This document shows positions 1-64,000 of a DNA stretch of 64,000 bases, in pieces. The translations under genes were made by a program, and so were the position numbers. The number at the start of each line of letters is the position of its first letter. Within the stretch, counting starts at the first letter, position 1. The notes below the pieces were generated by a model. That model did no database searches. It saw only the letters and a list, made by a program, of their open reading frames with translations, and was not told the DNA's origin. Origin of the DNA: Desulfomicrobium sp. ZS1. Lineage in GTDB: Bacteria > Desulfobacterota > Desulfovibrionia > Desulfovibrionales > Desulfomicrobiaceae. The stretch is from assembly GCF_024204645.1 (NCBI RefSeq), contig NZ_CP100351.1, forward strand, positions 558,001-622,000, read 5' to 3'.

Positions 1-282
1 CCAGACCGGCAGGGCCGGAAAGTCCAGCGGGTCCTGGTAGAGCATGCCCACGCCCAGACGCGCGGCCATGGCCGGGGTCAGGCCCGGATGCTCCTCGCCG
101 CGCAGGGTGATGACTCCGGAGTCGGGCACGGTATGGCCGGCCAGAATACGCATGAGCGTGCTCTTGCCGGCCCCGTTTTCTCCCACCAGGGCGTAGATGC
201 GGCCGGGTTCCAGGGTCAGGCTGATACCGTCGTTGGCCCGGACCCGGCCGTAGTGCTTACTGATGTCGCGTAAGACGATCAT
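1..282 (-). CDS. ABC transporter ATP-binding protein, 5' part only (partial)
   Basis: The first 94 codons of an ABC ATPase; the rest lies beyond the left edge. It starts at the ATG at 282, one base after the stop of the upstream substrate-binding protein, so the two are translationally coupled. A Walker A motif (GENGAGKST) is visible around residues 36-44, and a Q-loop (LYQDP) near the cut end. Coupling to a BMP-family binding protein suggests the ATPase of a nucleoside or simple-sugar importer, usually a double ABC protein of about 500 residues. The substrate cannot be read from the sequence. Confidence 0.9.
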   Translation of the reverse strand, partial: MIVLRDISKHYGRVRANDGISLTLEPGRIYALVGENGAGKSTLMRILAGHTVPDSGVITLRGEEHPGLTPAMAARLGVGMLYQDPLDFPALPVW

Positions 283-283
283 G

Positions 284-1453
284 TCACTGCGCGCTGGACT
301 GGCCTTCCATGCCGTGAAGCAGCTGCGGCAGCGACCAGACCTGCTCGTCCGTGGCCGTGTCGCCGGCCTTCAGGAAGGGCGTGCCGTCCTGGAAGTTGAG
401 CGGTCCGCTGAAGAGATTGATCTTGTGCGCGCCCAGGTCGGCCACAAAGGCGTCAAGCCGGGCTTTGTTCTCGGCGGACAGCCCTTCGCCGACCATGAAG
501 CCCACCGTGGATGCGTCGTGATTGTTGATGTCGGCCCAGTGCGGAGCTTCCCACTGGAAGTCCTGCTTCCAGGAACCGTCCTGCACCGCCTTGGCCTGAC
601 GCAAAAAGGACGGGCCCCAATTGAAGTAGGGCACGCCGATGCAGGTCGGGCCCTGGCCTTCGCAGGCCTTGGCGTAGTCGTACGGGACGGCCCAGGCTTC
701 GCGGCCCTGGTCGCGCTTCTGGCGCGCCACAGCCACTGCCTCGGGGGTGTCGATGCCGGAAATGACGACATCGTATCCGCCGTCGAAGAAAGAGCCCGCG
801 ACCTGGGCCGGGTCCGTGGTCACGCCGGGGATGTTGAACCAGAAGCCGATCCAGCTGACCTTGAATTTGAGGTCTTCGGCCTTCTTGCCCAGCACCTCGG
901 TCCAGGCGTAGCGGGCGCCCAGGAAGGCGGAAGCGGCCAGACGGCGGGTTTCCTCATTGATCAGCGGACCCAGGTAGGCGACCTTGCCCGTCTTGGAGGT
1001 CAGGGCTGCGGTGAAACCGGCCATCATCTTGCCGTATTCCATGCGGCCGAACAGGTTGCCCAGATTGGCCGGGGCCTTGCCGGTGATGACGTCGTCGCCG
1101 GAGACATGCACGAACGTCTTGTCCGGGTGCAGGCTCGCAGCTTCGCGGATGCCGTCCTTCATGTCGTCGGAGCCCGCGATGATCAGGTCCGCGCCCTTTT
1201 CTACCAGATCATCGACGATTTGAGGAATGGTCAGGCCGGGACGGTCGGCGGGGTTGACCTTGTCCAGATAGATCAGCTTCGTGCCGGGGAGTTTTTCCTC
1301 GACGTATTTGCCGCCTTCGTACTGGGCCTGGCTGTAGCCCTTGTCATTGTAGGGGCCGACCAGAATCAGGCCGATGGTGAGGTCCTTGGCCATGGCCAGG
1401 GATGGGCAGAGCAGCACGGTCATAAGACCAAGGGAGACCAGAAAACGCTTCAT
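284..1453 (-). CDS. BMP family ABC transporter substrate-binding lipoprotein-like protein
   Basis: A 389-residue periplasmic binding protein of the BMP/PnrA family. It opens with a signal peptide (MKRFLVSLGLMTVLLCPSLAMA) and the mature start KDLTIGLILVGPYNDKGYSQ matches the family's first strand and ligand loop. The start at 1453 has a strong GGAGGAAA Shine-Dalgarno at about 1457-1464; the open frame runs further upstream but without a ribosome site. The family binds purine nucleosides or related small ligands for an ABC importer, and the ATPase follows one base downstream. The ligand is inferred only from the family. No lipobox cysteine is evident. Confidence 0.9.
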   Translation of the reverse strand: MKRFLVSLGLMTVLLCPSLAMAKDLTIGLILVGPYNDKGYSQAQYEGGKYVEEKLPGTKLIYLDKVNPADRPGLTIPQIVDDLVEKGADLIIAGSDDMKDGIREAASLHPDKTFVHVSGDDVITGKAPANLGNLFGRMEYGKMMAGFTAALTSKTGKVAYLGPLINEETRRLAASAFLGARYAWTEVLGKKAEDLKFKVSWIGFWFNIPGVTTDPAQVAGSFFDGGYDVVISGIDTPEAVAVARQKRDQGREAWAVPYDYAKACEGQGPTCIGVPYFNWGPSFLRQAKAVQDGSWKQDFQWEAPHWADINNHDASTVGFMVGEGLSAENKARLDAFVADLGAHKINLFSGPLNFQDGTPFLKAGDTATDEQVWSLPQLLHGMEGQSSAQ

Positions 1454-1737
1454 GTTTTCCTCCGGGTGTGTCGGGCGTGGAAACCACGCGCCTGGATGTG
1501 GCGGCCGCGAAACGCGGTGTTTGCGGAAGCCGGGTGAAATAGGGGGATGTGTCGGAAAAGTAAATCCCGACTTTGCCACCATGGGCTGCGAAGTCAACAA
1601 AAGGAATGACCAAGCCGGTGCCGGGGAACAAAAGAATGTAAGACGATTGAGGTAATGGTGTAGGACACGTTGCCAAGATCTGGAGAGTGTGGTCAAACAG
1701 CGGTGAATGTATTGTCCAAGCGTGCAAGGGAGCGGTC

Positions 1738-2424
1738 ATGACTGAAAAGAGAGGCGTCAATCTGGCATCGCGCAGGGAATCCTTGTATTCGTTGATGCTT
1801 AACGCCGAGCGTGAAGAGGCTCTGGGGCTCTTGCTGGAACACGCGGGGGCGCACGGTTTCCAGTCGGCGGTCAGTGATCTGCTCGAACCGGTGCTGGAGC
1901 GGGCGGGAGAAGCCTGGCATCTGGAAAATTTATCCCTGGCCCAAGGCTATGTGGCCGGGAAGATCGCCGAGGACCTTCTGGTCGCCGCTGCCGAGTCCGG
2001 CGGGGATTTGCCGCTGGATGTCAAGGGGCCGGTGGTGCTTGGCAATGTGGAGGATGATTATCATTCGCTGGGGCGCAAGATGGTCGCGGTATTTCTGCGC
2101 GCCGCCGGCTGGAAGGTCATTGATCTGGGCAACGACGTGATACCGCAGGATTTTGTCGCGGCGGCCCTGGCGCACAATGCGAGGGTTATCGGGGTCTCGG
2201 CCATGATGCTGACTACGGCCGAGAACATCCGCGCCCTGCGGACCGAGATCGATGCCCAAGGACTTCGCGGCAAGGTTCAGCTGGCCGTGGGCGGAGCTGT
2301 CTTCAAGCTGCGGCCGGAGCTCATGCTTGAGGTCGGCGGCGACGGCACGGCATCCAGCGCCATCCAGGCCCCGGAGCTGTTTGACCGGCTTTGGGCCAAA
2401 AGCCTTGAGGCGGACGGGATATGA
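1738..2424 (+). CDS. Corrinoid (B12-binding) protein, MtaC/MetH-cobalamin type
   Basis: A 228-residue two-domain corrinoid carrier: a helical cap (about residues 10-90) and a Rossmann B12-binding domain (about 97-215). The cobalamin signature DxHxxG is present as D107-Y-H109-S-L-G112, with His109 the expected lower axial ligand. The start at 1738 follows AAGGGAG. It overlaps the methyltransferase-like gene by 4 bp (ATGA). Such proteins shuttle methyl groups between a substrate-specific methyltransferase and a second methyltransferase. Here the chain ends in a sensor kinase, so the protein may present a methyl-corrinoid state for sensing rather than for catabolism; that is inference. Confidence 0.9.
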   Translation: MTEKRGVNLASRRESLYSLMLNAEREEALGLLLEHAGAHGFQSAVSDLLEPVLERAGEAWHLENLSLAQGYVAGKIAEDLLVAAAESGGDLPLDVKGPVVLGNVEDDYHSLGRKMVAVFLRAAGWKVIDLGNDVIPQDFVAAALAHNARVIGVSAMMLTTAENIRALRTEIDAQGLRGKVQLAVGGAVFKLRPELMLEVGGDGTASSAIQAPELFDRLWAKSLEADGI

Positions 2425-3440
2425 CCGGCATGGAGCGCGTGCTTTGCGCCCTGCATGGGCAGCCTTCGGACCGCCGGGCTTTCACTTTGGCCCTGAGTCT
2501 CTACGGATCCAGACTTTCCGGGTGCAAGGCCCGGGAGTATTATTCCGCGCCCAGGCGTTATCTTGAAGGACAGCGTGAGGTCGTGCGCTTCATCGATCCG
2601 GATATCGTGTTCTCCCCCTTTGCCCTGCCCTTTGAAGCCTTGGCCTACGGCGGGGAAGGGATCTGGTTGGACAATTTTCCTCCCAACGTCCGCAAACCTC
2701 CGTTTCGCGGGCAGGACGAGGTCCAGTCGCTAGGCGAGGGCTTGCTGCAGAATGAAGGAGTAGCCTATCTCGTCGAGTCCACGCGTCTTCTGGCGGCGGA
2801 GTGGGGCTCTGCAAAGCCTGTCTGCGCGGTGGTCACCGCCCCCGTGGATCTGCCGGCCATGCTGCTGGGCATCGAGACCTGGCTTGAGATCCTGCTTTTT
2901 GACCACGAGCGCGCCGCGCGTCTCATGGATCTGGCTACGGACCATTTCCTGCGCCTGACCGGAGCCTATTTTGCTGCCGGCGCCGCCTTTGTGGCCATTC
3001 CGGTCATGTTCGCCAACCTGCGCATCGTCACCCCGGCCCTGCTTGAAAAAACCATCCTGCCCGAACTGGCCCGGGCCTTTGCGCAGGCGCAGGGCCCGCT
3101 TGTCTACCATCACGGCGGCAACCGCATTCTGGATCATCTTCAGTTTTGCTCAGGCCTGCCGAATGTGGCCGGGTTCTTGCTCGACCCTCGCGACGATCTG
3201 TCTCGGGCCCGGGAAATTTTGGGCTCGCAGCGGCTTATGCTCGGCAATGTGAACGGCCCGGGCCTGGCACGCATGCAGCCGGACAAAGCGTATGCATCCG
3301 TGTCCACGCTTCTGGCTGACCGTGCTTCGGACAGAAATTTCGTGCTCGCCTCCTCGCACGCGGACATCCCCTATGACACAGGTCCGGACACGTTGCTGGC
3401 AGTGCGCAAGGCGGTCATGGATGCCGGTGAGGTCGCATGA
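2421..3440 (+). CDS. Uroporphyrinogen decarboxylase (URO-D) family methyltransferase-like protein, MtaA/CmuA type
   Basis: A 339-residue TIM-barrel protein of the URO-D/MtaA family, which transfers methyl groups from a corrinoid protein to coenzyme M, tetrahydrofolate or similar. It overlaps the corrinoid gene upstream and the DUF1638 gene downstream by 4 bp each. At the position of the usual zinc-site HxCxN motif it reads H230-H231-G-G-N, without the cysteine. The distal ligand, normally in a PGCG-type loop, is replaced by S-S-H313-A-D. The metal site is therefore altered or absent, so the chemistry may differ from MtaA or the protein may be regulatory. Heme-pathway HemE is unlikely given the neighbours. 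Confidence 0.82.
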   Translation: MTGMERVLCALHGQPSDRRAFTLALSLYGSRLSGCKAREYYSAPRRYLEGQREVVRFIDPDIVFSPFALPFEALAYGGEGIWLDNFPPNVRKPPFRGQDEVQSLGEGLLQNEGVAYLVESTRLLAAEWGSAKPVCAVVTAPVDLPAMLLGIETWLEILLFDHERAARLMDLATDHFLRLTGAYFAAGAAFVAIPVMFANLRIVTPALLEKTILPELARAFAQAQGPLVYHHGGNRILDHLQFCSGLPNVAGFLLDPRDDLSRAREILGSQRLMLGNVNGPGLARMQPDKAYASVSTLLADRASDRNFVLASSHADIPYDTGPDTLLAVRKAVMDAGEVA

Positions 3441-4015
3441 AAGATATTTTGGCCATAACCTGCGGTATTTTTCAGGCGGAAATGGAGCAATTGGCCCCGC
3501 GATTTCCCCGTATGCACTTCGTTTTTATCGAATCCATGCTGCACATGCGCCCGGATCTGCTGCAGAACCGCATCGACGACGTGCTCGCAGAGCATCCGCG
3601 CGGCAAGACGCTTTTCATCTATGGTGACTGCACTCCACGCATTGTCGAGTTGTCCCGTCAGCCGGGCTACGCCAAGACAGCAGGCATCAACTGCTGCGAG
3701 ATAATGCTCGGCCGTGAGGATTACCGGCGTTTGCGCAGGGCCGGAGCATTTTTTTTCCTGCCGGAATGGACCCTGCGTTGGCGCGATGTTTTCGAACGCG
3801 AGCTGGGCTTTGCAGGCGTGCGCGGGGCCGGGGAAATGCTGCGTGAGGTGCACAACCACTTCATCTATCTGGACACCGGAGTCATGCCTGTGCCATCTGC
3901 GCTTCTGGATGAAATCAGTCGGGAACTGGAGATGCCCATGACCGTCTTGACGCTGGGGCTTGGCCGGTTTGAGCATAATGTCGCAAACGCCCAGGAGATG
4001 CTCGATGCACAGTAA
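3437..4015 (+). CDS. DUF1638 domain protein
   Basis: A 192-residue soluble protein I recognise as DUF1638. It carries spaced cysteines typical of that family: Cys9 in ITCGIF, a cysteine in YGDCTPRI and a CC pair in GINCCEIMLG, suggesting a metal or cofactor site. DUF1638 genes are commonly found next to corrinoid and methyltransferase genes, and here it is third in the overlapping series. Its function is unknown; roles in methyl transfer, corrinoid reactivation or signal relay are possible. It overlaps the start of the hybrid kinase by 11 bp. Confidence 0.82.
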   Translation: MKDILAITCGIFQAEMEQLAPRFPRMHFVFIESMLHMRPDLLQNRIDDVLAEHPRGKTLFIYGDCTPRIVELSRQPGYAKTAGINCCEIMLGREDYRRLRRAGAFFFLPEWTLRWRDVFERELGFAGVRGAGEMLREVHNHFIYLDTGVMPVPSALLDEISRELEMPMTVLTLGLGRFEHNVANAQEMLDAQ

Positions 4016-6041
4016 TGCCGGAGAGCCGCGGGCCTTTTACCAGCTTTTTGCCGATCTGGCCTCGGGAACTCTTGAGCATGTGACGGATCCGGTGAAGTGC
4101 GCTGAATATGTGGCGTCGCAGGTCCGGGAGCTTCTGGGGGTAAAGGCCGTGGCCGTGGTCGCCTGTCAGGGGCACGGAAGTCCGCATCGCCTTTTGGCCG
4201 TGCGTCCCTTGCGGCAGGAAGCATTGTTCAAGAAGGCCGCGGTCGAACAACTTATTCATGCCAGTCATGCCTCGCATCTGGCTATGACCGTAAGTCCGGA
4301 GGACCGGACCGTGTCCGGCGAATTGCTGCGTTCACTTGGCCTGTCGGATTCCGTGATCGTGCCGCTACGTATTGGCAGTGAAGTGATCGGCGCCCTGGTT
4401 TTGCTTGGGCTCATGGACACCAGAGGCATTGAGACCATTGTTCACAGTCTTGACCGGCTGTCGTCCTTGCTGGCCCTGATCATGCGTCAGGCCGATCAGT
4501 ACCGGGATCTGGAGCTGGCCGTGCGGGAGCGCACCGCCGAGCTGCAGGCTACCCGCGACCGGCTGGAAGAGCAGCACGCCTTCCTGTCATCCCTGCTTTC
4601 AAGTTTGCCCAACCCCGTGTTCGTGCAGGACATTCACGGCCGGATTCTGCGGTGCAACGATGCTTTCAGCGTATTGGTCGGAAAGTCCGGGCAGGAACTT
4701 GTCGGCGAGCACGAATCCCGGCTTCGGGACTCTTTTGTTCTGGAGCCGACCAAAAATGAGGGGCTGGGGCCGGACGAGTTTGAATGCCGCGCGGCGGACG
4801 GCTGCATGCGGCGCATGTTGTCTTCCTGCGCCCCGTTTCATACCAAGCAGGGTCAACTGGCCGGGTTCATAAACGTGCTGACCGATGTCTCGGATCTGGC
4901 CGCGGCGCGGCGCGCCGCCGAAGCCTCCAGCCGCGCAAAGTCGGAGTTTCTGGCCAACATGAGCCATGAGGTCCGCACGCCATTGAACGGCATCGTCGGC
5001 ATGCTGCAGCTTTTGAGTCACACGTACCTGGATGCGGAGCAGAAGGAGTTTGTGTTCACGGCCATCCGCTCATCCAAACGGCTGACCCAGCTCCTGACCG
5101 ACATCCTCGAGATTTCACGCATCGAGGCAGGCAAGCTGGACATTGTCGTTCAGGAATTTCATTTCGTGGACCTGCGCGACTCCGTGCGCGACCTCTTTGT
5201 CATCCCGGCCAAGGCCAAAGGGCTTGAGCTCTCGTTTGAAATCGACGAGTCCATTCCTTCGCATGTGGTGGGCGACGAGGGCCGACTGCGGCAGATTCTT
5301 TTCAATCTGGTCGGCAACGCCACGAAGTTCACGCCCCGGGGCAGCGTTCAGGTTACGGCCCGGCGACTGGACCTGGGTGAACAGATGTACGTCGAATTCA
5401 CGGTCCGGGACACAGGTGTCGGCATCCCCCGGGAGCGGCAGGATGACATATTCAACGCCTTCACCCAGGTCGATGGTTCGGCCGTGCGCCAGCACGGCGG
5501 TGTCGGCCTGGGCCTGGCCATCGTCAGGCGTCTGGTGGACATGATGGATGGGACGATAACGGTTCAGAGCGAGCCCGGCCAGGGCACGAGTATGACCGTC
5601 AGGGTTCCGCTGCTTCCCGGCCGATCGGTGTGCGAGGTTCTTGAAGAGCCTCCGCTGCCGGAGGTCCGGGACAAGCACGTCCTGGTGGTGGAGGATGACC
5701 CTGTCAACCAGTTGGCCCTGACCCGGATGCTCAGAAAGCTTGGCCATTTTTCGACGCTGGCCCGCAATGGCCAGGAGGCCCTCGACCTGCTGTCGCTGGA
5801 GGATTTCGATTGCGTGCTCATGGACATCCAGATGCCGATCATGGACGGACTTGAAGCCACCAGCCGAATCCGTTCCGGCACCATCGGTCGCGTGTCTCCT
5901 GAAATTCCGGTCATCGCCCTGACCGGACACGCCATGCCGGGAGACCGGGAGCATTTTTTGGCCTGCGGCATGACGGCGTATCTTTCCAAACCTGTGGATA
6001 TGAATTCGCTGTCTCGCCTCATCGCACAGCTTACATCCTGA
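4005..6041 (+). CDS. Hybrid sensor histidine kinase (GAF-PAS-HisKA-HATPase-REC)
   Basis: A 678-residue cytoplasmic hybrid kinase with no membrane segment. In order: GAF-like domain (about 10-165), coiled coil (about 165-190), PAS (about 195-305), HisKA with phosphorylatable His321 in NMSHEVRTP, HATPase_c with the G boxes ([14 protein letters not shown]), and a C-terminal receiver (about 555-675) with phosphoacceptor Asp607 in LMDIQMP. The start at 4005 has CAGGAG 8 bp upstream; an ATG at 3978 is an alternative. Being last in the corrinoid/URO-D/DUF1638 series, it probably reports on one-carbon substrate or corrinoid state. No output protein is adjacent, so a downstream phosphotransfer partner must be elsewhere. 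Confidence 0.92.
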
Positions 6042-6121
6042 TGCATCCTGTTGTAACCACCCTGTTGGCATGATGGGTTTTCCACATGGTGATTGAAAAT
6101 TTGAATGCAAAGAGGTTTTCC

Positions 6122-6871
6122 ATGAGATGGATGCAAGTCGCTTCACACAGGTCATATCTATTTTTTCTGACCTGCCTGTTTGGCCTTGAATTTATTTTCC
6201 TGGCCATTGAGCCCTATCACAGAAAGGATTGGGTTCTGGAAAATGTTCTTGTCGTGGTTTTTCTGCTTGTCTTATTTCTTTCCGCGAAAAAATTTCCCTT
6301 TTCCAGAATTTCCTACACGCTCATTTTCGTCTTTTTGGCCATCCACGAGATCGGTTCCCATTACACGTATTCCGAGGTCCCCTACGACGCGTGGTTCCAG
6401 TCCGCCTTCGGCACGACGTTTAACGAGCTGGTCGGTTGGGAGCGTAACAATTTTGACCGCATCGTGCATTTTCTCTACGGGCTGTTGCTGGCCTATCCCA
6501 TCCGCGAGGTCTATTTTCGTGTCGCCCACGCGGATGGGTTCTGGGGCTATTTTCTGCCCCTTGATTTCGCCATGTCGACGTCCATGCTCTATGAATTGAT
6601 CGAATGGGGAGCTGCGGAATTCTTTGGCGGGGATCTGGGTGTTGCCTATCTCGGCACTCAGGGCGATGTCTGGGACGCGCACAAGGATATGCTCCTGGCC
6701 AGCGTCGGGGCGCTCCTCGCCATGCTGGTCACTTTGGGCCTGAACATGTGGTTGCAGAAGGATTTCGCACGCGAATGGTCCCGCAGTCTTGAGGTCAAGC
6801 ATCCAGAACCCATGGGTGAGGATGAGATCGTGCGCATGCTGGAAGGGCCGGGCGGAAGCGGACAGGCTTAG
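6122..6871 (+). CDS. DUF2238 (YjdF-like) inner-membrane protein
   Basis: A 249-residue integral membrane protein with about six hydrophobic segments. It has DUF2238 hallmarks: a conserved histidine/tyrosine loop (HEIGSHYTYSEVPYD), GWERNNFDRIVHFLYG, YELIEWG and TQGDVWDAHKDM, the last ones acidic or histidine-rich motifs near the membrane face. The chosen start at 6122 follows AAAGAGG with 6-bp spacing; an upstream in-frame ATG at 6086 lacks a ribosome site. Function is unknown for the family. It is monocistronic, followed by hairpins before a convergent operon. Confidence 0.85.
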   Translation: MRWMQVASHRSYLFFLTCLFGLEFIFLAIEPYHRKDWVLENVLVVVFLLVLFLSAKKFPFSRISYTLIFVFLAIHEIGSHYTYSEVPYDAWFQSAFGTTFNELVGWERNNFDRIVHFLYGLLLAYPIREVYFRVAHADGFWGYFLPLDFAMSTSMLYELIEWGAAEFFGGDLGVAYLGTQGDVWDAHKDMLLASVGALLAMLVTLGLNMWLQKDFAREWSRSLEVKHPEPMGEDEIVRMLEGPGGSGQA

Positions 6872-6908
6872 CAGGCCGCCCAAAAATGGCGATCTGCTTC
6901 GTCAGCGA

Positions 6909-6960
6909 AAAAAGCCAGACCGCTTATGTATGCGCAATACACGGCGCGTCCTGGCTTTTT
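6909..6960 (+). terminator. Hairpin with A/T-flanked arms (possible bidirectional terminator)
   Basis: Arms 6909-6918 (AAAAAGCCAG) and 6951-6960 (CTGGCTTTTT) pair perfectly over 10 bp around a 32-base loop. The T-run ends the + strand arm. It lies 38 bp after the DUF2238 stop. The long loop makes it a weaker terminator than the next hairpin. Confidence 0.45.
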
Positions 6961-7052
6961 CCGCTTCCTCGCATCTCACCATTTTTGAACGGGCTGCGAA
7001 TTTTGAATTTTTCAACAGTCAGTTAGCCTCCGTCCTTGTCGGATCGTTTATT

Positions 7053-7084
7053 GCCCCTGGTCTCCAAAGGATCAGGGGCTTTTT
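7053..7084 (+). terminator. Rho-independent terminator
   Basis: GCCCCTG (7053-7059) pairs with CAGGGGC (7073-7079), followed by TTTTT (7080-7084). It is oriented to stop transcription from the DUF2238 gene before the convergent ABC operon, whose last gene ends at 7100. Confidence 0.75.
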
Positions 7085-7099
7085 GCCGTCTGGGGCGGC

Positions 7100-8212
7100 C
7101 TATCCGGACCGCCTGCGGAAGATGATCACCGCGATCGTCAGCGTCCCCGCCGCGATGAGCACCAGCGGGATGGCGCTGCGGAGCACGAACCCGGTGGACA
7201 CGTCTTTCAAGAATATGCTTTTCACGATGACGATGAAGTGGCGGACGGGATTGATCAAAGTCGCGGTCTGTAGCCACTGGGGCATGTTCTCCACCGGCGA
7301 GGCGTAGCCCGAAAGCAGGATGGCCGGCATGATGAAGGCGAACGCCCCCAGAAAAGCCTGTTGCTGGGTGGCGCAGATGGCGCTGATGAAGAATCCGACT
7401 CCGGCCAGGGCCAGGAAATAGATGATCGAGCTGGCGTAGATGAGCAGCAGTGAGCCCGAGAGGGGCACTTCGTAAACGAAAATGGCGGCCAGGATGATGA
7501 CCGTGGCCTGGAACATGCCCACCACCAGCACGGCGAAGATTTTGCCGATCATGATCATCTCCGGGGTCAGGGGCGAGACCAGGAGCTGGTCCAGGGTCCC
7601 GTGCTCGCGTTCCCTGGCTACGGACAGGGCCGTGAGGATGAGCGCGCTCACGGTCAGGATGATGGCCACAAGGCTCGGCAGGATGAACCACTGGTATTCG
7701 AGGTTCGGGTTGTAGCGGTGGCGGATGAGTATCTCCGATGCGGGCGGTCGTCCTGCGGCCAGGCTTTGTTCGTTGAAATACTGCGTGGTGATGTCCTGGA
7801 TATAACTGGCCGCGATCTGGCTGCTGTTGGAACGGCGGCCGTCAAGGATGACCTGCATGGGCGCGGGGAGCCCCGCTGCCGCCTTGCGCGAGAAGTCCGG
7901 CCCGAAGCGGACCACCGCGATGGCTTTCTGGTTGTCGAGTATCCCCTCGATCTGTCCTGCCCCAGACAGTTGGATGACCTCCGTGAAGGCCAGGGCGCGG
8001 GCGAAGCGCTGGGTCAGTTCCATCGAAGCCGCGCCGCCGTCTTCGCTGAGCACGGCCAGGGTGTTGTTCTTCACTTCCAGAGTGGCGGCCAGGGGGAAGA
8101 GGATGACCTGCAGAAGAACAGGGATGACCACGAGTTTGCGGCTTTGCGGGTCGGCCAGGAGAATCTGCAGCTCCTTTCTGACCAGGGCCAGGATGCGGCG
8201 CAGCCAGATCAT
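7100..8212 (-). CDS. ABC-2 type permease (YbhR/YbhS-like), distal
   Basis: A 370-residue ABC-2 membrane subunit: an N-terminal membrane anchor (VIPVLLQVILFPLAATLEV), a large periplasmic loop (about residues 45-180), then five hydrophobic segments. The signature REREHGTLDQLLVSPLTP loop is typical of multidrug/ABC-2 exporters. The start at 8212 overlaps the preceding permease by 4 bp (ATGA). It forms a heterodimeric channel with that permease, energised by the fused ATPase. The efflux substrate is unknown. Confidence 0.9.
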   Translation of the reverse strand: MIWLRRILALVRKELQILLADPQSRKLVVIPVLLQVILFPLAATLEVKNNTLAVLSEDGGAASMELTQRFARALAFTEVIQLSGAGQIEGILDNQKAIAVVRFGPDFSRKAAAGLPAPMQVILDGRRSNSSQIAASYIQDITTQYFNEQSLAAGRPPASEILIRHRYNPNLEYQWFILPSLVAIILTVSALILTALSVAREREHGTLDQLLVSPLTPEMIMIGKIFAVLVVGMFQATVIILAAIFVYEVPLSGSLLLIYASSIIYFLALAGVGFFISAICATQQQAFLGAFAFIMPAILLSGYASPVENMPQWLQTATLINPVRHFIVIVKSIFLKDVSTGFVLRSAIPLVLIAAGTLTIAVIIFRRRSG

Positions 8213-9336
8213 GAGTCCAGCCTGCGCCTGGTCTTGAGCGCGGTCAGGGTCAGGAAGAGGACGCTCGTGCCCGTCAGGAAGAGGATGTCGGGGAGCAGGA
8301 TTTCCCAGACATCGCCAGCCAGGAAAATGGTTTGCAGGGAGCTGACGAGGTAGCGGGGCGGGAGTAGATAGGTCAGCGCCCTGATCGGCGCGGGCATGCT
8401 GGCGATGACGAAAAATGCGCCGGAGAGCATGACGGCCGGCAGAAAGGCCACATTGAGTGTCGTCTGGGCGCTGTCGAACTGGTTGCGCATGATCGAGGAG
8501 ATGAGCAAACCAATGCCGAGCATGCTCAGCAAAAAGACCGTCGTGACCAGCAAGAGCGCCCCCACCGACCCGCGAAAGGGTACGCCCATCAGATATACTG
8601 CGCTCAAGGCCACCACGGACATGGAGATCATGCCCAGCACGTAATAGGGCAGGAGTTTGGAGAGCAGTAGTTCGGTCCGGGTCACGGGCGAGGCCAGCAG
8701 GGCCTCCATGGTTCCGCGCTCCCATTCGCGGGCCACGACCAGGGAGGTCAGCATGGCGCCGATGACGGTCATGATGATGGTGATGGAGCCTGGGATGAGG
8801 TAGTGGCGGCTGATTGCCGCCGCGTTGTACCAGTAGCGCACCTGCATGTCCGCGCCCTGGACGGCGTCCCGGCCCAGGTCCCGGGCCCTGGTCTGTTGCC
8901 ATTCCTGCCAGGCGTTTTTCATGAAGGCCGCGATGAAGTTTGCCGTGTTCGGCTCGGATCCGTCGGTGATGACCTGGATGGGGGCTGTCTCCAGGTTATG
9001 GTCAACAATGCGCGAGAAGTCCTGGGCCAGGACCGCGTAGCCCCGTATTATGCCTGTCTCGAGCAGGGCGTCGAGTTTGGCCCGGTTGCCGGGGAATATT
9101 TCGAAATAGGTCGAGCCCGTCAGTTTGGCCGTGAATGACGCCGCCACCGGCCCGCCGTCCTCGTCGCACAGGCCCATGCGCAGGCGGGTGCTGTCCAGGT
9201 TCAGGCCGTAGCCGAAGATGACCAGCAGGATCATGGGCAGGATGAAGGCGATGACGCCGCTGCTCGGATCGCGCAGAATCTGGCGTGTCTCCTTCAGGCA
9301 AAGGGCGGCGAGTCTTCGCCAGGACAGGAACTTCAT
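8209..9336 (-). CDS. ABC-2 type permease (YbhS/YbhR-like), proximal
   Basis: A 375-residue paralog of the downstream permease with the same plan: anchor helix (GVIAFILPMILLVIFGYGL), periplasmic domain, then a membrane block preceded by REWERGTMEALLASPVTRTE. It overlaps the ATPase gene upstream by 4 bp and the second permease by 4 bp, so all three are translationally coupled. Together with the HlyD-type adaptor it resembles the E. coli ybhG-F-S-R drug and cation exporter. Start at 9336 is fixed by the overlap. Confidence 0.9.
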   Translation of the reverse strand: MKFLSWRRLAALCLKETRQILRDPSSGVIAFILPMILLVIFGYGLNLDSTRLRMGLCDEDGGPVAASFTAKLTGSTYFEIFPGNRAKLDALLETGIIRGYAVLAQDFSRIVDHNLETAPIQVITDGSEPNTANFIAAFMKNAWQEWQQTRARDLGRDAVQGADMQVRYWYNAAAISRHYLIPGSITIIMTVIGAMLTSLVVAREWERGTMEALLASPVTRTELLLSKLLPYYVLGMISMSVVALSAVYLMGVPFRGSVGALLLVTTVFLLSMLGIGLLISSIMRNQFDSAQTTLNVAFLPAVMLSGAFFVIASMPAPIRALTYLLPPRYLVSSLQTIFLAGDVWEILLPDILFLTGTSVLFLTLTALKTRRRLDS

Positions 9337-11045
9337 GCCTGCTCCTGGCGGTGAATGAGTTCGACGAACGCGTCGTCCATGGTCGGATCGGGTAGGGCGG
9401 GCGAGGCCACGCTGGCTTTGAGGTCATCCGGCGGGGCCAGGGCTATGAGCTTGCCGTGATAGACCAGGCCGATGCGGTCGCAGTATTCGGCCTCGTCCAT
9501 GAAATGGGTGGTGACCATGACTGTGACCCCTTTCTCCACCACGCCGTTGATATGGTTCCAGAATTCGCGGCGGGTGATGGGATCCACGCCTGAGGTCGGC
9601 TCGTCGAGAAAAAGGATGTCCGGTTCATGCATGGCCGCGCAGGCCAGGGCGATGCGCTGCTTGTAGCCCAGGGCCAGGTCGTCGGTGGCGACACCAAGGA
9701 ACTGTTTCAGGTGGAAGGACTCGATCATCGACTCCACGGCCTGGCGCTGTCTGGGCTTGGGCAGCCCGTACACCCCGGAAAAGAAATCAAGATTTTGGCG
9801 CACGGTCAGCTTGCCGTAGAGAGAGAACTTCTGGGCCATGTAGCCCAGGCGCTCCCTGGCCCTGGCCGGGCTGTGGCGCAGATCGATGCCCATGACCTCG
9901 GCCCGCCCGGAGGTGGGCGTGAGCAGCCCGCACATCATTTTGAAGGTGGTCGACTTGCCTGCTCCGTTGGGTCCGAGAAGTCCGAAAATTTCTCCCTGCC
10001 GCACCTCGAAACTGACATGATCCGTGGCCGTGAAGCTGCCGAAGTTCTTGGTCAGCGCTTCGGCCCGGATCAGGCTTTCGCGGATTTCGGCTCGCGGCTG
10101 CATGGTCGCGGCCAGCGCGGACTCACCACCGGGACCGCCGCCCAGCAGGTCGATGAAGGCGTCCTCGAAGCGCGGGGCGACCTCCTTCCATTCGGGCTGG
10201 CCGGGAATTTCGAGGGCCGTGGGATCTGGACGGGCTGCGCCATCCTTTAAGACGATGCGCAGGTTTCGTCCCTGGATGACCCCGTCGCTGACTTCCGGCT
10301 GGCGGAGCAGCATCGCCAGGGCCTGCCGCCTGCGGCCTTCGACGCCGCCAAGATGCAGGCAACGCCCTTGCATTCGGCCGGTGAGATCGCCCGGCTTGCC
10401 GGTAAAAAGCAGACTCCCCTGGCTGAGCAGAAAGACCTCGTCGCATGCCTCCGCCTCATCAAGGTAGGCGGTGCTCCAGACCACGGCGATGCCTTCTTCG
10501 GCAAGCTCGTGCACCATTTTCCATAGCTCGCGACGGGAGATGGGGTCGACGCCGACTCCCGGTTCGTCGAGCAGGAGCACCTCCGGCGTGCCCAGCAGCG
10601 CGCAGGCCAGGCCGAGCTTCTGCTTCATGCCGCCCGAGAGCCGTCCGGCCAGGCGCGTCGTGAACTCTTTCAGGTCGGTGAAGGCCAGGAGCCGCTCGAA
10701 GGTTTGCGCTCGCTCCTCTCCGGTCACGCCCCGCAAGTTCGCATGCAGGGTCAGGTTTTCGATGACCGAGAGGTCTTCGTAGAGGCCGAATTTTTGCGGC
10801 ATGTAGCCCACCTTGAGACGCAGTTCGGGGGCGGCCACGGGCTCAAGGCCAAGCACGGTCACGTCGCCGCTGTCGGGGCGCAACAGCCCGGCCATGAGGC
10901 GCATGAGGGTGGTTTTGCCCGCGCCGTCCGGTCCGGCTATGCCGGTAATGACCCCTGCTTCGATGGAGCCGCAGATGCCGGCGAGAGCGGGTTTATCCAG
11001 GCCGGGAAAGGTTTTGAGGACCCCGGACAGGGTGACTGCGGCCAT
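9333..11045 (-). CDS. Tandem ABC ATPase (YbhF-like) of efflux system
   Basis: 570 residues containing two complete ABC cassettes. Cassette 1 has Walker A GPDGAGKTT (about residues 38-46) and signature LSGGMKQKLGLA; cassette 2 has Walker A GPNGAGKST (about 355-363). Its signature is degenerate, LALGYKQRIALA in place of LSGG, so the second ATP site may be asymmetric. Walker B motifs LLLDEPGVGVDP and LFLDEPTSGVDP are intact. It sits three bases after the HlyD-like adaptor stop and couples to the two permeases. Such fused ATPases energise YbhFSR-type exporters. Confidence 0.92.
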   Translation of the reverse strand: MAAVTLSGVLKTFPGLDKPALAGICGSIEAGVITGIAGPDGAGKTTLMRLMAGLLRPDSGDVTVLGLEPVAAPELRLKVGYMPQKFGLYEDLSVIENLTLHANLRGVTGEERAQTFERLLAFTDLKEFTTRLAGRLSGGMKQKLGLACALLGTPEVLLLDEPGVGVDPISRRELWKMVHELAEEGIAVVWSTAYLDEAEACDEVFLLSQGSLLFTGKPGDLTGRMQGRCLHLGGVEGRRRQALAMLLRQPEVSDGVIQGRNLRIVLKDGAARPDPTALEIPGQPEWKEVAPRFEDAFIDLLGGGPGGESALAATMQPRAEIRESLIRAEALTKNFGSFTATDHVSFEVRQGEIFGLLGPNGAGKSTTFKMMCGLLTPTSGRAEVMGIDLRHSPARARERLGYMAQKFSLYGKLTVRQNLDFFSGVYGLPKPRQRQAVESMIESFHLKQFLGVATDDLALGYKQRIALACAAMHEPDILFLDEPTSGVDPITRREFWNHINGVVEKGVTVMVTTHFMDEAEYCDRIGLVYHGKLIALAPPDDLKASVASPALPDPTMDDAFVELIHRQEQA

Positions 11046-11048
11046 GCT

Positions 11049-12026
11049 TTAGTCCTCAAGTCGCAGCGTGACGGGCATGCCTTGCCGGAGTCCCTGGTCC
11101 GCGTCCTGCACGGTGACCCGGAAGCGATAGACCAGGGCAGTGCGCAACTCTTCGGTTTCCACGGATTTCGGCGTGAATTCCGCGCGCGCCGAGACGTCTC
11201 CGATCTGCCCGTGGTAGGGTTCGGGCCGCGAATCGGTGAAGACCAGCACTTTGCGGCCGGGATGAACAAGGCCGAGCTGTGGTTCGGGCGCATAGGCCCG
11301 GACACGGACGGGTGAGAGGAGGCTGACGGTCAGCGCCGTGCTGCCGGCCTGGACGATGCTGCCCGGCTCCACGACGCGGGTCAGGACCACGCCCGTCTCG
11401 GGCGCGGTGAGGACCGTGTCGGCCAGCTGGGTTTGGGCCTGGGACAGAGCGGCGTGGGCGGCCTCAAGGCTCGCTTCGGCCTGGGTGATCTGTTCGGCGC
11501 GCGTTCCGGCCAGGAGCAGATCGAGGGCAGCCTTGGCTCCGTCGCGTCTGGCCCTGGCCGTCTGGAACGAAGCGCGCGCGGTGTCGAAGTCCTGCCTGGC
11601 CACGGCTCCGCTGGAGACGAGCTGCTGCTGGCGTTCAAAGATGAGGCGGGCATTTTCGTGCGCGGCCTCGGTTGCCGTCAGATTCTTGCGGGCCTGCTCG
11701 ATGTCTTCGGGGCGGGTGCCGTTTTGGAGCTCCGCGAGCCGTGCTTCCAGTTGGCGGGCCTGGGCACTGGCTTGGTCCACCGCGTTTTCGTAGGGCTGGG
11801 CATCAAGCCGGGCCACTATTTCAGCGGGGGCGACCCCGTCACCTTCCTCCTTCAGAACTTCCGCGACCCTGCCGGCGACCCTGAAACCCAGGCGCACTTC
11901 GCGGATATCGACATTGCCGTGGAACACCGGAGCCGAGCCACTCTGTTCGGCGTTCAGGATTTTCCAGGCATACCATCCGCCCACGGCGGCGGCCAGGAGC
12001 AGAAATATAATGATGGTGCGTTTCAT
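11049..12026 (-). CDS. HlyD family periplasmic adaptor (YbhG-like)
   Basis: A 325-residue membrane-fusion protein: N-terminal anchor (TIIIFLLLAAAVGGWYAW), a lipoyl half-motif (GFRVAGRVAEVLKEEGDGV), a long alpha-helical hairpin (about residues 85-205, Ala/Gln/Arg rich coiled coil), second lipoyl half (TVLTAPETGVVLTRVVEPG) and a beta barrel. It is the first gene of the four-gene efflux operon. I chose the ATG at 12026 because the hydrophobic anchor follows at once; no good Shine-Dalgarno is visible, and an in-frame ATG at 12062 would add 12 residues. Confidence 0.88.
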   Translation of the reverse strand: MKRTIIIFLLLAAAVGGWYAWKILNAEQSGSAPVFHGNVDIREVRLGFRVAGRVAEVLKEEGDGVAPAEIVARLDAQPYENAVDQASAQARQLEARLAELQNGTRPEDIEQARKNLTATEAAHENARLIFERQQQLVSSGAVARQDFDTARASFQTARARRDGAKAALDLLLAGTRAEQITQAEASLEAAHAALSQAQTQLADTVLTAPETGVVLTRVVEPGSIVQAGSTALTVSLLSPVRVRAYAPEPQLGLVHPGRKVLVFTDSRPEPYHGQIGDVSARAEFTPKSVETEELRTALVYRFRVTVQDADQGLRQGMPVTLRLED

Positions 12027-12161
12027 GTTGGAATACGTAAGGCGAATGAGTGTGTTTATCAACTGATTGAGTTAAAATATCGATAAGGTGAGCTTGTGGG
12101 TCGTATAGGTCCCATGGGACGAATTTTTTTGACGGTGTGGCGTGGCATGCTTCTCAAACGA

Positions 12162-12187
12162 GCAACGCCCGGAGATCCGGGCGTTGC
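12162..12187 (-). terminator. Hairpin downstream of peroxiredoxin gene
   Basis: An 11-bp perfect stem, GCAACGCCCGG / CCGGGCGTTGC, with a 4-base loop, 24 bases after the peroxiredoxin stop on the minus strand. It is followed only by TCGTTTG, a weak U-tract, so it may be a terminator or a 3'-end stabiliser. It separates this gene from the efflux operon. Confidence 0.55.
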
Positions 12188-12210
12188 GGGTGTTGTGGAG
12201 GGGTGCGGGG

Positions 12211-12930
12211 TTAGTCGAAGGCTTTGTCCACGGTCCATACTTCCCAGACTTTGCCGACCAGACCGGGGCCGGGTTTGAGGGTCGGTTTGCCGGGACGCCA
12301 GCCTGACGGGGCGGCCTCGGTGCCCTTGCTCTCGCGCACCAGTTGGAATGCCTGGATCTGGCGGAGGGTTTCGTTCACGTTGCGGCCCACCGGAGGAGTC
12401 AGAACCTCATAGGCCTGCACATTTCCGTCCGGGTCGATGAGAAAGCGGCCACGCACATCCACGCCGCTGGCCTCATCGTAAATTCCGTACATTTTGCCGA
12501 CATTGCCGCCGCCGTCGGACAGCATGGGGAAGGGCACGGTTTTGGCCGTGATCATTTTCGAGAGTTCGTCGTCGACCCACATCTTGTGCACGAACATGCT
12601 GTCCGTGCTCATGGACAGGACCTGCACTCCCAGCTTTGCGAATTCCGCGTGTTTCTCGGCGACCGCCGAGATTTCGGTTGCTCAGACAAAGGTGAAATCA
12701 CCTGGATAGAAGCACAGCACCACCCATTTCCCCAGGAAGTCGGACAGTCTGATATTGGTAAAAGCGCCATTGAAGTATGCCGGAGCTGCGAAGTCCGGTG
12801 CTTTTTTTCCGACCTGAATCATGGGACGCGCTCCTTGGACTGGTGTTGCCGCTGCTTGTGGTGTCTCTTCCGGTGCCTGTTCGACTTCAGCCGTGGGCCT
12901 GGTACATCCTGCTGCCAATTCTTCTCCCAT
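12211..12930 (-). CDS. prxU: Selenocysteine-containing peroxiredoxin (AhpC/Prx1 class), UGA read through
   Basis: Two open frames in the same reading frame are separated by a single TGA at 12682-12684, exactly where the peroxidatic cysteine sits in the motif GDFTFV-C-xTE. Read as selenocysteine (residue 83) the gene gives one 239-residue 2-Cys-type peroxiredoxin, collinear with the family up to the GRFLIDP motif. A SECIS-like hairpin follows the UGA. The start at 12930 has CGGAGG; an internal ATG at 12822 with AAGGAG is an alternative that removes a Pro/Ala-rich extension containing Cys9. Besides Cys9 and Cys73 no cysteine exists, so the usual C-terminal resolving VCP motif is absent. It reduces peroxides with a thiol partner. 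Confidence 0.9.
12654..12671 (-). promoter_or_regulatory. Bacterial SECIS element of the selenocysteine peroxiredoxin
   Basis: Immediately downstream of the UGA the coding strand forms a perfect 7-bp stem, TCTCGGC / GCCGAGA, closed by the tetraloop GGUC. The loop begins 17 nt after the UGA, within the 16-37 nt window known for bacterial SECIS hairpins read by SelB, and GGU in the loop matches the E. coli fdhF type. It lies in coding sequence (Ser-Ala-Val-Ala-Glu). Confidence 0.8.
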
Positions 12931-13075
12931 AGTGTGCCTCCGAAGGTTGTATTGATGATAACGATACGTTTTTACATGATGGATAGTTCGTACTTATTTA
13001 ATTGGCGTCGAAAGAACAAGAGGGGTGGCGATATTTCATCAATAAAAGCGGAGAATTCTTGGGTGTGGCGCCGGT

Positions 13076-13111
13076 AAAAAAAACGGGGCTTCGGCGTAAC
13101 GCCGAAGCCCC
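13076..13111 (-). terminator. Strong rho-independent terminator of nrfHA
   Basis: A perfect 12-bp stem, GGGGCTTCGGCG / CGCCGAAGCCCC, with a 3-base loop, followed on the minus strand by an uninterrupted run of eight T residues after one G. It begins about 25 bases after the nrfA stop. Confidence 0.92.
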
Positions 13112-13135
13112 CTCGCGATTCGGGAAACCCTAAGT

Positions 13136-14698
13136 CTAGCTTGCGGCCGGAGCCGGGACAAGGCGCTTGTTGCCTTCCCAGATCTTCTCGGTTTTGGGGG
13201 TGAGTTTGAGATACTTGAACCACTGGTGGCTGGCCATGTGCTCGGGATTCATCTGCAGTTCGCGGCTGTGTTCCATGATGGGCGGCACCAGGGTCTTGAT
13301 GTCTCCGGCCAGGGCCTGGGCAGTGGTGAAGGCCGCCGCCTGGATGGCGATATCCACGGCCTTCTGGCTGTACTGCTGGGACTTGGCCAGGGTATCGAGG
13401 GCCTTGGTCGGGTTGTGGAAGCCCACGCTGTTCTCGGCGGATACCAGATCCCAGAAGAACTGGCCCTTGCGGCACATTTCGCGGGCGTCGATCATGAGCT
13501 GGTCGTAATTGGCCGGTTTTTCGCCTTCGAACTCATTCGCCATGCGGATGGCCTCATGCGCCTTGACCGAGATGTCCTGGGCGGTCATGAGCTGTTCCCA
13601 GACCTTGTCCTGGGTGTAGATGACCCGCTGCTTCAGGTATTCGGGGCTCTTGTCCGTATGGCACTGGCGACAGGCCTTCATGTCCGGGTCCTTCAGGGGC
13701 GAGTTCCAGTGATGGTTGGACATCTTCTTTTTGCCGTCCAGGCGGGTGTAGCTCATGTGGCAGTCGGCGCAGCTGACGCCGGCCGCGCCGTGCACGCCGT
13801 TATGCCAGGTTTCGTACTCGGGGTGCTGAGCCTTGAGCATGGGGGTCTTGGACACGGGATGGACCCAGTCCACGAAGTTGCCTTCGAAGCCGGGCGTCGT
13901 GGTGTCGCCATGGCTCTTGTAGTAGGTGTAGATTTCTTCGGGGTCCTTGCCCTGCGCCCAGGGGAAGACCGGTTTTTTTGCCGGGCCCTGGCCCTTGTCG
14001 GTGAAGTAGTACTCCACATGGCACTGGCCGCACATGAGGGCACGCTGCTCGTTGCGGGGCAGGGTCTTGAAATCTTTGCCTTCGGCCTTCAAGTGATTCT
14101 GCAGGGGCACGGAATACAGACGCAGTTCCATGGTGGCCGGGTCATGACAGTTGGCGCAGCCGATGGTGTTTTCGTCCATGTCGACTTCTTCGCGGAATTC
14201 GTTGAAATCCTTGGCCCAGAACTCGTCGCCGTATTTGCCGACCCATTCGTTCATTTTGGCGCCCTTGCAGTTCCAGCAGGTGGCGGGCAAGTCCGCTTTT
14301 TCGGCGTAGCGATTCAGGCGATCGATGTTCAAAATGTCCTTGATGGCGTACGTATGTCCACGCGCGGCGCGGTACTCGTAGCTGAAGGCATAGCCGAGCC
14401 AGAGGTTCTTGAGGTATGGCTGGGCATGTTTGTAGCCCTCGGGCAGGGGGTTTACGTTGTCGTGCTTGTTATAGGCCACTGACCCGCCGTATTCGGTCAT
14501 GATCTCGGATTCGTTGTTGCGCAGGTACGTTTCGTAATGCAGCGGAAATTCGGACTTGAAGGCGGAGTTCTTGATTTCATCGGATTTGAGGCTGGTCTTG
14601 AAGGTCGGCGGCACGGGCTCGGTCGCTTCGGAACATGCGCTTAGGGCCAAGGCCACCCCCACGGCCAGCATGGCGAAAAGAGGAAAGTTTTTACGCAT
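13136..14698 (-). CDS. nrfA: Cytochrome c nitrite reductase catalytic subunit NrfA
   Basis: A 520-residue pentaheme ammonia-forming nitrite reductase. Heme 1 uses the diagnostic CxxCK site (C141-W-N-C-K145); four CxxCH sites follow at 181-185 (CANCH), 223-227 (CGQCH), 310-314 (CADCH) and 343-347 (CRQCH). The N-terminus has a signal with lipobox LSAC22, so it is a lipoprotein held near its NrfH partner. It reduces nitrite to ammonium with six electrons in the periplasm, serving respiration and nitrite or NO detoxification in sulfate reducers. Its start overlaps the nrfH end by 8 bp. Confidence 0.97.
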   Translation of the reverse strand: MRKNFPLFAMLAVGVALALSACSEATEPVPPTFKTSLKSDEIKNSAFKSEFPLHYETYLRNNESEIMTEYGGSVAYNKHDNVNPLPEGYKHAQPYLKNLWLGYAFSYEYRAARGHTYAIKDILNIDRLNRYAEKADLPATCWNCKGAKMNEWVGKYGDEFWAKDFNEFREEVDMDENTIGCANCHDPATMELRLYSVPLQNHLKAEGKDFKTLPRNEQRALMCGQCHVEYYFTDKGQGPAKKPVFPWAQGKDPEEIYTYYKSHGDTTTPGFEGNFVDWVHPVSKTPMLKAQHPEYETWHNGVHGAAGVSCADCHMSYTRLDGKKKMSNHHWNSPLKDPDMKACRQCHTDKSPEYLKQRVIYTQDKVWEQLMTAQDISVKAHEAIRMANEFEGEKPANYDQLMIDAREMCRKGQFFWDLVSAENSVGFHNPTKALDTLAKSQQYSQKAVDIAIQAAAFTTAQALAGDIKTLVPPIMEHSRELQMNPEHMASHQWFKYLKLTPKTEKIWEGNKRLVPAPAAS

Positions 14699-15167
14699 CG
14701 GCGGCGCTCCTTTTGGCTACGGGGATTTTTGGAGTGTGGGGCACGTGACGGTGGCAGTCGGTGCAGAATTTCTTGCTCTGCATGACCACGGTGGATGTGG
14801 TGGAACCGTGACAGCGCTGACAGTTTGCCTGAGTCACGTCCTTGGTTTCCTCACCCGGGTGGATGAGGTCGGGGATGCTGCTCGTGACAGTGGCGAGGAT
14901 GTCCCTGGTGCCTTCCTTGGTCTTGAACGGGATCTTGGCCACCAAATTGTGCGGGGCATGGCACTCGTTGCAGGCCAGGTCGGCGTGGACCGAACGCTTG
15001 TGCGTCAGTGCCGCCTCGGCCATGGAATGGCAGCTGCCGCAGAACATGGCCTGATCCGTGGTGGTCATGGCCAAAGCCACTCCAACCGTGAACACGATGC
15101 CCGCTACGGCCGGAAGCAGGGCGAAACGCCAGCTCCGACCGCTGGATGCATCATTTTTTGGAGTCAT
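14691..15167 (-). CDS. nrfH: Tetraheme quinol dehydrogenase NrfH
   Basis: A 158-residue NapC/NrfH-type cytochrome: one N-terminal membrane anchor (LLPAVAGIVFTVGVALA) then four CxxCH sites (CGSCH, CNECH, CQRCH, CTDCH). It takes electrons from menaquinol and passes them to NrfA. The start at 15167 has CAGGAGGGAG just upstream. It is the first gene of the nrfHA operon; the leader contains a 10-bp inverted repeat (15195-15236). Confidence 0.96.
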   Translation of the reverse strand: MTPKNDASSGRSWRFALLPAVAGIVFTVGVALAMTTTDQAMFCGSCHSMAEAALTHKRSVHADLACNECHAPHNLVAKIPFKTKEGTRDILATVTSSIPDLIHPGEETKDVTQANCQRCHGSTTSTVVMQSKKFCTDCHRHVPHTPKIPVAKRSAADA

Positions 15168-15194
15168 ACTCCCTCCTGTACAGGTATGTTGGAA

Positions 15195-15236
15195 CCGGAT
15201 CGTTTCCAGTGCCTGATCGTCTCCAGAACGATCCGG
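15195..15236. promoter_or_regulatory. Inverted repeat in the nrfH / response-regulator intergenic region
   Basis: Perfect 10-bp arms CCGGATCGTT (15195-15204) and AACGATCCGG (15227-15236) with a 22-bp spacer containing a third GATCGT. It lies between the divergent nrfH and OmpR-family regulator genes, starting 28 bp before the nrfH start codon. It could be an operator for the neighbouring regulator or a leader hairpin in the nrfHA mRNA. Confidence 0.5.
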
Positions 15237-15379
15237 CCGTACTCAATATTCATGCTGTCCAACCTAGCAGGAAATTTCAACCTTGTGGGGTTAAAGTTGT
15301 AACGGGATTGAAACATGTGTATCGGCATGAGCCGGACATGCGCAACCCTTGAAGGGACTGCGCGGACAGGGAGGGTGGT

Positions 15380-16069
15380 TTGACGCAGCAGAGAATCCTG
15401 ATCATCGACGACGACCCGGACATCGTCACGACCGTCAAAGCCAATTTGGAGCTCGACGGTTTCACGGTGCTGAGCGCAACGGACGGGGCCTTGGGCCTTG
15501 CGGCCGTGCATGCGAACGCGCCTGACCTCGTGCTTCTGGACCTGGGGCTGCCCGACATCGACGGGATCAAGGTCTGCCAGACCTTGAGGCGTGACAGCGA
15601 GGTGCCGGTCATCATGCTCTCGGCCCGGGATACGGTCGCGGACAAACTCCTGGGGCTGGAATGCGGGGCCGACGATTATCTGGTCAAACCCTTCAACGCC
15701 CTGGAACTCTCGGCCCGCATCAGGACCGTGCTGCGCAGGATCAGGCGTAGCGAAACGGCCACTGCGCAACGTAACGGAAATATCATTCTGGATTACCGTT
15801 CCCATGAGGCCACGATCCAGGGCCGCCAGGCGCGTCTGACCCGGACCGAGTTCTCGCTGCTCGAACTCTTCGTCGCCCATCCCGGGGAGACCCTGACCCG
15901 CGATTTCATCCAGAGCCAGAACTGGGGCGATTCCAAGCTCTATTCCCACAGCCGGGCCGTGGATGTGCATGTGCAGCGTCTGCGCAAAAAGATCGAAGAA
16001 AGTCCCCAGGTTCCGCGTTTCATCCTGACCGTAGCCGGAGTCGGCTACAGATTCGAACCCAATCCCTGA
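15380..16069 (+). CDS. OmpR/PhoB family response regulator
   Basis: A 229-residue two-domain regulator: receiver (about 5-120; acidic pocket D10-D11-D12, phosphoacceptor Asp54 in LLDLGLPD, Lys in VKPF) and winged-helix DNA-binding domain (about 130-228, ending in LTVAGVGYRFEP). The start is a TTG at 15380 with GGGAGGG just upstream; no better ATG exists. It is divergent from nrfHA. The c-heme histidine kinase ending at 16876 on the other strand is the likely partner, with only a small RRM gene between them. Control of nrfHA is inferred from position. Confidence 0.92.
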   Translation: MTQQRILIIDDDPDIVTTVKANLELDGFTVLSATDGALGLAAVHANAPDLVLLDLGLPDIDGIKVCQTLRRDSEVPVIMLSARDTVADKLLGLECGADDYLVKPFNALELSARIRTVLRRIRRSETATAQRNGNIILDYRSHEATIQGRQARLTRTEFSLLELFVAHPGETLTRDFIQSQNWGDSKLYSHSRAVDVHVQRLRKKIEESPQVPRFILTVAGVGYRFEPNP

Positions 16070-16188
16070 CAGGCGAACTGCGGGGGGGCCGCGAAGCAGA
16101 GGAGTATTGTTGGCGCAAGGCCGCTGGTGCGGCAGTCGATCAAGGAGGCCGGTGCAGGAGTTTACCGGTTTGCTGAGGAATTTTGGGC

Positions 16189-16215
16189 AAAAAAAAGCCC
16201 GTCAGGTGACGGGCT
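16189..16215 (-). terminator. Rho-independent terminator of the RRM protein gene
   Basis: Stem AGCCCGTCA / TGACGGGCT (9 bp, 2-base loop) followed on the minus strand by eight T residues. It starts about 24 bases after the stop of the RRM gene. Confidence 0.88.
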
Positions 16216-16238
16216 TCATCGCGATCGTAGTGTTCAGC

Positions 16239-16514
16239 TTAGTAGCGTGAACGGCTATCGGAGCGGCTTTCACGGGGCTGCGCTTCGTTGACCTTCAGGT
16301 TGCGGCCCTGACAGTCGGTTCCGTTCAGCGCCTGGATGGACTTGCGTGCGCCTTCATCGTCCATTTCCACGAAGCCGAAGCCGCGTGAACGACCGGTTTC
16401 GCGGTCTTCGATGACATGGGCAGAGCTGACCTGACCATACTGGGAAAACATGGCATGCAGATCAGCATCAGTGGTCGACCAGGACAAATTTCCAACATAG
16501 ATGTTCTTAGACAA
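16239..16514 (-). CDS. Small RNA-recognition-motif (RRM) RNA-binding protein
   Basis: A 91-residue single-RRM protein: RNP-2 IYVGNL near the N-terminus and RNP-1 RGFGFVEM at about residues 41-48, then a short Arg/Ser-rich tail (ESRSDSRSRY). The start is a TTG at 16514 with GGAG eight bases upstream, giving the usual (M)SKNIYVGNL opening; the frame stays open upstream but codes a Phe-rich run from a poly-T leader. Such proteins in cyanobacteria and delta-proteobacteria bind single-stranded RNA and are often cold or stress induced. It has a long AT-rich leader and its own terminator. Confidence 0.9.
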   Translation of the reverse strand: MSKNIYVGNLSWSTTDADLHAMFSQYGQVSSAHVIEDRETGRSRGFGFVEMDDEGARKSIQALNGTDCQGRNLKVNEAQPRESRSDSRSRY

Positions 16515-16875
16515 GACAGTAACTCCAAAGAAAAAAAAGTAAAAAGAAAAACCTTGTTCCTGCTGGAAACAGTTACCGGCAGGATTGCGGAATAATGAGA
16601 TTGAATTCGATGTTGAATTCAGATTTTCATTTCCGCCAAAGTCAGCAGTCACTAGGTGGGCTGGATTTTAATGTCAACGTTTATTATTTTTATTTTTGGC
16701 GGTAATCAGTGCTTCAGGCCGAAAAATATATTCAACATGCTTGAATCGAACGTTTATTTTTTTTAAAATTATTTTGCAGCTGTTTTCCGGATACGGGCTG
16801 TGTGGGTCCAAAATGGTTCGCCGCTTTTCGTTCAAGGGCGATACCGCCGGGTATCGTGCTTCTTCTGGAGTGGGT
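16515..16875. other. AT-rich 361-bp intergenic region: RRM gene leader and promoter
   Basis: There is no coding sequence. On the minus strand it holds a TTGACA box (16677-16672), 17 bp from a poor -10 (TAGTGA, 16654-16649), a short direct repeat around GAATTCAA and a poly-T stretch before the Shine-Dalgarno. If that promoter is used, the leader would be about 130 nt. The strand towards 16875 is the 3' side of the kinase gene, without a clear terminator. Confidence 0.5.
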
Positions 16876-18480
16876 TCATTCTTTTGCCACCGGCAGAGTG
16901 AAGGTGAAGACGCTGCCGCCGCCGGGGTTGTCCTCGACCCAGATACGCCCCCCGTGGGCGCGCACGATCTGGCTGCAGATGGCCAGGCCGAGCCCTGTTC
17001 CTCCGGGTTTTCCTTTGGCGCCGGACGAGGGCGTGGTGTGGAATTTCTTGAAAATGGCTTCCCTCTCGCCGTGAGGAATGCCGGGGCCCTGATCCCGGAC
17101 CTGGATGCGGATTTCTTCCCCTTCGATTCGCAAGGCAAAGCTGATGACTCCGCCTGCAGGGGAGTATTTGATGGCGTTGTCGGTCAGGTTGACGATGACC
17201 TGCTCGATGCGCTCCACATCCGCCAGGGCGTTCATGGGACCGGTTGGCGGGAGACTCAGGCGCAGTCCGCACTCTTCCGCCAGTGGGCTCATGATTTCGA
17301 CGATCTCTCCCACCAGTTCGGTCATGTCCGCCGGTTCGAAGTTCCAATCGATCTTTTCCGCTTCGATGCGGGTGATATCGAAGATATCCGTGACCAGATG
17401 CGTGAGGCGGTTCACGTTCTTGTCCATGATGTGCAGATAGCCCTGCCTGTCCGGGGCGGTCTCCGTACGCCTCAGATAGTCGAGTCCTCCCCGGATGGAG
17501 GTCAGGGGGGAGCGCAGTTCGTGCGACATGGTGGCCAGGAATTCGCTCTTCAGGCGGTCCAGGGTTTTGAGTTCCTCATTGGCCAGGGCCAGCTCGCTGG
17601 TCGCGTTCTGCACCTCCTCCTCCAGCCGGTTGCGCCCCTCTTCCAGCTTTGCGCTCATGCTGCTTAAAGCCTGGCCCACGCGGTCCATTTCATGGCTGCT
17701 GCCGATGCGGATCCGGCCGGGGAAGCGCCCCCGGCTGATGCCGTCGGCCACGGATTCAAGGGTGCCAAGGGGCCTAAGCACCAGATAACGGACCAGGAAA
17801 TACAGGGTCATGACCGTGAGCACGATGAGCGCCAGGGCCGACATGAAGAGCTGCATTTTGCTCCGGCTCAGGGAGTCGAGTACGTTCTGCACGGGCAGGT
17901 GGATGCTCAGACAGCCGCTGACGGTTCCGCTCGTATAATTCTTGTGGCAGGACAGACAGGTCTCGTCGACATAGAGGGGGGCCGAATACTGGAACACCGC
18001 CTCTCCGTCGTGGTCGGCGAGGGCGTAATATTCCTTGTTTTCCGCCTGAGCGAAGCTCTTTATGGCCGCCGTTTCGAATGCATCCGGCCTGTTCTCGGGG
18101 TTCATGGGCGCAATGCCCGCCAGCCGGAAGCGGTACAGGTTCTGGCGGTAGGAGTAGAGGGAGAGCTGCTTGGTGACCATGGACGGGGTGAAGCGCTGCA
18201 TGACGCCGCGATCCGTGGGCAGAAGATCGGTATAGAACGCGCCGCCGCCTTGAGCGCCGGGCGTGTCCTGGCGCAGGAACAGACCCTGACTGTCCGAAAC
18301 CCATTGCCGGGTCAGGATGATCTGGCGGGTCAGGAGACGGGCCTGGTTGACGACTTGGGTCCAGGCCTGCCGCTCCTCGGCTACGCCCTGCCAGAGAAAG
18401 ATGATGCCCAGGAGCGGCACCACGATGCAGACGATGGCCGACATGAACTTGAACTGCAAAGAACCCCGCAAACCGCGCAT
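16876..18480 (-). CDS. Membrane sensor histidine kinase with c-type heme (DUF3365-like) periplasmic domain
   Basis: 534 residues: TM1 (about 12-32), a periplasmic domain (about 33-210) with a c-heme site C175-L-S-C-H179, TM2 (about 211-233), HAMP, a coiled coil, HisKA (phospho-His in TMSHELRSP) and HATPase_c (NLTDNAIKYSP, DQGPGIP, GTGLGLAI). The periplasmic part resembles Tll0287/DUF3365 heme sensors that respond to redox state or small ligands such as NO. The start at 18480 has GGGAGGAA. It probably pairs with the OmpR-type regulator at 15380-16069 beside nrfHA, which would link nitrite or NO or redox sensing to nitrite reduction; the pairing is inference. Confidence 0.9.
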   Translation of the reverse strand: MRGLRGSLQFKFMSAIVCIVVPLLGIIFLWQGVAEERQAWTQVVNQARLLTRQIILTRQWVSDSQGLFLRQDTPGAQGGGAFYTDLLPTDRGVMQRFTPSMVTKQLSLYSYRQNLYRFRLAGIAPMNPENRPDAFETAAIKSFAQAENKEYYALADHDGEAVFQYSAPLYVDETCLSCHKNYTSGTVSGCLSIHLPVQNVLDSLSRSKMQLFMSALALIVLTVMTLYFLVRYLVLRPLGTLESVADGISRGRFPGRIRIGSSHEMDRVGQALSSMSAKLEEGRNRLEEEVQNATSELALANEELKTLDRLKSEFLATMSHELRSPLTSIRGGLDYLRRTETAPDRQGYLHIMDKNVNRLTHLVTDIFDITRIEAEKIDWNFEPADMTELVGEIVEIMSPLAEECGLRLSLPPTGPMNALADVERIEQVIVNLTDNAIKYSPAGGVISFALRIEGEEIRIQVRDQGPGIPHGEREAIFKKFHTTPSSGAKGKPGGTGLGLAICSQIVRAHGGRIWVEDNPGGGSVFTFTLPVAKE

Positions 18481-18591
18481 GGTTGTTCCTCCCGGGCAGC
18501 AGATGAGCCGGAAAGGAGCTTTTCGTCAATATGCAGGCACGGGAAGAGCTGTCGCTACTATTTTTTTCATGTCGGCGACGAGTGGATTCTC

Positions 18592-18620
18592 TTGACAGAA
18601 AAGTTTGGAACTGATTATTT
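18592..18620 (+). promoter_or_regulatory. Possible sigma-70 promoter of the TauE/SafE gene
   Basis: TTGACA at 18592-18597, 17 bp, then TTATTT (18615-18620) preceded by TGA. The -35 is perfect but the -10 is poor. It would give a leader of about 110 nt. Confidence 0.4.
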
Positions 18621-18735
18621 AGTGACACGATAAAAATTAAAAAAATGTCTTTTAGTTTCTGGTACCGTAAGATCCGGATGCCGGGTAGGGATGGTGGTGC
18701 CTTGGAATCGTCTGGCGTCACCCGAGGAGGAAAGC

Positions 18736-19653
18736 ATGTATTTCGAAACAGCCGGGATTGAAGTTTCCTTGTGGCTCCCTCCGTTGGCCGCGTTTGTCGT
18801 GTCTTTTTTCACCTCCATGGGTGGGGTTTCCGGAGCGTTTCTGCTCCTGCCTTTCCAGATGTCCTTTCTCGGGTATACCGCGCCTTCGGTCAGCGCCACG
18901 AACCAGCTCTTCAACATCGTGGCCATTCCCAGCGGCGTGTACCGCTATCTCAAGGAAAAGCGCATGGTCTGGCCCCTGACTTGGGTCGTGGTCGTCGGGA
19001 CCTTGCCGGGAGTCCTTCTGGGGGCCGTGATCCGGGTCTCCTATCTGCCGGACCCGAAAAATTTCAAGGTCTTTGCCGGATTGGTGCTCGCATATATCGG
19101 GTTTCGCATGATCAGGGATCTTTTGAAACACAAGGAGAAAAAGTCGGAGAGCACTTTTCACCAGTCGGTGAAGGATTCCAGGGGGGACGCCGTCACAGGC
19201 CAGGTCACGGTCAAGGAATTTTCCATGAAGCGTATCAGTTATGAGTTCTTCGGCGAAACCTACACCTGCTCCACCATGGCCATCTTCACGATGAGCCTCG
19301 TCGTCGGCGTGGTCGGCGGCGTATACGGCATTGGCGGCGGCTCCATCATCGCTCCGTTCTTTGTCTCCATCTGCGGATTGCCGGTCTATACGGTCGCGGG
19401 GGCGGCGCTCATGGGCACGTTGGTCACATCCGTGGCCGGGGTGGCCTTCTACCAGTTTCTGGCCATCTTTCATGCCGGCCAGTCCATCGCTCCCGACTGG
19501 GGGCTTGGCATCCTTTTCGGCCTGGGCGGGATGTGCGGCATGTATTGCGGGGCCAGAATGCAGAAGCACGTTCCGGCACGGATCATCAAGATCATGCTGT
19601 GCGTCATCATTTTGGGCACGGCGCTCAAGTACATGGCGGAGTTCTTCGGCTAG
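18736..19653 (+). CDS. TauE/SafE family membrane permease
   Basis: A 305-residue polytopic protein with two internally similar halves typical of the TauE/SafE (DUF81) family: about seven to eight membrane segments and the conserved motifs GGVSGAFLLLP and GVYGIGGGSIIAPF. A hydrophilic loop of about 45 residues lies between the halves. The start at 18736 follows GAGGAGG. The family exports or imports sulfite, sulfonates or other small organosulfur anions; the substrate here is unknown. It is a single gene with its own terminator. Confidence 0.9.
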   Translation: MYFETAGIEVSLWLPPLAAFVVSFFTSMGGVSGAFLLLPFQMSFLGYTAPSVSATNQLFNIVAIPSGVYRYLKEKRMVWPLTWVVVVGTLPGVLLGAVIRVSYLPDPKNFKVFAGLVLAYIGFRMIRDLLKHKEKKSESTFHQSVKDSRGDAVTGQVTVKEFSMKRISYEFFGETYTCSTMAIFTMSLVVGVVGGVYGIGGGSIIAPFFVSICGLPVYTVAGAALMGTLVTSVAGVAFYQFLAIFHAGQSIAPDWGLGILFGLGGMCGMYCGARMQKHVPARIIKIMLCVIILGTALKYMAEFFG

Positions 19654-19682
19654 ACTTCTCCATATCCATAATCTACCCTTCC

Positions 19683-19722
19683 ACCGATCAAGCCCTGCGC
19701 GGGTTTGATCGGTGTTTTTTTT
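19683..19722 (+). terminator. Rho-independent terminator after TauE/SafE gene
   Basis: ACCGATCAA pairs with TTGATCGGT, with an inner CCC/GGG, followed by G and eight T residues (19715-19722). Confidence 0.9.
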
Positions 19723-19817
19723 GGAACGATTCCTCCGGAATTTTTTCGGTTTTGACGGATCATGCGACGAGTCAAGGAAGCGTTTACGATGCGGCAAAAC
19801 AATTTTCGAGGAGTGCG

Positions 19818-21818
19818 ATGAGCGTCGAAATTCCCATTCTGGCCGATGCGGTCATGATCTTTGGTTTGTCCTGCGCGGTCATCGTGGCCAGCCACAAGCT
19901 GCGCATTCCGACCATTATCGGTTTTCTGCTCACCGGCGTGCTGGCCGGGCCGCATTGCCTTGGCCTGGTGGGGGCGTCGCATGAGGTCGAGATGTTCGCG
20001 GAGGTCGGGGTCATCCTGCTCCTGTTCGTCATTGGCCTCGAATTGTCCCTGGACGAGTTGATCCGGCTCAAGCGTCCGGTCTTTGTCGGCGGTGCGGCCC
20101 AGGTCCTGCTGACTATCGCGGTCATGGGGCTGCCGCTGATGTTCTTTGACGTGGGACTCGGCAAGTCCCTGTTCATCGGATTCCTGGCCGCCCTGTCCAG
20201 CACGGCCATCGTGCTCAAGGTGCTGGGCGAAAAAGCACAGCTGGCCGCGCCGCATGGGCGTATCGCGCTTGGGGCGCTCATTTTCCAGGATGTGGCCGTG
20301 GTGCCGATGATGCTCCTGGTGCCCCTGCTGGCCGGAGCTTCGGGTAATCCCTGGCTCAGCCTGGGCGAAATGGGACTTAAAGGCGTTTTTGTGGCCGGGG
20401 TCATTTTCATTGGCGCGCGCAAGGTTGTACCCAAGATCCTGGGCGCGGTCATCCGCACCCGCAGCCGTGAACTCTTCCTGATGACCACGCTGGGCTTGTG
20501 TTTTGCCATTGCTTTGCTGACGTCCACGGCGGGGTTGTCCCTGTCTCTGGGGGCTTTTCTGGCCGGGCTTGTCATGAGCGAGTCCGAATACAGCCATTCG
20601 GCTCTGGAAGGCGTGCTGCCGTTCCGCGATGTCTTTACCAGCGTCTTTTTCGTGTCCATCGGCATGCTGCTGGATCCTCTGTTCGTGCTGACGCATTTGC
20701 CGCAGGTGTTGGGTCTGACCCTGGCCGTACTCCTGGTCAAGACCATGCTGGCCGCCGTTGCGGGGCGGATTCTGGGCTATCCCGTGCACGTGGCGATTCT
20801 GGGAGGGCTGTGTCTGTGCCAGATCGGCGAGTTCTCTTTTGTCCTGGCCAGCGTGGGTATGCTGCATAGCCTGCTTTCTCCGGTTGAGTATCAATATTTT
20901 CTGGCCGTCGCCATCGTGACCATGGCGCTCACGCCCTTTCTTATCGCAGGAGTGCCTTCCATCTCCGGCCGATTGGCCCGTATCCTGCCCGTGGGCATGA
21001 GTCTCAAGGCGCAGAAGGATGCGGACACGGACCTGTCCGATCATCTGATCATCGCCGGCTTTGGCCTGGGCGGGCATCATCTGGCCAGGGCGGCCCGGGC
21101 TTCCGGAATCCGTTACGTCATCCTGGAAATGAATCCGGAAACGGTGCGCCGCGAGCGCGGCAGGGGCGAGCCCATTCTTTACGGAGACGCGTCCCAGGCG
21201 GCGGTGCTGGAGCACATCAACGTCTCCAAAGCCCGCATCCTGGCCGTGGTCATCTCCGACCCGGCCGCCATCGGGCGCATCGTAGCCACGGCCAGGGCTC
21301 AGAACCCGGCCTTGCACATCGTGGTGCGCACGCGTTTTGTCAGCGAGATCGAGCCGTTGCTGCAAATGGGGGCGCAGGAGGTGGTGGCCGAGGAATACGA
21401 GACCTCCGTGGAGATGTTTATTCGCGTCCTGTCTACATATCTGGTGCCACGAGGCGATATCGAGCGTTTCGTGCGCGAGATCCGGGCAGAGGGCTACGGA
21501 ATGCTGCGTCGGCCCATGCTCAATACCGCTGATGCCTGCAATCTGGGCGGGGTCTGTTCCTCCTTCGGCGCGACTGTGCTCCGGGTTGTTCCGGGCGCCT
21601 TCGTCGAGGGCAAAAGCCTGATAGAGTCGCGCTTGCGCAAGGAACACGGCCTGACCGTCGTGGCCGTGCAACGCGATGGCCGGACCCGGTTGAATCCCGA
21701 TCCGGAATGGGTTTTCGAAGCCGGGGACCGCGTACACGTCTTTGGCGAGCAGGATTTGATTTCGCAGAAGGCCGCGCTATTCATCGGAGCAGAAGGCGAA
21801 TCCTGGAATGGATTATAA
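19818..21818 (+). CDS. CPA2-type cation/proton antiporter with TrkA domains (KefB/YbaL-like)
   Basis: 666 residues: an antiporter domain of about 12 membrane segments (residues 5-385; conserved GFLLTGVLAGP, FVIGLELSL, ALSSTAIVLK, QDVAVVP), then TrkA_N/RCK (about 410-530; nucleotide loop GFGLGGHHLARA) and TrkA_C (about 575-660). It exchanges K+ or Na+ for protons, gated by a nucleotide or other ligand at the RCK domain. The start at 19818 has CGAGGAG. A tiny zinc-ribbon gene follows 15 bp downstream. Confidence 0.93.
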   Translation: MSVEIPILADAVMIFGLSCAVIVASHKLRIPTIIGFLLTGVLAGPHCLGLVGASHEVEMFAEVGVILLLFVIGLELSLDELIRLKRPVFVGGAAQVLLTIAVMGLPLMFFDVGLGKSLFIGFLAALSSTAIVLKVLGEKAQLAAPHGRIALGALIFQDVAVVPMMLLVPLLAGASGNPWLSLGEMGLKGVFVAGVIFIGARKVVPKILGAVIRTRSRELFLMTTLGLCFAIALLTSTAGLSLSLGAFLAGLVMSESEYSHSALEGVLPFRDVFTSVFFVSIGMLLDPLFVLTHLPQVLGLTLAVLLVKTMLAAVAGRILGYPVHVAILGGLCLCQIGEFSFVLASVGMLHSLLSPVEYQYFLAVAIVTMALTPFLIAGVPSISGRLARILPVGMSLKAQKDADTDLSDHLIIAGFGLGGHHLARAARASGIRYVILEMNPETVRRERGRGEPILYGDASQAAVLEHINVSKARILAVVISDPAAIGRIVATARAQNPALHIVVRTRFVSEIEPLLQMGAQEVVAEEYETSVEMFIRVLSTYLVPRGDIERFVREIRAEGYGMLRRPMLNTADACNLGGVCSSFGATVLRVVPGAFVEGKSLIESRLRKEHGLTVVAVQRDGRTRLNPDPEWVFEAGDRVHVFGEQDLISQKAALFIGAEGESWNGL

Positions 21819-21833
21819 AGATGGGGTGAAGAC

Positions 21834-21986
21834 ATGTTCCTCGTTGAAATGATGCGCAGACTGATTTCCCAAGTCCAGGTCTGCCCCAGGTGCGGGCATC
21901 GGCAGCCGGTGCGGGCCGGGGAGAAGCGCAGTGAGCGCTGCGAGAAATGCGGAGCCCCACTGCCGCCTCCCAAGGACAAGGGATAG
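21834..21986 (+). CDS. Small zinc-ribbon protein (50 aa)
   Basis: An ATG-to-TAG frame of 50 codons with two CxxC knuckles (C17-PR-C20-GHRQ and C36-EK-C39-GAP), a short hydrophobic N-terminus (MFLVEMMRRLIS) and a Pro/Lys tail. Spacing of 15 bp from the antiporter stop and a GGGTGAAG ribosome site suggest it is co-transcribed. The paired CxxC arrangement is that of a rubredoxin-like zinc ribbon. Function unknown; it is short enough to be missed by gene callers. Confidence 0.65.
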   Translation: MFLVEMMRRLISQVQVCPRCGHRQPVRAGEKRSERCEKCGAPLPPPKDKG

Positions 21987-22009
21987 CGTGCAGGGCATTT
22001 GAAATTTGA

Positions 22010-22027
22010 AATTTCAGATCTGAAATT
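22010..22027. repeat. Perfect 18-bp palindrome (AATTTCAGATCTGAAATT)
   Basis: A self-complementary 18-mer with an extra GAAATTT copy just upstream (22001-22007). It lies between the zinc-ribbon stop and the terminator. It could be an operator or a hairpin; no nearby start codon uses it. Confidence 0.6.
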
Positions 22028-22056
22028 CGGCAGAGGAGTTGAATCCATCGACGCGG

Positions 22057-22093
22057 AAAACGCGCCCCCGGCATGTGCCCGGAGCGCGTTTTT
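22057..22093. terminator. Bidirectional terminator between convergent genes
   Basis: AAAACGCG at 22057-22064 pairs with CGCGTTTT (22085-22092 region), with an inner CCGG/CCGG stem. It is flanked by A's on one side and T's on the other, so it serves both the + antiporter/zinc-ribbon unit and the minus DUF4139 gene. Confidence 0.8.
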
Positions 22094-22122
22094 CACATTT
22101 TTAATTTCGATTCAGGCGAAGG

Positions 22123-23652
22123 CTACCACCGCCAGCCCGGATCGATGCTCAGGTCTTCGGGCGCGGAGATCTTGAGGTCCAGGGAGATGGCCAGTTCCTT
22201 GCCGGGCGCGATGGTGCTGTTCCAGGCCAGGATTTCCGGGTTGTCTTCTGTGAGGGGTTCGGGCTTGGCCGTGAAGTCGATGGTGATGCGCTCGTCGCGC
22301 GGCAGGGGACGCGGTTCCTCGATGCGCGCCTGGACCGGGTGGTCGGCGGCGTTGAACACGGTCATGGTCCATTGCCGCACGAAGGTCTGTTTTTGCTTGA
22401 ACAGGCCTTTTTCGCCCGTTTTTTTGTCGGTTAAGGTCGTGTCGCAGGTCAAGAGCGGGTCCGTGCCGAAAAACATGGTCGCTTCCCGTCCGGAAAGGGA
22501 GAACTGTCGCTGGTCGACCATGGCCCCGTCGATGAAGAAGAAGGCCATGCCGGGGGGCAGTTCCTTGGGTTCGGTGAATTCGGCCTTGGCCTGGATAAAG
22601 GCCTTGGAGTCGAGGCTTGGCCGGAACAGGTGTACGAAGCTGGTCGGCCAGGCAGCCTGCTCGATTTCGAATATGCGGGTGTCCCCGGCCGGAACCGATT
22701 TCTGGCCCATGTCCCAGGCGGCGTAGGTGCTGTGCCGGACCTCTACCGGCTCGGGTGGCGCGGACTCGAACATTTCTTCTTTGGCCGCGTCGGAACGCAT
22801 GGCCATCATGGGCGCGCCGGCCATGGCCTTGCGGAAGACCTGCCGAGGACCGACCTCCCAGGGCGGCAGGTCCGAGGGCTCGGCCTGGGTTTGCGGCTGC
22901 ATGGTGGCCAGGTGCAGCCTCACGCCGTTCCAGTCCTGTCCCGAGCGTTGCCAGACCTTGGCCTGCCAGGAAAAATCGATGTTGCCGCGGGCCGGCGAGG
23001 CTTCCAGGCGGTAGAGCGGAGCCCAGCCGCAGTCGCGCAGGGTGTAGGCGTAGGTCAGTTCCTTGGGGGACTGACCGGCGACCAAGACGCTTACTTCCCA
23101 GACCGTGCGGCCCTGGCCCACGGCGTCCGCTATTTCTTTTTCCACCCAGGCGATCTTGGTGTTCAGCTCTTCAAGGCGGGTTTCCAGACTCTGGGCGCGG
23201 CTCGAATCTTCGCGCAGAGCCGTGCCCATTTCTCCGGCCAGTTCGCGCAGGGCGGCCACAGTCTTTTCGGCGGGCAGGGTCTGGGCTTTCCAGAAGGCCA
23301 TGCGCCCGCGCACGCCTTCGAGTTCGGCCAGCGTTTCGCCGCGCTCGGCTTTCAAAGCATTCAGGCGCTGGTTGAGCGGCTCGATGGCGCTTTGGTTCTG
23401 CTCGCGTCGCGTCTTCCAGCTCAGGTCCGCGATGGTGCCGCCGCTTGCCAGACGGCCGAAGCGAAGGCTGGCCGGATCGGCCTGTCCCGGCAGGATCAGG
23501 GTGCAGGCCGAAAGACCCGCCTCTCCCGTCTCCGGCGTCACGGCCGAGGCCTCTTCGACCTGGGCGGAATCCGGAAAGAGGGTCACCTGAGTCGGCGCGG
23601 CCCAGGCCCAGCAGGGAAAGAGAAGCATGATCGCGGTCAGAATTTTGCTCAT
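22123..23652 (-). CDS. DUF4139 domain protein (mucoidy inhibitor A-like), secreted
   Basis: 509 residues with a signal peptide (about 1-18, cleaved after AWA), an N-terminal DUF4140 region (QVTLFPDSAQVEE...), a central coiled coil (about 85-180) and the C-terminal DUF4139 beta domain (from about 190; SYTLRDCGW-like motif reads YAYTLRDCGWAPLYRLEA). The start at 23652 follows CAGGAGGACAC. These proteins are predicted envelope proteins of unknown biochemical function. It is a single gene. Confidence 0.87.
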   Translation of the reverse strand: MSKILTAIMLLFPCWAWAAPTQVTLFPDSAQVEEASAVTPETGEAGLSACTLILPGQADPASLRFGRLASGGTIADLSWKTRREQNQSAIEPLNQRLNALKAERGETLAELEGVRGRMAFWKAQTLPAEKTVAALRELAGEMGTALREDSSRAQSLETRLEELNTKIAWVEKEIADAVGQGRTVWEVSVLVAGQSPKELTYAYTLRDCGWAPLYRLEASPARGNIDFSWQAKVWQRSGQDWNGVRLHLATMQPQTQAEPSDLPPWEVGPRQVFRKAMAGAPMMAMRSDAAKEEMFESAPPEPVEVRHSTYAAWDMGQKSVPAGDTRIFEIEQAAWPTSFVHLFRPSLDSKAFIQAKAEFTEPKELPPGMAFFFIDGAMVDQRQFSLSGREATMFFGTDPLLTCDTTLTDKKTGEKGLFKQKQTFVRQWTMTVFNAADHPVQARIEEPRPLPRDERITIDFTAKPEPLTEDNPEILAWNSTIAPGKELAISLDLKISAPEDLSIDPGWRW

Positions 23653-23669
23653 GTGTCCTCCTGTGAAAC

Positions 23670-23694
23670 AAAAAGGCCAGCCCGAGGGCTGGCC
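23670..23694 (-). terminator. Rho-independent terminator of the CoADR-rhodanese gene
   Basis: A perfect 9-bp stem GGCCAGCCC / GGGCTGGCC with a 2-base loop, then five T residues on the minus strand, six bases after the stop. Confidence 0.88.
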
Positions 23695-23700
23695 GTGGTC

Positions 23701-25419
23701 TTACTCTTCCTGGCTCGGGTCGAATCCGAGCTGCTTGATGAAGCCCATGCCGCCTTGCAGGTTGACCGGTTCCATAAACCCGGCATGCCGCAGGATGACC
23801 TGCGATTCGTACGATCTGCCGCCCGTATTGCACAGCAGCACGATTTTCTTGTCCCTCGGGATCTCGTCCAGCCGGCCTCGGATCTGGCCCTGAGGGATGT
23901 TTTTCCAGAACTCCGGGTATTTGTTCACAAACGGCTCGGCATTGCCCCATTCGCGCGTGTCGATGCACAGTAGGTTCTCGCTGGCGCGGTTCTCCCAGAG
24001 TTTGGCGAATTCCGTGGGCTGGATGGAGACGTTTCGGCCCACCAGCATGTTCTCGGCGGTGTTGGCCGCGGCGTTCAAGACGTCCATGGCCGAGCCGAAG
24101 GGCGGCGCGTAGGCCATTTCCAGGCTGGATACGTCGCGTAGGGTCGGGCGGAACTTGAGGATGGCGGCCATGGTGTCGATGCGGCCCTTGAGCGAGTCGC
24201 CGTTCTGGCAGGCGCCCTGCAAACCCAGGACCCGGCCCGTGCGGCGCTCGACCACGATTTCCAGGCTGACCATGTCGCGCTTGGGATAGAAATGGGAGTG
24301 GTCGCTCATGATGACATGGGCGCTGAAGGCGTCGAAGCCTTCGCGCAGGGCCACAGGCAATGACAGGCCGGTGCCCGAGAAGGCCAAGTCGAAGAGCTTG
24401 ATGATGTAAGTGCCGACAACCCCGTCAAAGGTCTCCCTGCCCCCGGCCACATTGGTGCCGATGATGCGTCCCTGGCTGTTGGCCAGGGAACCCAGGGGAT
24501 AGTATCCGATCTTGCCCGTGACGATGTTCTCGATGACCACGCAGTCGCCGCCGGCGTAGATGTCCGGGTCCGAGGTTTGCATGGTCTTGGAGACGATGAC
24601 GCCGCCGCGCTCGGAGCAGGACAGTCCGGCCTCGCGGGCCAGGCTGTCGTTGGGGATGACGCCCACGGCCAGGATGACCAGGTCGGCGTCGAGGGCGCCC
24701 TTGTTGGTGACCACGCGCGTGACCTTGCCGTCCTCGCCCTCGATGGCCTGGACCATTTCCGAGGTGCGGACCGTGACCCCGCTCTCTTTGAGATGCTTTT
24801 CGGCGATGGTGGCCATGGCCTTGCTCATGAAGCCCGGCATGATCTGGTCCGCCACCTCGATGACCGTGGTTTCGATGCCCCACATGTCGGCAAAGGATTC
24901 GGCCATCTCCAGGCCGATGAAGCCGCCGCCGACGATGACGGCCGAGCCCACGCTGCCGCTGGCCACTGCTTCCTTGATGCTGATGGCTTCGCTCAGGGTG
25001 CTGACCGCGAAAACATTGCCCAGGTCGCGGCCGGGAATGGGCAGCTTGCGCGGCGTGCTGCCCGTGCCGAGGACCAGTTTGTCGTAGGGCAGAGTGTCCT
25101 TTGTTCCGTCCCTGTGCTGGATCAGAACGGTCTTGGCCTTGCGGTCGATGGACATGGCGCGGGTTTCGGTCAGGACTTTAAGGTCCTTGCAGTCCTGGAA
25201 GAACTGCTCGTTGCGGACCATGTGAAAGCTCGTTTCCTGCAACTGCTGGTGATCGCTGACGTCCCCGGAAACGTAGTAGGGAATGCCGCAGCCGCCGTAG
25301 GAGATGAGCTTGCTGGTATCGACCATGGTCACTTCGGCGTCGGGGGCCACGCGTTTGATGCGACATGCGGCCTTGGGGCCCAGGGCCACGCCGCCGATGA
25401 CGACAACTTTGAGAGGCAT
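23701..25419 (-). CDS. FAD-dependent CoA-disulfide/persulfide reductase fused to rhodanese
   Basis: 572 residues. The N-terminal flavoprotein (about 1-445) has the FAD motif VVIGGVALGPKAA, active-site Cys44 in SYGGCGIPYY (CoADR family), an NAD motif IVGGGFIGLEMAES and the distal GGDCV. The C-terminal rhodanese domain (about 475-565) has Cys530 in LLCNTGGRS. This fusion is known as CoADR-RHD or NADH-dependent persulfide reductase and reduces CoA persulfides, CoA disulfide or polysulfide, feeding sulfide formation. The start at 25419 follows AAGGAG; longer frames lack a ribosome site. Single gene with terminator. Confidence 0.92.
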   Translation of the reverse strand: MPLKVVVIGGVALGPKAACRIKRVAPDAEVTMVDTSKLISYGGCGIPYYVSGDVSDHQQLQETSFHMVRNEQFFQDCKDLKVLTETRAMSIDRKAKTVLIQHRDGTKDTLPYDKLVLGTGSTPRKLPIPGRDLGNVFAVSTLSEAISIKEAVASGSVGSAVIVGGGFIGLEMAESFADMWGIETTVIEVADQIMPGFMSKAMATIAEKHLKESGVTVRTSEMVQAIEGEDGKVTRVVTNKGALDADLVILAVGVIPNDSLAREAGLSCSERGGVIVSKTMQTSDPDIYAGGDCVVIENIVTGKIGYYPLGSLANSQGRIIGTNVAGGRETFDGVVGTYIIKLFDLAFSGTGLSLPVALREGFDAFSAHVIMSDHSHFYPKRDMVSLEIVVERRTGRVLGLQGACQNGDSLKGRIDTMAAILKFRPTLRDVSSLEMAYAPPFGSAMDVLNAAANTAENMLVGRNVSIQPTEFAKLWENRASENLLCIDTREWGNAEPFVNKYPEFWKNIPQGQIRGRLDEIPRDKKIVLLCNTGGRSYESQVILRHAGFMEPVNLQGGMGFIKQLGFDPSQEE

Positions 25420-25731
25420 GGGAAAACTCCTTGAAATTAAGTATGTTGGTAGTAAAAAATAGGAGTTGGTTTGGGAAAAACATGTTTTGGGTAATATATT
25501 TCGTCCTGAAGCGGTAGTGGAAAAATGCATTGGGACCGGCATGTCGGGAGTTCATGCGACTGCACGACGTGCCATGAATCACGAGTAGGATTGAGACTTG
25601 CTTTTAGCGAACGCGGCATTAATAGTTCCCCGGCAACGGGGTCGGTCCCCGGTCGAAAGAAGGCGCTTTCCGGGCATTGTTGCCTGGAATCGGACCTGCG
25701 ATGCTGGATGAATCAATTACGAGGAGAGACA
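25420..25731. other. 312-bp divergent regulatory region with alternative hairpins
   Basis: No gene is supported. Towards the left lies an AT-rich stretch that probably holds the CoADR promoter (TATATT near 25495). Towards the right, TTGCTT (25598-25603) is 16 bp from TAATAG (25620-25625), a possible promoter for the operon starting at 25732. Downstream, CGGGG (25637-25641) can pair either with CCCCG at 25628-25632 or with CCCCG at 25647-25651, forming mutually exclusive hairpins in the leader. Confidence 0.5.
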
Positions 25732-26034
25732 ATGGCTGAAACCATCGATGATATTTCCATAGACTGGACCGATGAAGAAGGGGTCCAGAAAGTTCGGGAA
25801 CTGAAAAAGGAAGTGCTGACACGCGGAGCATGGTCGACGCTCATGTTCGCCTATCAGGAAGTGGGTCGCGGCGAAGAGGAGTTTGGGCCGGTCAAGTTCA
25901 GGGTCGGGCGTTATCAGAAGCGTAACGGCCGTTTTTCACCACATTCCAAGTTCAATATCTCCTCGGTCAAGCAGGCCAAGCAGGTTGTGCAGATTCTGCA
26001 GGCCTGGATCGACGAATACGGTGAAGATGAGTAG
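25732..26034 (+). CDS. Conserved small protein of unknown function upstream of clpS
   Basis: A 100-residue acidic and basic mixed protein (MAETIDDISIDW...). A central block, GPVKFRVGRYQKRNGRF, is basic and aromatic and could bind nucleic acid; a helical C-terminus follows (QAKQVVQILQAWIDEYG). The start at 25732 has GAGGAGAG. It lies 14 bp before clpS and is probably first in the clpS-clpA-aat operon. I do not recognise the family. Confidence 0.72.
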   Translation: MAETIDDISIDWTDEEGVQKVRELKKEVLTRGAWSTLMFAYQEVGRGEEEFGPVKFRVGRYQKRNGRFSPHSKFNISSVKQAKQVVQILQAWIDEYGEDE

Positions 26035-26048
26035 CGCCGGAGTGTGTC

Positions 26049-26363
26049 ATGACCGAACCATTTGAGGTTCCGGGTTCAGATCCCGACATCATGGTCGAGG
26101 ACCAGTTGCAGGAGCCCAGGCAGTTTAAGGTATTGCTGCATAACGACGATTATACGTCCATGGATTTTGTCGTGGAAGTGCTTATGAATGTCTTTGGCAA
26201 ATCCGAATCCGAGTCGTTTGCCATTATGATGAGTGTTCACGAGAAAGGGATTGGCCTGTGCGGAATCTACACGGCCGAGGTCGCGGAAACCAAGGTGCAG
26301 CTTGTGCATCAGATGGCCAGAGCCCGGTCTTTTCCCCTGCGCTGCTCCATGGAAGAGGTGTAA
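26049..26363 (+). CDS. clpS: ATP-dependent Clp protease adaptor ClpS
   Basis: A 104-residue ClpS with the N-degron binding pocket motifs VLLHNDDYTSMDFVV (N-D-D metal and alpha-amino contacts) and VHEKGIGLCGIYTAEVAE. It delivers substrates with Leu, Phe, Trp or Tyr N-termini to ClpAP. It ends one base before the clpA ATG, so the two are coupled. The disordered N-terminal tail (about 24 residues) needed for delivery is present. Confidence 0.95.
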   Translation: MTEPFEVPGSDPDIMVEDQLQEPRQFKVLLHNDDYTSMDFVVEVLMNVFGKSESESFAIMMSVHEKGIGLCGIYTAEVAETKVQLVHQMARARSFPLRCSMEEV

Positions 26364-28592
<2,229 letters not shown>

Positions 28593-28599
28593 TTCCGCC

Positions 28600-29313
28600 A
28601 TGACCGTCTTTGCCTTGCCCGCCCAGCCCGTCTTTCCCGATCCGGCCCATGCCGACGAGGACGGCCTGCTGGCCGTGGGCGGGGACCTGTCGTCGCACAG
28701 GCTGCTCATGGCCTACGCCCAGGGCATTTTTCCCTGGTACAACGAGAATTCCCCCATTCTCTGGTGGAGTCCCGACCCCAGGCTCATTTTGGAGCCTGCG
28801 CGCATCCATGTGCCCAAAAGGCTTGATCGCATCCTGCGACAGGGGCGCTTTCGCTTCACCCTGGATACGGCCTTCGAGCAGGTCATCACCCGCTGCGCCG
28901 CTACGCCCCGCAATGGCGCGCGCGGGACCTGGATCGTCCCGGAAATGCTGGCCGCGTATTGCCGCCTGCATGAATTGGGGTTCGCGCACAGCATTGAGGT
29001 CTGGTCAGGCGCGAATCTGGCCGGCGGTCTCTATGGCGTGGCCTTGGGCGGTGCTTTTTTCGGGGAATCCATGTTTTACCTTGAGCCGGACGCCTCCAAG
29101 GCCGGTCTGGTGACCTTGATGCGGGCTCTCGAAGGGGCCGGGTTTGTTCTTTTTGATTGCCAGCAGACCACTGCGCACATGCTCCGCTTCGGCGGGTTCG
29201 AGGTGCCGCGCGGCGAATTTCTGTCCCGCCTGGAAGGGGCCCTGAAGCTGCAGACTCCTTGCGGGCACTGGAGCCTGCGTGCCGGAGCCGTGCTCGGCAG
29301 GGACCTTGAATAA
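28600..29313 (+). CDS. aat: Leucyl/phenylalanyl-tRNA--protein transferase
   Basis: 237 residues with family motifs at the N-terminus (DGLLAVGGDLS, YAQGIFPWY) and the core (GGLYGVALGGAFFGESMF, FDCQ). It adds Leu or Phe from tRNA to proteins with N-terminal Lys or Arg, creating ClpS substrates. The location directly behind clpS-clpA puts the whole L/F N-degron branch in one operon. The start at 28600 has no clear Shine-Dalgarno, so translation may depend on reinitiation after clpA. Confidence 0.95.
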   Translation: MTVFALPAQPVFPDPAHADEDGLLAVGGDLSSHRLLMAYAQGIFPWYNENSPILWWSPDPRLILEPARIHVPKRLDRILRQGRFRFTLDTAFEQVITRCAATPRNGARGTWIVPEMLAAYCRLHELGFAHSIEVWSGANLAGGLYGVALGGAFFGESMFYLEPDASKAGLVTLMRALEGAGFVLFDCQQTTAHMLRFGGFEVPRGEFLSRLEGALKLQTPCGHWSLRAGAVLGRDLE

Positions 29314-29331
29314 ATGTAACGGAGCCAAACG

Positions 29332-29859
29332 ATGACTGATTTTGAACGTGGAAATGAGGAAGACTGGGTAGGGCGGCCAAGCAAGTCGCAACGCAAGCGG
29401 GACATGGTCGCCTTGCAGGAGCTTGGGGAAAGCCTGATTGAATTGGCCCCGGAGCAGCTCGGGCGGCTCAATCTGCATGAGGATCTGGTCGAGGCCATCC
29501 GCTTTTTTCACACCCTGAAAGACAAGGAAGCCAGGCGCCGCCAGCAGCAGTTCATCGGCACGGTCATGCGCAAGATCGATCCCGTGCCCCTGCGAGAAGC
29601 TCTGGAAGAGCTCGATCAGCTTCGATTTCAGCAGGCTGAGGCGTTTCATCAGATCGAGATCTGGCGCGACGCGCTCGTTGAAGGTGATGCCGAAGTGCTG
29701 ACGGAGCTGGTGGGACGTTTTGGGCTTGAGCCCCAGCAACTGCGCCAGCTCGCTCGGCTGGCCGCGGCGGAGAAGGCCGCAGGCAAGCCCTCCAAGAACG
29801 GCCGCGCCCTGTTCAGGCTGCTGCGCCAGAGCTTCGAGCGTGAACAGGCCCTGGATTAG
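29332..29859 (+). CDS. darP: Ribosome biogenesis factor DarP/YjgA (DUF615)
   Basis: A 175-residue, highly charged helical protein with the DUF615 opening (PSKSQRKRDMVALQELGESL) and the KDKEARRRQQQFIGTVMRKID core. It is known to associate with the 50S precursor and promote late assembly. It lies 18 bp after aat and is probably the last gene of the clp operon. Its last four bases overlap the end of a convergent gene, leaving no room for a terminator. Confidence 0.92.
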   Translation: MTDFERGNEEDWVGRPSKSQRKRDMVALQELGESLIELAPEQLGRLNLHEDLVEAIRFFHTLKDKEARRRQQQFIGTVMRKIDPVPLREALEELDQLRFQQAEAFHQIEIWRDALVEGDAEVLTELVGRFGLEPQQLRQLARLAAAEKAAGKPSKNGRALFRLLRQSFEREQALD

Positions 29860-30344
29860 GTCTGGGACGGTCCGGGGTCCAGAGGCTTGTGCTGGCTCAG
29901 GTCGTAGAGCCCATGCACGACAAAAGGCAGGGGATAGCGGGGCACGATTTCAAAACGGATCCGACCGATGTCCTTGCCTTCGGGCATGGCGCTCAAAGGG
30001 AGCAGGCCCGCGGGCAGGGGAAATTCCAGGGAATTGATGCTGATGCGGGTCAGGCGGTCGGCGTATCGCGCGGTGAGGTATGCGACTATCTGGTCCATTT
30101 CCTCCCGATTGAAGGATTCGAGCAGGACCGCCCGGCTGTCGCCCCGGCATGTGGACGGGCCGGTTTGCGGATCTTGCTGCACGAGTTCGGGCCAGGGATA
30201 AACGGCTTCTTCCGAAGCCCAGTCGGGCCGAAAGAGGTGCACCAGGACATCCCGGCGGCCTTTGAAGACCCGGATGCAGATGGTGGCGACATGTCCGCGG
30301 GGACAGAGGTGCGCGGATTTTGCTTCCTGTCGAACTATCTCCAT
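29856..30344 (-). CDS. Hypothetical protein (162 aa)
   Basis: I do not recognise the family. The protein starts at the ATG at 30344 behind GGGAGGAAGG; the frame is open further but without a ribosome site. It contains CPRGHVATICIRVFKGRRDV near the N-terminus and a Pro/Leu-rich middle, with no signal peptide or membrane segment. It is convergent with and overlaps darP by 4 bp. It appears to be a single gene. Confidence 0.7.
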   Translation of the reverse strand: MEIVRQEAKSAHLCPRGHVATICIRVFKGRRDVLVHLFRPDWASEEAVYPWPELVQQDPQTGPSTCRGDSRAVLLESFNREEMDQIVAYLTARYADRLTRISINSLEFPLPAGLLPLSAMPEGKDIGRIRFEIVPRYPLPFVVHGLYDLSQHKPLDPGPSQT

Positions 30345-30509
30345 GAAACCTTCCTCCCTGGACGGGTTGTTTGCGTCAGTGTTTTGGGAGACGTCTAGCA
30401 CGCTTTGGGACGGGCTTCAATGCCGCGTTTCCGGTTCTGCTTGAAATGATTCCGCTTCTGTGGAATGTAATTGCGAGTCGGGCCTTCAGACCATCAGGGA
30501 GCATCGAGC

Positions 30510-31340
30510 ATGTCCGCCTTTTTTCTTCGCGCTGTTTTTACCTGCCTGGTCCTCTGCGCTCCGGTCGCTTCGCTGTACGCGGAAGAGTGGCGGCTGCTGG
30601 CGCCGGGGCTTGAGCTGCGCGAGTTTCTGATTCCCGATCAGGTCGGGGATCTGGAGGGCCGGCAAAGCGGCATGGCGGTGCTGCGCATCGACTCCGACAG
30701 GTTCGACGTGGCCCTGGGTTCCGCCCTGGGCACCGGGCGTATGCGCAGCATGCAGGAATGGGCCCGGCATTCGGGATTCGTCGCGGTCATCAACGCGGGC
30801 ATGTTCCGGGCCGATGACCGGATGCGCAGCACGGGCTACATGCGCGACGCGGCCGTAATGATCAATTCCTTCATTCATCCGAACTACGGAGCGTTCCTGG
30901 CCTTTCAGCCCCGGGACCCGTCCCTGCCCGCCCTGCGCTGGGTGGACCGCAAGAGCGACCCCGACTGGCAGGCGGTGCTTGCCGACTACGACGGGATCAT
31001 TCAGAATTATCGTCTCATCAGCCGGGAGCGGGAAAATCTCTGGGAGCCGAGCGATCGCCGCCATTCCGGCGCGGCCATCGCCATGGACAGGGATGGACGG
31101 CTGCTCTTCATCCATTGCCGTGCGCGGCTGTCCCTGCACGAATTCGCCCAGGCCCTCATCGACCTGCCTCTGGATCTGATTGGGGCCATGTATGTCGAAG
31201 GCGGAGCGGACGCGGCCATGTACGTCGACGTGGACGGTTTCGTGGGACGCTTCGTGGGCGAGTACCGGTCCGATTTTTTTCAAGGCAGCAACATGAATTT
31301 CTGGCCCGCGCCCAACGTGCTGGGCATCCGGCCCAAATAA
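30510..31340 (+). CDS. Secreted phosphodiester glycosidase family protein (NAGPA-like)
   Basis: 276 residues: a signal peptide (to about residue 22, VASLYA) and a PF09992-type domain. Visible motifs are VAVINAGMFR, GAAIAMDRDGRLLFIHC and the C-terminal MYVEGGADAAMYVD and APNVLGIRPK, which match the family's conserved NGGYF-like, D-G and GGxS-type positions. Related enzymes cleave phosphodiester-linked GlcNAc, and bacterial members are tied to exopolysaccharide or wall modification. The substrate is unknown. The start at 30510 follows AGGGAG. Confidence 0.82.
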   Translation: MSAFFLRAVFTCLVLCAPVASLYAEEWRLLAPGLELREFLIPDQVGDLEGRQSGMAVLRIDSDRFDVALGSALGTGRMRSMQEWARHSGFVAVINAGMFRADDRMRSTGYMRDAAVMINSFIHPNYGAFLAFQPRDPSLPALRWVDRKSDPDWQAVLADYDGIIQNYRLISRERENLWEPSDRRHSGAAIAMDRDGRLLFIHCRARLSLHEFAQALIDLPLDLIGAMYVEGGADAAMYVDVDGFVGRFVGEYRSDFFQGSNMNFWPAPNVLGIRPK

Positions 31341-31382
31341 GCCCTTCATGGCGCCGGGCAGCGGCCCGGCGTGCAGGTATCC

Positions 31383-33391
<2,009 letters not shown>

Positions 33392-33395
<4 letters not shown>

Positions 33396-34507
33396 AAACA
33401 TGCTCACTGCGCACATCTTTTATGCGTCGCTTTCTGCCGGGCTGTTCCGCCGGGATTCGCGGGTTCACCGGTCTCTACCAGACCGTCAAGTTCCGGTTCG
33501 GGTCCTTTTTTCCGCTGGTCCTCGGCGCCGGTTTTCTGCTCACGGTTTTTGTCTACGGCCTGTTCATCTTTCTGGTGGTCGAAGGCTGGAGCCTGCTGGA
33601 CAGTTTCTATCAGGTGGTCATGACCCTCTCCACCGTCGGGTTCATGGAGTTGCATCCGCTTTCGGACCGGGCGCGGCTGATGGTCTCATTTCTCATCCTC
33701 ATGGGTGTGGGCAGCTTTGCCTACCTGGTGGGCGCATTTACTCAGGTCGTGGTCGAAGGGCGGCTGCAGGATTTATGGGGGAAACGTAAAGTGCAGAAAA
33801 TCATTGATTCCCTGGCGGATCATTACATCATCTGCGGCTATGGCCGCATTGGCGCGGTGGTGGCGGAGGAGCTCCGGCGGGAAAATCTGACCGTGGTGGT
33901 TATCGAGAAGGATCCGGAACTTCTCTTTGACCTGGAGCGGGACAGATTCCTTTTTCTGGCCGGGGACGCCACCGCGGATGAATTTCTTCTTTCCGCCGGG
34001 GTGGAGCGGGCCAAGGGACTTTTCGCCTGCGTCAGCCAGGACGCCGAGAACGTGTACATCACCCTGTCCTCGCGTCAGTTCAACGCCGACCTGACCATCA
34101 TCGCCCGCGCCGACCGGCCCGAATCCGTGACCAAGCTGGAACGGGCCGGGGCCAACCGCGTGCTGACCCCGCATCAGATCGGCGGCAAGCGCATCGCCCA
34201 GGTTATGCTGCGGCCCACGGTCACCGACTTCATGGATCTGGCCACCCAGGGGCACAACCTGCAGATGGAGGAGATCGCGGTCAGGCCTGGCTCGGAAATG
34301 GTGGGCAAGAACCTGATCACCTCCGGCATCCGTCCGCGCTTCAACCTCATGATCATCGCCATCGAGAAGGCCGGGGGCAGGATGACCTTCAACCCGCATC
34401 CGGAAGTGACCATCGAGGCGGGGGATACGCTTATCGCCGTCGGTCCTCCGGAAAATTTTCCCGGACTGCAGGCCGTGTGCCGTTTCCCCAATGGGGATGA
34501 AGCATGA
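33392..34507 (+). CDS. Potassium channel protein with TrkA-N/RCK domains
   Basis: 371 residues: two transmembrane helices (about 40-65 and 92-115) bracketing a pore loop, then TrkA_N (about 140-255; nucleotide loop [14 protein letters not shown]) and TrkA_C (about 275-365). The selectivity filter reads STVGFMEL in place of the canonical TTVGYGD, keeping T-V-G. It overlaps uvrB by 4 bp and the next ligase gene by 4 bp. A ligand-gated K+ channel role is inferred from architecture. Confidence 0.88.
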
Positions 34508-36351
34508 CCCTGCCGCTGGACCTTCCTTCTGAGGCCCACCGGCTGGTCGAGCGCCTGACCGAGTACAACGATGCCTACCGCCGTGGCACCCCCCTGGTCG
34601 GCGACGCCCAGTACGATCTGCTGCTTGCGCGGCTGCGTGAGCTCGATTCGGATCACCCTTTTCTGCACCGGGTCGAGCCCGAGACCTTTTCCGGCAAGCG
34701 CGAAATTCGCCATCCCGTGCCCATGCTTTCCACCGACAAGGCCTATACTCCCGAGGAACTGGAGCGCTTTGTGGCCCGCGTGGAAAAGGAGGCCGGGGAG
34801 ATCGGGGTCACGGAGGTGCGCTACCGGGTCACGCCCAAGCTCGACGGCCTGGCCGGACGCGACGACGGGACTTTTTTTGTCACGCGCGGCAACGGTGAGA
34901 GCGGCTACGAGGTCAGTTCGGCCTTTGCCAAGGGCATGATCCCCCTTGGCGGGCGAGGCCGGGGCGTGGGCGAGATGGTCATCCTGCAGAGCTATTTCCA
35001 GGAGCACCTTTCCGACGCCTTCGAGCATCCGCGCAATCTGGTGGTCGGCATCGTGTCCTCGGACACGGTCAACGAGCTGGCCAAAAAAGCCCTGGACGAC
35101 GAGGCCGTGCGCTTCGTGCCCTATTCCGAACTGCCGAGCCGGGTGGTCAGTGGGACGGAGCTGCTGGCGGGCATGGACGCCATCACGGAGGAACTTTCGG
35201 GCCAGGTGGACTACCCGCTGGACGGGATGGTGGTGGAAGTGGTGGACGAGGACGTGCGTCGGACCATGGGCGCCACCAGCCACCATTACCGCTGGCAGAT
35301 CGCGGTCAAGCGCAAGGGCGAGACGGCCCTGACCGTGGTGACGGGCGTGGTCTGGCAGGTCGGCCGCACCGGTAAGGTCACCCCGGTGCTCATGGTCGAA
35401 CCCGTGAATGTCTCCGGGGCGACCATCCGCAGGGTCACGGCGCACAATGCCGGTCTGCTGGAGAAGAAGGGTCTGGGTCTGGGGGCGGAAATCGAGATCA
35501 TCCGCAGCGGCGAGGTCATTCCCAAGGTCGAGGCCGTGCTGGTTCCGGCCGCGACCGAGCTGCCCACGGCCTGTCCGTCCTGCGGGACGGCTCTTGAACG
35601 CGAGAACGACTTTCTGCTGTGCCGCAACGAACACTGCCCGGATCAGGTCGTGCAGACCATCGAGCACTGGTTCAAGACCCTCGGCAATGCCGACTGGTTC
35701 GGACGCAAAACCGTGGAAAAGTTGGTCCGTTCAGGTTATGACAGCCTTGAAAAGGTGTACGAACTGGGCGAGGAGGATTTTCGGGCCATGGGTTTCGGTC
35801 CCGTGCTGTCCGGCAATCTGGCCGAGGCCGTGTACCTGAGCCGCACCCGCGAGGTCGAGGACTGGCGTTTTCTGGCTGCGCTTGGCATTGAGGATCTGGG
35901 CAAGGGCGACAGCCGCAAGCTCTTGGAGCAGTTTCGTCTCCAGGATCTCTTGACCGTCAGCCGGGAGCAGATCGAGGCCGTTCATGGCTTCGGCGCCATC
36001 ACGGCGGACTCCATCGCCAGGGGGCTTGAGCGCGTGGGTCCGACTCTGCGCCATTTGCTGGACCTGGGTTTTCGCATCATGCCCACCGGCGCGGCTCGCG
36101 AAAAGGTCACGGACAGTCCCCTGGCCGGAAAGCATGTGGTCTTCACCGGCAAGATGCGCGGCTCGCGCGAGGATATGCAGGAAGAGGCCCGCGCCCAGGG
36201 AGCATTGGTGCAGAGTGCGGTCAATTCCAAAACCGATTTTCTGATCTGCGGCGAGAACGTTGGCGCAAGCAAACTCACCAAGGCCCGTCAGCTCGGCACG
36301 GAAATTTTGCAGGAAGATGAATATCTGCGCCTCATCGGCGCGCAAGGGTAA
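34504..36351 (+). CDS. NAD-dependent DNA ligase LigA-like protein (divergent)
   Basis: 615 residues in the LigA order: adenylation domain with nucleophile in P-K-L-D-G, OB fold, four-cysteine zinc finger (CPSCG...CRNEHC), helix-hairpin-helix region and C-terminal BRCT (about 540-612). It is about 50 residues shorter than usual. Motifs diverge: TRGNGESG replaces TRGDGxxGE; VGEMVIL replaces RGEVFM; DGMVVEV has Glu where the catalytic motif IV lysine (DGVVIKV) is expected; AVKRKGE replaces AYKFPAE. It may be a second, repair-type ligase or one with altered activity. It is coupled to the K+ channel gene upstream. Confidence 0.85.
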
Positions 36352-36371
36352 TGAAACACGAGGAGTCTGAC

Positions 36372-37157
36372 ATGAGCATTCCACTGATCATCATGGGCGC
36401 CAACGGGCGGATGGGTTCGACCCTGGTCCGGTTGGCCATGGAGTCCGACCGGTTTACCGTAACGGGGGTTGTGGAACGGGCCGAGTTCAGCAAAGGGCTG
36501 GAACTCTTGGGCTGCCCCGTGGCGCATGATCTGCAGGAGCTGCTGCCATCCTGTCCCGGAGCGACGGTCATCGACTTCACCGCCCCTGAAGTGAGCCTGA
36601 GTTCGGCCCGCAAGGCCTCCAAGACGGGCAACCCCATCGTCATCGGCACCACCGGGCTCTCCGCCGCACAGCTGGCGGAGCTTGAGACCCTGGCCCAGGA
36701 CATCCCGATCTTCTGGTCCCCGAACATGTCCATCGGCGTCAACGCCCTGGTCCGCGTCCTGCCCATGCTGGAGCGCATCCTGGGCGAGGCCTACGACATG
36801 GAGATCACCGAGATCCATCATCACCACAAGAAGGACGCCCCCAGCGGCACGGCGGTCAAGCTGGCCCAGGTGCTGGCCGAGTCGCGCGGCTGGAAAATGG
36901 ACGAGGTCGGCAACTACGGCCGTCAGGGGATAATCGGCGCGCGGCCGGAAAAGGAACTGGGCGTGCATGCCCTGCGCGGCGGCGACGTGGTCGGCGATCA
37001 TACGGTCTATTTCTTCGGCCCGGGCGAGCGCATCGAGGTCACGCACCGCGCCCATTCCCGTGAAAACTTCGCACGCGGCGCCCTGCGCGCGGCTTCCTGG
37101 CTTGCGAGCCAAAAACCCGGCCGGCTCTATTCCATGGGCCAGCTCCTGGGAGAGTAG
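36372..37157 (+). CDS. dapB: 4-hydroxy-tetrahydrodipicolinate reductase
   Basis: 261 residues with the NAD(P)-binding opening ([16 protein letters not shown]), the GTTGLS loop and the signature [15 protein letters not shown] containing catalytic His and Lys. It performs the reduction step of the diaminopimelate/lysine pathway. I chose the ATG at 36372 because GAGGAG lies just upstream; an ATG at 36351 overlaps the ligase stop. Confidence 0.96.
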
Positions 37158-38060
37158 ATGGTAGGCACCTTGCGGCAGGCCCTGGATCTTCTCGGCGGCG
37201 TGGTCCTGGGCAAGGACACGCAGCTGCGCCTCTCCCTGGCCTGCCTTCTGGCGCGTGGTCACCTCCTCATCGAGGACATCCCCGGCATCGGCAAGACGAC
37301 CCTGGCCAAGGCCCTGGCCGTGGTCCTGGGCCTGGAGTTCAAGCGGGTGCAGTTCACCAACGATCTGCTGCCGGCGGACGTGCTTGGGGTCTCGGTCTTT
37401 GACGCGGCTGCGTCCTCCTTTGTCTTCCATCCCGGCCCGGTCTTCACCAACGTGCTCCTGGCCGACGAGATCAACCGGGGCACTCCGCGCACCCAGAGCG
37501 CCCTGCTTGAGGTCATGGAGGAGCAGCAGGTCAGCCTGGACAACAGCACCCGCCTGCTGCCTCGGCCCTTCTTCGTCCTGGCCACCCAGAACGCCCTCGA
37601 TCAGGCCGGAACCTATCCCCTGCCGGAGTCGCAGCTGGACCGTTTCCTGTTCCGCATCAGCCTGGGCTATCCGGACCTGGATTCGGAACTGGAGCTTCTG
37701 GGCCGCAGCCAGACAGCCGGGCGGCCGGTCCTGCCCGAAGCGGTCAGCAATGCCGAGGAAGTTTTGGATTTGCAGGAGCAGGTCGATCATGTCCGGACCA
37801 GCGCAGCGCTGCTGCGTTATGTGCGCGATCTTTTGGACTGGACCAGGACGAGCGGACGGTTTGTCAATGGCCTCTCCCCCCGTGCCGGGCAGGCGCTGGT
37901 TCGCGCTTCCCGCGCCTGGGCCTTTCTCGATGGCCGCGACTTTGTGCTGCCCGAAGACGTGCAGGCCGTCTTTCCGAGCCTCGCCGGTCACAGATTGCGT
38001 TCGGCCGACGGCGCGGGTGTTGACCTGGCCGCGATTCTGGCCGCGGTGCCCATCCCCTGA
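37158..38060 (+). CDS. MoxR family AAA+ ATPase
   Basis: 300 residues. AAA+ core with Walker A GIGKTTLAKAL (about 41-51), the RavA/MoxR signature LPADVLGVSVFD, Walker B VLLADEINRG and sensor ATQNALDQAGTYPLPE. The start ATG abuts the dapB stop. MoxR proteins act as chaperones for maturation of other proteins; the next genes (DUF58, transglutaminase) are its classic neighbours and form a conserved unit. Confidence 0.93.
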   Translation: MVGTLRQALDLLGGVVLGKDTQLRLSLACLLARGHLLIEDIPGIGKTTLAKALAVVLGLEFKRVQFTNDLLPADVLGVSVFDAAASSFVFHPGPVFTNVLLADEINRGTPRTQSALLEVMEEQQVSLDNSTRLLPRPFFVLATQNALDQAGTYPLPESQLDRFLFRISLGYPDLDSELELLGRSQTAGRPVLPEAVSNAEEVLDLQEQVDHVRTSAALLRYVRDLLDWTRTSGRFVNGLSPRAGQALVRASRAWAFLDGRDFVLPEDVQAVFPSLAGHRLRSADGAGVDLAAILAAVPIP

Positions 38061-38080
38061 GCCCAGGCGGGGAGGACAGC

Positions 38081-39028
38081 ATGGTTTTGCCACGGTTCAT
38101 CCGCAATCTGATCCTGGCGCGGCAACGCGCGGATCTGCCCCTGCGCCTGAACCGGCGCCGGATTTACATCCTGCCCACCAGGGCCGGGACGGTCTTTGCC
38201 TTTTTTCTCCTGGCCATGCTGGTCGCGGCCATTAATTACACCAATAATCTGGCATTCCTGCTGACCTTTCTGCTGGGCAGCATCTCCATTCTTTCCGCCA
38301 TTCATGCCTATGCAAATCTGGCCGGGCTTGAGGTCGAGGCCGGCCGCTTGTTCCCGGCCTATTGCGGGGACGACGCGAGGCTGCAGCTTTTTTTCCGGGC
38401 CGGAGGACGGGAGCGCAGGCGATTCAATGTGCGCATCGGCACTGCCGAGGACGAGTTTTCTCTTTCTGCCGGAGCCGGCCGGGAGATGGACCTGAACGTG
38501 ACGACGTCCAGGCGCGGTCCGCTGCCTCTGGGGCAGGTCGTGATCAGCACCCGCTATCCCCTGGGGCTTTTTCGAGCCTGGTCTCCCCTTGTTCTGCCCG
38601 TCACCGGGCTGGTCTATCCCAAACCTCTGGCCCTCGACCGGATGGACTGGCACCATCTGCAGGGAGATGGCGATGAAGGAGGGCTGGGGGTCGTTAGCCA
38701 GTCCGGAGAGTTTGGCGGCGTGCGCCCCTATCGGCCGGAAGACGGCCTTTCCCGGGTTTCCTGGAAAGCCTCGGCCAGGGGCGCGGGCCTTTTTTCCAAG
38801 GAATTCCGTTCCGGCGTGGCCCGGACTCTTGTCTTTGATTGGGATGAAGTCCGCGCAACCGGCTACGAAGAACGCATTAGCCTGCTGGCCGGGCTGGTGC
38901 GGGAGGCGGAGCGGGAGGGTCTGTGCTACGGTCTGCGCCTGCCGGGCCTCATCATCGCGCCGGGCAGCGGCGCGGGCCAGGCGCATCGCTGCCTGGAAGC
39001 GCTGGCCCTTTTGCCGGAGGCCGCATGA
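38081..39028 (+). CDS. DUF58 domain membrane protein
   Basis: 315 residues: two N-terminal membrane segments (VFAFFLLAMLVAAINYTNNLAFLLTF region, about 43-85) and a C-terminal DUF58 (about 190-250; YRPEDGLSRVSWKASAR motif). It overlaps the transglutaminase gene by 4 bp. DUF58 proteins are partners of MoxR ATPases; their own role is unclear. Confidence 0.9.
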   Translation: MVLPRFIRNLILARQRADLPLRLNRRRIYILPTRAGTVFAFFLLAMLVAAINYTNNLAFLLTFLLGSISILSAIHAYANLAGLEVEAGRLFPAYCGDDARLQLFFRAGGRERRRFNVRIGTAEDEFSLSAGAGREMDLNVTTSRRGPLPLGQVVISTRYPLGLFRAWSPLVLPVTGLVYPKPLALDRMDWHHLQGDGDEGGLGVVSQSGEFGGVRPYRPEDGLSRVSWKASARGAGLFSKEFRSGVARTLVFDWDEVRATGYEERISLLAGLVREAEREGLCYGLRLPGLIIAPGSGAGQAHRCLEALALLPEAA

Positions 39029-40962
39029 TCCACGACAAGCGCCGCTTCAGCGTGACCCTGCTGGCCCTGGCTCTGGCCTTCGCGCCGCACCTGCCGCGCG
39101 TGCCGGTCTTTGTCGGTGTTTTTGTCTTCCTGGCCTGGGGTTACGCCCTGGGCATGCAGTACCGGGGCTGGCCCGTCCCTCCCCGCTGGCTGCGCGCCAT
39201 TCTGGCCCTGGCCTGTCTTGCATTGGTGCTCTCCACGTACGGCCGATCCTTCGGGCGTGACGCCGGGGTGGCCCTGCTCTCCCTCATGCTGGGGCTCAAG
39301 GCCGTGGAGAGCAAATCCGTGCGCGACATGCTGGCCCTCTTGTTCCTGGCATATTTCGTGGTCGTGACCAACGTGCTTTATTCCCAGACCCTGGTCATGA
39401 GCGCGTACATGTTTTTTTCGGTCATGGCCGTGACCGCGGCCCTGGTTCATCTGCATTCCGGGGAGCCCCGCCTGCTCCCCGATCTGCGGCGCGGGGGGCT
39501 GCTCCTCGTCCAGGCCCTGCCGTTGGCCTTGATTCTTTTCGTCTTTTTTCCGCGTCTGCAGGGCGCCCTGTGGGGCGTGCACGACGAACGGGACGAAGGT
39601 GTCAGCGGCTTCAGCGAGACGCTGGAGCCGGGTTCGGTGGCCAGCCTGTCCCTGTCCCGGGAGGTGGCTTTCAGGGTCGATTTTCCCGGCGCCATCCCTG
39701 ACCGCGACAGTCTTTATTGGCGCGGCCTGGTGCTGGACAGTTTCGACGGCATGACATGGTTTCGGGATGTGCCTTTCGACCTCGTTCCCCCGCGCGTTAA
39801 AGCGCTCCCGGCGCAAAGCGTGTCCTACACGCTGACCATGGAACCGCACAACAGGGAGTGGGTTTTTGCCCTTGATCTGCCTGTGCTCGCACCTCGGGGC
39901 ACGGTGCTGCGGTCCGATCAGACGCTGGCCAGCCTGCGCATGGTCCGCTCGCGGGTGCGTTACGAACTCGCGGCGGTCCAGGCTCCCGGCCTCTCGCCTG
40001 TTCCCGGCCCTGCGTGGACCGCGCTGCCCGAGGCCGGCAATCCCAAGGCGCGCGCCCTGGCCGCTGAATGGAAGGCCGCGGGCCTCTCGCCGGGCGAGAT
40101 GGTCGCGGCCGCGCTCAAACTTTTCCGGGAGGGCGGGTTTGTCTACAGCCTGCGGCCCGGAGCCGCGGACAAAGACATCGTTGATCAGTTTTTGTTTGCA
40201 ACCCGCCTGGGATATTGCGAACATTACTCCTCGGCCATGGCCTTTCTGCTACGCGCCGCCGGGGTTCCGGTCCGGGTCGTGGTCGGCTATCAGGGCGGGG
40301 AGGAGAATCCCATGGGCGGATACCTCATTGTCCGTCAGTCCGACGCCCACGCCTGGGTCGAAGTCTGGATGGACGGCCGCTGGCTGCGCGTCGACCCCAC
40401 CTCCGTGGTCGCTCCGCAGCGGCTGGTGACGGGGGTGGAGTCCTTTGTGCCCCAGGGACAGGGTGGGGTGTTGCCCGAAGGGGTCCAGGCTCTGCGCAAG
40501 ATGGGACGTTTTTTTCAGTTGGGCTGGGACGCGGCCAACAACTCCTGGAATCAATGGGTGCTGGGCTTCAGCCACGACAGGCAGCGAAGTTTGTGGGAGC
40601 GCCTGGGCATCGACCCGACCACCAGGGCCGGGGCCGGAAAGCTGGCGGGCGTCCTGGCCTTGGGGCTGTGCGTCATTCTGGGCGGGGTGTTCGGCGTCAT
40701 GCTGCGTTCGCGGCATGGCGAGCGGGATCAGGCTGCGTTTTTGTACGGCCGTTTTTGCCGCAAACTGACCAGGCTCGGATTGGCCAGGGGACTGGCCGAG
40801 GGGCCGCGCGATTATGCCCGGCGCATAGGTAGGCAGCGCCCCGAACTGGCCCCGGCTGCCCGGTCCATTGTCGACGAGTATGTCGCCCTGCGTTACAGTG
40901 GCCGGGGGGATTTGGCGGCGTTCAAACGACTGATCGACGAATTCATGGGGAGAAAGATTTGA
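39025..40962 (+). CDS. TgpA-like transglutaminase membrane protein (DUF3488-transglutaminase)
   Basis: 645 residues: five to six N-terminal membrane segments (about 1-175), an extracytoplasmic transglutaminase-like domain with catalytic triad Cys398 (GYCEHYSSA), His442 (DAHAWVEVW) and Asp457 (RVDPT), one more membrane segment (about 540-565) and a C-terminal cytoplasmic region. Homologs such as TgpA are inner-membrane transglutaminases linked to viability and envelope integrity. It overlaps DUF58 by 4 bp and the next small gene by 1 bp. Confidence 0.9.
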   Translation: MIHDKRRFSVTLLALALAFAPHLPRVPVFVGVFVFLAWGYALGMQYRGWPVPPRWLRAILALACLALVLSTYGRSFGRDAGVALLSLMLGLKAVESKSVRDMLALLFLAYFVVVTNVLYSQTLVMSAYMFFSVMAVTAALVHLHSGEPRLLPDLRRGGLLLVQALPLALILFVFFPRLQGALWGVHDERDEGVSGFSETLEPGSVASLSLSREVAFRVDFPGAIPDRDSLYWRGLVLDSFDGMTWFRDVPFDLVPPRVKALPAQSVSYTLTMEPHNREWVFALDLPVLAPRGTVLRSDQTLASLRMVRSRVRYELAAVQAPGLSPVPGPAWTALPEAGNPKARALAAEWKAAGLSPGEMVAAALKLFREGGFVYSLRPGAADKDIVDQFLFATRLGYCEHYSSAMAFLLRAAGVPVRVVVGYQGGEENPMGGYLIVRQSDAHAWVEVWMDGRWLRVDPTSVVAPQRLVTGVESFVPQGQGGVLPEGVQALRKMGRFFQLGWDAANNSWNQWVLGFSHDRQRSLWERLGIDPTTRAGAGKLAGVLALGLCVILGGVFGVMLRSRHGERDQAAFLYGRFCRKLTRLGLARGLAEGPRDYARRIGRQRPELAPAARSIVDEYVALRYSGRGDLAAFKRLIDEFMGRKI

Positions 40963-41192
40963 TGGAAGAAAAAAAGGGCGCCCTGGTGCCGGTGGAAAAG
41001 AAGGAAGAACCTTTTGTCACGCCGGTGGAGCAGGAATATGAACACGCCAAGTCCTATTTCAAGGAGTCCTCGGTCCAGGCGGCCAAGGTCAATGCGGCGC
41101 TGCTCACAGTGCTGGGCTTGTTCGTAGTGCGGGGAATCAGGTACGCATGGGAGGCTTTGAGCTGCCATTTTCCATGGCGCAGGAAAAAATAG
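40962..41192 (+). CDS. Small membrane-anchored protein of the MoxR operon
   Basis: 76 residues: a charged N-terminal half rich in Lys/Glu, then one hydrophobic segment (AALLTVLGLFVVRGIRYAW) and a basic C-terminus (HFPWRRKK). The ATG at 40962 overlaps the preceding TGA by 1 bp and has GGGGAGAAAG upstream. Function unknown. Confidence 0.7.
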   Translation: MEEKKGALVPVEKKEEPFVTPVEQEYEHAKSYFKESSVQAAKVNAALLTVLGLFVVRGIRYAWEALSCHFPWRRKK

Positions 41193-41210
41193 AGGCGCCC
41201 GCAGGCGCCT
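41193..41210. terminator. Bidirectional hairpin terminator
   Basis: AGGCGCC (41193-41199) and GGCGCCT (41204-41210). The + strand continues with TTGGCTTTC; the minus strand continues CTATTTTTT. It separates the MoxR operon from the convergent gene ending at 41228. Confidence 0.75.
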
Positions 41211-41227
41211 TTGGCTTTCGGCTTTGC

Positions 41228-41791
41228 TTAGCGCTGACCCAGAATCCCGGCCTTGAATTTTTCGCCAGGCCCTGGCTTGGGGCCGATCCAGCAGGCCAGC
41301 AGGGCATCGTTGAAATCCTTGCCCGGAATCACGCCCTTAAGCTGGCCGCGAACCATGACCGTGGTTCCGCTTGCCGGATCGTAGAGACAGTCCAGCGTTT
41401 CACCCGTGTTCATCGTCTCCATCATGGTTCCGAGGGTGGTGAAACGCTCCTGCAGGGATGCGTCCGCGGCGGGCGTGTTGGCCGCCAGCCCCTCCAGCCA
41501 GGCGTTCGCGATCTTTTCGGCTTCGACCTTGCGCAGGAAATGCATGGTCATGCCTCGCGGGGCGTCCGTCGCCAGGATCTTTCCGGCGTCCGTGGACGGT
41601 GTGGCCAGATAGAGGCCGGCGGCGTAGACGTCGAAAAAGGTGAAGGTGCGCATGCCCAGGCCGTTTAAGGTCAGGGTGGATTCAGCCATGGTGATCTGGT
41701 CGGGCAGGGTGACGTCGCCGATCTGGCCGCCCGAGGCAGGGGACGCGATGCTCAGGATAATCAGGCACATGAAAATATATTTGCGGACCAT
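41228..41791 (-). CDS. Chalcone isomerase-like periplasmic protein
   Basis: 187 residues with a signal peptide (KYIFMCLIILSIASPASG) and the chalcone-isomerase-like core (LNGLGMRTFTFFDVYAAGLYL, HFLRKVEAEKIANAW). Bacterial members are periplasmic proteins of unknown ligand, possibly lipid or fatty acid binding. The start at 41791 is set by the signal peptide; the Shine-Dalgarno is weak. Single gene. Confidence 0.85.
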   Translation of the reverse strand: MVRKYIFMCLIILSIASPASGGQIGDVTLPDQITMAESTLTLNGLGMRTFTFFDVYAAGLYLATPSTDAGKILATDAPRGMTMHFLRKVEAEKIANAWLEGLAANTPAADASLQERFTTLGTMMETMNTGETLDCLYDPASGTTVMVRGQLKGVIPGKDFNDALLACWIGPKPGPGEKFKAGILGQR

Positions 41792-41926
41792 GAGTGAACC
41801 CTTTATTGCTATCATGTTGAAATACTGAAATTGTATTGTAAATAATCCGGCGGTATTGAGCGCTCGCTTAACATCGGTTTCGCAAAATGAAAAGGGGTAA
41901 TGCCCCCCGTCCCTTTTGGAGAATGC

Positions 41927-42646
41927 ATGCTGGTCGCGATTCTTTCGGATATTCATGGCAACATCGAGGCCTTGGAAGCTGTCTGGCAGGATATGGCGCC
42001 GCTGCCTGTCGATCGCATCGTCAGCCTGGGGGATGTGGTCGGCTACGGGCCGAATCCGGAGGAAGCCGTCCGTTCGGTGCGCGAGCATGACGTGCTGTGC
42101 TGCATGGGCAACCATGAACTGGGCATCGTCAATGCGACGGAACGTGCCTGGTTCAACTCCACGGCGCAGAAGGGGCTGGGACTGACCGCGAGCCTGCTGT
42201 CTTCCGCGAGCCTGGCGTACATCAATACGTTGCCGCGTTTCGTATGCCTGGCCGGGGCCAGGTTCGTGCACGGGTTTCCGCCTGACAGCGTGACCACCTA
42301 TCTGTTCAGTGTCGATGACGAGGCGCTTGAGAGCTGGTTTGCCCGGGGTGAGGCGCTGACTTTTGTCGGGCACACCCATGAACTGGGCTTGGCCTGCTGG
42401 ACCGGAACCGAAGTGGAGCGCAGGGACCTTGGCCGGGAAAATTTCATGCTGGACGGGCGCCCCTGCATAATCAACGCGGGCAGCGTGGGCCAGCCCCGGG
42501 ACGGGAACAACAACGCCAAATATCTGCTCTGGCAGGCGGAAACGGGCCGTATCGAGGTCCGCTTCGTCCCCTACGACATTGAACGCACCGTCGCCAAAAT
42601 CCGCGCACGGGGGTTTCCCGACTATTACGCAACGAGGCTTTGGTGA
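41927..42646 (+). CDS. Metallophosphoesterase (YfcE/DUF2437-like)
   Basis: 239 residues with the full metallophosphoesterase set: D-I-H-G-N at the N-terminus, GDVVGYGPNP, GNHE and GHTHE. It hydrolyses phosphodiesters or phosphomonoesters with two metals. The start at 41927 is read from GGAGAATGC upstream; an overlapping ATG at 41923 is in another frame. Its stop overlaps the kinase gene's upstream GTG, so the two may be co-translated. Confidence 0.9.
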   Translation: MLVAILSDIHGNIEALEAVWQDMAPLPVDRIVSLGDVVGYGPNPEEAVRSVREHDVLCCMGNHELGIVNATERAWFNSTAQKGLGLTASLLSSASLAYINTLPRFVCLAGARFVHGFPPDSVTTYLFSVDDEALESWFARGEALTFVGHTHELGLACWTGTEVERRDLGRENFMLDGRPCIINAGSVGQPRDGNNNAKYLLWQAETGRIEVRFVPYDIERTVAKIRARGFPDYYATRLW

Positions 42647-42648
42647 CC

Positions 42649-43920
42649 ATGAAGATAGGTCGTTACACTGTTCTGGGAACCCTTGGCCGGGGCGGAATGG
42701 GCGGCGTCTACAAGGTCGGGCATCAGGCCCTGGGCCGGGTCATGGCCTTGAAGCTTTTGCAGCCCCATCAGCTGTTGAATGAACTCATGGGCGAGGACAA
42801 AGTGCGGTCCGCATTTTTGCGTGAGGCGCGGCTCCTGGGCTCGTGCGATCATCGCAATATCGCCTCGGTCTGGGATCTGGACGAGGACCGGGGGCGGCCG
42901 TTCATGGTTCTTGAGTATCTGTGCATGAATGTCGGGGATCTCATCGGTGAAGGCCGGGTGGTGGAGAACCGGACGCGGATTGTCCCGCCGCGCACGGCCC
43001 TTGATTTTGTGCGCCAGACCCTTGAAGGGCTAGAGTATCTGCACGGCCTCGGCATCGTCCATCTCGACGTCAAACCCGGCAACCTGATGCTCGCCGGCGA
43101 CGGCACCATCAAACTCATCGACCTCGGGCTGTCGCGGCTGCGCGGCGAGGTCTGGGTCAAGCCTCGGGGCCTCAAAATCGGCTCTCCCTATTATGCCGCG
43201 CCGGAACAGGAGGACAACCCCGAGAATGCGGACGAAAGGGCCGACCTGTATGCCGTGGGGGTGGTTCTGCATCGTTTGGTCAGCGGGCTGCTGCCCGTGG
43301 ACGGGTTGGCGGATTTACCTCTTTTTTCCCAGGCGTGGCGGGAATTTTTTGTCCGCGCCCTGACCACTGATCCCGCTACGCGTTTTCAGGATGCAGGCGT
43401 CATGCGCGCGGCCCTGGACTCTCTGGAAGCGGATCTGCAAAGCCGCTCGGACAACGATTGCGTGCTGGCCGAGCCTGAGTGCACGGTCATGGGCACGCTG
43501 CGTTCGGTGCCGCTGCGCACCGGCGTGGGGCCACGTCCTTTCGATTTTCTGGACGAGCTGTACCGCCCGCTGAAGTTTCACGAGGCCGAGCTGGAAGAGG
43601 TCGCAGACGGCTGGCTGGACCGCTGCACGGGGCTGGTCTGGGGCCCCGTCTCCCCCTGGCCCATGACCTGGGACGAGGGCGTGGCCTCCGTGGCCGATGA
43701 CTGGCGGATGCCCACGGTGGAGGAGGTTGTCTCCTTGCTGCGGCCCGGACAGGGCTTGGTGGATTTCTGCCATAGGCCCTTTGAGGGCAGGTACTTATGG
43801 GTCTGGACAGGGGACCGGCGCAGCTATACATCGGCGTGGTTCGTCGATGTGGGAGGAGGCGCGGTGCTGGCCCAGGACAGGAGTTGCCGTTTTCATGTGC
43901 GGCCTGTTCGGTCCGTGTGA
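42649..43920 (+). CDS. Ser/Thr protein kinase fused to a C-terminal DUF1566-type domain
   Basis: 423 residues. Protein kinase (about 5-265): glycine loop GRGGMGGV, Lys35 in MALKLL, catalytic HLDVKPGN (His138, Asp140, an HxD variant of HRD) and IDLG where DFG is usual. The C-terminus (about 315-420) has WDEGVASVADDWRMPTVEE and ends in an FHVRPVRS strand, resembling the DUF1566/Lcl fold. No membrane segment. Start options are GTG 42643 (overlapping the upstream stop) and ATG 42649. It overlaps a phosphoesterase gene upstream, so opposing phosphorylation is possible but not shown. Confidence 0.88.
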   Translation: MKIGRYTVLGTLGRGGMGGVYKVGHQALGRVMALKLLQPHQLLNELMGEDKVRSAFLREARLLGSCDHRNIASVWDLDEDRGRPFMVLEYLCMNVGDLIGEGRVVENRTRIVPPRTALDFVRQTLEGLEYLHGLGIVHLDVKPGNLMLAGDGTIKLIDLGLSRLRGEVWVKPRGLKIGSPYYAAPEQEDNPENADERADLYAVGVVLHRLVSGLLPVDGLADLPLFSQAWREFFVRALTTDPATRFQDAGVMRAALDSLEADLQSRSDNDCVLAEPECTVMGTLRSVPLRTGVGPRPFDFLDELYRPLKFHEAELEEVADGWLDRCTGLVWGPVSPWPMTWDEGVASVADDWRMPTVEEVVSLLRPGQGLVDFCHRPFEGRYLWVWTGDRRSYTSAWFVDVGGGAVLAQDRSCRFHVRPVRSV

Positions 43921-43948
43921 AACAGGGTGGCCGGTGCAATCGTGGGGT

Positions 43949-43968
43949 GGGCGAAAAATTTTTCGCCC
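43949..43968. repeat. REP-like 20-bp palindrome, copy A
   Basis: A perfect self-complementary GGGCGAAAAA/TTTTTCGCCC. It stands 28 bp after the kinase stop and resembles the CGAAAAA block of the copy at 44096-44116. Confidence 0.85.
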
Positions 43969-44035
43969 CTACACCGTCCCAACACGGCGCCAACATGGAT
44001 CCAACACCGCCCGTCAACATCGACATCGCAACACC

Positions 44036-44062
44036 GTAGGGGCAGACCCGCGTGTCTGCCCA
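44036..44062. repeat. REP-like palindrome, copy B (GTAGGGGCAGAC...)
   Basis: GTAGG then GGCAGAC paired with GTCTGCC around a CCGC-type loop. It shares the CCGTAGGGGC lead with copy C 59 bp later. This GTAGGGGC-type arm is the sort found in dispersed intergenic palindromes. Confidence 0.7.
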
Positions 44063-44091
44063 ATCTCGGTGCAAGGACGCAGGGCGCATCC

Positions 44092-44118
44092 CCGTAGGGG
44101 CGAAAAATGTTTCGCCCC
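44092..44118. repeat. REP-like palindrome, copy C (GTAGGGGCGAAAAA...)
   Basis: CCGTAGGGGCGAAA arm paired with TTTCGCCCC. It shows the same CCGTAGGGGC lead as copy B and the same GGGCGAAAAA core as copy A. It ends 27 bp before the LysE start codon, so the last copy is in the promoter or leader of that gene. Confidence 0.7.
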
Positions 44119-44144
44119 CCACCCCCAAACCACGGAGGATAATC

Positions 44145-44789
44145 GTGGATAGTGGTTTTTTGCAGGTTTTTGCGGTGGGGGTGGCTGTGGCGGTGGCGCC
44201 GGGGCCGGATTTTTTCATGGTTTTGCGCAACAGCCTGTCCCGGGGCCGTCTGGCCGGGGTCATGACCGCTCTGGGCATCGGGTCGGCCCTGGTCGTGCAT
44301 GTGCTCTATTCCGTGTTCGGGCTGGCGCTGGTCATCGCCTCCAGCCCGGCCGTGTTCGGATTGATCCGTATCTGCGGAGCGCTGTACCTGCTTTTTATCG
44401 CCGTTCGTTGTCTGTTCGGTCAAAAAACGGCCATGCCTGACGCCTGTGTCCAAGTGGGGGTGGCAGACAGTAAGGATTCTCCTCTGCGCGGCTGGCGTGA
44501 AGGATTCTGGTGCAACCTCTTGAATCCCAAAGCCGCCCTCTTTTTTCTGAGCATTTTCTCCCAATTCATGACCCCCGCCACGCCGAGTTTTCTGCGCTGG
44601 GTCTACGGAGCCGAGGTCATCGTCATCGTTACGGTCTGGTTCGTGCTTCTGGCGCTCTTTTTGTCCACGGGCCGCATGCGTGGCATGTACGCGGGTGTGG
44701 CGCGCTGGATCGACGGCGGCGTGGGCGTGATCTTTGGCGGGGTTGGCTGCTCCATCCTGTATCAGGAGGCACGGCGCATCTGGTCGTAG
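44145..44789 (+). CDS. LysE/RhtB family amino-acid exporter
   Basis: 214 residues, six predicted membrane segments. It has the family opening (AVGVAVAVAPGPDFFMVLRNSL with a PGP motif), GIGSALVVHVLYS and the GFWCNLLNPKAALFFLSIF motif. It exports amino acids or related compounds. The start is a GTG at 44145 with CGGAGGAT upstream; the frame extends upstream through repeat sequence and is not coding there. Followed by about 160 bp without a gene before the convergent Fic gene; no clear terminator seen. Confidence 0.9.
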   Translation: MDSGFLQVFAVGVAVAVAPGPDFFMVLRNSLSRGRLAGVMTALGIGSALVVHVLYSVFGLALVIASSPAVFGLIRICGALYLLFIAVRCLFGQKTAMPDACVQVGVADSKDSPLRGWREGFWCNLLNPKAALFFLSIFSQFMTPATPSFLRWVYGAEVIVIVTVWFVLLALFLSTGRMRGMYAGVARWIDGGVGVIFGGVGCSILYQEARRIWS

Positions 44790-44950
44790 CAGACGCAAGC
44801 GGTCGGAAGACTTTTCGCGCCGTGTCTGTTTTGGGTAATTTAACCAGGAGAGCCCCCAGATCGGAGGAGAACGTCACATCAAAGCTGTGCCTATCTCTCT
44901 GTAATCCGAATCATGTTCTCTTCGGTGATGATTTTTGGAGCTGACCGAGA

Positions 44951-46192
44951 TCAAATAATGCTTTGCTCACCGTATTCCTGCCCAATGATGGATGGATCGA
45001 ACAGCGACGGAAAAAGAAACGGCAATGCACCCCCCGGCAATCCTAGCGATACCGGACCTTTGGGCGTTTCCGACGTGAGCAGGTTCAGCCGTTCCAGGGG
45101 CATGGTCACCCTGCGTCTGGCGGTGCGTTCGGCCATGCCCACGATTTCCGGAATCCGGCCTCTGGGGATTTTGCCCTCTCGGAACACGGCTCGGAGCAGG
45201 CGTTCCGCCTCCGGTGCCAAGTCCTTATCCGTAGTCATAATCGTGGTCCGCACCAGCCATTCGATACGTCGGTCGATTTCTTCCAGACGGAGCAGGTTGC
45301 GCATGAAACGGATCTGATCCAGGCATATCTCGAAAAAGAATCGACAAAAATCCGCAGTCAGGGCCTCGTCGAAAAAGACCTGCGCGTTTACGCGTTCCGG
45401 ACTGTCCGTGGCGCGCAGGTTGAGCATGTAGCCGTCTTTGTTCCGGGAAAATCCGCGTGACAGCGACCACAGATTGCATTGGTTGACGTGGATACCGGCC
45501 AGATACAGGCCCGTGTGCAGACGGGATATGCGGCCGTTGCCATCCCGGAACGGATGCAGCCAGGTCAGGCGGTGATGGCTGATTGCGGCGGCGATGAGTT
45601 TTTCATCTCCGTGAAAGGCCTGAGGCGTGAAGGCGTCATGGAAAATGGCCATGTGCCGTGGCAGCGCATCGGCGTTGGGCCCATGCTGCGTCTGGCCGTC
45701 GACAGACACCTGGCCGTCCCGCAGGTTTCCCGGCATGACCGGAATGCCGGTAAATCCGCCGGCCTGATGAGTGCACAGATGGTCCGCAGGCAAGTGGCTG
45801 TAGAAGGAGGCGTGAAGGCGCGACAGGACGTCCGCGCTGCAGATGTCCATGCGGGGATCGTGTTCCAGTTCCGCCATGAATTCCCGTTCGGTCAGAACAT
45901 GCGCGGCGCAGAGTTCCTGGGCGTAACGTCGTTCCGGTTTGTCGACAAACCTGCTGGCCAGGGCGGCCTCGATCTCGGGAATAGTGGTTTTGTGGCCTTC
46001 GATCAGATTGGAATAGTAGCTGTTGATCAATCGGAGCCGTTCGCCAAGGGTGCGGGCCGTTACCTTGGCAATGCTTTTTTCCAGTCCCGCGGAAGCCGTG
46101 GCTACTTCCGTCGCCATGTCCTTGAGCGGACCGATCAGCTTCCTGCAGGGAAGAATGGGGGTGAGGGCCGGGCGACTCCAATCGTATGACAT
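44951..46192 (-). CDS. Fic family protein (AMP transferase) with winged-helix C-terminus
   Basis: 413 residues. Fic core with HPFRDGNGR (His213 is the catalytic base) and N-terminal autoinhibitory helix S61-N-L-I-E65-G, so it is a class II Fic regulated by its own alpha-inh motif. The C-terminus (about 330-395) has RRRVTMPLERLNLL, a helix-turn-helix-like stretch as in chromosomal Fic-DNA binders. Fic enzymes transfer AMP to target hydroxyl groups; the target is unknown. The promoter is AT-rich and flanked by direct repeats. Confidence 0.9.
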   Translation of the reverse strand: MSYDWSRPALTPILPCRKLIGPLKDMATEVATASAGLEKSIAKVTARTLGERLRLINSYYSNLIEGHKTTIPEIEAALASRFVDKPERRYAQELCAAHVLTEREFMAELEHDPRMDICSADVLSRLHASFYSHLPADHLCTHQAGGFTGIPVMPGNLRDGQVSVDGQTQHGPNADALPRHMAIFHDAFTPQAFHGDEKLIAAAISHHRLTWLHPFRDGNGRISRLHTGLYLAGIHVNQCNLWSLSRGFSRNKDGYMLNLRATDSPERVNAQVFFDEALTADFCRFFFEICLDQIRFMRNLLRLEEIDRRIEWLVRTTIMTTDKDLAPEAERLLRAVFREGKIPRGRIPEIVGMAERTARRRVTMPLERLNLLTSETPKGPVSLGLPGGALPFLFPSLFDPSIIGQEYGEQSII

Positions 46193-46204
46193 GTTCTTCT
46201 CGTG

Positions 46205-46313
46205 TGGCCGATCTTTTGGCCGATTTGATTTATTCGTAACAATATATAATTAAATATTAAATAGAAAATATTTCGCGATTTGTACGTGAATTTTGGCCGA
46301 TCTTATGGCAGAT
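46205..46313. promoter_or_regulatory. Fic promoter region flanked by 20-bp near-identical direct repeats
   Basis: TGGCCGATCTTTTGGCCGAT (46205-46224) and TGGCCGATCTTATGGCAGAT (46294-46313) match at 18 of 20 positions, 89 bp apart, each itself a near tandem of TGGCCGAT. Between them lies a very AT-rich stretch with TATATT-type boxes. The nearer copy is 12 bp upstream of the Fic start. They look like operators, perhaps for autoregulation. Confidence 0.65.
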
Positions 46314-46376
46314 CTTGAGGATACGCAAGCCTTCAGCTTGAAATCGGTCGCAACTCATTCGGGATCAGCTTCAAAA

Positions 46377-46420
46377 CGTGAAACAGCCCGCTCAGGCGAA
46401 CCTGGGCGGGCTGTTTCACG
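46377..46420 (-). terminator. Long hairpin downstream of glcB
   Basis: A 15-bp perfect outer stem (CGTGAAACAGCCCGC / GCGGGCTGTTTCACG) plus an inner CAGG/CCTG and a CGAA loop. On the minus strand it is followed by TTTTG, a short U-tract. It begins 23 bases after the malate synthase stop. Confidence 0.75.
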
Positions 46421-46443
46421 TCGTCGTCAGCGGCTAATGATTG

Positions 46444-48603
46444 TCATGCATCCAGCGCCTTACGTTCCCTTCTTTTGGCGTGCAGGATGGGCTCCGTATA
46501 GCCGCTCGGCTGCTCGCGGCCTTTGAATATCAGGTCGCTGGCGGCCTGAAAGGCTATGCTGGCATCGAAGTCGGGGGCCATGGGGCGGTAAACCGGGTCG
46601 CCTTCGTTCTGCCTGTCGACCACGGCGGCCATGCGTTCCAGGGTGGCGCGGACCTGTTCCAGGCTGCAGAGGCCGTGGTGCAGCCAGTTGGCGATGTATT
46701 GGCTGGAGATGCGCAGGGTGGCGCGGTCTTCCATGAGCCCCACGTCGGTTATGTCCGGCACCTTGGAGCAGCCGATGCCCTGGTCGATCCAGCGCACCAC
46801 GTAGCCCAATATGCCCTGGCAGTTGTTGTCCAGTTCGCGCTGGATTTCCTCCGTGGGCAACGGATGGTCAAGCAGAGGCAGGGTCAGGAGCTCGTTCAGG
46901 CTGGCCCTCTTCGTGCGCTGCAGTTCCGCCTGACGGGCAAAGACATCCACTTCATGGTAATGCATGGCGTGCAGGGTCGCGGCCGTGGGGGACGGAACCC
47001 AGGCGCAGTTGGCTCCAGCCAGGGGGTGCGCCTGCTTGGTTTCGACCATCTGTTTCATGCGGTCCGGCATGGCCCACATGCCCTTGCCGATCTGGGCCTT
47101 GCCGGAAAACCCGCAGGCCAGACCCGTGTCCACGTTCCAATCCTCGTAGGACAGAATCCAGCTGGCATTCTTCATGGCCGTCTTGGGCACCATGGGACCG
47201 GCTTCCATGCTGGTGTGGATTTCATCGCCCGTGCGATCCAGAAAACCCGTATTGATGAAGATGACCCGGTCCTTGGCCGCGCGGATGCATTCCGCCAGAT
47301 TGACCGATGTCCTGCGCTCCTCGTCCATGATTCCGATTTTCATGGTGTGCCGGGGCATGCCCAGCGCGTCTTCCACGCGGTCAAACAGGTCGCAGGCGAA
47401 GGCGACTTCTTCGGGGCCATGCATTTTGGGTTTGACGATATACACGCTGCCGGAGCGGCTGTTGCGCAGGGACCCGAGCTGCTTGAGGTCGTGCAGGGCG
47501 ACAAGGCCGGTGACCATGGCGTCAAGGATGCCTTCCTGGACTTCGTCGGAGCCGAGCAGGACCGCGTCCGTGGTCATGAGATGGCCAACGTTGCGCACCA
47601 ACAACAGGCTGCGCCCGGGCAGGGTCAGGGGTGAGCCGTCGGGAGCAGTGTAGGCGCGGTCGGGGCTGAGGCTGCGACTGACGGTTTTGCCGCCCTTGGG
47701 AAAGGACGCCAACAGGTCGCCGCGCAGCAGGCCCAGCCAGTTGGCATACGTTTGGGCCTTGTCCTCGCCGTCAACGGCGGCGATGGAGTCCTCGAAGTCG
47801 ACGATGGTGGTCATGGCCGCTTCCAGCACTACGTCCTTGACGCCTGCGGGATGGGCCTTGCCCACGGGGTGCTCGCGGTCGAAATGCAGTTCGATGTGCA
47901 GTCCGTTGTTTTTGAAAAGCAGGACATCGGGGGCGAATCCGGCGAAAGCCTCCGGGTTTTGCAGCGCAGTCACGCCGTCCGGCAAATGAATCTCTACCCC
48001 CGCCCCTTTGCCCTTAGGTACCAACCGGTACTCCTGGACATCACCGTGGCTGCCCCGGGTCAGGGGCAGGGCTTTATCCAGGAATCGGGCCGCGAATTCC
48101 ATGACCTTGGCTCCGCGCACAGGGTTGTATGCTCCCGCCCGTGTCGCGCCGTCTTCTTCGGAGAGCACGTCCGTGCCGTACAAGGCGTCGTACAGGCTGC
48201 CCCAGCGGGCGTTGGCCGCGTTCAAGGCGTAGCGGGCGTTCGTGGCCGGGACGACGAGCTGTGGCCCGGCGATGGATGATATTTCCGGATCGACGCCGGA
48301 GGTCCCGATGGAGAAGGGCAGGCCCTCGGGCACGATGTAGCCGATCTCGCGCAGGAGCTGCTCGTAGGCGACGGCGTCATGGGGTCCGTCTTTGTGCCGC
48401 TTGTGCCACGAATCGATGGTTTCCTGCAGATACTGGCGTTTGGCCAGCAATTCGCGGTTGCGCGGGGACAGGTCGTGCAGAATTTTTTCCAGGGCGGCCC
48501 AGAAGTCTGTGTCCGTCACGCCGGTTCCGGGCGTGGCTTTTTGGCGTATCAGGTCATAGAGTGGTTTGGCGACGTGCAATCCGCCGACAGGAACGTAAGT
48601 CAT
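46444..48603 (-). CDS. glcB: Malate synthase G
   Basis: 719 residues, the length and content of isoform G (TFG-type glyoxylate site [27 protein letters not shown]-type [22 protein letters not shown]-terminal [15 protein letters not shown]). It condenses glyoxylate and acetyl-CoA to malate. No isocitrate lyase is in the window, so glyoxylate probably comes from glycolate oxidation. The start at 48603 follows AAAGGAG. A GntR-type operator overlaps its promoter. Confidence 0.96.
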
Positions 48604-48628
48604 GGGCTGCTCCTTTGTTGACATGGAA

Positions 48629-48643
48629 ATTGGTCCTACCAAT
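48629..48643 (-). promoter_or_regulatory. GntR/FadR-type operator (ATTGGTAGGACCAAT)
   Basis: A perfect 15-bp inverted repeat ATTGGT-AGG-ACCAAT, the TGGTnnnACCA half-site form known for FadR-subfamily regulators (PdhR, LldR, GlcC). It overlaps the -10 of the promoter below, 26 bp before the glcB start, a position fit for repression relieved by an acid effector. Confidence 0.72.
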
Positions 48644-48667
48644 ATCAGGGAGCAGGCTTTGGGTCAA
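48639..48667 (-). promoter_or_regulatory. glcB sigma-70 promoter
   Basis: TTGACC (48667-48662), exactly 17 bp, then TATTGG (48644-48639). The -10 overlaps the operator palindrome. Confidence 0.6.
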
Positions 48668-48857
48668 CGATGATCCGCAAGATTGCGGGTAATGGCGGCG
48701 TGCTCGGCCAGCTCATGTTTCCAATGAGTAAGAGGAAGCCGAGCAGCGCAGGCATGCGTTGATATTTTACGGAAAGTTTGACGGGCGCGGAAGAAAGCGG
48801 AGGCTGGTCACGGGTATCGGGGGAGTGAAGGGGCCGCACGGGCTCCTGGCTTCAGCC

Positions 48858-49058
48858 TCAGGAGAAGCCGCCCTTGGGTGCGCATCCCGATGCCTGGGAA
48901 CCTGCCGACCCGGAGTGCTGGACGCTGGCGGAAAGAAGCTTTTCGACTTTTTTGTTTGTCTTGCACTGGGGGCAGGGCGGAGTTTGCTTGTGGTCGGCGG
49001 GGAGGATCTCCTCGAAACAAAGTCCGCATTCGCTGCATTTGAATTCGTAGATGGGCAT
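48858..49058 (-). CDS. FmdB-type zinc-ribbon protein
   Basis: 66 residues. The opening MPIYEFKCSECG and the second CPQC knuckle match the FmdB/CxxC regulatory family (C8-x2-C11, then C29-x2-C32). The tail is Ser/Gly rich. It is the last gene of the minus-strand run, 30 bp after DUF445. Function unknown. Confidence 0.85.
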   Translation of the reverse strand: MPIYEFKCSECGLCFEEILPADHKQTPPCPQCKTNKKVEKLLSASVQHSGSAGSQASGCAPKGGFS

Positions 49059-49087
49059 GGCGTTTCCGTTGTTTTGGAGCTTCTGGT

Positions 49088-49684
49088 TTAGAAGAAAATC
49101 AGGCCCTGGATCAGTCCGATCATGGCACCGAGCACCGCTCCCACGACCTCGATGAACCTGAACTCCTTGGACATGATGGACATGAGCAAGACCTCAAGCC
49201 GTTCCATGGGGAGGTTTTCGATCTTGTCCTGGATGAGCTTTCTGAAATCCAGGGAGGTTTCCAGTTCGCTGGTGGCGGTTTCAAGCAAGCTCGGTACAAT
49301 GCGGTCCAGTTCTTTGTCCAGCAGCCCCTTGATCTTGTCCATCATGGGGCCGTCCAGAAACATGGCGATCATGGGGTTCAGGGTCCCGAGGCGTTTGGAC
49401 AGGAACTCGGCGAATCCATCCTCGATCTTGTCCTTGATTTTGGCCGCGAATTCCGGCCGACGCATGGCGCTTTGGATGTCGTCGTGGGACAGCAGCTCGC
49501 CTTCGATGACTGCCGCCAGGTTCATGGCCAGCGCCTTCTGGCGTTTGGGGAAGATGCCCTGCACCGTCAGGCTGCCGATCTGCACCGGGCGGCGCGGGTG
49601 AAAGAGCATCTTGATGGCGATGAAATTGGTGATCCAGCCGATAAAGGCGCAGATCAGCGTCGAAAAGCACAGTTTCAAAAGCAT
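49088..49684 (-). CDS. DUF445 family membrane protein
   Basis: 198 residues: N-terminal membrane segment with the family motif WITNFIAIKMLFHPRRP, an amphipathic helical middle and a C-terminal hydrophobic segment (VVGAVLGAMIGLIQGLIFF). Family function is unknown. Its start at 49684 sits 48 bp after the upstream gene's stop. Confidence 0.85.
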   Translation of the reverse strand: MLLKLCFSTLICAFIGWITNFIAIKMLFHPRRPVQIGSLTVQGIFPKRQKALAMNLAAVIEGELLSHDDIQSAMRRPEFAAKIKDKIEDGFAEFLSKRLGTLNPMIAMFLDGPMMDKIKGLLDKELDRIVPSLLETATSELETSLDFRKLIQDKIENLPMERLEVLLMSIMSKEFRFIEVVGAVLGAMIGLIQGLIFF

Positions 49685-49732
49685 GGGAATCTCCGGAGAG
49701 CGAATTTGTATCCAGCGGGGCGGGTCGCGTTT

Positions 49733-50176
49733 CTACTCAACGCTGGTTGGAACCTGCTGGTCCATGGTGCGGGGGATATCGTTTCTGAGCGTGCTCTTGA
49801 TCTGGGCGGTGAAGGCCGCCAGTCCCTGAATCTGGATGCCTTCCAGCATCTGGGCCTCGGACTCGATCTTGGAGCAGGCCTTGGCGCTGGACCAGATCAA
49901 GTGGATGCCCGCAGTCTGCTTCACGCCTTTGGCGTTCGCCAGCTCAATGACGGCCATGGCGTTGGAGCGGCGGACCTGCTGTTTGACCTGGACGGGCAGG
50001 GCCGGGACTTTCAGCAGGTCGTTCTTGGTCAGGAACATGTAGGTCAGGGTCATGCTCGGACTGGACATGGCCTGGTTGCGAAAGCCCGCGTCCACGTTCA
50101 CGCCTTGTTCCCGGGCGGACTCGATCATGTGGAAGAGGTCGCCGGCGATGCTTTGGGCGTAGTTTTTTTCTGTCAT
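49733..50176 (-). CDS. Hypothetical protein (147 aa)
   Basis: Not recognised. It is a soluble, helical-looking protein (MTEKNYAQSIAGDLFHMIESA) with no signal peptide. The start at 50176 has CGAGG upstream. Being between a tautomerase and DUF445 in the same direction it is probably part of the stress-type cluster. An 8-bp perfect hairpin (CGGGACGA/TCGTCCCG, 50199-50216) lies in its leader. Confidence 0.65.
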   Translation of the reverse strand: MTEKNYAQSIAGDLFHMIESAREQGVNVDAGFRNQAMSSPSMTLTYMFLTKNDLLKVPALPVQVKQQVRRSNAMAVIELANAKGVKQTAGIHLIWSSAKACSKIESEAQMLEGIQIQGLAAFTAQIKSTLRNDIPRTMDQQVPTSVE

Positions 50177-50198
50177 GGATACCTCGTTTGGATGGTGC

Positions 50199-50216
50199 CG
50201 GGACGAAGTCGTCCCG
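50199..50216 (-). promoter_or_regulatory. 8-bp perfect hairpin in the 50265/50176 gap
   Basis: CGGGACGA (50199-50206) and TCGTCCCG (50209-50216), 2-base loop, without a U-tract on the minus strand. Could be an mRNA processing or stability element between the tautomerase and the next gene. Confidence 0.5.
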
Positions 50217-50264
50217 ACGCCCGGCTCCTTTACACGAGGCTTTAGCAGCAGGCAAGACGCCGGG

Positions 50265-50606
50265 TCAGGCGAAGGTGCGGCCGTCCCAGGCCCATTTGCC
50301 GGGGTCCACATCCATGAAGACGATATAGACGCGCTGACTTTCAATGCCCAGTTCCGCGTGCATCATCTCCGTCAGCTCTCCGGCAAGTTTCCGGATCAGT
50401 TCATCTTTGAGACCCAGGGCGCGCAGGCTCATGTGCGCCACGGGTTCGTCGTTGCCGCCGAACAGCATGGGCATCTCGTCCTTGACCATGACCATCATAT
50501 AGGTTTCGGCCTTGCAGAGCTCCGTGCAGACGCATCCGGAGAGAGAGCGCATGAGCTTGTTCTTGTCCTGAACGCGCACGTTGGTCGTAAGTTCAAGGCA
50601 GGGCAT
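50265..50606 (-). CDS. Tautomerase / MIF family protein
   Basis: 113 residues beginning M-P2-C-L-E, with the catalytic N-terminal proline (after Met removal) of the tautomerase superfamily. Further MIF-like motifs are PVAHMSLRALG and the C-terminal VYIVFMDVDPGKWAWDG. Acts probably as phenylpyruvate-type or related keto-enol tautomerase. The start at 50606 follows GGAGGAAA. Confidence 0.88.
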   Translation of the reverse strand: MPCLELTTNVRVQDKNKLMRSLSGCVCTELCKAETYMMVMVKDEMPMLFGGNDEPVAHMSLRALGLKDELIRKLAGELTEMMHAELGIESQRVYIVFMDVDPGKWAWDGRTFA

Positions 50607-50623
50607 GTTTTCCTCCGTATGAA

Positions 50624-51115
50624 TTATTGCACCACCCAGACGGTGCAATCTTTGGCCAGATGGGTGACCTTGGTGGTCACGCTGCCGAAAAGAAACTCTT
50701 CCGCGCGGGACACTCCCCGGCGACCGATGACCAGGGTCCCGAAATCGCCCTGCTGCTGCACCTGCAGGATGTCGCGGGCAATGGACGTGCCGATGCTGCA
50801 CTGCTGCGCAACGGGATTCACCGGGGATTGGCAATGCGGAACGTAGGAGATGGTTACCGCGTCCGGTGAAATGCCCTGCCCGGTCAGGTTGGACTTGGCC
50901 TGTTGCAGGAAGGTGCGGATGCGCAGTTCCTGGGTTTGCCCCGCCTCGACCCATGAGGCCTCGTCCGGATACAGGTCGCGGTTGGGTGGGCGTTCGATAT
51001 ACAGGACCGTTATCAGAAAGCCTGCACTGTCTCCCAGCAGTTCGGCGACATAGGTTACGGCGCGGGCTGCGTTATCCGAAGCATCCACGGCAATGAGAAT
51101 TTTTTTCGGGTCCAT
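50624..51115 (-). CDS. Universal stress protein (UspA family)
   Basis: 163 residues of a single Usp domain with the ATP-binding G-x2-G-x9-G-S motif seen as GRRGVSRAEEFLFGSVT. It begins with KKILIAVDASDNAARAV. Usp proteins bind ATP and support survival in starvation or oxygen stress. The start at 51115 follows AAGGAG; the kinase-like gene ends 9 bp upstream. Confidence 0.92.
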   Translation of the reverse strand: MDPKKILIAVDASDNAARAVTYVAELLGDSAGFLITVLYIERPPNRDLYPDEASWVEAGQTQELRIRTFLQQAKSNLTGQGISPDAVTISYVPHCQSPVNPVAQQCSIGTSIARDILQVQQQGDFGTLVIGRRGVSRAEEFLFGSVTTKVTHLAKDCTVWVVQ

Positions 51116-51124
51116 GATTTCTCC

Positions 51125-52099
51125 TTACGTGTTGATTCGCCCGCGACGAATTTCATCGATGCAGGGCGTAAGGTCTTCAAGCATTTCTCCGACAGTGAAA
51201 TAGAACACCTCAGAGGCGGAGGAAAAGTGCATGAGCACGTTGTTCAATGCATGGGGCACATAGGGGTATACCTTGCGCAGGTTGGCCAGGCGATTCCTGA
51301 AAAGCAGGGAAAAATCCGCCGCTTCAAAGGAAACATCCGCCTTGCCGTCGAAATCCGGCCGGGGGATGTTAAAAGTGGTGCAGAATTTTTTGCCGATCAG
51401 GAACAGAAGGAGGTTGCCGAGGCCAAAGATGTCCAGGCCGAAGGGATTTTCCTGGAACTCGTAGGTGTAGTCAAAATCAATCCAGACATAGTTGCCCGTA
51501 TCCTGTTCCAGCCAGAGGTGATCGCGGCGGATGTCGCCATGGTTCTCCCCGTGTTTGTGCAGAAATTCGATGGCGCGGCAGGCCTGCGTGAATTGTGTCA
51601 GGATGTCCGGCAGCATTTCGAAAAAGTAGGTTTTGTGGTCGGCCTCCAGGCGGTCGACGTGCAGGGAGAGCAGGTCGCCTTTGACCACGTCGAGGACGCG
51701 CACGTTGTTCCCGGCCGTATCGTCGTGGGAATACCCCTGCATAAAGCGCATGTCTCCCTTGACCAGGTCCAGGATGCGGGCCTCCTTGCGCGGGCTGCGG
51801 AAGCACTCGATCTCCATGCTGCCCATAGACACGGGAAAGCGTTCGTAAAAGACCAGCTTTAGGATTTTTCTCTCTCGCGTGGAAAGCTCCCGGCAACGCT
51901 TGACCCAATATTTGGGGTCCTCCACACCGAAACTGCGCTCTTTTTCGTCCCGCAGCACCAGGAAATATTTTCCATTCAGGTCGATCACATCGCCATACGT
52001 GATGTTCATGAATTCCGAGGTGTCGGTCAGCAGCTGTCCAGCCCGCTTGCGCGGGAATTCCGGGTCAAAGCGGCTGATGATCTCATAAGCGTTCGTCAT
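51125..52099 (-). CDS. Protein kinase-like protein with degenerate motifs
   Basis: 324 residues. A kinase-like fold is suggested by HGDIRRDHLW (a Asp in the catalytic loop, HxD without the conserved Asn) and WIDFDY (DFD where DFG is usual). Upstream, a helical N-terminus contains RELSTRERKILKLVFYERF. No glycine-loop consensus is visible. It is directly upstream of uspA (9 bp). Whether it is an active kinase or a pseudokinase cannot be told. Confidence 0.7.
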   Translation of the reverse strand: MTNAYEIISRFDPEFPRKRAGQLLTDTSEFMNITYGDVIDLNGKYFLVLRDEKERSFGVEDPKYWVKRCRELSTRERKILKLVFYERFPVSMGSMEIECFRSPRKEARILDLVKGDMRFMQGYSHDDTAGNNVRVLDVVKGDLLSLHVDRLEADHKTYFFEMLPDILTQFTQACRAIEFLHKHGENHGDIRRDHLWLEQDTGNYVWIDFDYTYEFQENPFGLDIFGLGNLLLFLIGKKFCTTFNIPRPDFDGKADVSFEAADFSLLFRNRLANLRKVYPYVPHALNNVLMHFSSASEVFYFTVGEMLEDLTPCIDEIRRGRINT

Positions 52100-52120
52100 G
52101 CGCGTCTCCTGCGTCTTGCC

Positions 52121-53071
52121 CTAAGCGTGGTTGCGCAACTTGAGTTCGAGGGGGTGAGGCCTGAGATACGTCTGGTCCTGCAGATAGAATTCCTCGTATT
52201 TGAGCACATAGTGGTTGAGCAGGGTCACGGGAACAATGAGCGGCAGCACGCCGCGCGCGTACTGGTTGATCAGGTCGAGCAGTTCCTGCTTTTCATCCGG
52301 GAGCAGATCGTTTTTGAAGTAGCCCATGATGTGCTGCAGCACGTTGCGGTGCTTGGGCGGAGTGGCCTTCATGCGCATCGCGGTCATGAGATGTTCGTGG
52401 TAATTCTTGAAAAGCTGATCCTTGGGCATGGACTTGCCGCTCGCCACCAGCCTGCCCATGGCCCGGTAGATTTCGGGGCTGTGGGCCAGAATTTGGAGTT
52501 TGTGCCGGGTGTGGAACGTGATCAGGTTGCCGAGATTCTGACCGCCTTTGAGCATGTCGCGGTAGCGGCGCAGCACGAAGATGCGGTCGATGAAATTTTC
52601 GCGCAGGTGCACATCGTGCAAGCGGCCCTCCTCTTCCACGGGCAGAAGGGGAAAATGCTTCATGAACATGCGCGCGAAGATGCCCACCGACTGCCCGGCG
52701 AGATTGCCCGATTCCGAATAGACTTTGACCCTCTCCATACCGCTGGATGGGGATTTGCTCTTGAAGATGAAGCCGCACAGTCCTTCGTTTTCCAGTTCGG
52801 CCAGACGGCCCGCGGCCCAATCCTGCATGCGCTTGGTGTGGTCGATGCGGGTCTTCTGGGTCAGAAGACGCGGGGAATCCGGATCACCTACCAGGCGCAG
52901 GGCTTCGCGCGGGATGGGCAGGCCGCATTCCACCTCCGGACAGACCGGGACGTATTCCACATATTCGCCCAGGGTCTTGGTCAGAAAGGGGTCGTGCTTG
53001 TGCCCCCCGTCGTAACGGACCTTGTCCCCGAGCAGGCAACGGCTGACACCCAGCCGGATGGGTCGGTTCAT
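52121..53071 (-). CDS. YbgA-like protein (DUF523 + DUF1722)
   Basis: 316 residues: DUF523 (about 1-140; GVSRCLLGDKVRYDGG, CPEVECGLPIPRE, cysteine-containing) followed by DUF1722 (about 190-310; TFHTRHKLQILAHSPEIYR). The start at 53071 has AAGGAG; an in-frame upstream frame begins at 53110. Family function is not well defined, with links to DNA repair or photoreactivation reported for fused forms. It ends 21 bp before the kinase-like gene. Confidence 0.85.
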   Translation of the reverse strand: MNRPIRLGVSRCLLGDKVRYDGGHKHDPFLTKTLGEYVEYVPVCPEVECGLPIPREALRLVGDPDSPRLLTQKTRIDHTKRMQDWAAGRLAELENEGLCGFIFKSKSPSSGMERVKVYSESGNLAGQSVGIFARMFMKHFPLLPVEEEGRLHDVHLRENFIDRIFVLRRYRDMLKGGQNLGNLITFHTRHKLQILAHSPEIYRAMGRLVASGKSMPKDQLFKNYHEHLMTAMRMKATPPKHRNVLQHIMGYFKNDLLPDEKQELLDLINQYARGVLPLIVPVTLLNHYVLKYEEFYLQDQTYLRPHPLELKLRNHA

Positions 53072-53191
53072 GATATTCTCCTTGCCTAGACAGCGAATCC
53101 TTGGCTGCATGCGTCGGCTCTGGTTTGTTTCTCGAAGTATTCCCCGATTATCGTCCTGCTGTCCAGGATCACGGCATATTTTTCAGAGTCG

Positions 53192-53680
53192 TCATCCGAA
53201 GCCGATGCGGGTCAGCTGCTGGAAGTTGTTGACCAGACAGTAGCTGTCCACTTTAAGTTCCATGACCGCGCTGTCGGAGGCGGCCGCAAAAGCGCTTAAA
53301 CTCGGATGCTTTCTTGAAAAAAGAGTCACCGCCTTGTGTCTGCGTTCTCCGTCGAGCTCGGTGGCGAAGGCCGTCACCGTCAGGGCTTGGGCACTGGCCG
53401 GATCGGACGGATCGTTGCGGGCCGTGCTGATCAGGAAGGACACGTTGGGGTTGGAACTCATGTTGTCGTATTTTGCGGTCTGCCGTGGCGTGACGATGAT
53501 AATGGTCCGCAAGTCATGCGAAGTCACGAAAGCCATCTGGCTGCACAGCGGTATGTCCATGAAGGAGGTGGCCAGGACTCCGGAGCGTTGTTCGCCCAGG
53601 ATGGTCTCCAGGGTCTCGCGGATTTCGGGTTCGGCTATGGTGGTTTCTACAAAGTTTGGTTGTGTTATCAGAGTCGGCAT
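53192..53680 (-). CDS. Pyridoxamine 5'-phosphate oxidase-like flavin protein
   Basis: 162 residues of the PNPOx split-barrel type: GEQRSGVLATSFMDIPLCSQMAFV, then a second beta block (TIIIVTPRQTAKYDNMSSNPNVSFLI) characteristic of FMN-binding. The start at 53680 has AAGGAGGG and overlaps the upstream SDR gene's end by 13 bp. Likely binds FMN or heme. Confidence 0.83.
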   Translation of the reverse strand: MPTLITQPNFVETTIAEPEIRETLETILGEQRSGVLATSFMDIPLCSQMAFVTSHDLRTIIIVTPRQTAKYDNMSSNPNVSFLISTARNDPSDPASAQALTVTAFATELDGERRHKAVTLFSRKHPSLSAFAAASDSAVMELKVDSYCLVNNFQQLTRIGFG

Positions 53681-55188
53681 TGCGAGCCCTCCTTGGGCGG
53701 GGTGACGGGTCCGGAAAGAATTTTTCCTCCGATCTTGCGGGCCAGGGCCGTGAGCATGCCCCGAAAGAGCGGTCCGTGCACCGGTATGAGCGGATACCAG
53801 TACACCATGCCCCATAATCCTCGGGGCAGGAAACGGGCGCGCAGGGTCAATCTGGTGCGGCCTGGGCCCTCTTCCTCAATATCGAACTGGAGTAGGGCTT
53901 CGCCCGGCAGTTTCATTTCGGCCAGCAGGCGCAGGCGGCGATTTTCCTCGACCAACAGCACCCGCCAGAAGTCCAGGGCATCACCGATGCGCAGTTCCTC
54001 GGGATCACGCCGCCCGCGCCGCAGACCCGGACCGCCGATGAGTTTGTCGGCCAAGCCCCTTATTTTCCACATCCAGTTCCCATACAGCCAGCCCTCGTCC
54101 CCGCCGAGGCGGACGATCACGTGCCAGACCTGGGCCGGGGTGGCTGCCATGGTCAGGGTATGCGCCGATTCTAGCACTGTCCCTCCGGCGTAGGGAGCGT
54201 CGCCGCAGTCGATCCATTCCGGTACGCGCTGCAGACCCGCGTCGGACCAGCAGGTTTCCACTTCGTGGCGAACCGTGCGGTCCAGGGCCCTCGTGATGGC
54301 CTCTTCGCAGCTGAGCAGGCGGGTCGGAACAAGCTCCCGAATGCTGTTTTCCCGGCATACGACCTTGTTGCGCAATCCTTCGGCCAGGGGGCGTGACAGG
54401 CTGGACGGGACCGGGGTGACCATCTGGATCCAGTAGGAGGAGAGCCTCGGCGTCAGCACCGGCACCGGGATGATGATACGCGGCCGTAGTCCAGCCACGC
54501 GGGCATAGATGTCGAAAAGATCGCGGTAGCTGAGGATGTCCGGGCCGCCGATGTCCAGGGTGCGGCCTGCGGCCCCTGGACGGTCCAGGCAGCCGACCAG
54601 GTATTCGAGCACGTTGGTCACGGCGATGGGCTGGCACAGGGATTTGACCCAGGCCGGGGTGATCATGAGCGGCAGGCGGTCCACCAGGTAGCGCAGGATT
54701 TCAAAAGACGCGCTGCCCGAACCGATGATCATGGCCGCCCGCAGCCAGGTCAGGGGGACCGGCCCGCTGCCGAGAATCTCGCCGACTTCCATGCGCGATT
54801 TGAGATGTTCGCTCAAATCCTTGTCCGTGTCGCCAAGCCCTCCCAGATACAGGATTCGCTCAAGACCGGCTTCCCGGGCTGCATCACGCATGATGGTGGC
54901 GGCTCGCTTGTCGCGATCCTCAAAATTCTTCACGCCGGGATACATGGAATGGACCAGATAGTACGCCGCGTGACATCCGCGCAGGGCGTCGGTCAGCGCC
55001 GGCTGATCCAGGGCGTCGGCCTGGACCAGTTCCACGTTCGGATGGGCGGCGAAAGGCCTGCAGCGCAGTTTTTCCGGATTGCGGCCCACAGCGCGTACAT
55101 TCCAGCCGCGCTCCAGCAGCGCTGCAACCAGACGGCCTCCGATGTAACCCGTGGCCCCGAGGACGGCGACAGTCCGGTTTTGTTCCAT
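53668..55188 (-). CDS. SDR family NAD(P)-binding protein with DUF2867-like C-terminus
   Basis: 506 residues: an atypical short-chain dehydrogenase (about 1-300; VLGATGYIGGRLVAALL, YYLVHSM, YLGGLGD) and a C-terminal DUF2867/SRPBCC-type domain (about 350-490). The two-domain form resembles oxidoreductases with a ligand-binding module, of unknown substrate. The start at 55188 follows CAGGAG. It is the first gene of the run that continues with the PNPOx-like gene. Confidence 0.85.
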   Translation of the reverse strand: MEQNRTVAVLGATGYIGGRLVAALLERGWNVRAVGRNPEKLRCRPFAAHPNVELVQADALDQPALTDALRGCHAAYYLVHSMYPGVKNFEDRDKRAATIMRDAAREAGLERILYLGGLGDTDKDLSEHLKSRMEVGEILGSGPVPLTWLRAAMIIGSGSASFEILRYLVDRLPLMITPAWVKSLCQPIAVTNVLEYLVGCLDRPGAAGRTLDIGGPDILSYRDLFDIYARVAGLRPRIIIPVPVLTPRLSSYWIQMVTPVPSSLSRPLAEGLRNKVVCRENSIRELVPTRLLSCEEAITRALDRTVRHEVETCWSDAGLQRVPEWIDCGDAPYAGGTVLESAHTLTMAATPAQVWHVIVRLGGDEGWLYGNWMWKIRGLADKLIGGPGLRRGRRDPEELRIGDALDFWRVLLVEENRRLRLLAEMKLPGEALLQFDIEEEGPGRTRLTLRARFLPRGLWGMVYWYPLIPVHGPLFRGMLTALARKIGGKILSGPVTPPKEGSQCRL

Positions 55189-55320
55189 GCTTCAACTCCT
55201 GATAATATTTGAAGTTACAGATAGTTCCTTTGCGGCGTCTGGCAACCGTCTTTACTCTCGTTCTCAAGAGACCTATTGCTTCGGGAAAGCATTCAAATAT
55301 TTCATACTGACGAGGTTGCC

Positions 55321-56796
55321 GTGAATATACATGTATTTCGGGATTGTGGCGAGTTGAAAGATGCCGTGCTGCTCATGTTTTGTTCCGAAGGAAAGGGGTG
55401 GGACAAAGCGGATCAGGATCGTGCACGACGTATCGGGCTTGATCCGGAGATTTCTTTTTCGGGCAAGGCCGGGCGGACCCGGCTGTGTTCCGCAGCGGGT
55501 GGAACCTGCCTGCTGGTGGGTCTTGGCAAGGCGGACGACCTTGATCTGGAAGGATTTCACGCTGCCGTGGGCATGGCTGTGCGGGCCGCGGCCAGCCAGG
55601 AGATTGCCTCCCTGGCGGTGGCTTCCGACCATCTGGATCGGCTGGAGCTGGCCGACGACCTGACGCTGGAATGCGTTGTGGCCGCGCGGCTGGCCAGCTA
55701 TCGTTTCGTCGCCTTCAAATCCGATCCTGGCGAAGAGGATTGCCCTGCGAGCCTTACGGTCTGGAGCGACGAGGCGGACATGGAGGCAAAAGTGGCCCGG
55801 GCCCTGGCCGTGGCGGATGGAGCCGCCCTGGCCCGTGATCTGGTCAACACCCCGGCCAACGTGGCCACTCCCGAATATTTGGCAGGGGTTGCCCGTGATC
55901 TGGCCGAAAAATTTGGTTTCGGCGTGCAGGTCTATGGCCCCGAGGAGATCGTGGGCATGGGCATGGGCTCCTTTGCCTCGGTTTTTCGCGGCAGCGACAC
56001 CCCCGCCCGGTTCATCGTGCTCGATTCGATGCCGGGCAGCGAGGCCAAGCCATTGGTCTTTGTCGGTAAGGGCGTGACCTTCGACACCGGCGGCATCTCG
56101 CTCAAGCCTTCCGCCAAGATGCATGAAATGAAAGGGGACATGGCCGGCGCCGCCGCCATTCTTGGGCTGTTCAAGGCCATGGGCCAGGCCGGGGGCGGAG
56201 GGCGGCGCGTCGTCGGGCTCTTGCCGTGCACGGAGAACGTGCCGGGCAGCAGGGCCACCAAACCCGGCGACGTGGTCACGGCCATGAACGGCAAAACCAT
56301 CGAGATCCTGAACACCGACGCCGAAGGTCGCCTCATCCTGGCCGACGCCCTGGCCTACAGCGAGCGCTTCAAGCCCGAGATCCTGGTCGATCTGGCCACC
56401 TTGACCGGAGCCTGCCTCGTGGCGCTGGGCACTAAGGTCGCTGCGGTTTTCGCCACCACGGCGGAGCTGGACCAGCGCATCCGCGAAAGCGGCAGCCGGG
56501 TGGGCGAGAGGTTCTGGCCCATGCCGCTGTGGAAGGAGTACGGCGTGCCGCTGAAAAGCGACGTGGCGGATTTGAAGAATATCGCCACGCGCGAGGGCGG
56601 GGCGATCTATGCGGCCATGTTTTTGAAGAATTTCGTGCCCGAAGGAGTGGACTGGGCCCATCTGGACATAGCGGGGCCGGCCTGGACGGATGAGAATGCG
56701 TCCATCTTCAGGCCCGGCGGGACCGGCTTCGGCGTGCGGACCCTGTGGGAGCTTGTGGAAGCGTATGCTGGGCAGGAGGGGGAGACGGCGCTTTAA
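55321..56796 (+). CDS. pepA: Leucyl aminopeptidase (M17 family)
   Basis: 491 residues. The metal site motifs are intact: KGVTFDTGGISLKPS, MKGDMAGAAA and the M17 signature NTDAEGRLILADAL. It releases N-terminal amino acids, using two divalent metals, in hexamers. A GTG at 55321 with GAGG at 55312-55315 is the likely start; a TTG at 55276 would add 15 residues and has only a weak site. Divergent from the SDR gene. Confidence 0.9.
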   Translation: MNIHVFRDCGELKDAVLLMFCSEGKGWDKADQDRARRIGLDPEISFSGKAGRTRLCSAAGGTCLLVGLGKADDLDLEGFHAAVGMAVRAAASQEIASLAVASDHLDRLELADDLTLECVVAARLASYRFVAFKSDPGEEDCPASLTVWSDEADMEAKVARALAVADGAALARDLVNTPANVATPEYLAGVARDLAEKFGFGVQVYGPEEIVGMGMGSFASVFRGSDTPARFIVLDSMPGSEAKPLVFVGKGVTFDTGGISLKPSAKMHEMKGDMAGAAAILGLFKAMGQAGGGGRRVVGLLPCTENVPGSRATKPGDVVTAMNGKTIEILNTDAEGRLILADALAYSERFKPEILVDLATLTGACLVALGTKVAAVFATTAELDQRIRESGSRVGERFWPMPLWKEYGVPLKSDVADLKNIATREGGAIYAAMFLKNFVPEGVDWAHLDIAGPAWTDENASIFRPGGTGFGVRTLWELVEAYAGQEGETAL

Positions 56797-56875
56797 GGCG
56801 CGAGTGTGAATTGAGTTGGCGCTTGGCCGAGCGCGTGGTCGGGGCTGGCCGGAACCGGAGGTGGAGTCAGTTTTG

Positions 56876-57139
56876 GAGTTGGCGCTTGGTCGGTGGGCGC
56901 GTGGCCAGGGTTGGGCGGAGACGGGGCGTCGGAACTCCCTCGCTGGCCTCGTAATGCTTCCCCGCTGCGTGCAGAGAACATCGATATGCGCTTTGGGCGG
57001 ACCAGCAGCGGGGAAACAAACGATGCCTGGCTCGGTCAGACAGTCGACGCCCCGTTTCCGCCCAACCCCGCCCACGCTTGGCGGTAGCACGGAAGAGGGG
57101 AATGGAAAGAGAGCGGTCACAAAGGCGTGAGTGTGATTT
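56876..57139. repeat. 264-bp palindromic element, unit 1
   Basis: The unit shares long identical stretches with unit 2, starting at GAGTTGG. Inside, outer arms 56913-56931 and 57045-57063 pair at 18 of 19 positions, and inner arms 56958-56968 (TTCCCCGCTGC) and 57005-57015 pair at 11 of 11. It could fold into one structure about 150 nt long. Confidence 0.8.
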
Positions 57140-57403
57140 GAGTTGGAGCTTGGTCGGTGGACGCGTGGCCAGGGTTGGGCGGAGACGGAGCGTCGAAACT
57201 CCCTCGCCGGCCTCGTGATGCTTCCCCGCTGCGTGCAGAGAACATCGATATGCGCTTTGGGCGGGCCAGCAGCGGGGAAACAAACGATGCCTGGCTCGGT
57301 CAGACAGTCGACGCCCCGCCTCCGCCCAACCCCGCCCACGCTTGGCGGCAGCGCGGAAGGGGAAATGGAAAGAGCGCAGTCACACCTGTCATTTGTCCGT
57401 TCC
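57140..57403. repeat. 264-bp palindromic element, unit 2
   Basis: The second copy is offset by 264 bp from unit 1, with scattered substitutions (for example GAGCGTCGAAACT against GGGCGTCGGAACT). The inner stem is unchanged and the outer one is slightly altered by the same changes on each side, as expected if the paired structure matters. Ends just before the REP-like hairpin. Confidence 0.75.
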
Positions 57404-57430
57404 TAATGAATCCCAGTCGTCCCGTCTCCG

Positions 57431-57457
57431 CGTCATCCCCGCGCAGGCGGGGATCCA
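57431..57457. repeat. REP-like hairpin (GTCATCCCCGC...GCGGGGATCCA)
   Basis: CCCCGC / GCGGGG with a 4-base loop (57437-57452), flanked by CGTCAT and ATCCATG, the common form of dispersed bacterial GTCATCCCCGC elements. It lies 44 bp before the thpR start. Confidence 0.7.
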
Positions 57458-57500
57458 TGTCTTTTCGGCGGCGCGATGAAAATCTATCGGAGCGGTATCC

Positions 57501-58061
57501 ATGCGTCTCTTCATAGGCATCCCCCTTCCCGGCGAGTACGCGCAACTCATTGGCAGGATTCAAGCGGCGTGGAAAAAGCGCCTGACCTCGAAGGTGTCAT
57601 GGGTGCGGCCGGAACTGGCTCATGTGACGCTCAAGTTTCTTGGCGAAGTGGATGAGGAAAAGATTTCGGCTATTGTCCAGGCAATGCGGGAGGCGGCTCG
57701 GGGAATTTTTGAGATGCAGGGGGGAGCGGGCGGCTTTTTTCCTGCTGTGGGCGCGCCGCGTGTGATCTGGGTCGGTTTGCGCCAGGGGCGTGAGGAATGC
57801 GCGGCGTATTTTGAAAAACTTGACGGGGGATTGGCGCAGGCCGGATTTTTGGCCGAGTCGAAACCCTTCTCCCCGCATCTGACCGTGGCCCGGGTCAAGG
57901 CCGCCATGCGAAGCGACGATTGGTCCGGTCTGCTGGGTGATTTGAAGAGGGATTGGCCCGTGTTCACGGTAGACCATGTCGTGCTCTGGCAGAGCATTCT
58001 GAGGCCCTCCGGACCGGAGTATCGGAGGGTGGCGGAAGTGGAATTGACGGACCGGAGCTAG
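57501..58061 (+). CDS. thpR: RNA 2',3'-cyclic phosphodiesterase
   Basis: 186 residues of the 2H phosphoesterase family: the two HxTx motifs are H41-V-T43 (HVTLKFLG) and H126-L-T128 (HLTVARVK). It opens with MRLFIGIPLP. It hydrolyses 2',3'-cyclic phosphate ends of RNA and can ligate tRNA half-molecules in vitro. Start at 57501. Confidence 0.93.
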   Translation: MRLFIGIPLPGEYAQLIGRIQAAWKKRLTSKVSWVRPELAHVTLKFLGEVDEEKISAIVQAMREAARGIFEMQGGAGGFFPAVGAPRVIWVGLRQGREECAAYFEKLDGGLAQAGFLAESKPFSPHLTVARVKAAMRSDDWSGLLGDLKRDWPVFTVDHVVLWQSILRPSGPEYRRVAEVELTDRS

Positions 58062-58378
58062 CGCCGTTCGAAGATCACCACGCCCACCCGGTCGATATGT
58101 TCGAGCAGTTGCGGTTCCGTGATGGCATCGTAATTCACGACGTCAAAGAAATAAGGCATCGGCGATTCCTCGTTGAGAAGGCTGGCCAGCCGGATTGCGG
58201 ATTCGTACGCAAGGTTTTTTCCCTTGATGGCCAGGTCTACATCCGAACCTGGCTTGTGCGTACCTTTGGCCCTTGAGCCGAAGAGGATGACCTGATGTAT
58301 TTCGGGAAGTTGCGTCGCGGCGCGGGCGATCAGTATCAGGTCGCTCTCCAGCAGGCCGATGCCGGAATACGCGTTCAT
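58058..58378 (-). CDS. MNT-type nucleotidyltransferase (antitoxin-like)
   Basis: 106 residues with the minimal nucleotidyltransferase motif G34-S35-R-A-K-G and D46-V-D48 (SDVDLAI), so an MNT domain of the HEPN-MNT modules. It overlaps the upstream HEPN gene by 4 bp (ATGA) and its stop overlaps the end of thpR by 4 bp. In such pairs the MNT protein adenylylates and silences the HEPN toxin. Confidence 0.9.
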   Translation of the reverse strand: MNAYSGIGLLESDLILIARAATQLPEIHQVILFGSRAKGTHKPGSDVDLAIKGKNLAYESAIRLASLLNEESPMPYFFDVVNYDAITEPQLLEHIDRVGVVIFERR

Positions 58379-58785
58379 GGTTGCTGTCCGATCCTGTCGC
58401 GGAAAATTGCATGCAGGGATTTGAGCAGGGGGAAGTAGTCGTTGCGGATTTTTTGTTCCACGAGGTCCGCCGTCTGCTCGTTGTAGGTGTGCGTGGTCAG
58501 GTTGCGGTCTTCCAGGGCGCTTATCCAGGCATGGCCATCAGTGATGAGGCCGGATTGAAAGGCCTGTTTGATGGCCTGACGCGGGCTTGTGATCGTAAAC
58601 CCTTCCGACTCCTGATAATCCTTGAGCAGCTTCCAGCTTTGCTCGAAAGCCATTTCAAAAAATTGGATGAGTCCCGCCCGTTCAATGATCGTCATTTTTT
58701 CGATGGTCATTGCCGATTCCAGCAAGGCGAATGATTTGTCGAACTGGTCGAATCTCTGCCGCCAGCGTACATCATGGGTGTTCAT
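58375..58785 (-). CDS. HEPN domain protein (HI0074-like nucleotidyltransferase substrate-binding)
   Basis: 136 helical residues with the HEPN R-x4-H motif R-N-L-T-T-H near residues 92-97. HI0074-family proteins pair with an MNT partner, here the gene that overlaps by 4 bp. As HEPN RNases in TA modules are toxic, this is a candidate type VII-like toxin. No start further upstream has a better site. Confidence 0.87.
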   Translation of the reverse strand: MNTHDVRWRQRFDQFDKSFALLESAMTIEKMTIIERAGLIQFFEMAFEQSWKLLKDYQESEGFTITSPRQAIKQAFQSGLITDGHAWISALEDRNLTTHTYNEQTADLVEQKIRNDYFPLLKSLHAIFRDRIGQQP

Positions 58786-58803
58786 ACCCTGCCCCTCGTT
58801 TAT

Positions 58804-58827
58804 GGGCCGGAGCGTCTGCTCCGGCCC
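58804..58827 (-). terminator. Hairpin downstream of AOR gene
   Basis: GGGCCGGAGC pairs with GCTCCGGCCC (10 bp, 4-base loop). It lies 12 bases after the AOR stop on the minus strand. No clear U-tract follows there; the + strand has AATTTTTTT only 14 bases later. Confidence 0.5.
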
Positions 58828-58838
58828 GGCAAGTGTTT

Positions 58839-60590
58839 CTAATTTTTTTCCTCTGAACGCCCCATTTCGCTGATGGCCGAAGCATAGGCCAGGCGCAAGC
58901 TTTCAAGGTACTCTGGGTCAGTCTGGCCCTTCCAGGTGGTGACCTCCAGGAAGCGTTTGGGAATTTTGACTCCCATGGGGTCGAAGCCGCCTGCGGCCCT
59001 GGCCTGCCAGCGCAGTTTCTGGATGGATGCTCCCGCACCGTCGAGGTTGTCGGCCAGTTCGCGCCCGCCGAGCACCGTCAGGCACTGGCGCAGCGTGTCC
59101 GGTTCGTAGACCTTGCGGGCGAAGAGGCAGGCCACCATGGAGGTCAGGACCACCCGCTCGCGCTCATCCTCCAGCAGGAAGGCCAGGGCCTTGCCCACGT
59201 CCTTGGGCGCGTTCGATTGGTCGTAGCTGTAGGCCCCGGTGTCCAGGTGCGAGTGCCGCAGGCCCAGGGACTGGGCCACGTAAAAAACCTCGCCCGTGGC
59301 GTACCCGGCCATCTCCTGGCCCAAGACGCAGGCGAAATCCTCTCCCCCGTAATGCTTGGCCGCGACCATGGTCCCGGCCGCCAGGAGTTTCCAGAACTCA
59401 CTTGCCGCCCCGGCCAGCAGGTGCACGGCTTTGAGATACCCCTGGACTTCGCCGAAGCGCAGTTCGATCCCGGTCTGTTCTACCGTGACCACGCCCTTTT
59501 CCAGCGCCTCCGTAGCCCAGGCCAGGGCCACGCCGCCGCTCATGACGTCGAGTCCGGCCTTCTCCACCTCGTCCATGACCGTGAGCACGTCCGGGGCATG
59601 GGTCAGGCCGAGCATGGAGCCGGTGGCGAAGATGGGCTCGTAGTCGTAACCGACCTGCCGGTAGAGGTACTGGTTATCCTGGTGGAATTTCTCGCGCACG
59701 AAGCCGATATGGATGCAGCCCACCGGACATCCCGAACAGGCCGCATTGCGCAGCAAGGTGTCGTCGGCGAAGCGCTGGCCCGTGATGCCCTTGATACCGG
59801 GGTCCGAGGTGGCCTGCAGGTTGCGCCAGGGCAGGGCTTTGAGTTCATTGAGCGCCTCCAGATTCGAGGCCGTGCCCAGGTTGTGGTACTTGCGCATCAT
59901 GTCCGTGTCCGTGACCTTGCGGAAGATGTCGGCATACAGGGCGCCGTATTCCTTGCCTTCGGGCAGATCCAGGGAGTCGTTGCCCTCGATGGCGATGGCC
60001 TTGACATTCTTGGCTCCCATGACCGCGCCGCCCCCGAGGCGGCCGAAATGGCGGTAGGTGTCGACGTTGACGCAGGCCATGGCCGATTTGTTCTCGCCGG
60101 CCGGACCGATGCGCATGATGGTGCGGTGGCCGGAGCCCTTGAGGATGCGGCGCAGCAGCTTGCCTGTGGTCAGGGCGTCCTTGCCCCACAGGTAGCCCGC
60201 GTCCATGAATTCGATGACATTGGCGCCCAGATGCAGGACCATGGGGTGCTCGGAGCGGCCGATGATGACCAGAGCATCGAGGCCCGCGAAGCGCAGGGCC
60301 AGGGCGCTGCGCCCTCCGGCGTGGGACTCGGCGTACTGGCCGTGCAGGGGCGAGGTGAAGGCGCAGACGGTCTTGCTCATGAGCGGGAAAAATCCAGTCA
60401 GGGGACCGATGCAAAAAATCAGGGGTTGCTGTGGATCATCCCAAGCCAACTCGGGCTTGGCGTAATCGAGGTGAAGCTTCGCGGCCAGACCCGATCCGCC
60501 GAGATACGTGGCAACGCCGGGCAGGCTGCGGATGGTGGATCGGCCCGAGGACAGGTTCACTTCCAGTATTTTGAAGGTGCTTGAGATCAT
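58839..60590 (-). CDS. aor: Tungsten-type aldehyde:ferredoxin oxidoreductase
   Basis: 583 residues of the AOR family, which carry a W (or Mo) bis-pterin cofactor and one [4Fe-4S] cluster. The cluster site is C285-x2-C288-x3-C292 with the fourth cysteine likely in VACLFARK. The substrate loop GGGAVMGAKNVKAI and the pterin region ATGEVFYVAQSLG are visible. It interconverts aldehydes and carboxylic acids with ferredoxin. The start at 60590 has GGAGGTGG and overlaps the ferredoxin gene by 4 bp. Confidence 0.93.
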   Translation of the reverse strand: MISSTFKILEVNLSSGRSTIRSLPGVATYLGGSGLAAKLHLDYAKPELAWDDPQQPLIFCIGPLTGFFPLMSKTVCAFTSPLHGQYAESHAGGRSALALRFAGLDALVIIGRSEHPMVLHLGANVIEFMDAGYLWGKDALTTGKLLRRILKGSGHRTIMRIGPAGENKSAMACVNVDTYRHFGRLGGGAVMGAKNVKAIAIEGNDSLDLPEGKEYGALYADIFRKVTDTDMMRKYHNLGTASNLEALNELKALPWRNLQATSDPGIKGITGQRFADDTLLRNAACSGCPVGCIHIGFVREKFHQDNQYLYRQVGYDYEPIFATGSMLGLTHAPDVLTVMDEVEKAGLDVMSGGVALAWATEALEKGVVTVEQTGIELRFGEVQGYLKAVHLLAGAASEFWKLLAAGTMVAAKHYGGEDFACVLGQEMAGYATGEVFYVAQSLGLRHSHLDTGAYSYDQSNAPKDVGKALAFLLEDERERVVLTSMVACLFARKVYEPDTLRQCLTVLGGRELADNLDGAGASIQKLRWQARAAGGFDPMGVKIPKRFLEVTTWKGQTDPEYLESLRLAYASAISEMGRSEEKN

Positions 60591-60991
60591 GCTTCCACCT
60601 CCTGCATTTCCAGGCAGTCGTGGGGACAGAACTCCACGCAGCTGCCGCACTGGATGCAGACATAGGGGTTGCCCTGACGATCCTGGGCGATGGCGTCCAC
60701 CGGACAGGCGGCCACGCATTTGCCGCACTGGATGCAGAGCTTCTTCTGCTGGGTGACTCCGCCCCCTTTTCGCTGCTTGAGGCTGCCCGTGGGGCAGGCC
60801 GCCGCGCAGGGAGCAGGGTCGCAGGCCAGACAGACCTTGGCCAAAAATCCGGTGGACAAGCCGCCGGAGGACAGGATGCGGATGCCGGCATTTTCCCAGG
60901 ACAGGCATTTGTGGACCGCGCGGGCGCAGGCCAGGGAGCATGAATGGCAGCCGATGCATCGGTCCATGCGGGTCGCGACGAGTTGTTTCAT
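60587..60991 (-). CDS. Four-cluster [4Fe-4S] ferredoxin, AOR partner
   Basis: 134 residues with 16 cysteines in four cluster motifs: CIGCHSCSLAC, CLACDPAPCAAACP, CIQCGKCVAACP and CIQCGSCVEFCP. It is the immediate upstream partner of the AOR gene, overlapping by 4 bp, and would carry its electrons. The start at 60991 has only a weak GGGAAAG ribosome site. Confidence 0.9.
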   Translation of the reverse strand: MKQLVATRMDRCIGCHSCSLACARAVHKCLSWENAGIRILSSGGLSTGFLAKVCLACDPAPCAAACPTGSLKQRKGGGVTQQKKLCIQCGKCVAACPVDAIAQDRQGNPYVCIQCGSCVEFCPHDCLEMQEVEA

Positions 60992-61119
60992 AAGTGCTTT
61001 CCCATGAATGTGGTTCGAAAAAATAAGGGTATGTGTCTTTTGCGCGATTGTGAAGGGCCGGGCAAATGGTTTACAAGCCTGGATAAACATGAAAGCGGGA
61101 GGCTGCACAGGAGGTGAAC

Positions 61120-61443
61120 GTGGCGGAACGTGTTTTTTCCATCGTGACCAGACCCGATACGGGACTGGAACTTTTCGAGATTATTCAGAATCATGTCAGT
61201 GACCTGCATGGGCGTGGCCTGGCAAAGGTCGTGGGCTACGAGGTCATGAGCAACGGCCGGGTCATTCTCCTGAAGGTGCGTGGCCCGGAGGAAGACGTCA
61301 TGCCGACGGATGAAACCCTGGAGTCTGTCCTGGACGACGCGTTTGTGGAACGCCTCGAAGCCCTGGCCCAGGAACTGGTGGACGGGTTTTATGTACCGTC
61401 TTTTGCTCACTGCGCTTCGGAATTGGGAGGCGAAACTTCATGA
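61120..61443 (+). CDS. Hypothetical protein (107 aa), divergent from AOR-ferredoxin
   Basis: Not recognised. It is acidic and soluble (VAERVFSIVTRPDTGLELFE...). AGGAG at 61109-61113 sits six bases before the GTG at 61120, favouring that start over the GTG at 61114. It overlaps the VOC gene by 4 bp if that gene uses its earlier ATG at 61440, so the two are likely co-translated. Confidence 0.65.
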   Translation: MAERVFSIVTRPDTGLELFEIIQNHVSDLHGRGLAKVVGYEVMSNGRVILLKVRGPEEDVMPTDETLESVLDDAFVERLEALAQELVDGFYVPSFAHCASELGGETS

Positions 61444-61454
61444 AGGAGAAATCC

Positions 61455-61877
61455 ATGCAACCGCGCGTCAGCATGATCACCCTGGGAGTGGCGGATCTGG
61501 AACGATCCAAGAAGTTTTATCGGGATGGGCTGGGTTTCCCGCTGATGGGCGAAGATCCGAAAGTTGCGTTTTTCACCTTGAACGGCACGTGGCTGGGGCT
61601 TTACGGGCGGGATGCGCTGGCTGAGGACGCCACCATATCGCCTGAGGGCGGAGGCTTTCCCGGGTTTGCCCTGGCCCACAATGTTGCCAGCGAAGCCGAG
61701 GTCGATGCCGTGCTGGCCCAGGCCGTGGCTGCGGGCGCCGAGCTGGTCAAGCCGGCGCAGAAGGTTTTCTGGGGTGGGTATTCCGGATATTTTCGCGATC
61801 CTGACGGATTTTTGTGGGAAGTGGCCTGCAACCCCTTTTTCTGGGTTGGACCGCCCGACACCACCGCACAGGGCTGA
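61455..61877 (+). CDS. VOC superfamily (glyoxalase-like) protein
   Basis: 140 residues of one vicinal-oxygen-chelate unit: MITLGVADLERSKKFYRDGLG and the C-terminal SGYFRDPDGFLWEVACNPFF. Role unknown. The ATG at 61455 follows AAGGAG; an ATG at 61440 overlaps the previous gene. Confidence 0.85.
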   Translation: MQPRVSMITLGVADLERSKKFYRDGLGFPLMGEDPKVAFFTLNGTWLGLYGRDALAEDATISPEGGGFPGFALAHNVASEAEVDAVLAQAVAAGAELVKPAQKVFWGGYSGYFRDPDGFLWEVACNPFFWVGPPDTTAQG

Positions 61878-61879
61878 AA

Positions 61880-61912
61880 GACCGGCTCTGATCAGAGCCG
61901 GCCGATTTTTTT
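61880..61912 (+). terminator. Rho-independent terminator overlapping the mnmG 3' end
   Basis: CCGGCTCTGA/TCAGAGCCGG, a perfect 20-bp self-complementary stem (61882-61901), then CCGA and seven T residues (61906-61912) on the + strand. The right half (61892 onwards) is coding for the mnmG C-terminus on the other strand. Confidence 0.85.
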
Positions 61913-63772
61913 GAGCTGGATTTCGAGGCAGGACAACGCCGCGGGCGTGATGCCCGAAATTCGTCCGGCCTGGCCCAGGGTGCGGGGCTGGACGCGGGTC
62001 AGTTTTTCCACGACTTCGCGGGAGAGGCCGGGGATGCCCGTATAGTGCATGTCTTCGGGCAGCGTGGTCTGCTCCATCTTCTCGAAACGGTCCACCAATT
62101 CCTGCTGGCGCCGCAGATATCCTTCGTATTTGGTCTTGATTTCCGCCTCTTCCAATGCTTCCCCGTCAAAATTTTCAAGCTCCGGCCACAGCGGCGTGAG
62201 CATGTCGATGGTCAGCTCCGGCTGCCGCAGCAGCTCTTTGAGGCTGACGGCCTTTTGCGGGATGGTGCCGCCCATGGCCTCGACCAGATTCCTGGTCGCG
62301 GCATCGGGGCGCACGCGCAGCGCTTCCATTCCGGCCATGATCTCATTCACGGCGGCCTGTTTGCGGGTGAAGCGCTGCCAGCGGCTTTCATCGACCAGGC
62401 CCAGGTCGCGGCCGATCGCGGTCAGGCGCTCGTCGGCATTGTCCTCGCGCAGCAGGAGTCGGTGTTCGGCCCTGGAGGTGAACATGCGGTAGGGTTCGAG
62501 CGTGCCTTTGGTGACCAGGTCGTCCACGAGGACTGCGATGTAGGCCTGGCTGCGGGTCAGGATCAACTCCGGCTCGCCGCGCAGGGAGAGGACTGCGTTG
62601 ATGGCCGCCCACAGGCCCTGCCCGGCCGCTTCCTCATAGCCCGAAGTGCCGTTGATCTGCCCGGCCATGTAGAGCCCGCGCACGAGCTTGCTTTCCAGGG
62701 TGGGCCTAAGCTGCGTCGGAGGAACATAATCGTATTCGATGGCGTAGCCGGGCCGGATGATCTGGGCTTTTTCAAGGCCGGGGATGGACGCCACCAGAGC
62801 CTTCTGGATGTCCAGCGGCAGACTGGTGGGGATGCCGTTGGGATAGACCTCGTGGCTGGTCAGCCCTTCGGGCTCAACAAAGATCTGATGCCGGTCCTTC
62901 TCCGGGAAGCGGGCGATCTTGTCCTCGATGGACGGGCAGTAGCGCGCGCCGGTGCCCTTGATGACGCCGGTGAACATGGGCGAGCGATCGAAACCGGTGC
63001 GGATGATCTCGTGGGTGCGCTCCGTGGTGTAGGTCACGAAGCAGGGTAGCTGCTGAAGCCTGATGCCCGGGCTGTCGAAGCTGAAAGGCCGGGGCGGGTT
63101 GTCGCCGGCCTGTTCCTCCATGACCGAATAGTCCACGCTCGATTTGAGCAGCCGGGGCACGGTTCCGGTCTTGAGGCGTCCCAGCTCGAAGCCCAGTTCG
63201 CGCAGCCTGGGCGAGAGTCCGCTGCTGGCCGGATCGCCGTAGCGGCCGCCGCTAAAATTGTTGAGGCCGACATGGATGAGGCCCTGCAGGAAGGTGCCCG
63301 TGGTCAAAAGGGCCGCCCGGCAGGGGATGGTCTCGCCCAGGGTGGTGACCACGCCTGTGACGCGTCCGTCTTCCACGGTGAGCGAGGCGGCGGTCTCCTG
63401 GCGCACGAAGAGGTTCGGGCAGGTGAAGATGTCCTGCTGCACGACCTTTATGTATTCGGCCCGATCGATCTGGGCGCGACTGGAGCGTACGGCCGGGCCC
63501 TTGCGGGTGTTTAAAATGCGAAATTGGATTCCGGCCTGATCGGCCCATTTGCCCATCATCCCGCCCAGGGCGTCGATCTCCTTGACCATGTGCCCCTTGG
63601 CCAGGCCGCCGATGGCCGGATTGCAGGACAGGTGTCCGATGCGGTCGGCGTTGATGGTCAAGAGGAGCGTTTGCATGCCCATGTGCGCGGCGGCCATGGC
63701 CGCTTCGCAGCCGGCATGGCCTGCGCCGACGACGATGATGTCAAAAATATCGGGCACGGTCGGGATGTTCAT
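61892..63772 (-). CDS. mnmG: tRNA uridine-5-carboxymethylaminomethyl modification enzyme MnmG
   Basis: 626 residues with the FAD-binding opening (IIVVGAGHAGCEAAMAAAH), the SCNPAIGGLAKG motif and the QINGTSGYEEAAGQG signature. It works with MnmE to modify the wobble uridine of several tRNAs. The start is at 63772. The neighbouring minus-strand peptidase gene ends at 63777, four bases upstream. Confidence 0.96.
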   Translation of the reverse strand: MNIPTVPDIFDIIVVGAGHAGCEAAMAAAHMGMQTLLLTINADRIGHLSCNPAIGGLAKGHMVKEIDALGGMMGKWADQAGIQFRILNTRKGPAVRSSRAQIDRAEYIKVVQQDIFTCPNLFVRQETAASLTVEDGRVTGVVTTLGETIPCRAALLTTGTFLQGLIHVGLNNFSGGRYGDPASSGLSPRLRELGFELGRLKTGTVPRLLKSSVDYSVMEEQAGDNPPRPFSFDSPGIRLQQLPCFVTYTTERTHEIIRTGFDRSPMFTGVIKGTGARYCPSIEDKIARFPEKDRHQIFVEPEGLTSHEVYPNGIPTSLPLDIQKALVASIPGLEKAQIIRPGYAIEYDYVPPTQLRPTLESKLVRGLYMAGQINGTSGYEEAAGQGLWAAINAVLSLRGEPELILTRSQAYIAVLVDDLVTKGTLEPYRMFTSRAEHRLLLREDNADERLTAIGRDLGLVDESRWQRFTRKQAAVNEIMAGMEALRVRPDAATRNLVEAMGGTIPQKAVSLKELLRQPELTIDMLTPLWPELENFDGEALEEAEIKTKYEGYLRRQQELVDRFEKMEQTTLPEDMHYTGIPGLSREVVEKLTRVQPRTLGQAGRISGITPAALSCLEIQLKKIGRL

Positions 63773-63776
63773 GTTT

Positions 63777-64000
63777 CTATGCCTGTTCTTCGAAGAGGAG
63801 ATGGGCGAATACCTGCGAGTCTGCGAGGGTGGCCTTCACAGACGCGTGTTCGTTGGGCTGGTGGGCCGTGTGCATGAGCGTGGACCAGCACACGGCGGGC
63901 AGGCTTCGCTTGCGGAATGCGGCCGCGACCGTACCGCCGCCGATGCCGATCGCGCGTGCTTCAAGCCCGCGCGTCTTTTCAAGCGCGGCGGTCAATCGTT
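63777..64000 (-). CDS. M20 family metallopeptidase, C-terminal fragment (partial)
   Basis: Only the last about 74 codons are present; the frame runs off the right edge. The visible sequence (GIGGGTVAAAFRKRSLPAVCWSTLMHTAHQPNEHASV) matches the end of M20/dipeptidase-type hydrolases, including the histidine before the PNE loop that binds zinc. The gene is closely spaced to mnmG. Confidence 0.75.
   Translation of the reverse strand, partial: RLTAALEKTRGLEARAIGIGGGTVAAAFRKRSLPAVCWSTLMHTAHQPNEHASVKATLADSQVFAHLLFEEQA

Follow-up and report, generated by a model that had tools for sequence, protein, structure and literature searches.

The prxU gene lies on the minus strand of the window, by which we mean the whole 64,000-nucleotide stretch of DNA that was analysed. 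It runs from an ATG at 12930 to a stop at 12211 and encodes a 239-residue peroxiredoxin of the AhpC/Prx1 type when one in-frame UGA is read through. This UGA (12684-12682) is codon 83 and falls inside GDFTFV-U-ATE. A preliminary description of the locus, which gave no strand for the gene and overlooked a second conserved translation start at Met37, had placed a single in-frame UGA on the peroxidatic position and expected standard annotation to split the gene. Both statements were borne out: the aligned position holds a selenocysteine (Sec) or Cys codon in all 172 aligned sequences, and translation with table 11 breaks the gene into one ORF of 82 aa (12930-12682) and another of 138 aa (12627-12211). 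The features of the locus are as follows.

12211-12930, minus strand: prxU gene, long form of 239 aa with predicted Sec83 (translation with TGA as U; PrxU model NF040737.1, 412.3 bits against a cut-off of 270).
12937-12941, minus strand: Shine-Dalgarno (SD) sequence GGAGG of the long start, 6 nt before the ATG at 12930 (sequence).
12904-12906, minus strand: codon of Cys9 in the N-terminal arm, GCTRPT here, family consensus GCARPTGGPVGE (invariant C9, R11 and P12; third-position variation).
12831-12836, minus strand: internal SD AAGGAG, 8 nt before the second start (sequence; SD at this place in 120 of 120 genes).
12820-12822, minus strand: second in-frame start ATG (Met37) of a putative short form of 203 aa with Sec47 (ATG-coded Met in 120 of 120 genes; translation).
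12682-12684, minus strand: UGA codon predicted to be read as Sec, Sec83 in the long and Sec47 in the short form (translation, alignment).
12654-12671, minus strand: bacterial SECIS hairpin TCTCGGC-GGTC-GCCGAGA (sequence, pairing, covariation).
12712-12714, minus strand: codon of Cys73, 10 residues before Sec (invariant in an alignment of 47 sequences; Cys in 119 of 120 arm-bearing genes).
12310-12312, minus strand: codon of Ala207, at the usual site of the C-terminal resolving Cys (VCP) (alignment to 2-Cys peroxiredoxins and relatives).

Upstream of prxU on the same strand, the window contains what we named by eye as an nrfHA-type cytochrome c nitrite reductase pair (13136-15167), separated from prxU by a terminator-like hairpin (13111-13085). 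No shared operon was found across the family: of 81 loci, 15 had an MBL-type gene and 9 a Fur/PerR-like one (both identified by eye, in a set where many loci are cut by contig ends), and neither was seen among the ORFs of the window at 8000-18000.

The translated product matches the NCBIfam PrxU model (NF040737.1) with 412.3 bits over residues 7-235 of the protein and positions 2-232 of the 233 in the model, and the AhpC model TIGR03137 with 179.8 bits, under its cut-off of 272. PF00578 (AhpC/TSA) scores 133.6 bits, and the AhpC/TSA fold and active-site motif are present. An AlphaFold model of the product (47 sequences) has a mean pLDDT of 81, with the N-terminal arm predicted to be disordered (pLDDT below 50 at residues 8-34), and Foldseek recognizes in it a typical 2-Cys peroxiredoxin fold (5zte, TM 0.89 by target length). 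Thioredoxin-dependent peroxidase activity is taken from the description of the NF040737 model and is putative for prxU. With a very probable Sec codon at the peroxidatic position, accompanied by a bacterial SECIS, prxU is a good member of an already known kind of selenoprotein, PrxU.

PrxU matches above the cut-off were present in 130 of 395 genomes of the phylum. Among the best 80 of 561 relatives, the closest were Desulfomicrobium MAGs (92 and 89% identity), which makes this genus the probable one of the host; by title, 46 of the 80 belong to Thermodesulfobacteriota, 9 to Myxococcota and 18 to nine other phyla, with 7 unplaced, and many of these loci are MAGs, some titled just "Deltaproteobacteria", so that lone odd placements may be naming or binning errors. 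Our sample is non-random and consists of these 80 loci, the best 30 loci of the phylum search and 60 hand-chosen regions of that list. The 172 aligned sequences are 171 loci plus the window, which is also present as its own-genome copy (L100). Classes were read by a first script for 164 of the 172. Of the other 8, six (L033, L075, L183, L184, L188 and L191) have the N-terminal Cys, with internal SDs ranging from -10.8 to -12.9; L128 is truncated, and L173 is divergent and lacks an internal SD (-3.0). The 127 genes with an N-terminal Cys were reduced to 120 by removing four duplicates, the window's own copy L100, and L139 and L157, whose upstream frame was wrong.

The peroxidatic column of the alignment contains TGA in 161 of the 172 sequences and a Cys codon in the remaining 11. 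The 7-bp hairpin with a GGUC loop noted earlier is indeed found downstream; the distance of 17 nt from the UGA that had been assigned to it is correct for the loop but not for the stem, which begins 10 nt after the UGA. The seven pairs of the stem, scored in 79 distinct sequences, are intact in 548 of 553 cells, and when the loop-end pair is counted with them 99.2% of cells are paired, with three pairs double-changed in 91 cells. The covariation score was 0.377. Shuffles gave 0.153, with none of 500 reaching the observed score, and slid partners gave no more than 0.114; two of five covariation measures did not rise above the shuffles, i.e. the number of double-change pairs (3 vs 3.0) and that of further pair types (8 vs 6.6, with 59 of 500 as high). 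The three changing pairs (columns 15-30, 18-27 and 21-24) all link third codon positions in the codon frame of the alignment, and the protein sequence therefore does not explain the covariation. Columns 21 and 24, which lie in the loop as drawn, are A-U or G-C in 79 of 79 sequences, a covariation that we report without claiming a pair. A search of Rfam returned nothing above the gathering score, and at the hairpin gave chance-level matches only.

A search for the Sec machinery in the same genome (3.87 Mb, one contig, 99.97% complete), the check that the preliminary description had proposed, recovered selA (622 bits), selB (365 bits), selD (322 bits) and tRNA-Sec (86 bits), every best match being above its curated cut-off. 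The selD gene (L010, G000:C1:3083134-3084051) contains one in-frame TGA and so probably encodes a selenoprotein too. What looks like the remnant of a second copy of PrxU lies elsewhere in this genome, at G000:C1:2243081-2243236 (L101): it is degenerate and matches just the C-terminal part of the profile (181-232) with 61 bits. Taken from the sequences, the covariation of the SECIS, the occurrence of Sec or Cys in all aligned sequences and the machinery encoded in the genome make Sec incorporation at the UGA of prxU near certain.

The alignment of 47 sequences shows no variation at C9, R11, P12, M37 and C73 and has Thr as its consensus residue at position 207. Cys is absent from position 207 in all of the 77 loci listed from the best 80 of 561 relatives, and prxU itself, with Ala207, does not possess the C-terminal resolving Cys (VCP). 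The Cys9 extension and the missing C-terminal resolving Cys had been put forward as distinguishing this gene from known PrxU. Both are present, but judging by the aligned relatives they are traits of the subfamily and not peculiar to the gene of the window, and the NF040737 model itself covers the N-terminal extension. The start-to-Cys spacing is 8 residues in 107 of 120 arm-bearing genes. Around Cys9, the entropy in 102 sequences is 1.0-1.96 bits at third codon positions (lowest at two-fold codons) and mostly below 0.4 at positions 1 and 2; because the variation concentrates at third positions, the arm appears to be translated, and a purely RNA-level element in this motif is ruled out on the same ground. 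The arm was not found on other proteins with a DNA pattern for GCARPTG, which gave 51 sites in 47 of 395 genomes and misses the window's own genome, where the motif is different. The 9 off-family sites fetched, i.e. those coinciding by eye with no listed PrxU match, were 7 chance frames and 2 PrxU fragments.

Met37 has the properties of a translation start. In the 120 non-redundant genes with an N-terminal Cys (window included), the aligned residue is an ATG-coded Met in every case, and in none of the 120 is the duplex between the preceding SD and the 16S tail weaker than -7.4 kcal/mol (mean -11.2); the AAGGAG of the window, at -7.7, is at the weak end of this range. In the unfiltered set the internal SD reaches -7 in 127 of 127 genes, compared with a mean of -5.8 after synonymous resampling (kinship ignored). 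Among control ATGs, 48 of 716 other in-frame ones and 2.4% of 903 out-of-frame ones reach -7, a comparison that carries a mild bias since, of the ATGs near the core, the one with the strongest SD was tested, a selection that the controls did not undergo. When the nearest ATG was taken instead, an SD core (AGGA, GGAG or GAGG) lay within 21 bases in 124 of 127 genes.

The conservation upstream of Met37 is of a kind expected for nucleotides. Information is maximal at -14 to -9 (AGGAGG) and declines on either side, and Glu at -4 is encoded by GAG in 87 of 87 cases, as against 685 GAG and 1295 GAA codons in the rest of these genes (p 2.5e-39 by Fisher's test, kinship ignored). The internal SD falls in three codon frames (101, 18 and 1 of the 120 genes, according to one of three definitions with differing totals), with at least 6 frame changes on a quick tree, and the hexapeptides preceding Met37 take 114 distinct forms in the 120 genes; these varied frames and hexapeptides indicate that the nucleotides, not the amino acids, are conserved. 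In 90 of 120 genes, the stretch at the internal SD is also less structured than its synonymous shuffles. The long start, too, has an SD that reaches -7 kcal/mol in 112 of the 120 genes (chosen likewise as the strongest), so that both starts are preceded by an SD, the inner one under nucleotide-level selection. Translation from the ATG at 12822 would give a product of 203 residues with Sec47, beginning MIQVGKK. Arm-less short relatives start at the same Met with an SD of their own, and the inner start is therefore probably ancestral. Together, these patterns argue strongly for a dual start of prxU, which is likely to produce a long form with the Cys9 arm and a short form of 203 aa with Sec47. 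The combination of selenocysteine and two starts has, in our estimate, a high probability.

Other explanations were considered for each of these elements. That table 11 yields two ORFs is what one would see if the UGA were a true stop and the gene decayed or its product truncated. A decayed or truncated gene is hard to reconcile with a UGA kept in 161 of 172 aligned sequences, a hairpin that covaries and a complete Sec machinery in the genome, and we regard this reading as having practically no probability. The N-terminus could likewise be read as a lipoprotein signal, given LAAGC at residues 5-9 of the long form, which we take to resemble a lipobox. Just eight residues precede the Cys, however, two of them acidic and without a hydrophobic stretch, and the window has no open ATG, GTG or TTG further upstream in the prxU frame; the family consensus xxVGCARPTGGPVGE and the mostly constant spacing also speak against such a signal, which we rejected as too short and lacking a hydrophobic stretch, its chances being negligible. 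A more substantial, though still improbable, explanation is that the long form alone is made and that the internal SD is either a relic of an ancestral short gene or a ribosome-pausing site. The relic would fit with the short arm-less relatives, which start at the same place with an SD and thus point to an ancestral site; it would nonetheless be expected to decay, whereas the site is kept in 120 of 120 genes, shifts its codon frame, retains GAG in 87 of 87 and stays at a constant distance from an invariant ATG. For pausing, one study states that intragenic SD-like sites have been suggested to slow elongation, although this is disputed, and it also reports that SD sites are depleted within the coding regions of highly expressed genes, which weighs against a pausing role here (PMC5100845).

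We then come to which residue might resolve the oxidized Sec. Among 164 unique sequences, 121 have the arm Cys without a C-terminal Cys, 35 a C-terminal Cys without the arm, 4 both (L192 and L193 with VCP, L184 and L186 with GKVC) and 4 neither (L142, L152, L156 and L159, paralogues forming one clade); in this count L139 and L172 were put by hand among the genes without N-terminal Cys, and L128 and L173 were omitted. The C-terminal Cys of the 35 arm-less genes is found in VCP (18), GKVC (11) or PCGW (6), a resolving function being assumed for the latter two. On a tree of 90 of the 166 unique rows (all arm-less genes and a selection of arm-bearing ones), L134 and L135, which are arm-less and have VCP, are nested among arm-bearing genes next to L126 (99/86), as expected if one Cys replaces the other. 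The near mutual exclusion of Cys9 and the C-terminal Cys suggests, at the level of sequence, that the resolving Cys may have moved to the arm, and we put the chance that Cys9 is the resolving residue at about even. Against it stands a reading in which the reduction of Sec is direct, by an outside thiol, or passes through Cys73, and the arm has another purpose, e.g. partner binding, inter-subunit bonds as in mammalian Prx4, or regulation. Cys73 is the main competitor of Cys9, as it is invariant in the 47-sequence alignment, present in 119 of 120 arm-bearing genes and retained in several Sec genes that have a C-terminal Cys. The four paralogues with neither an N- nor a C-terminal Cys, and the short form, which would be without Cys9 entirely, point the same way. 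The kinship-aware comparison of the two cysteines is underpowered, with three well-supported independent pairs (0 changing the same way, 1.5 opposite, 1.5 without difference), too few for significance. The distribution of 121 and 35 genes with one Cys against 4 with both and 4 with neither, and the position of L134 and L135, count against this reading, which we consider a real possibility at somewhat less than even chances.

Several variants were seen among the relatives. The genes with PCGW (L163, L168-L172) are one clade and add a further place for a C-terminal Cys in PrxU relatives; those with GKVC (L139, L141, L144, L146, L148, L149, L153, L154, L157, L158 and L161), which add another such place, are also one clade, and the motif recurs in L184 and L186. 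In the clade of L142, L152, L156 and L159, the whole protein counted from the proposed start contains Sec but not a single cysteine, and it could represent a "1-Sec" enzyme; for three of these four genes, the genome has a full-length PrxU match as well. Genome G282 carries both L174 and L175, a Sec form and a paralogue with Cys in place of Sec, the latter having retained the arm Cys as well as the second start.

A Sec peroxiredoxin of Eubacterium acidaminophilum was reportedly described by Soehling et al. in 2001. That protein has 203 residues and Sec47, matching the predicted short form of prxU in length and Sec position. Known PrxU (NF040737) and prxU share the Sec at the TxxU peroxidatic position and the AhpC/Prx1 fold. 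Compared with its short relatives, which are arm-less and have a C-terminal Cys, prxU lacks the C-terminal Cys and has a Cys-bearing arm that begins at a separate start further upstream. It resembles the typical 2-Cys peroxiredoxins (AhpC, Prx1-4) in fold (5zte) and active-site motif and differs from them in that Sec replaces Cys and the VCP position is Ala, or Thr in most relatives. Bacterial genes with two in-frame starts include clpB and others, and prxU would be like these in giving, from one gene, a long and an N-terminally shortened form.

Sec peroxiredoxins with a TxxU motif are listed in selenoproteome papers and a review (PMC1794560, PMC13188914, PMC1088965), and according to one of them the selenoproteomes of deltaproteobacteria include such a protein (PMC1794560). 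For Desulfococcus multivorans, a Sec peroxiredoxin is given under two locus tags, dmul_C20060/70 (PMC5109826). These proteins are, like prxU, Sec peroxiredoxins of sulfate reducers and their kin, and the portions of the two papers describing them mention neither an N-terminal Cys nor two starts (PMC1794560, PMC5109826). In the literature searched, whose coverage mostly excludes subscription papers, we found neither the N-terminal Cys arm nor the two starts of PrxU, and no report of two in-frame starts in any bacterial selenoprotein or in any peroxiredoxin. The part that we did not find described is the conserved architecture of two starts, with the Cys arm in one isoform alone.

We propose the following model. 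In this PrxU of AhpC/Prx1 fold, Sec would very likely be inserted at the UGA by SelB, tRNA-Sec and the downstream hairpin, as covariation and machinery indicate. Two in-frame ribosome-binding sites on one mRNA would likely give, in view of the nucleotide-level selection, a 239-aa isoform, whose disordered arm of about 36 residues bears Cys9, and a 203-aa isoform that starts at Met37 and lacks the arm. Peroxide would be reduced by Sec, which is thereby oxidized to Se-OH. A selenenylsulfide would then most likely form with Cys9, either in the same subunit or in an adjacent one, and be reduced by thioredoxin, so that Cys9 stands in for the lost C-terminal Cys; the short form would rely on a long neighbour or an outside thiol. 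We hold each of these last two steps with middling confidence, the odds being roughly balanced. By extension, this widespread class of Sec peroxiredoxins could be a two-isoform enzyme encoded by one gene, in which an arm Cys took over resolving, the ancestral start was retained for arm-less subunits and the ratio of starts sets the number of resolving arms per ring. We advance this full picture tentatively, its likelihood falling a little short of one half.

These results suggest that, in a widespread selenoprotein family, a second start under strong selection is concealed by the way the genes are annotated. They make prxU a directly testable case in which the resolving Cys may have shifted from the C-terminus to an N-terminal arm on part of the subunits, and the isoform ratio could give anaerobes that rely on PrxU for peroxide defence a means of tuning turnover or over-oxidation.
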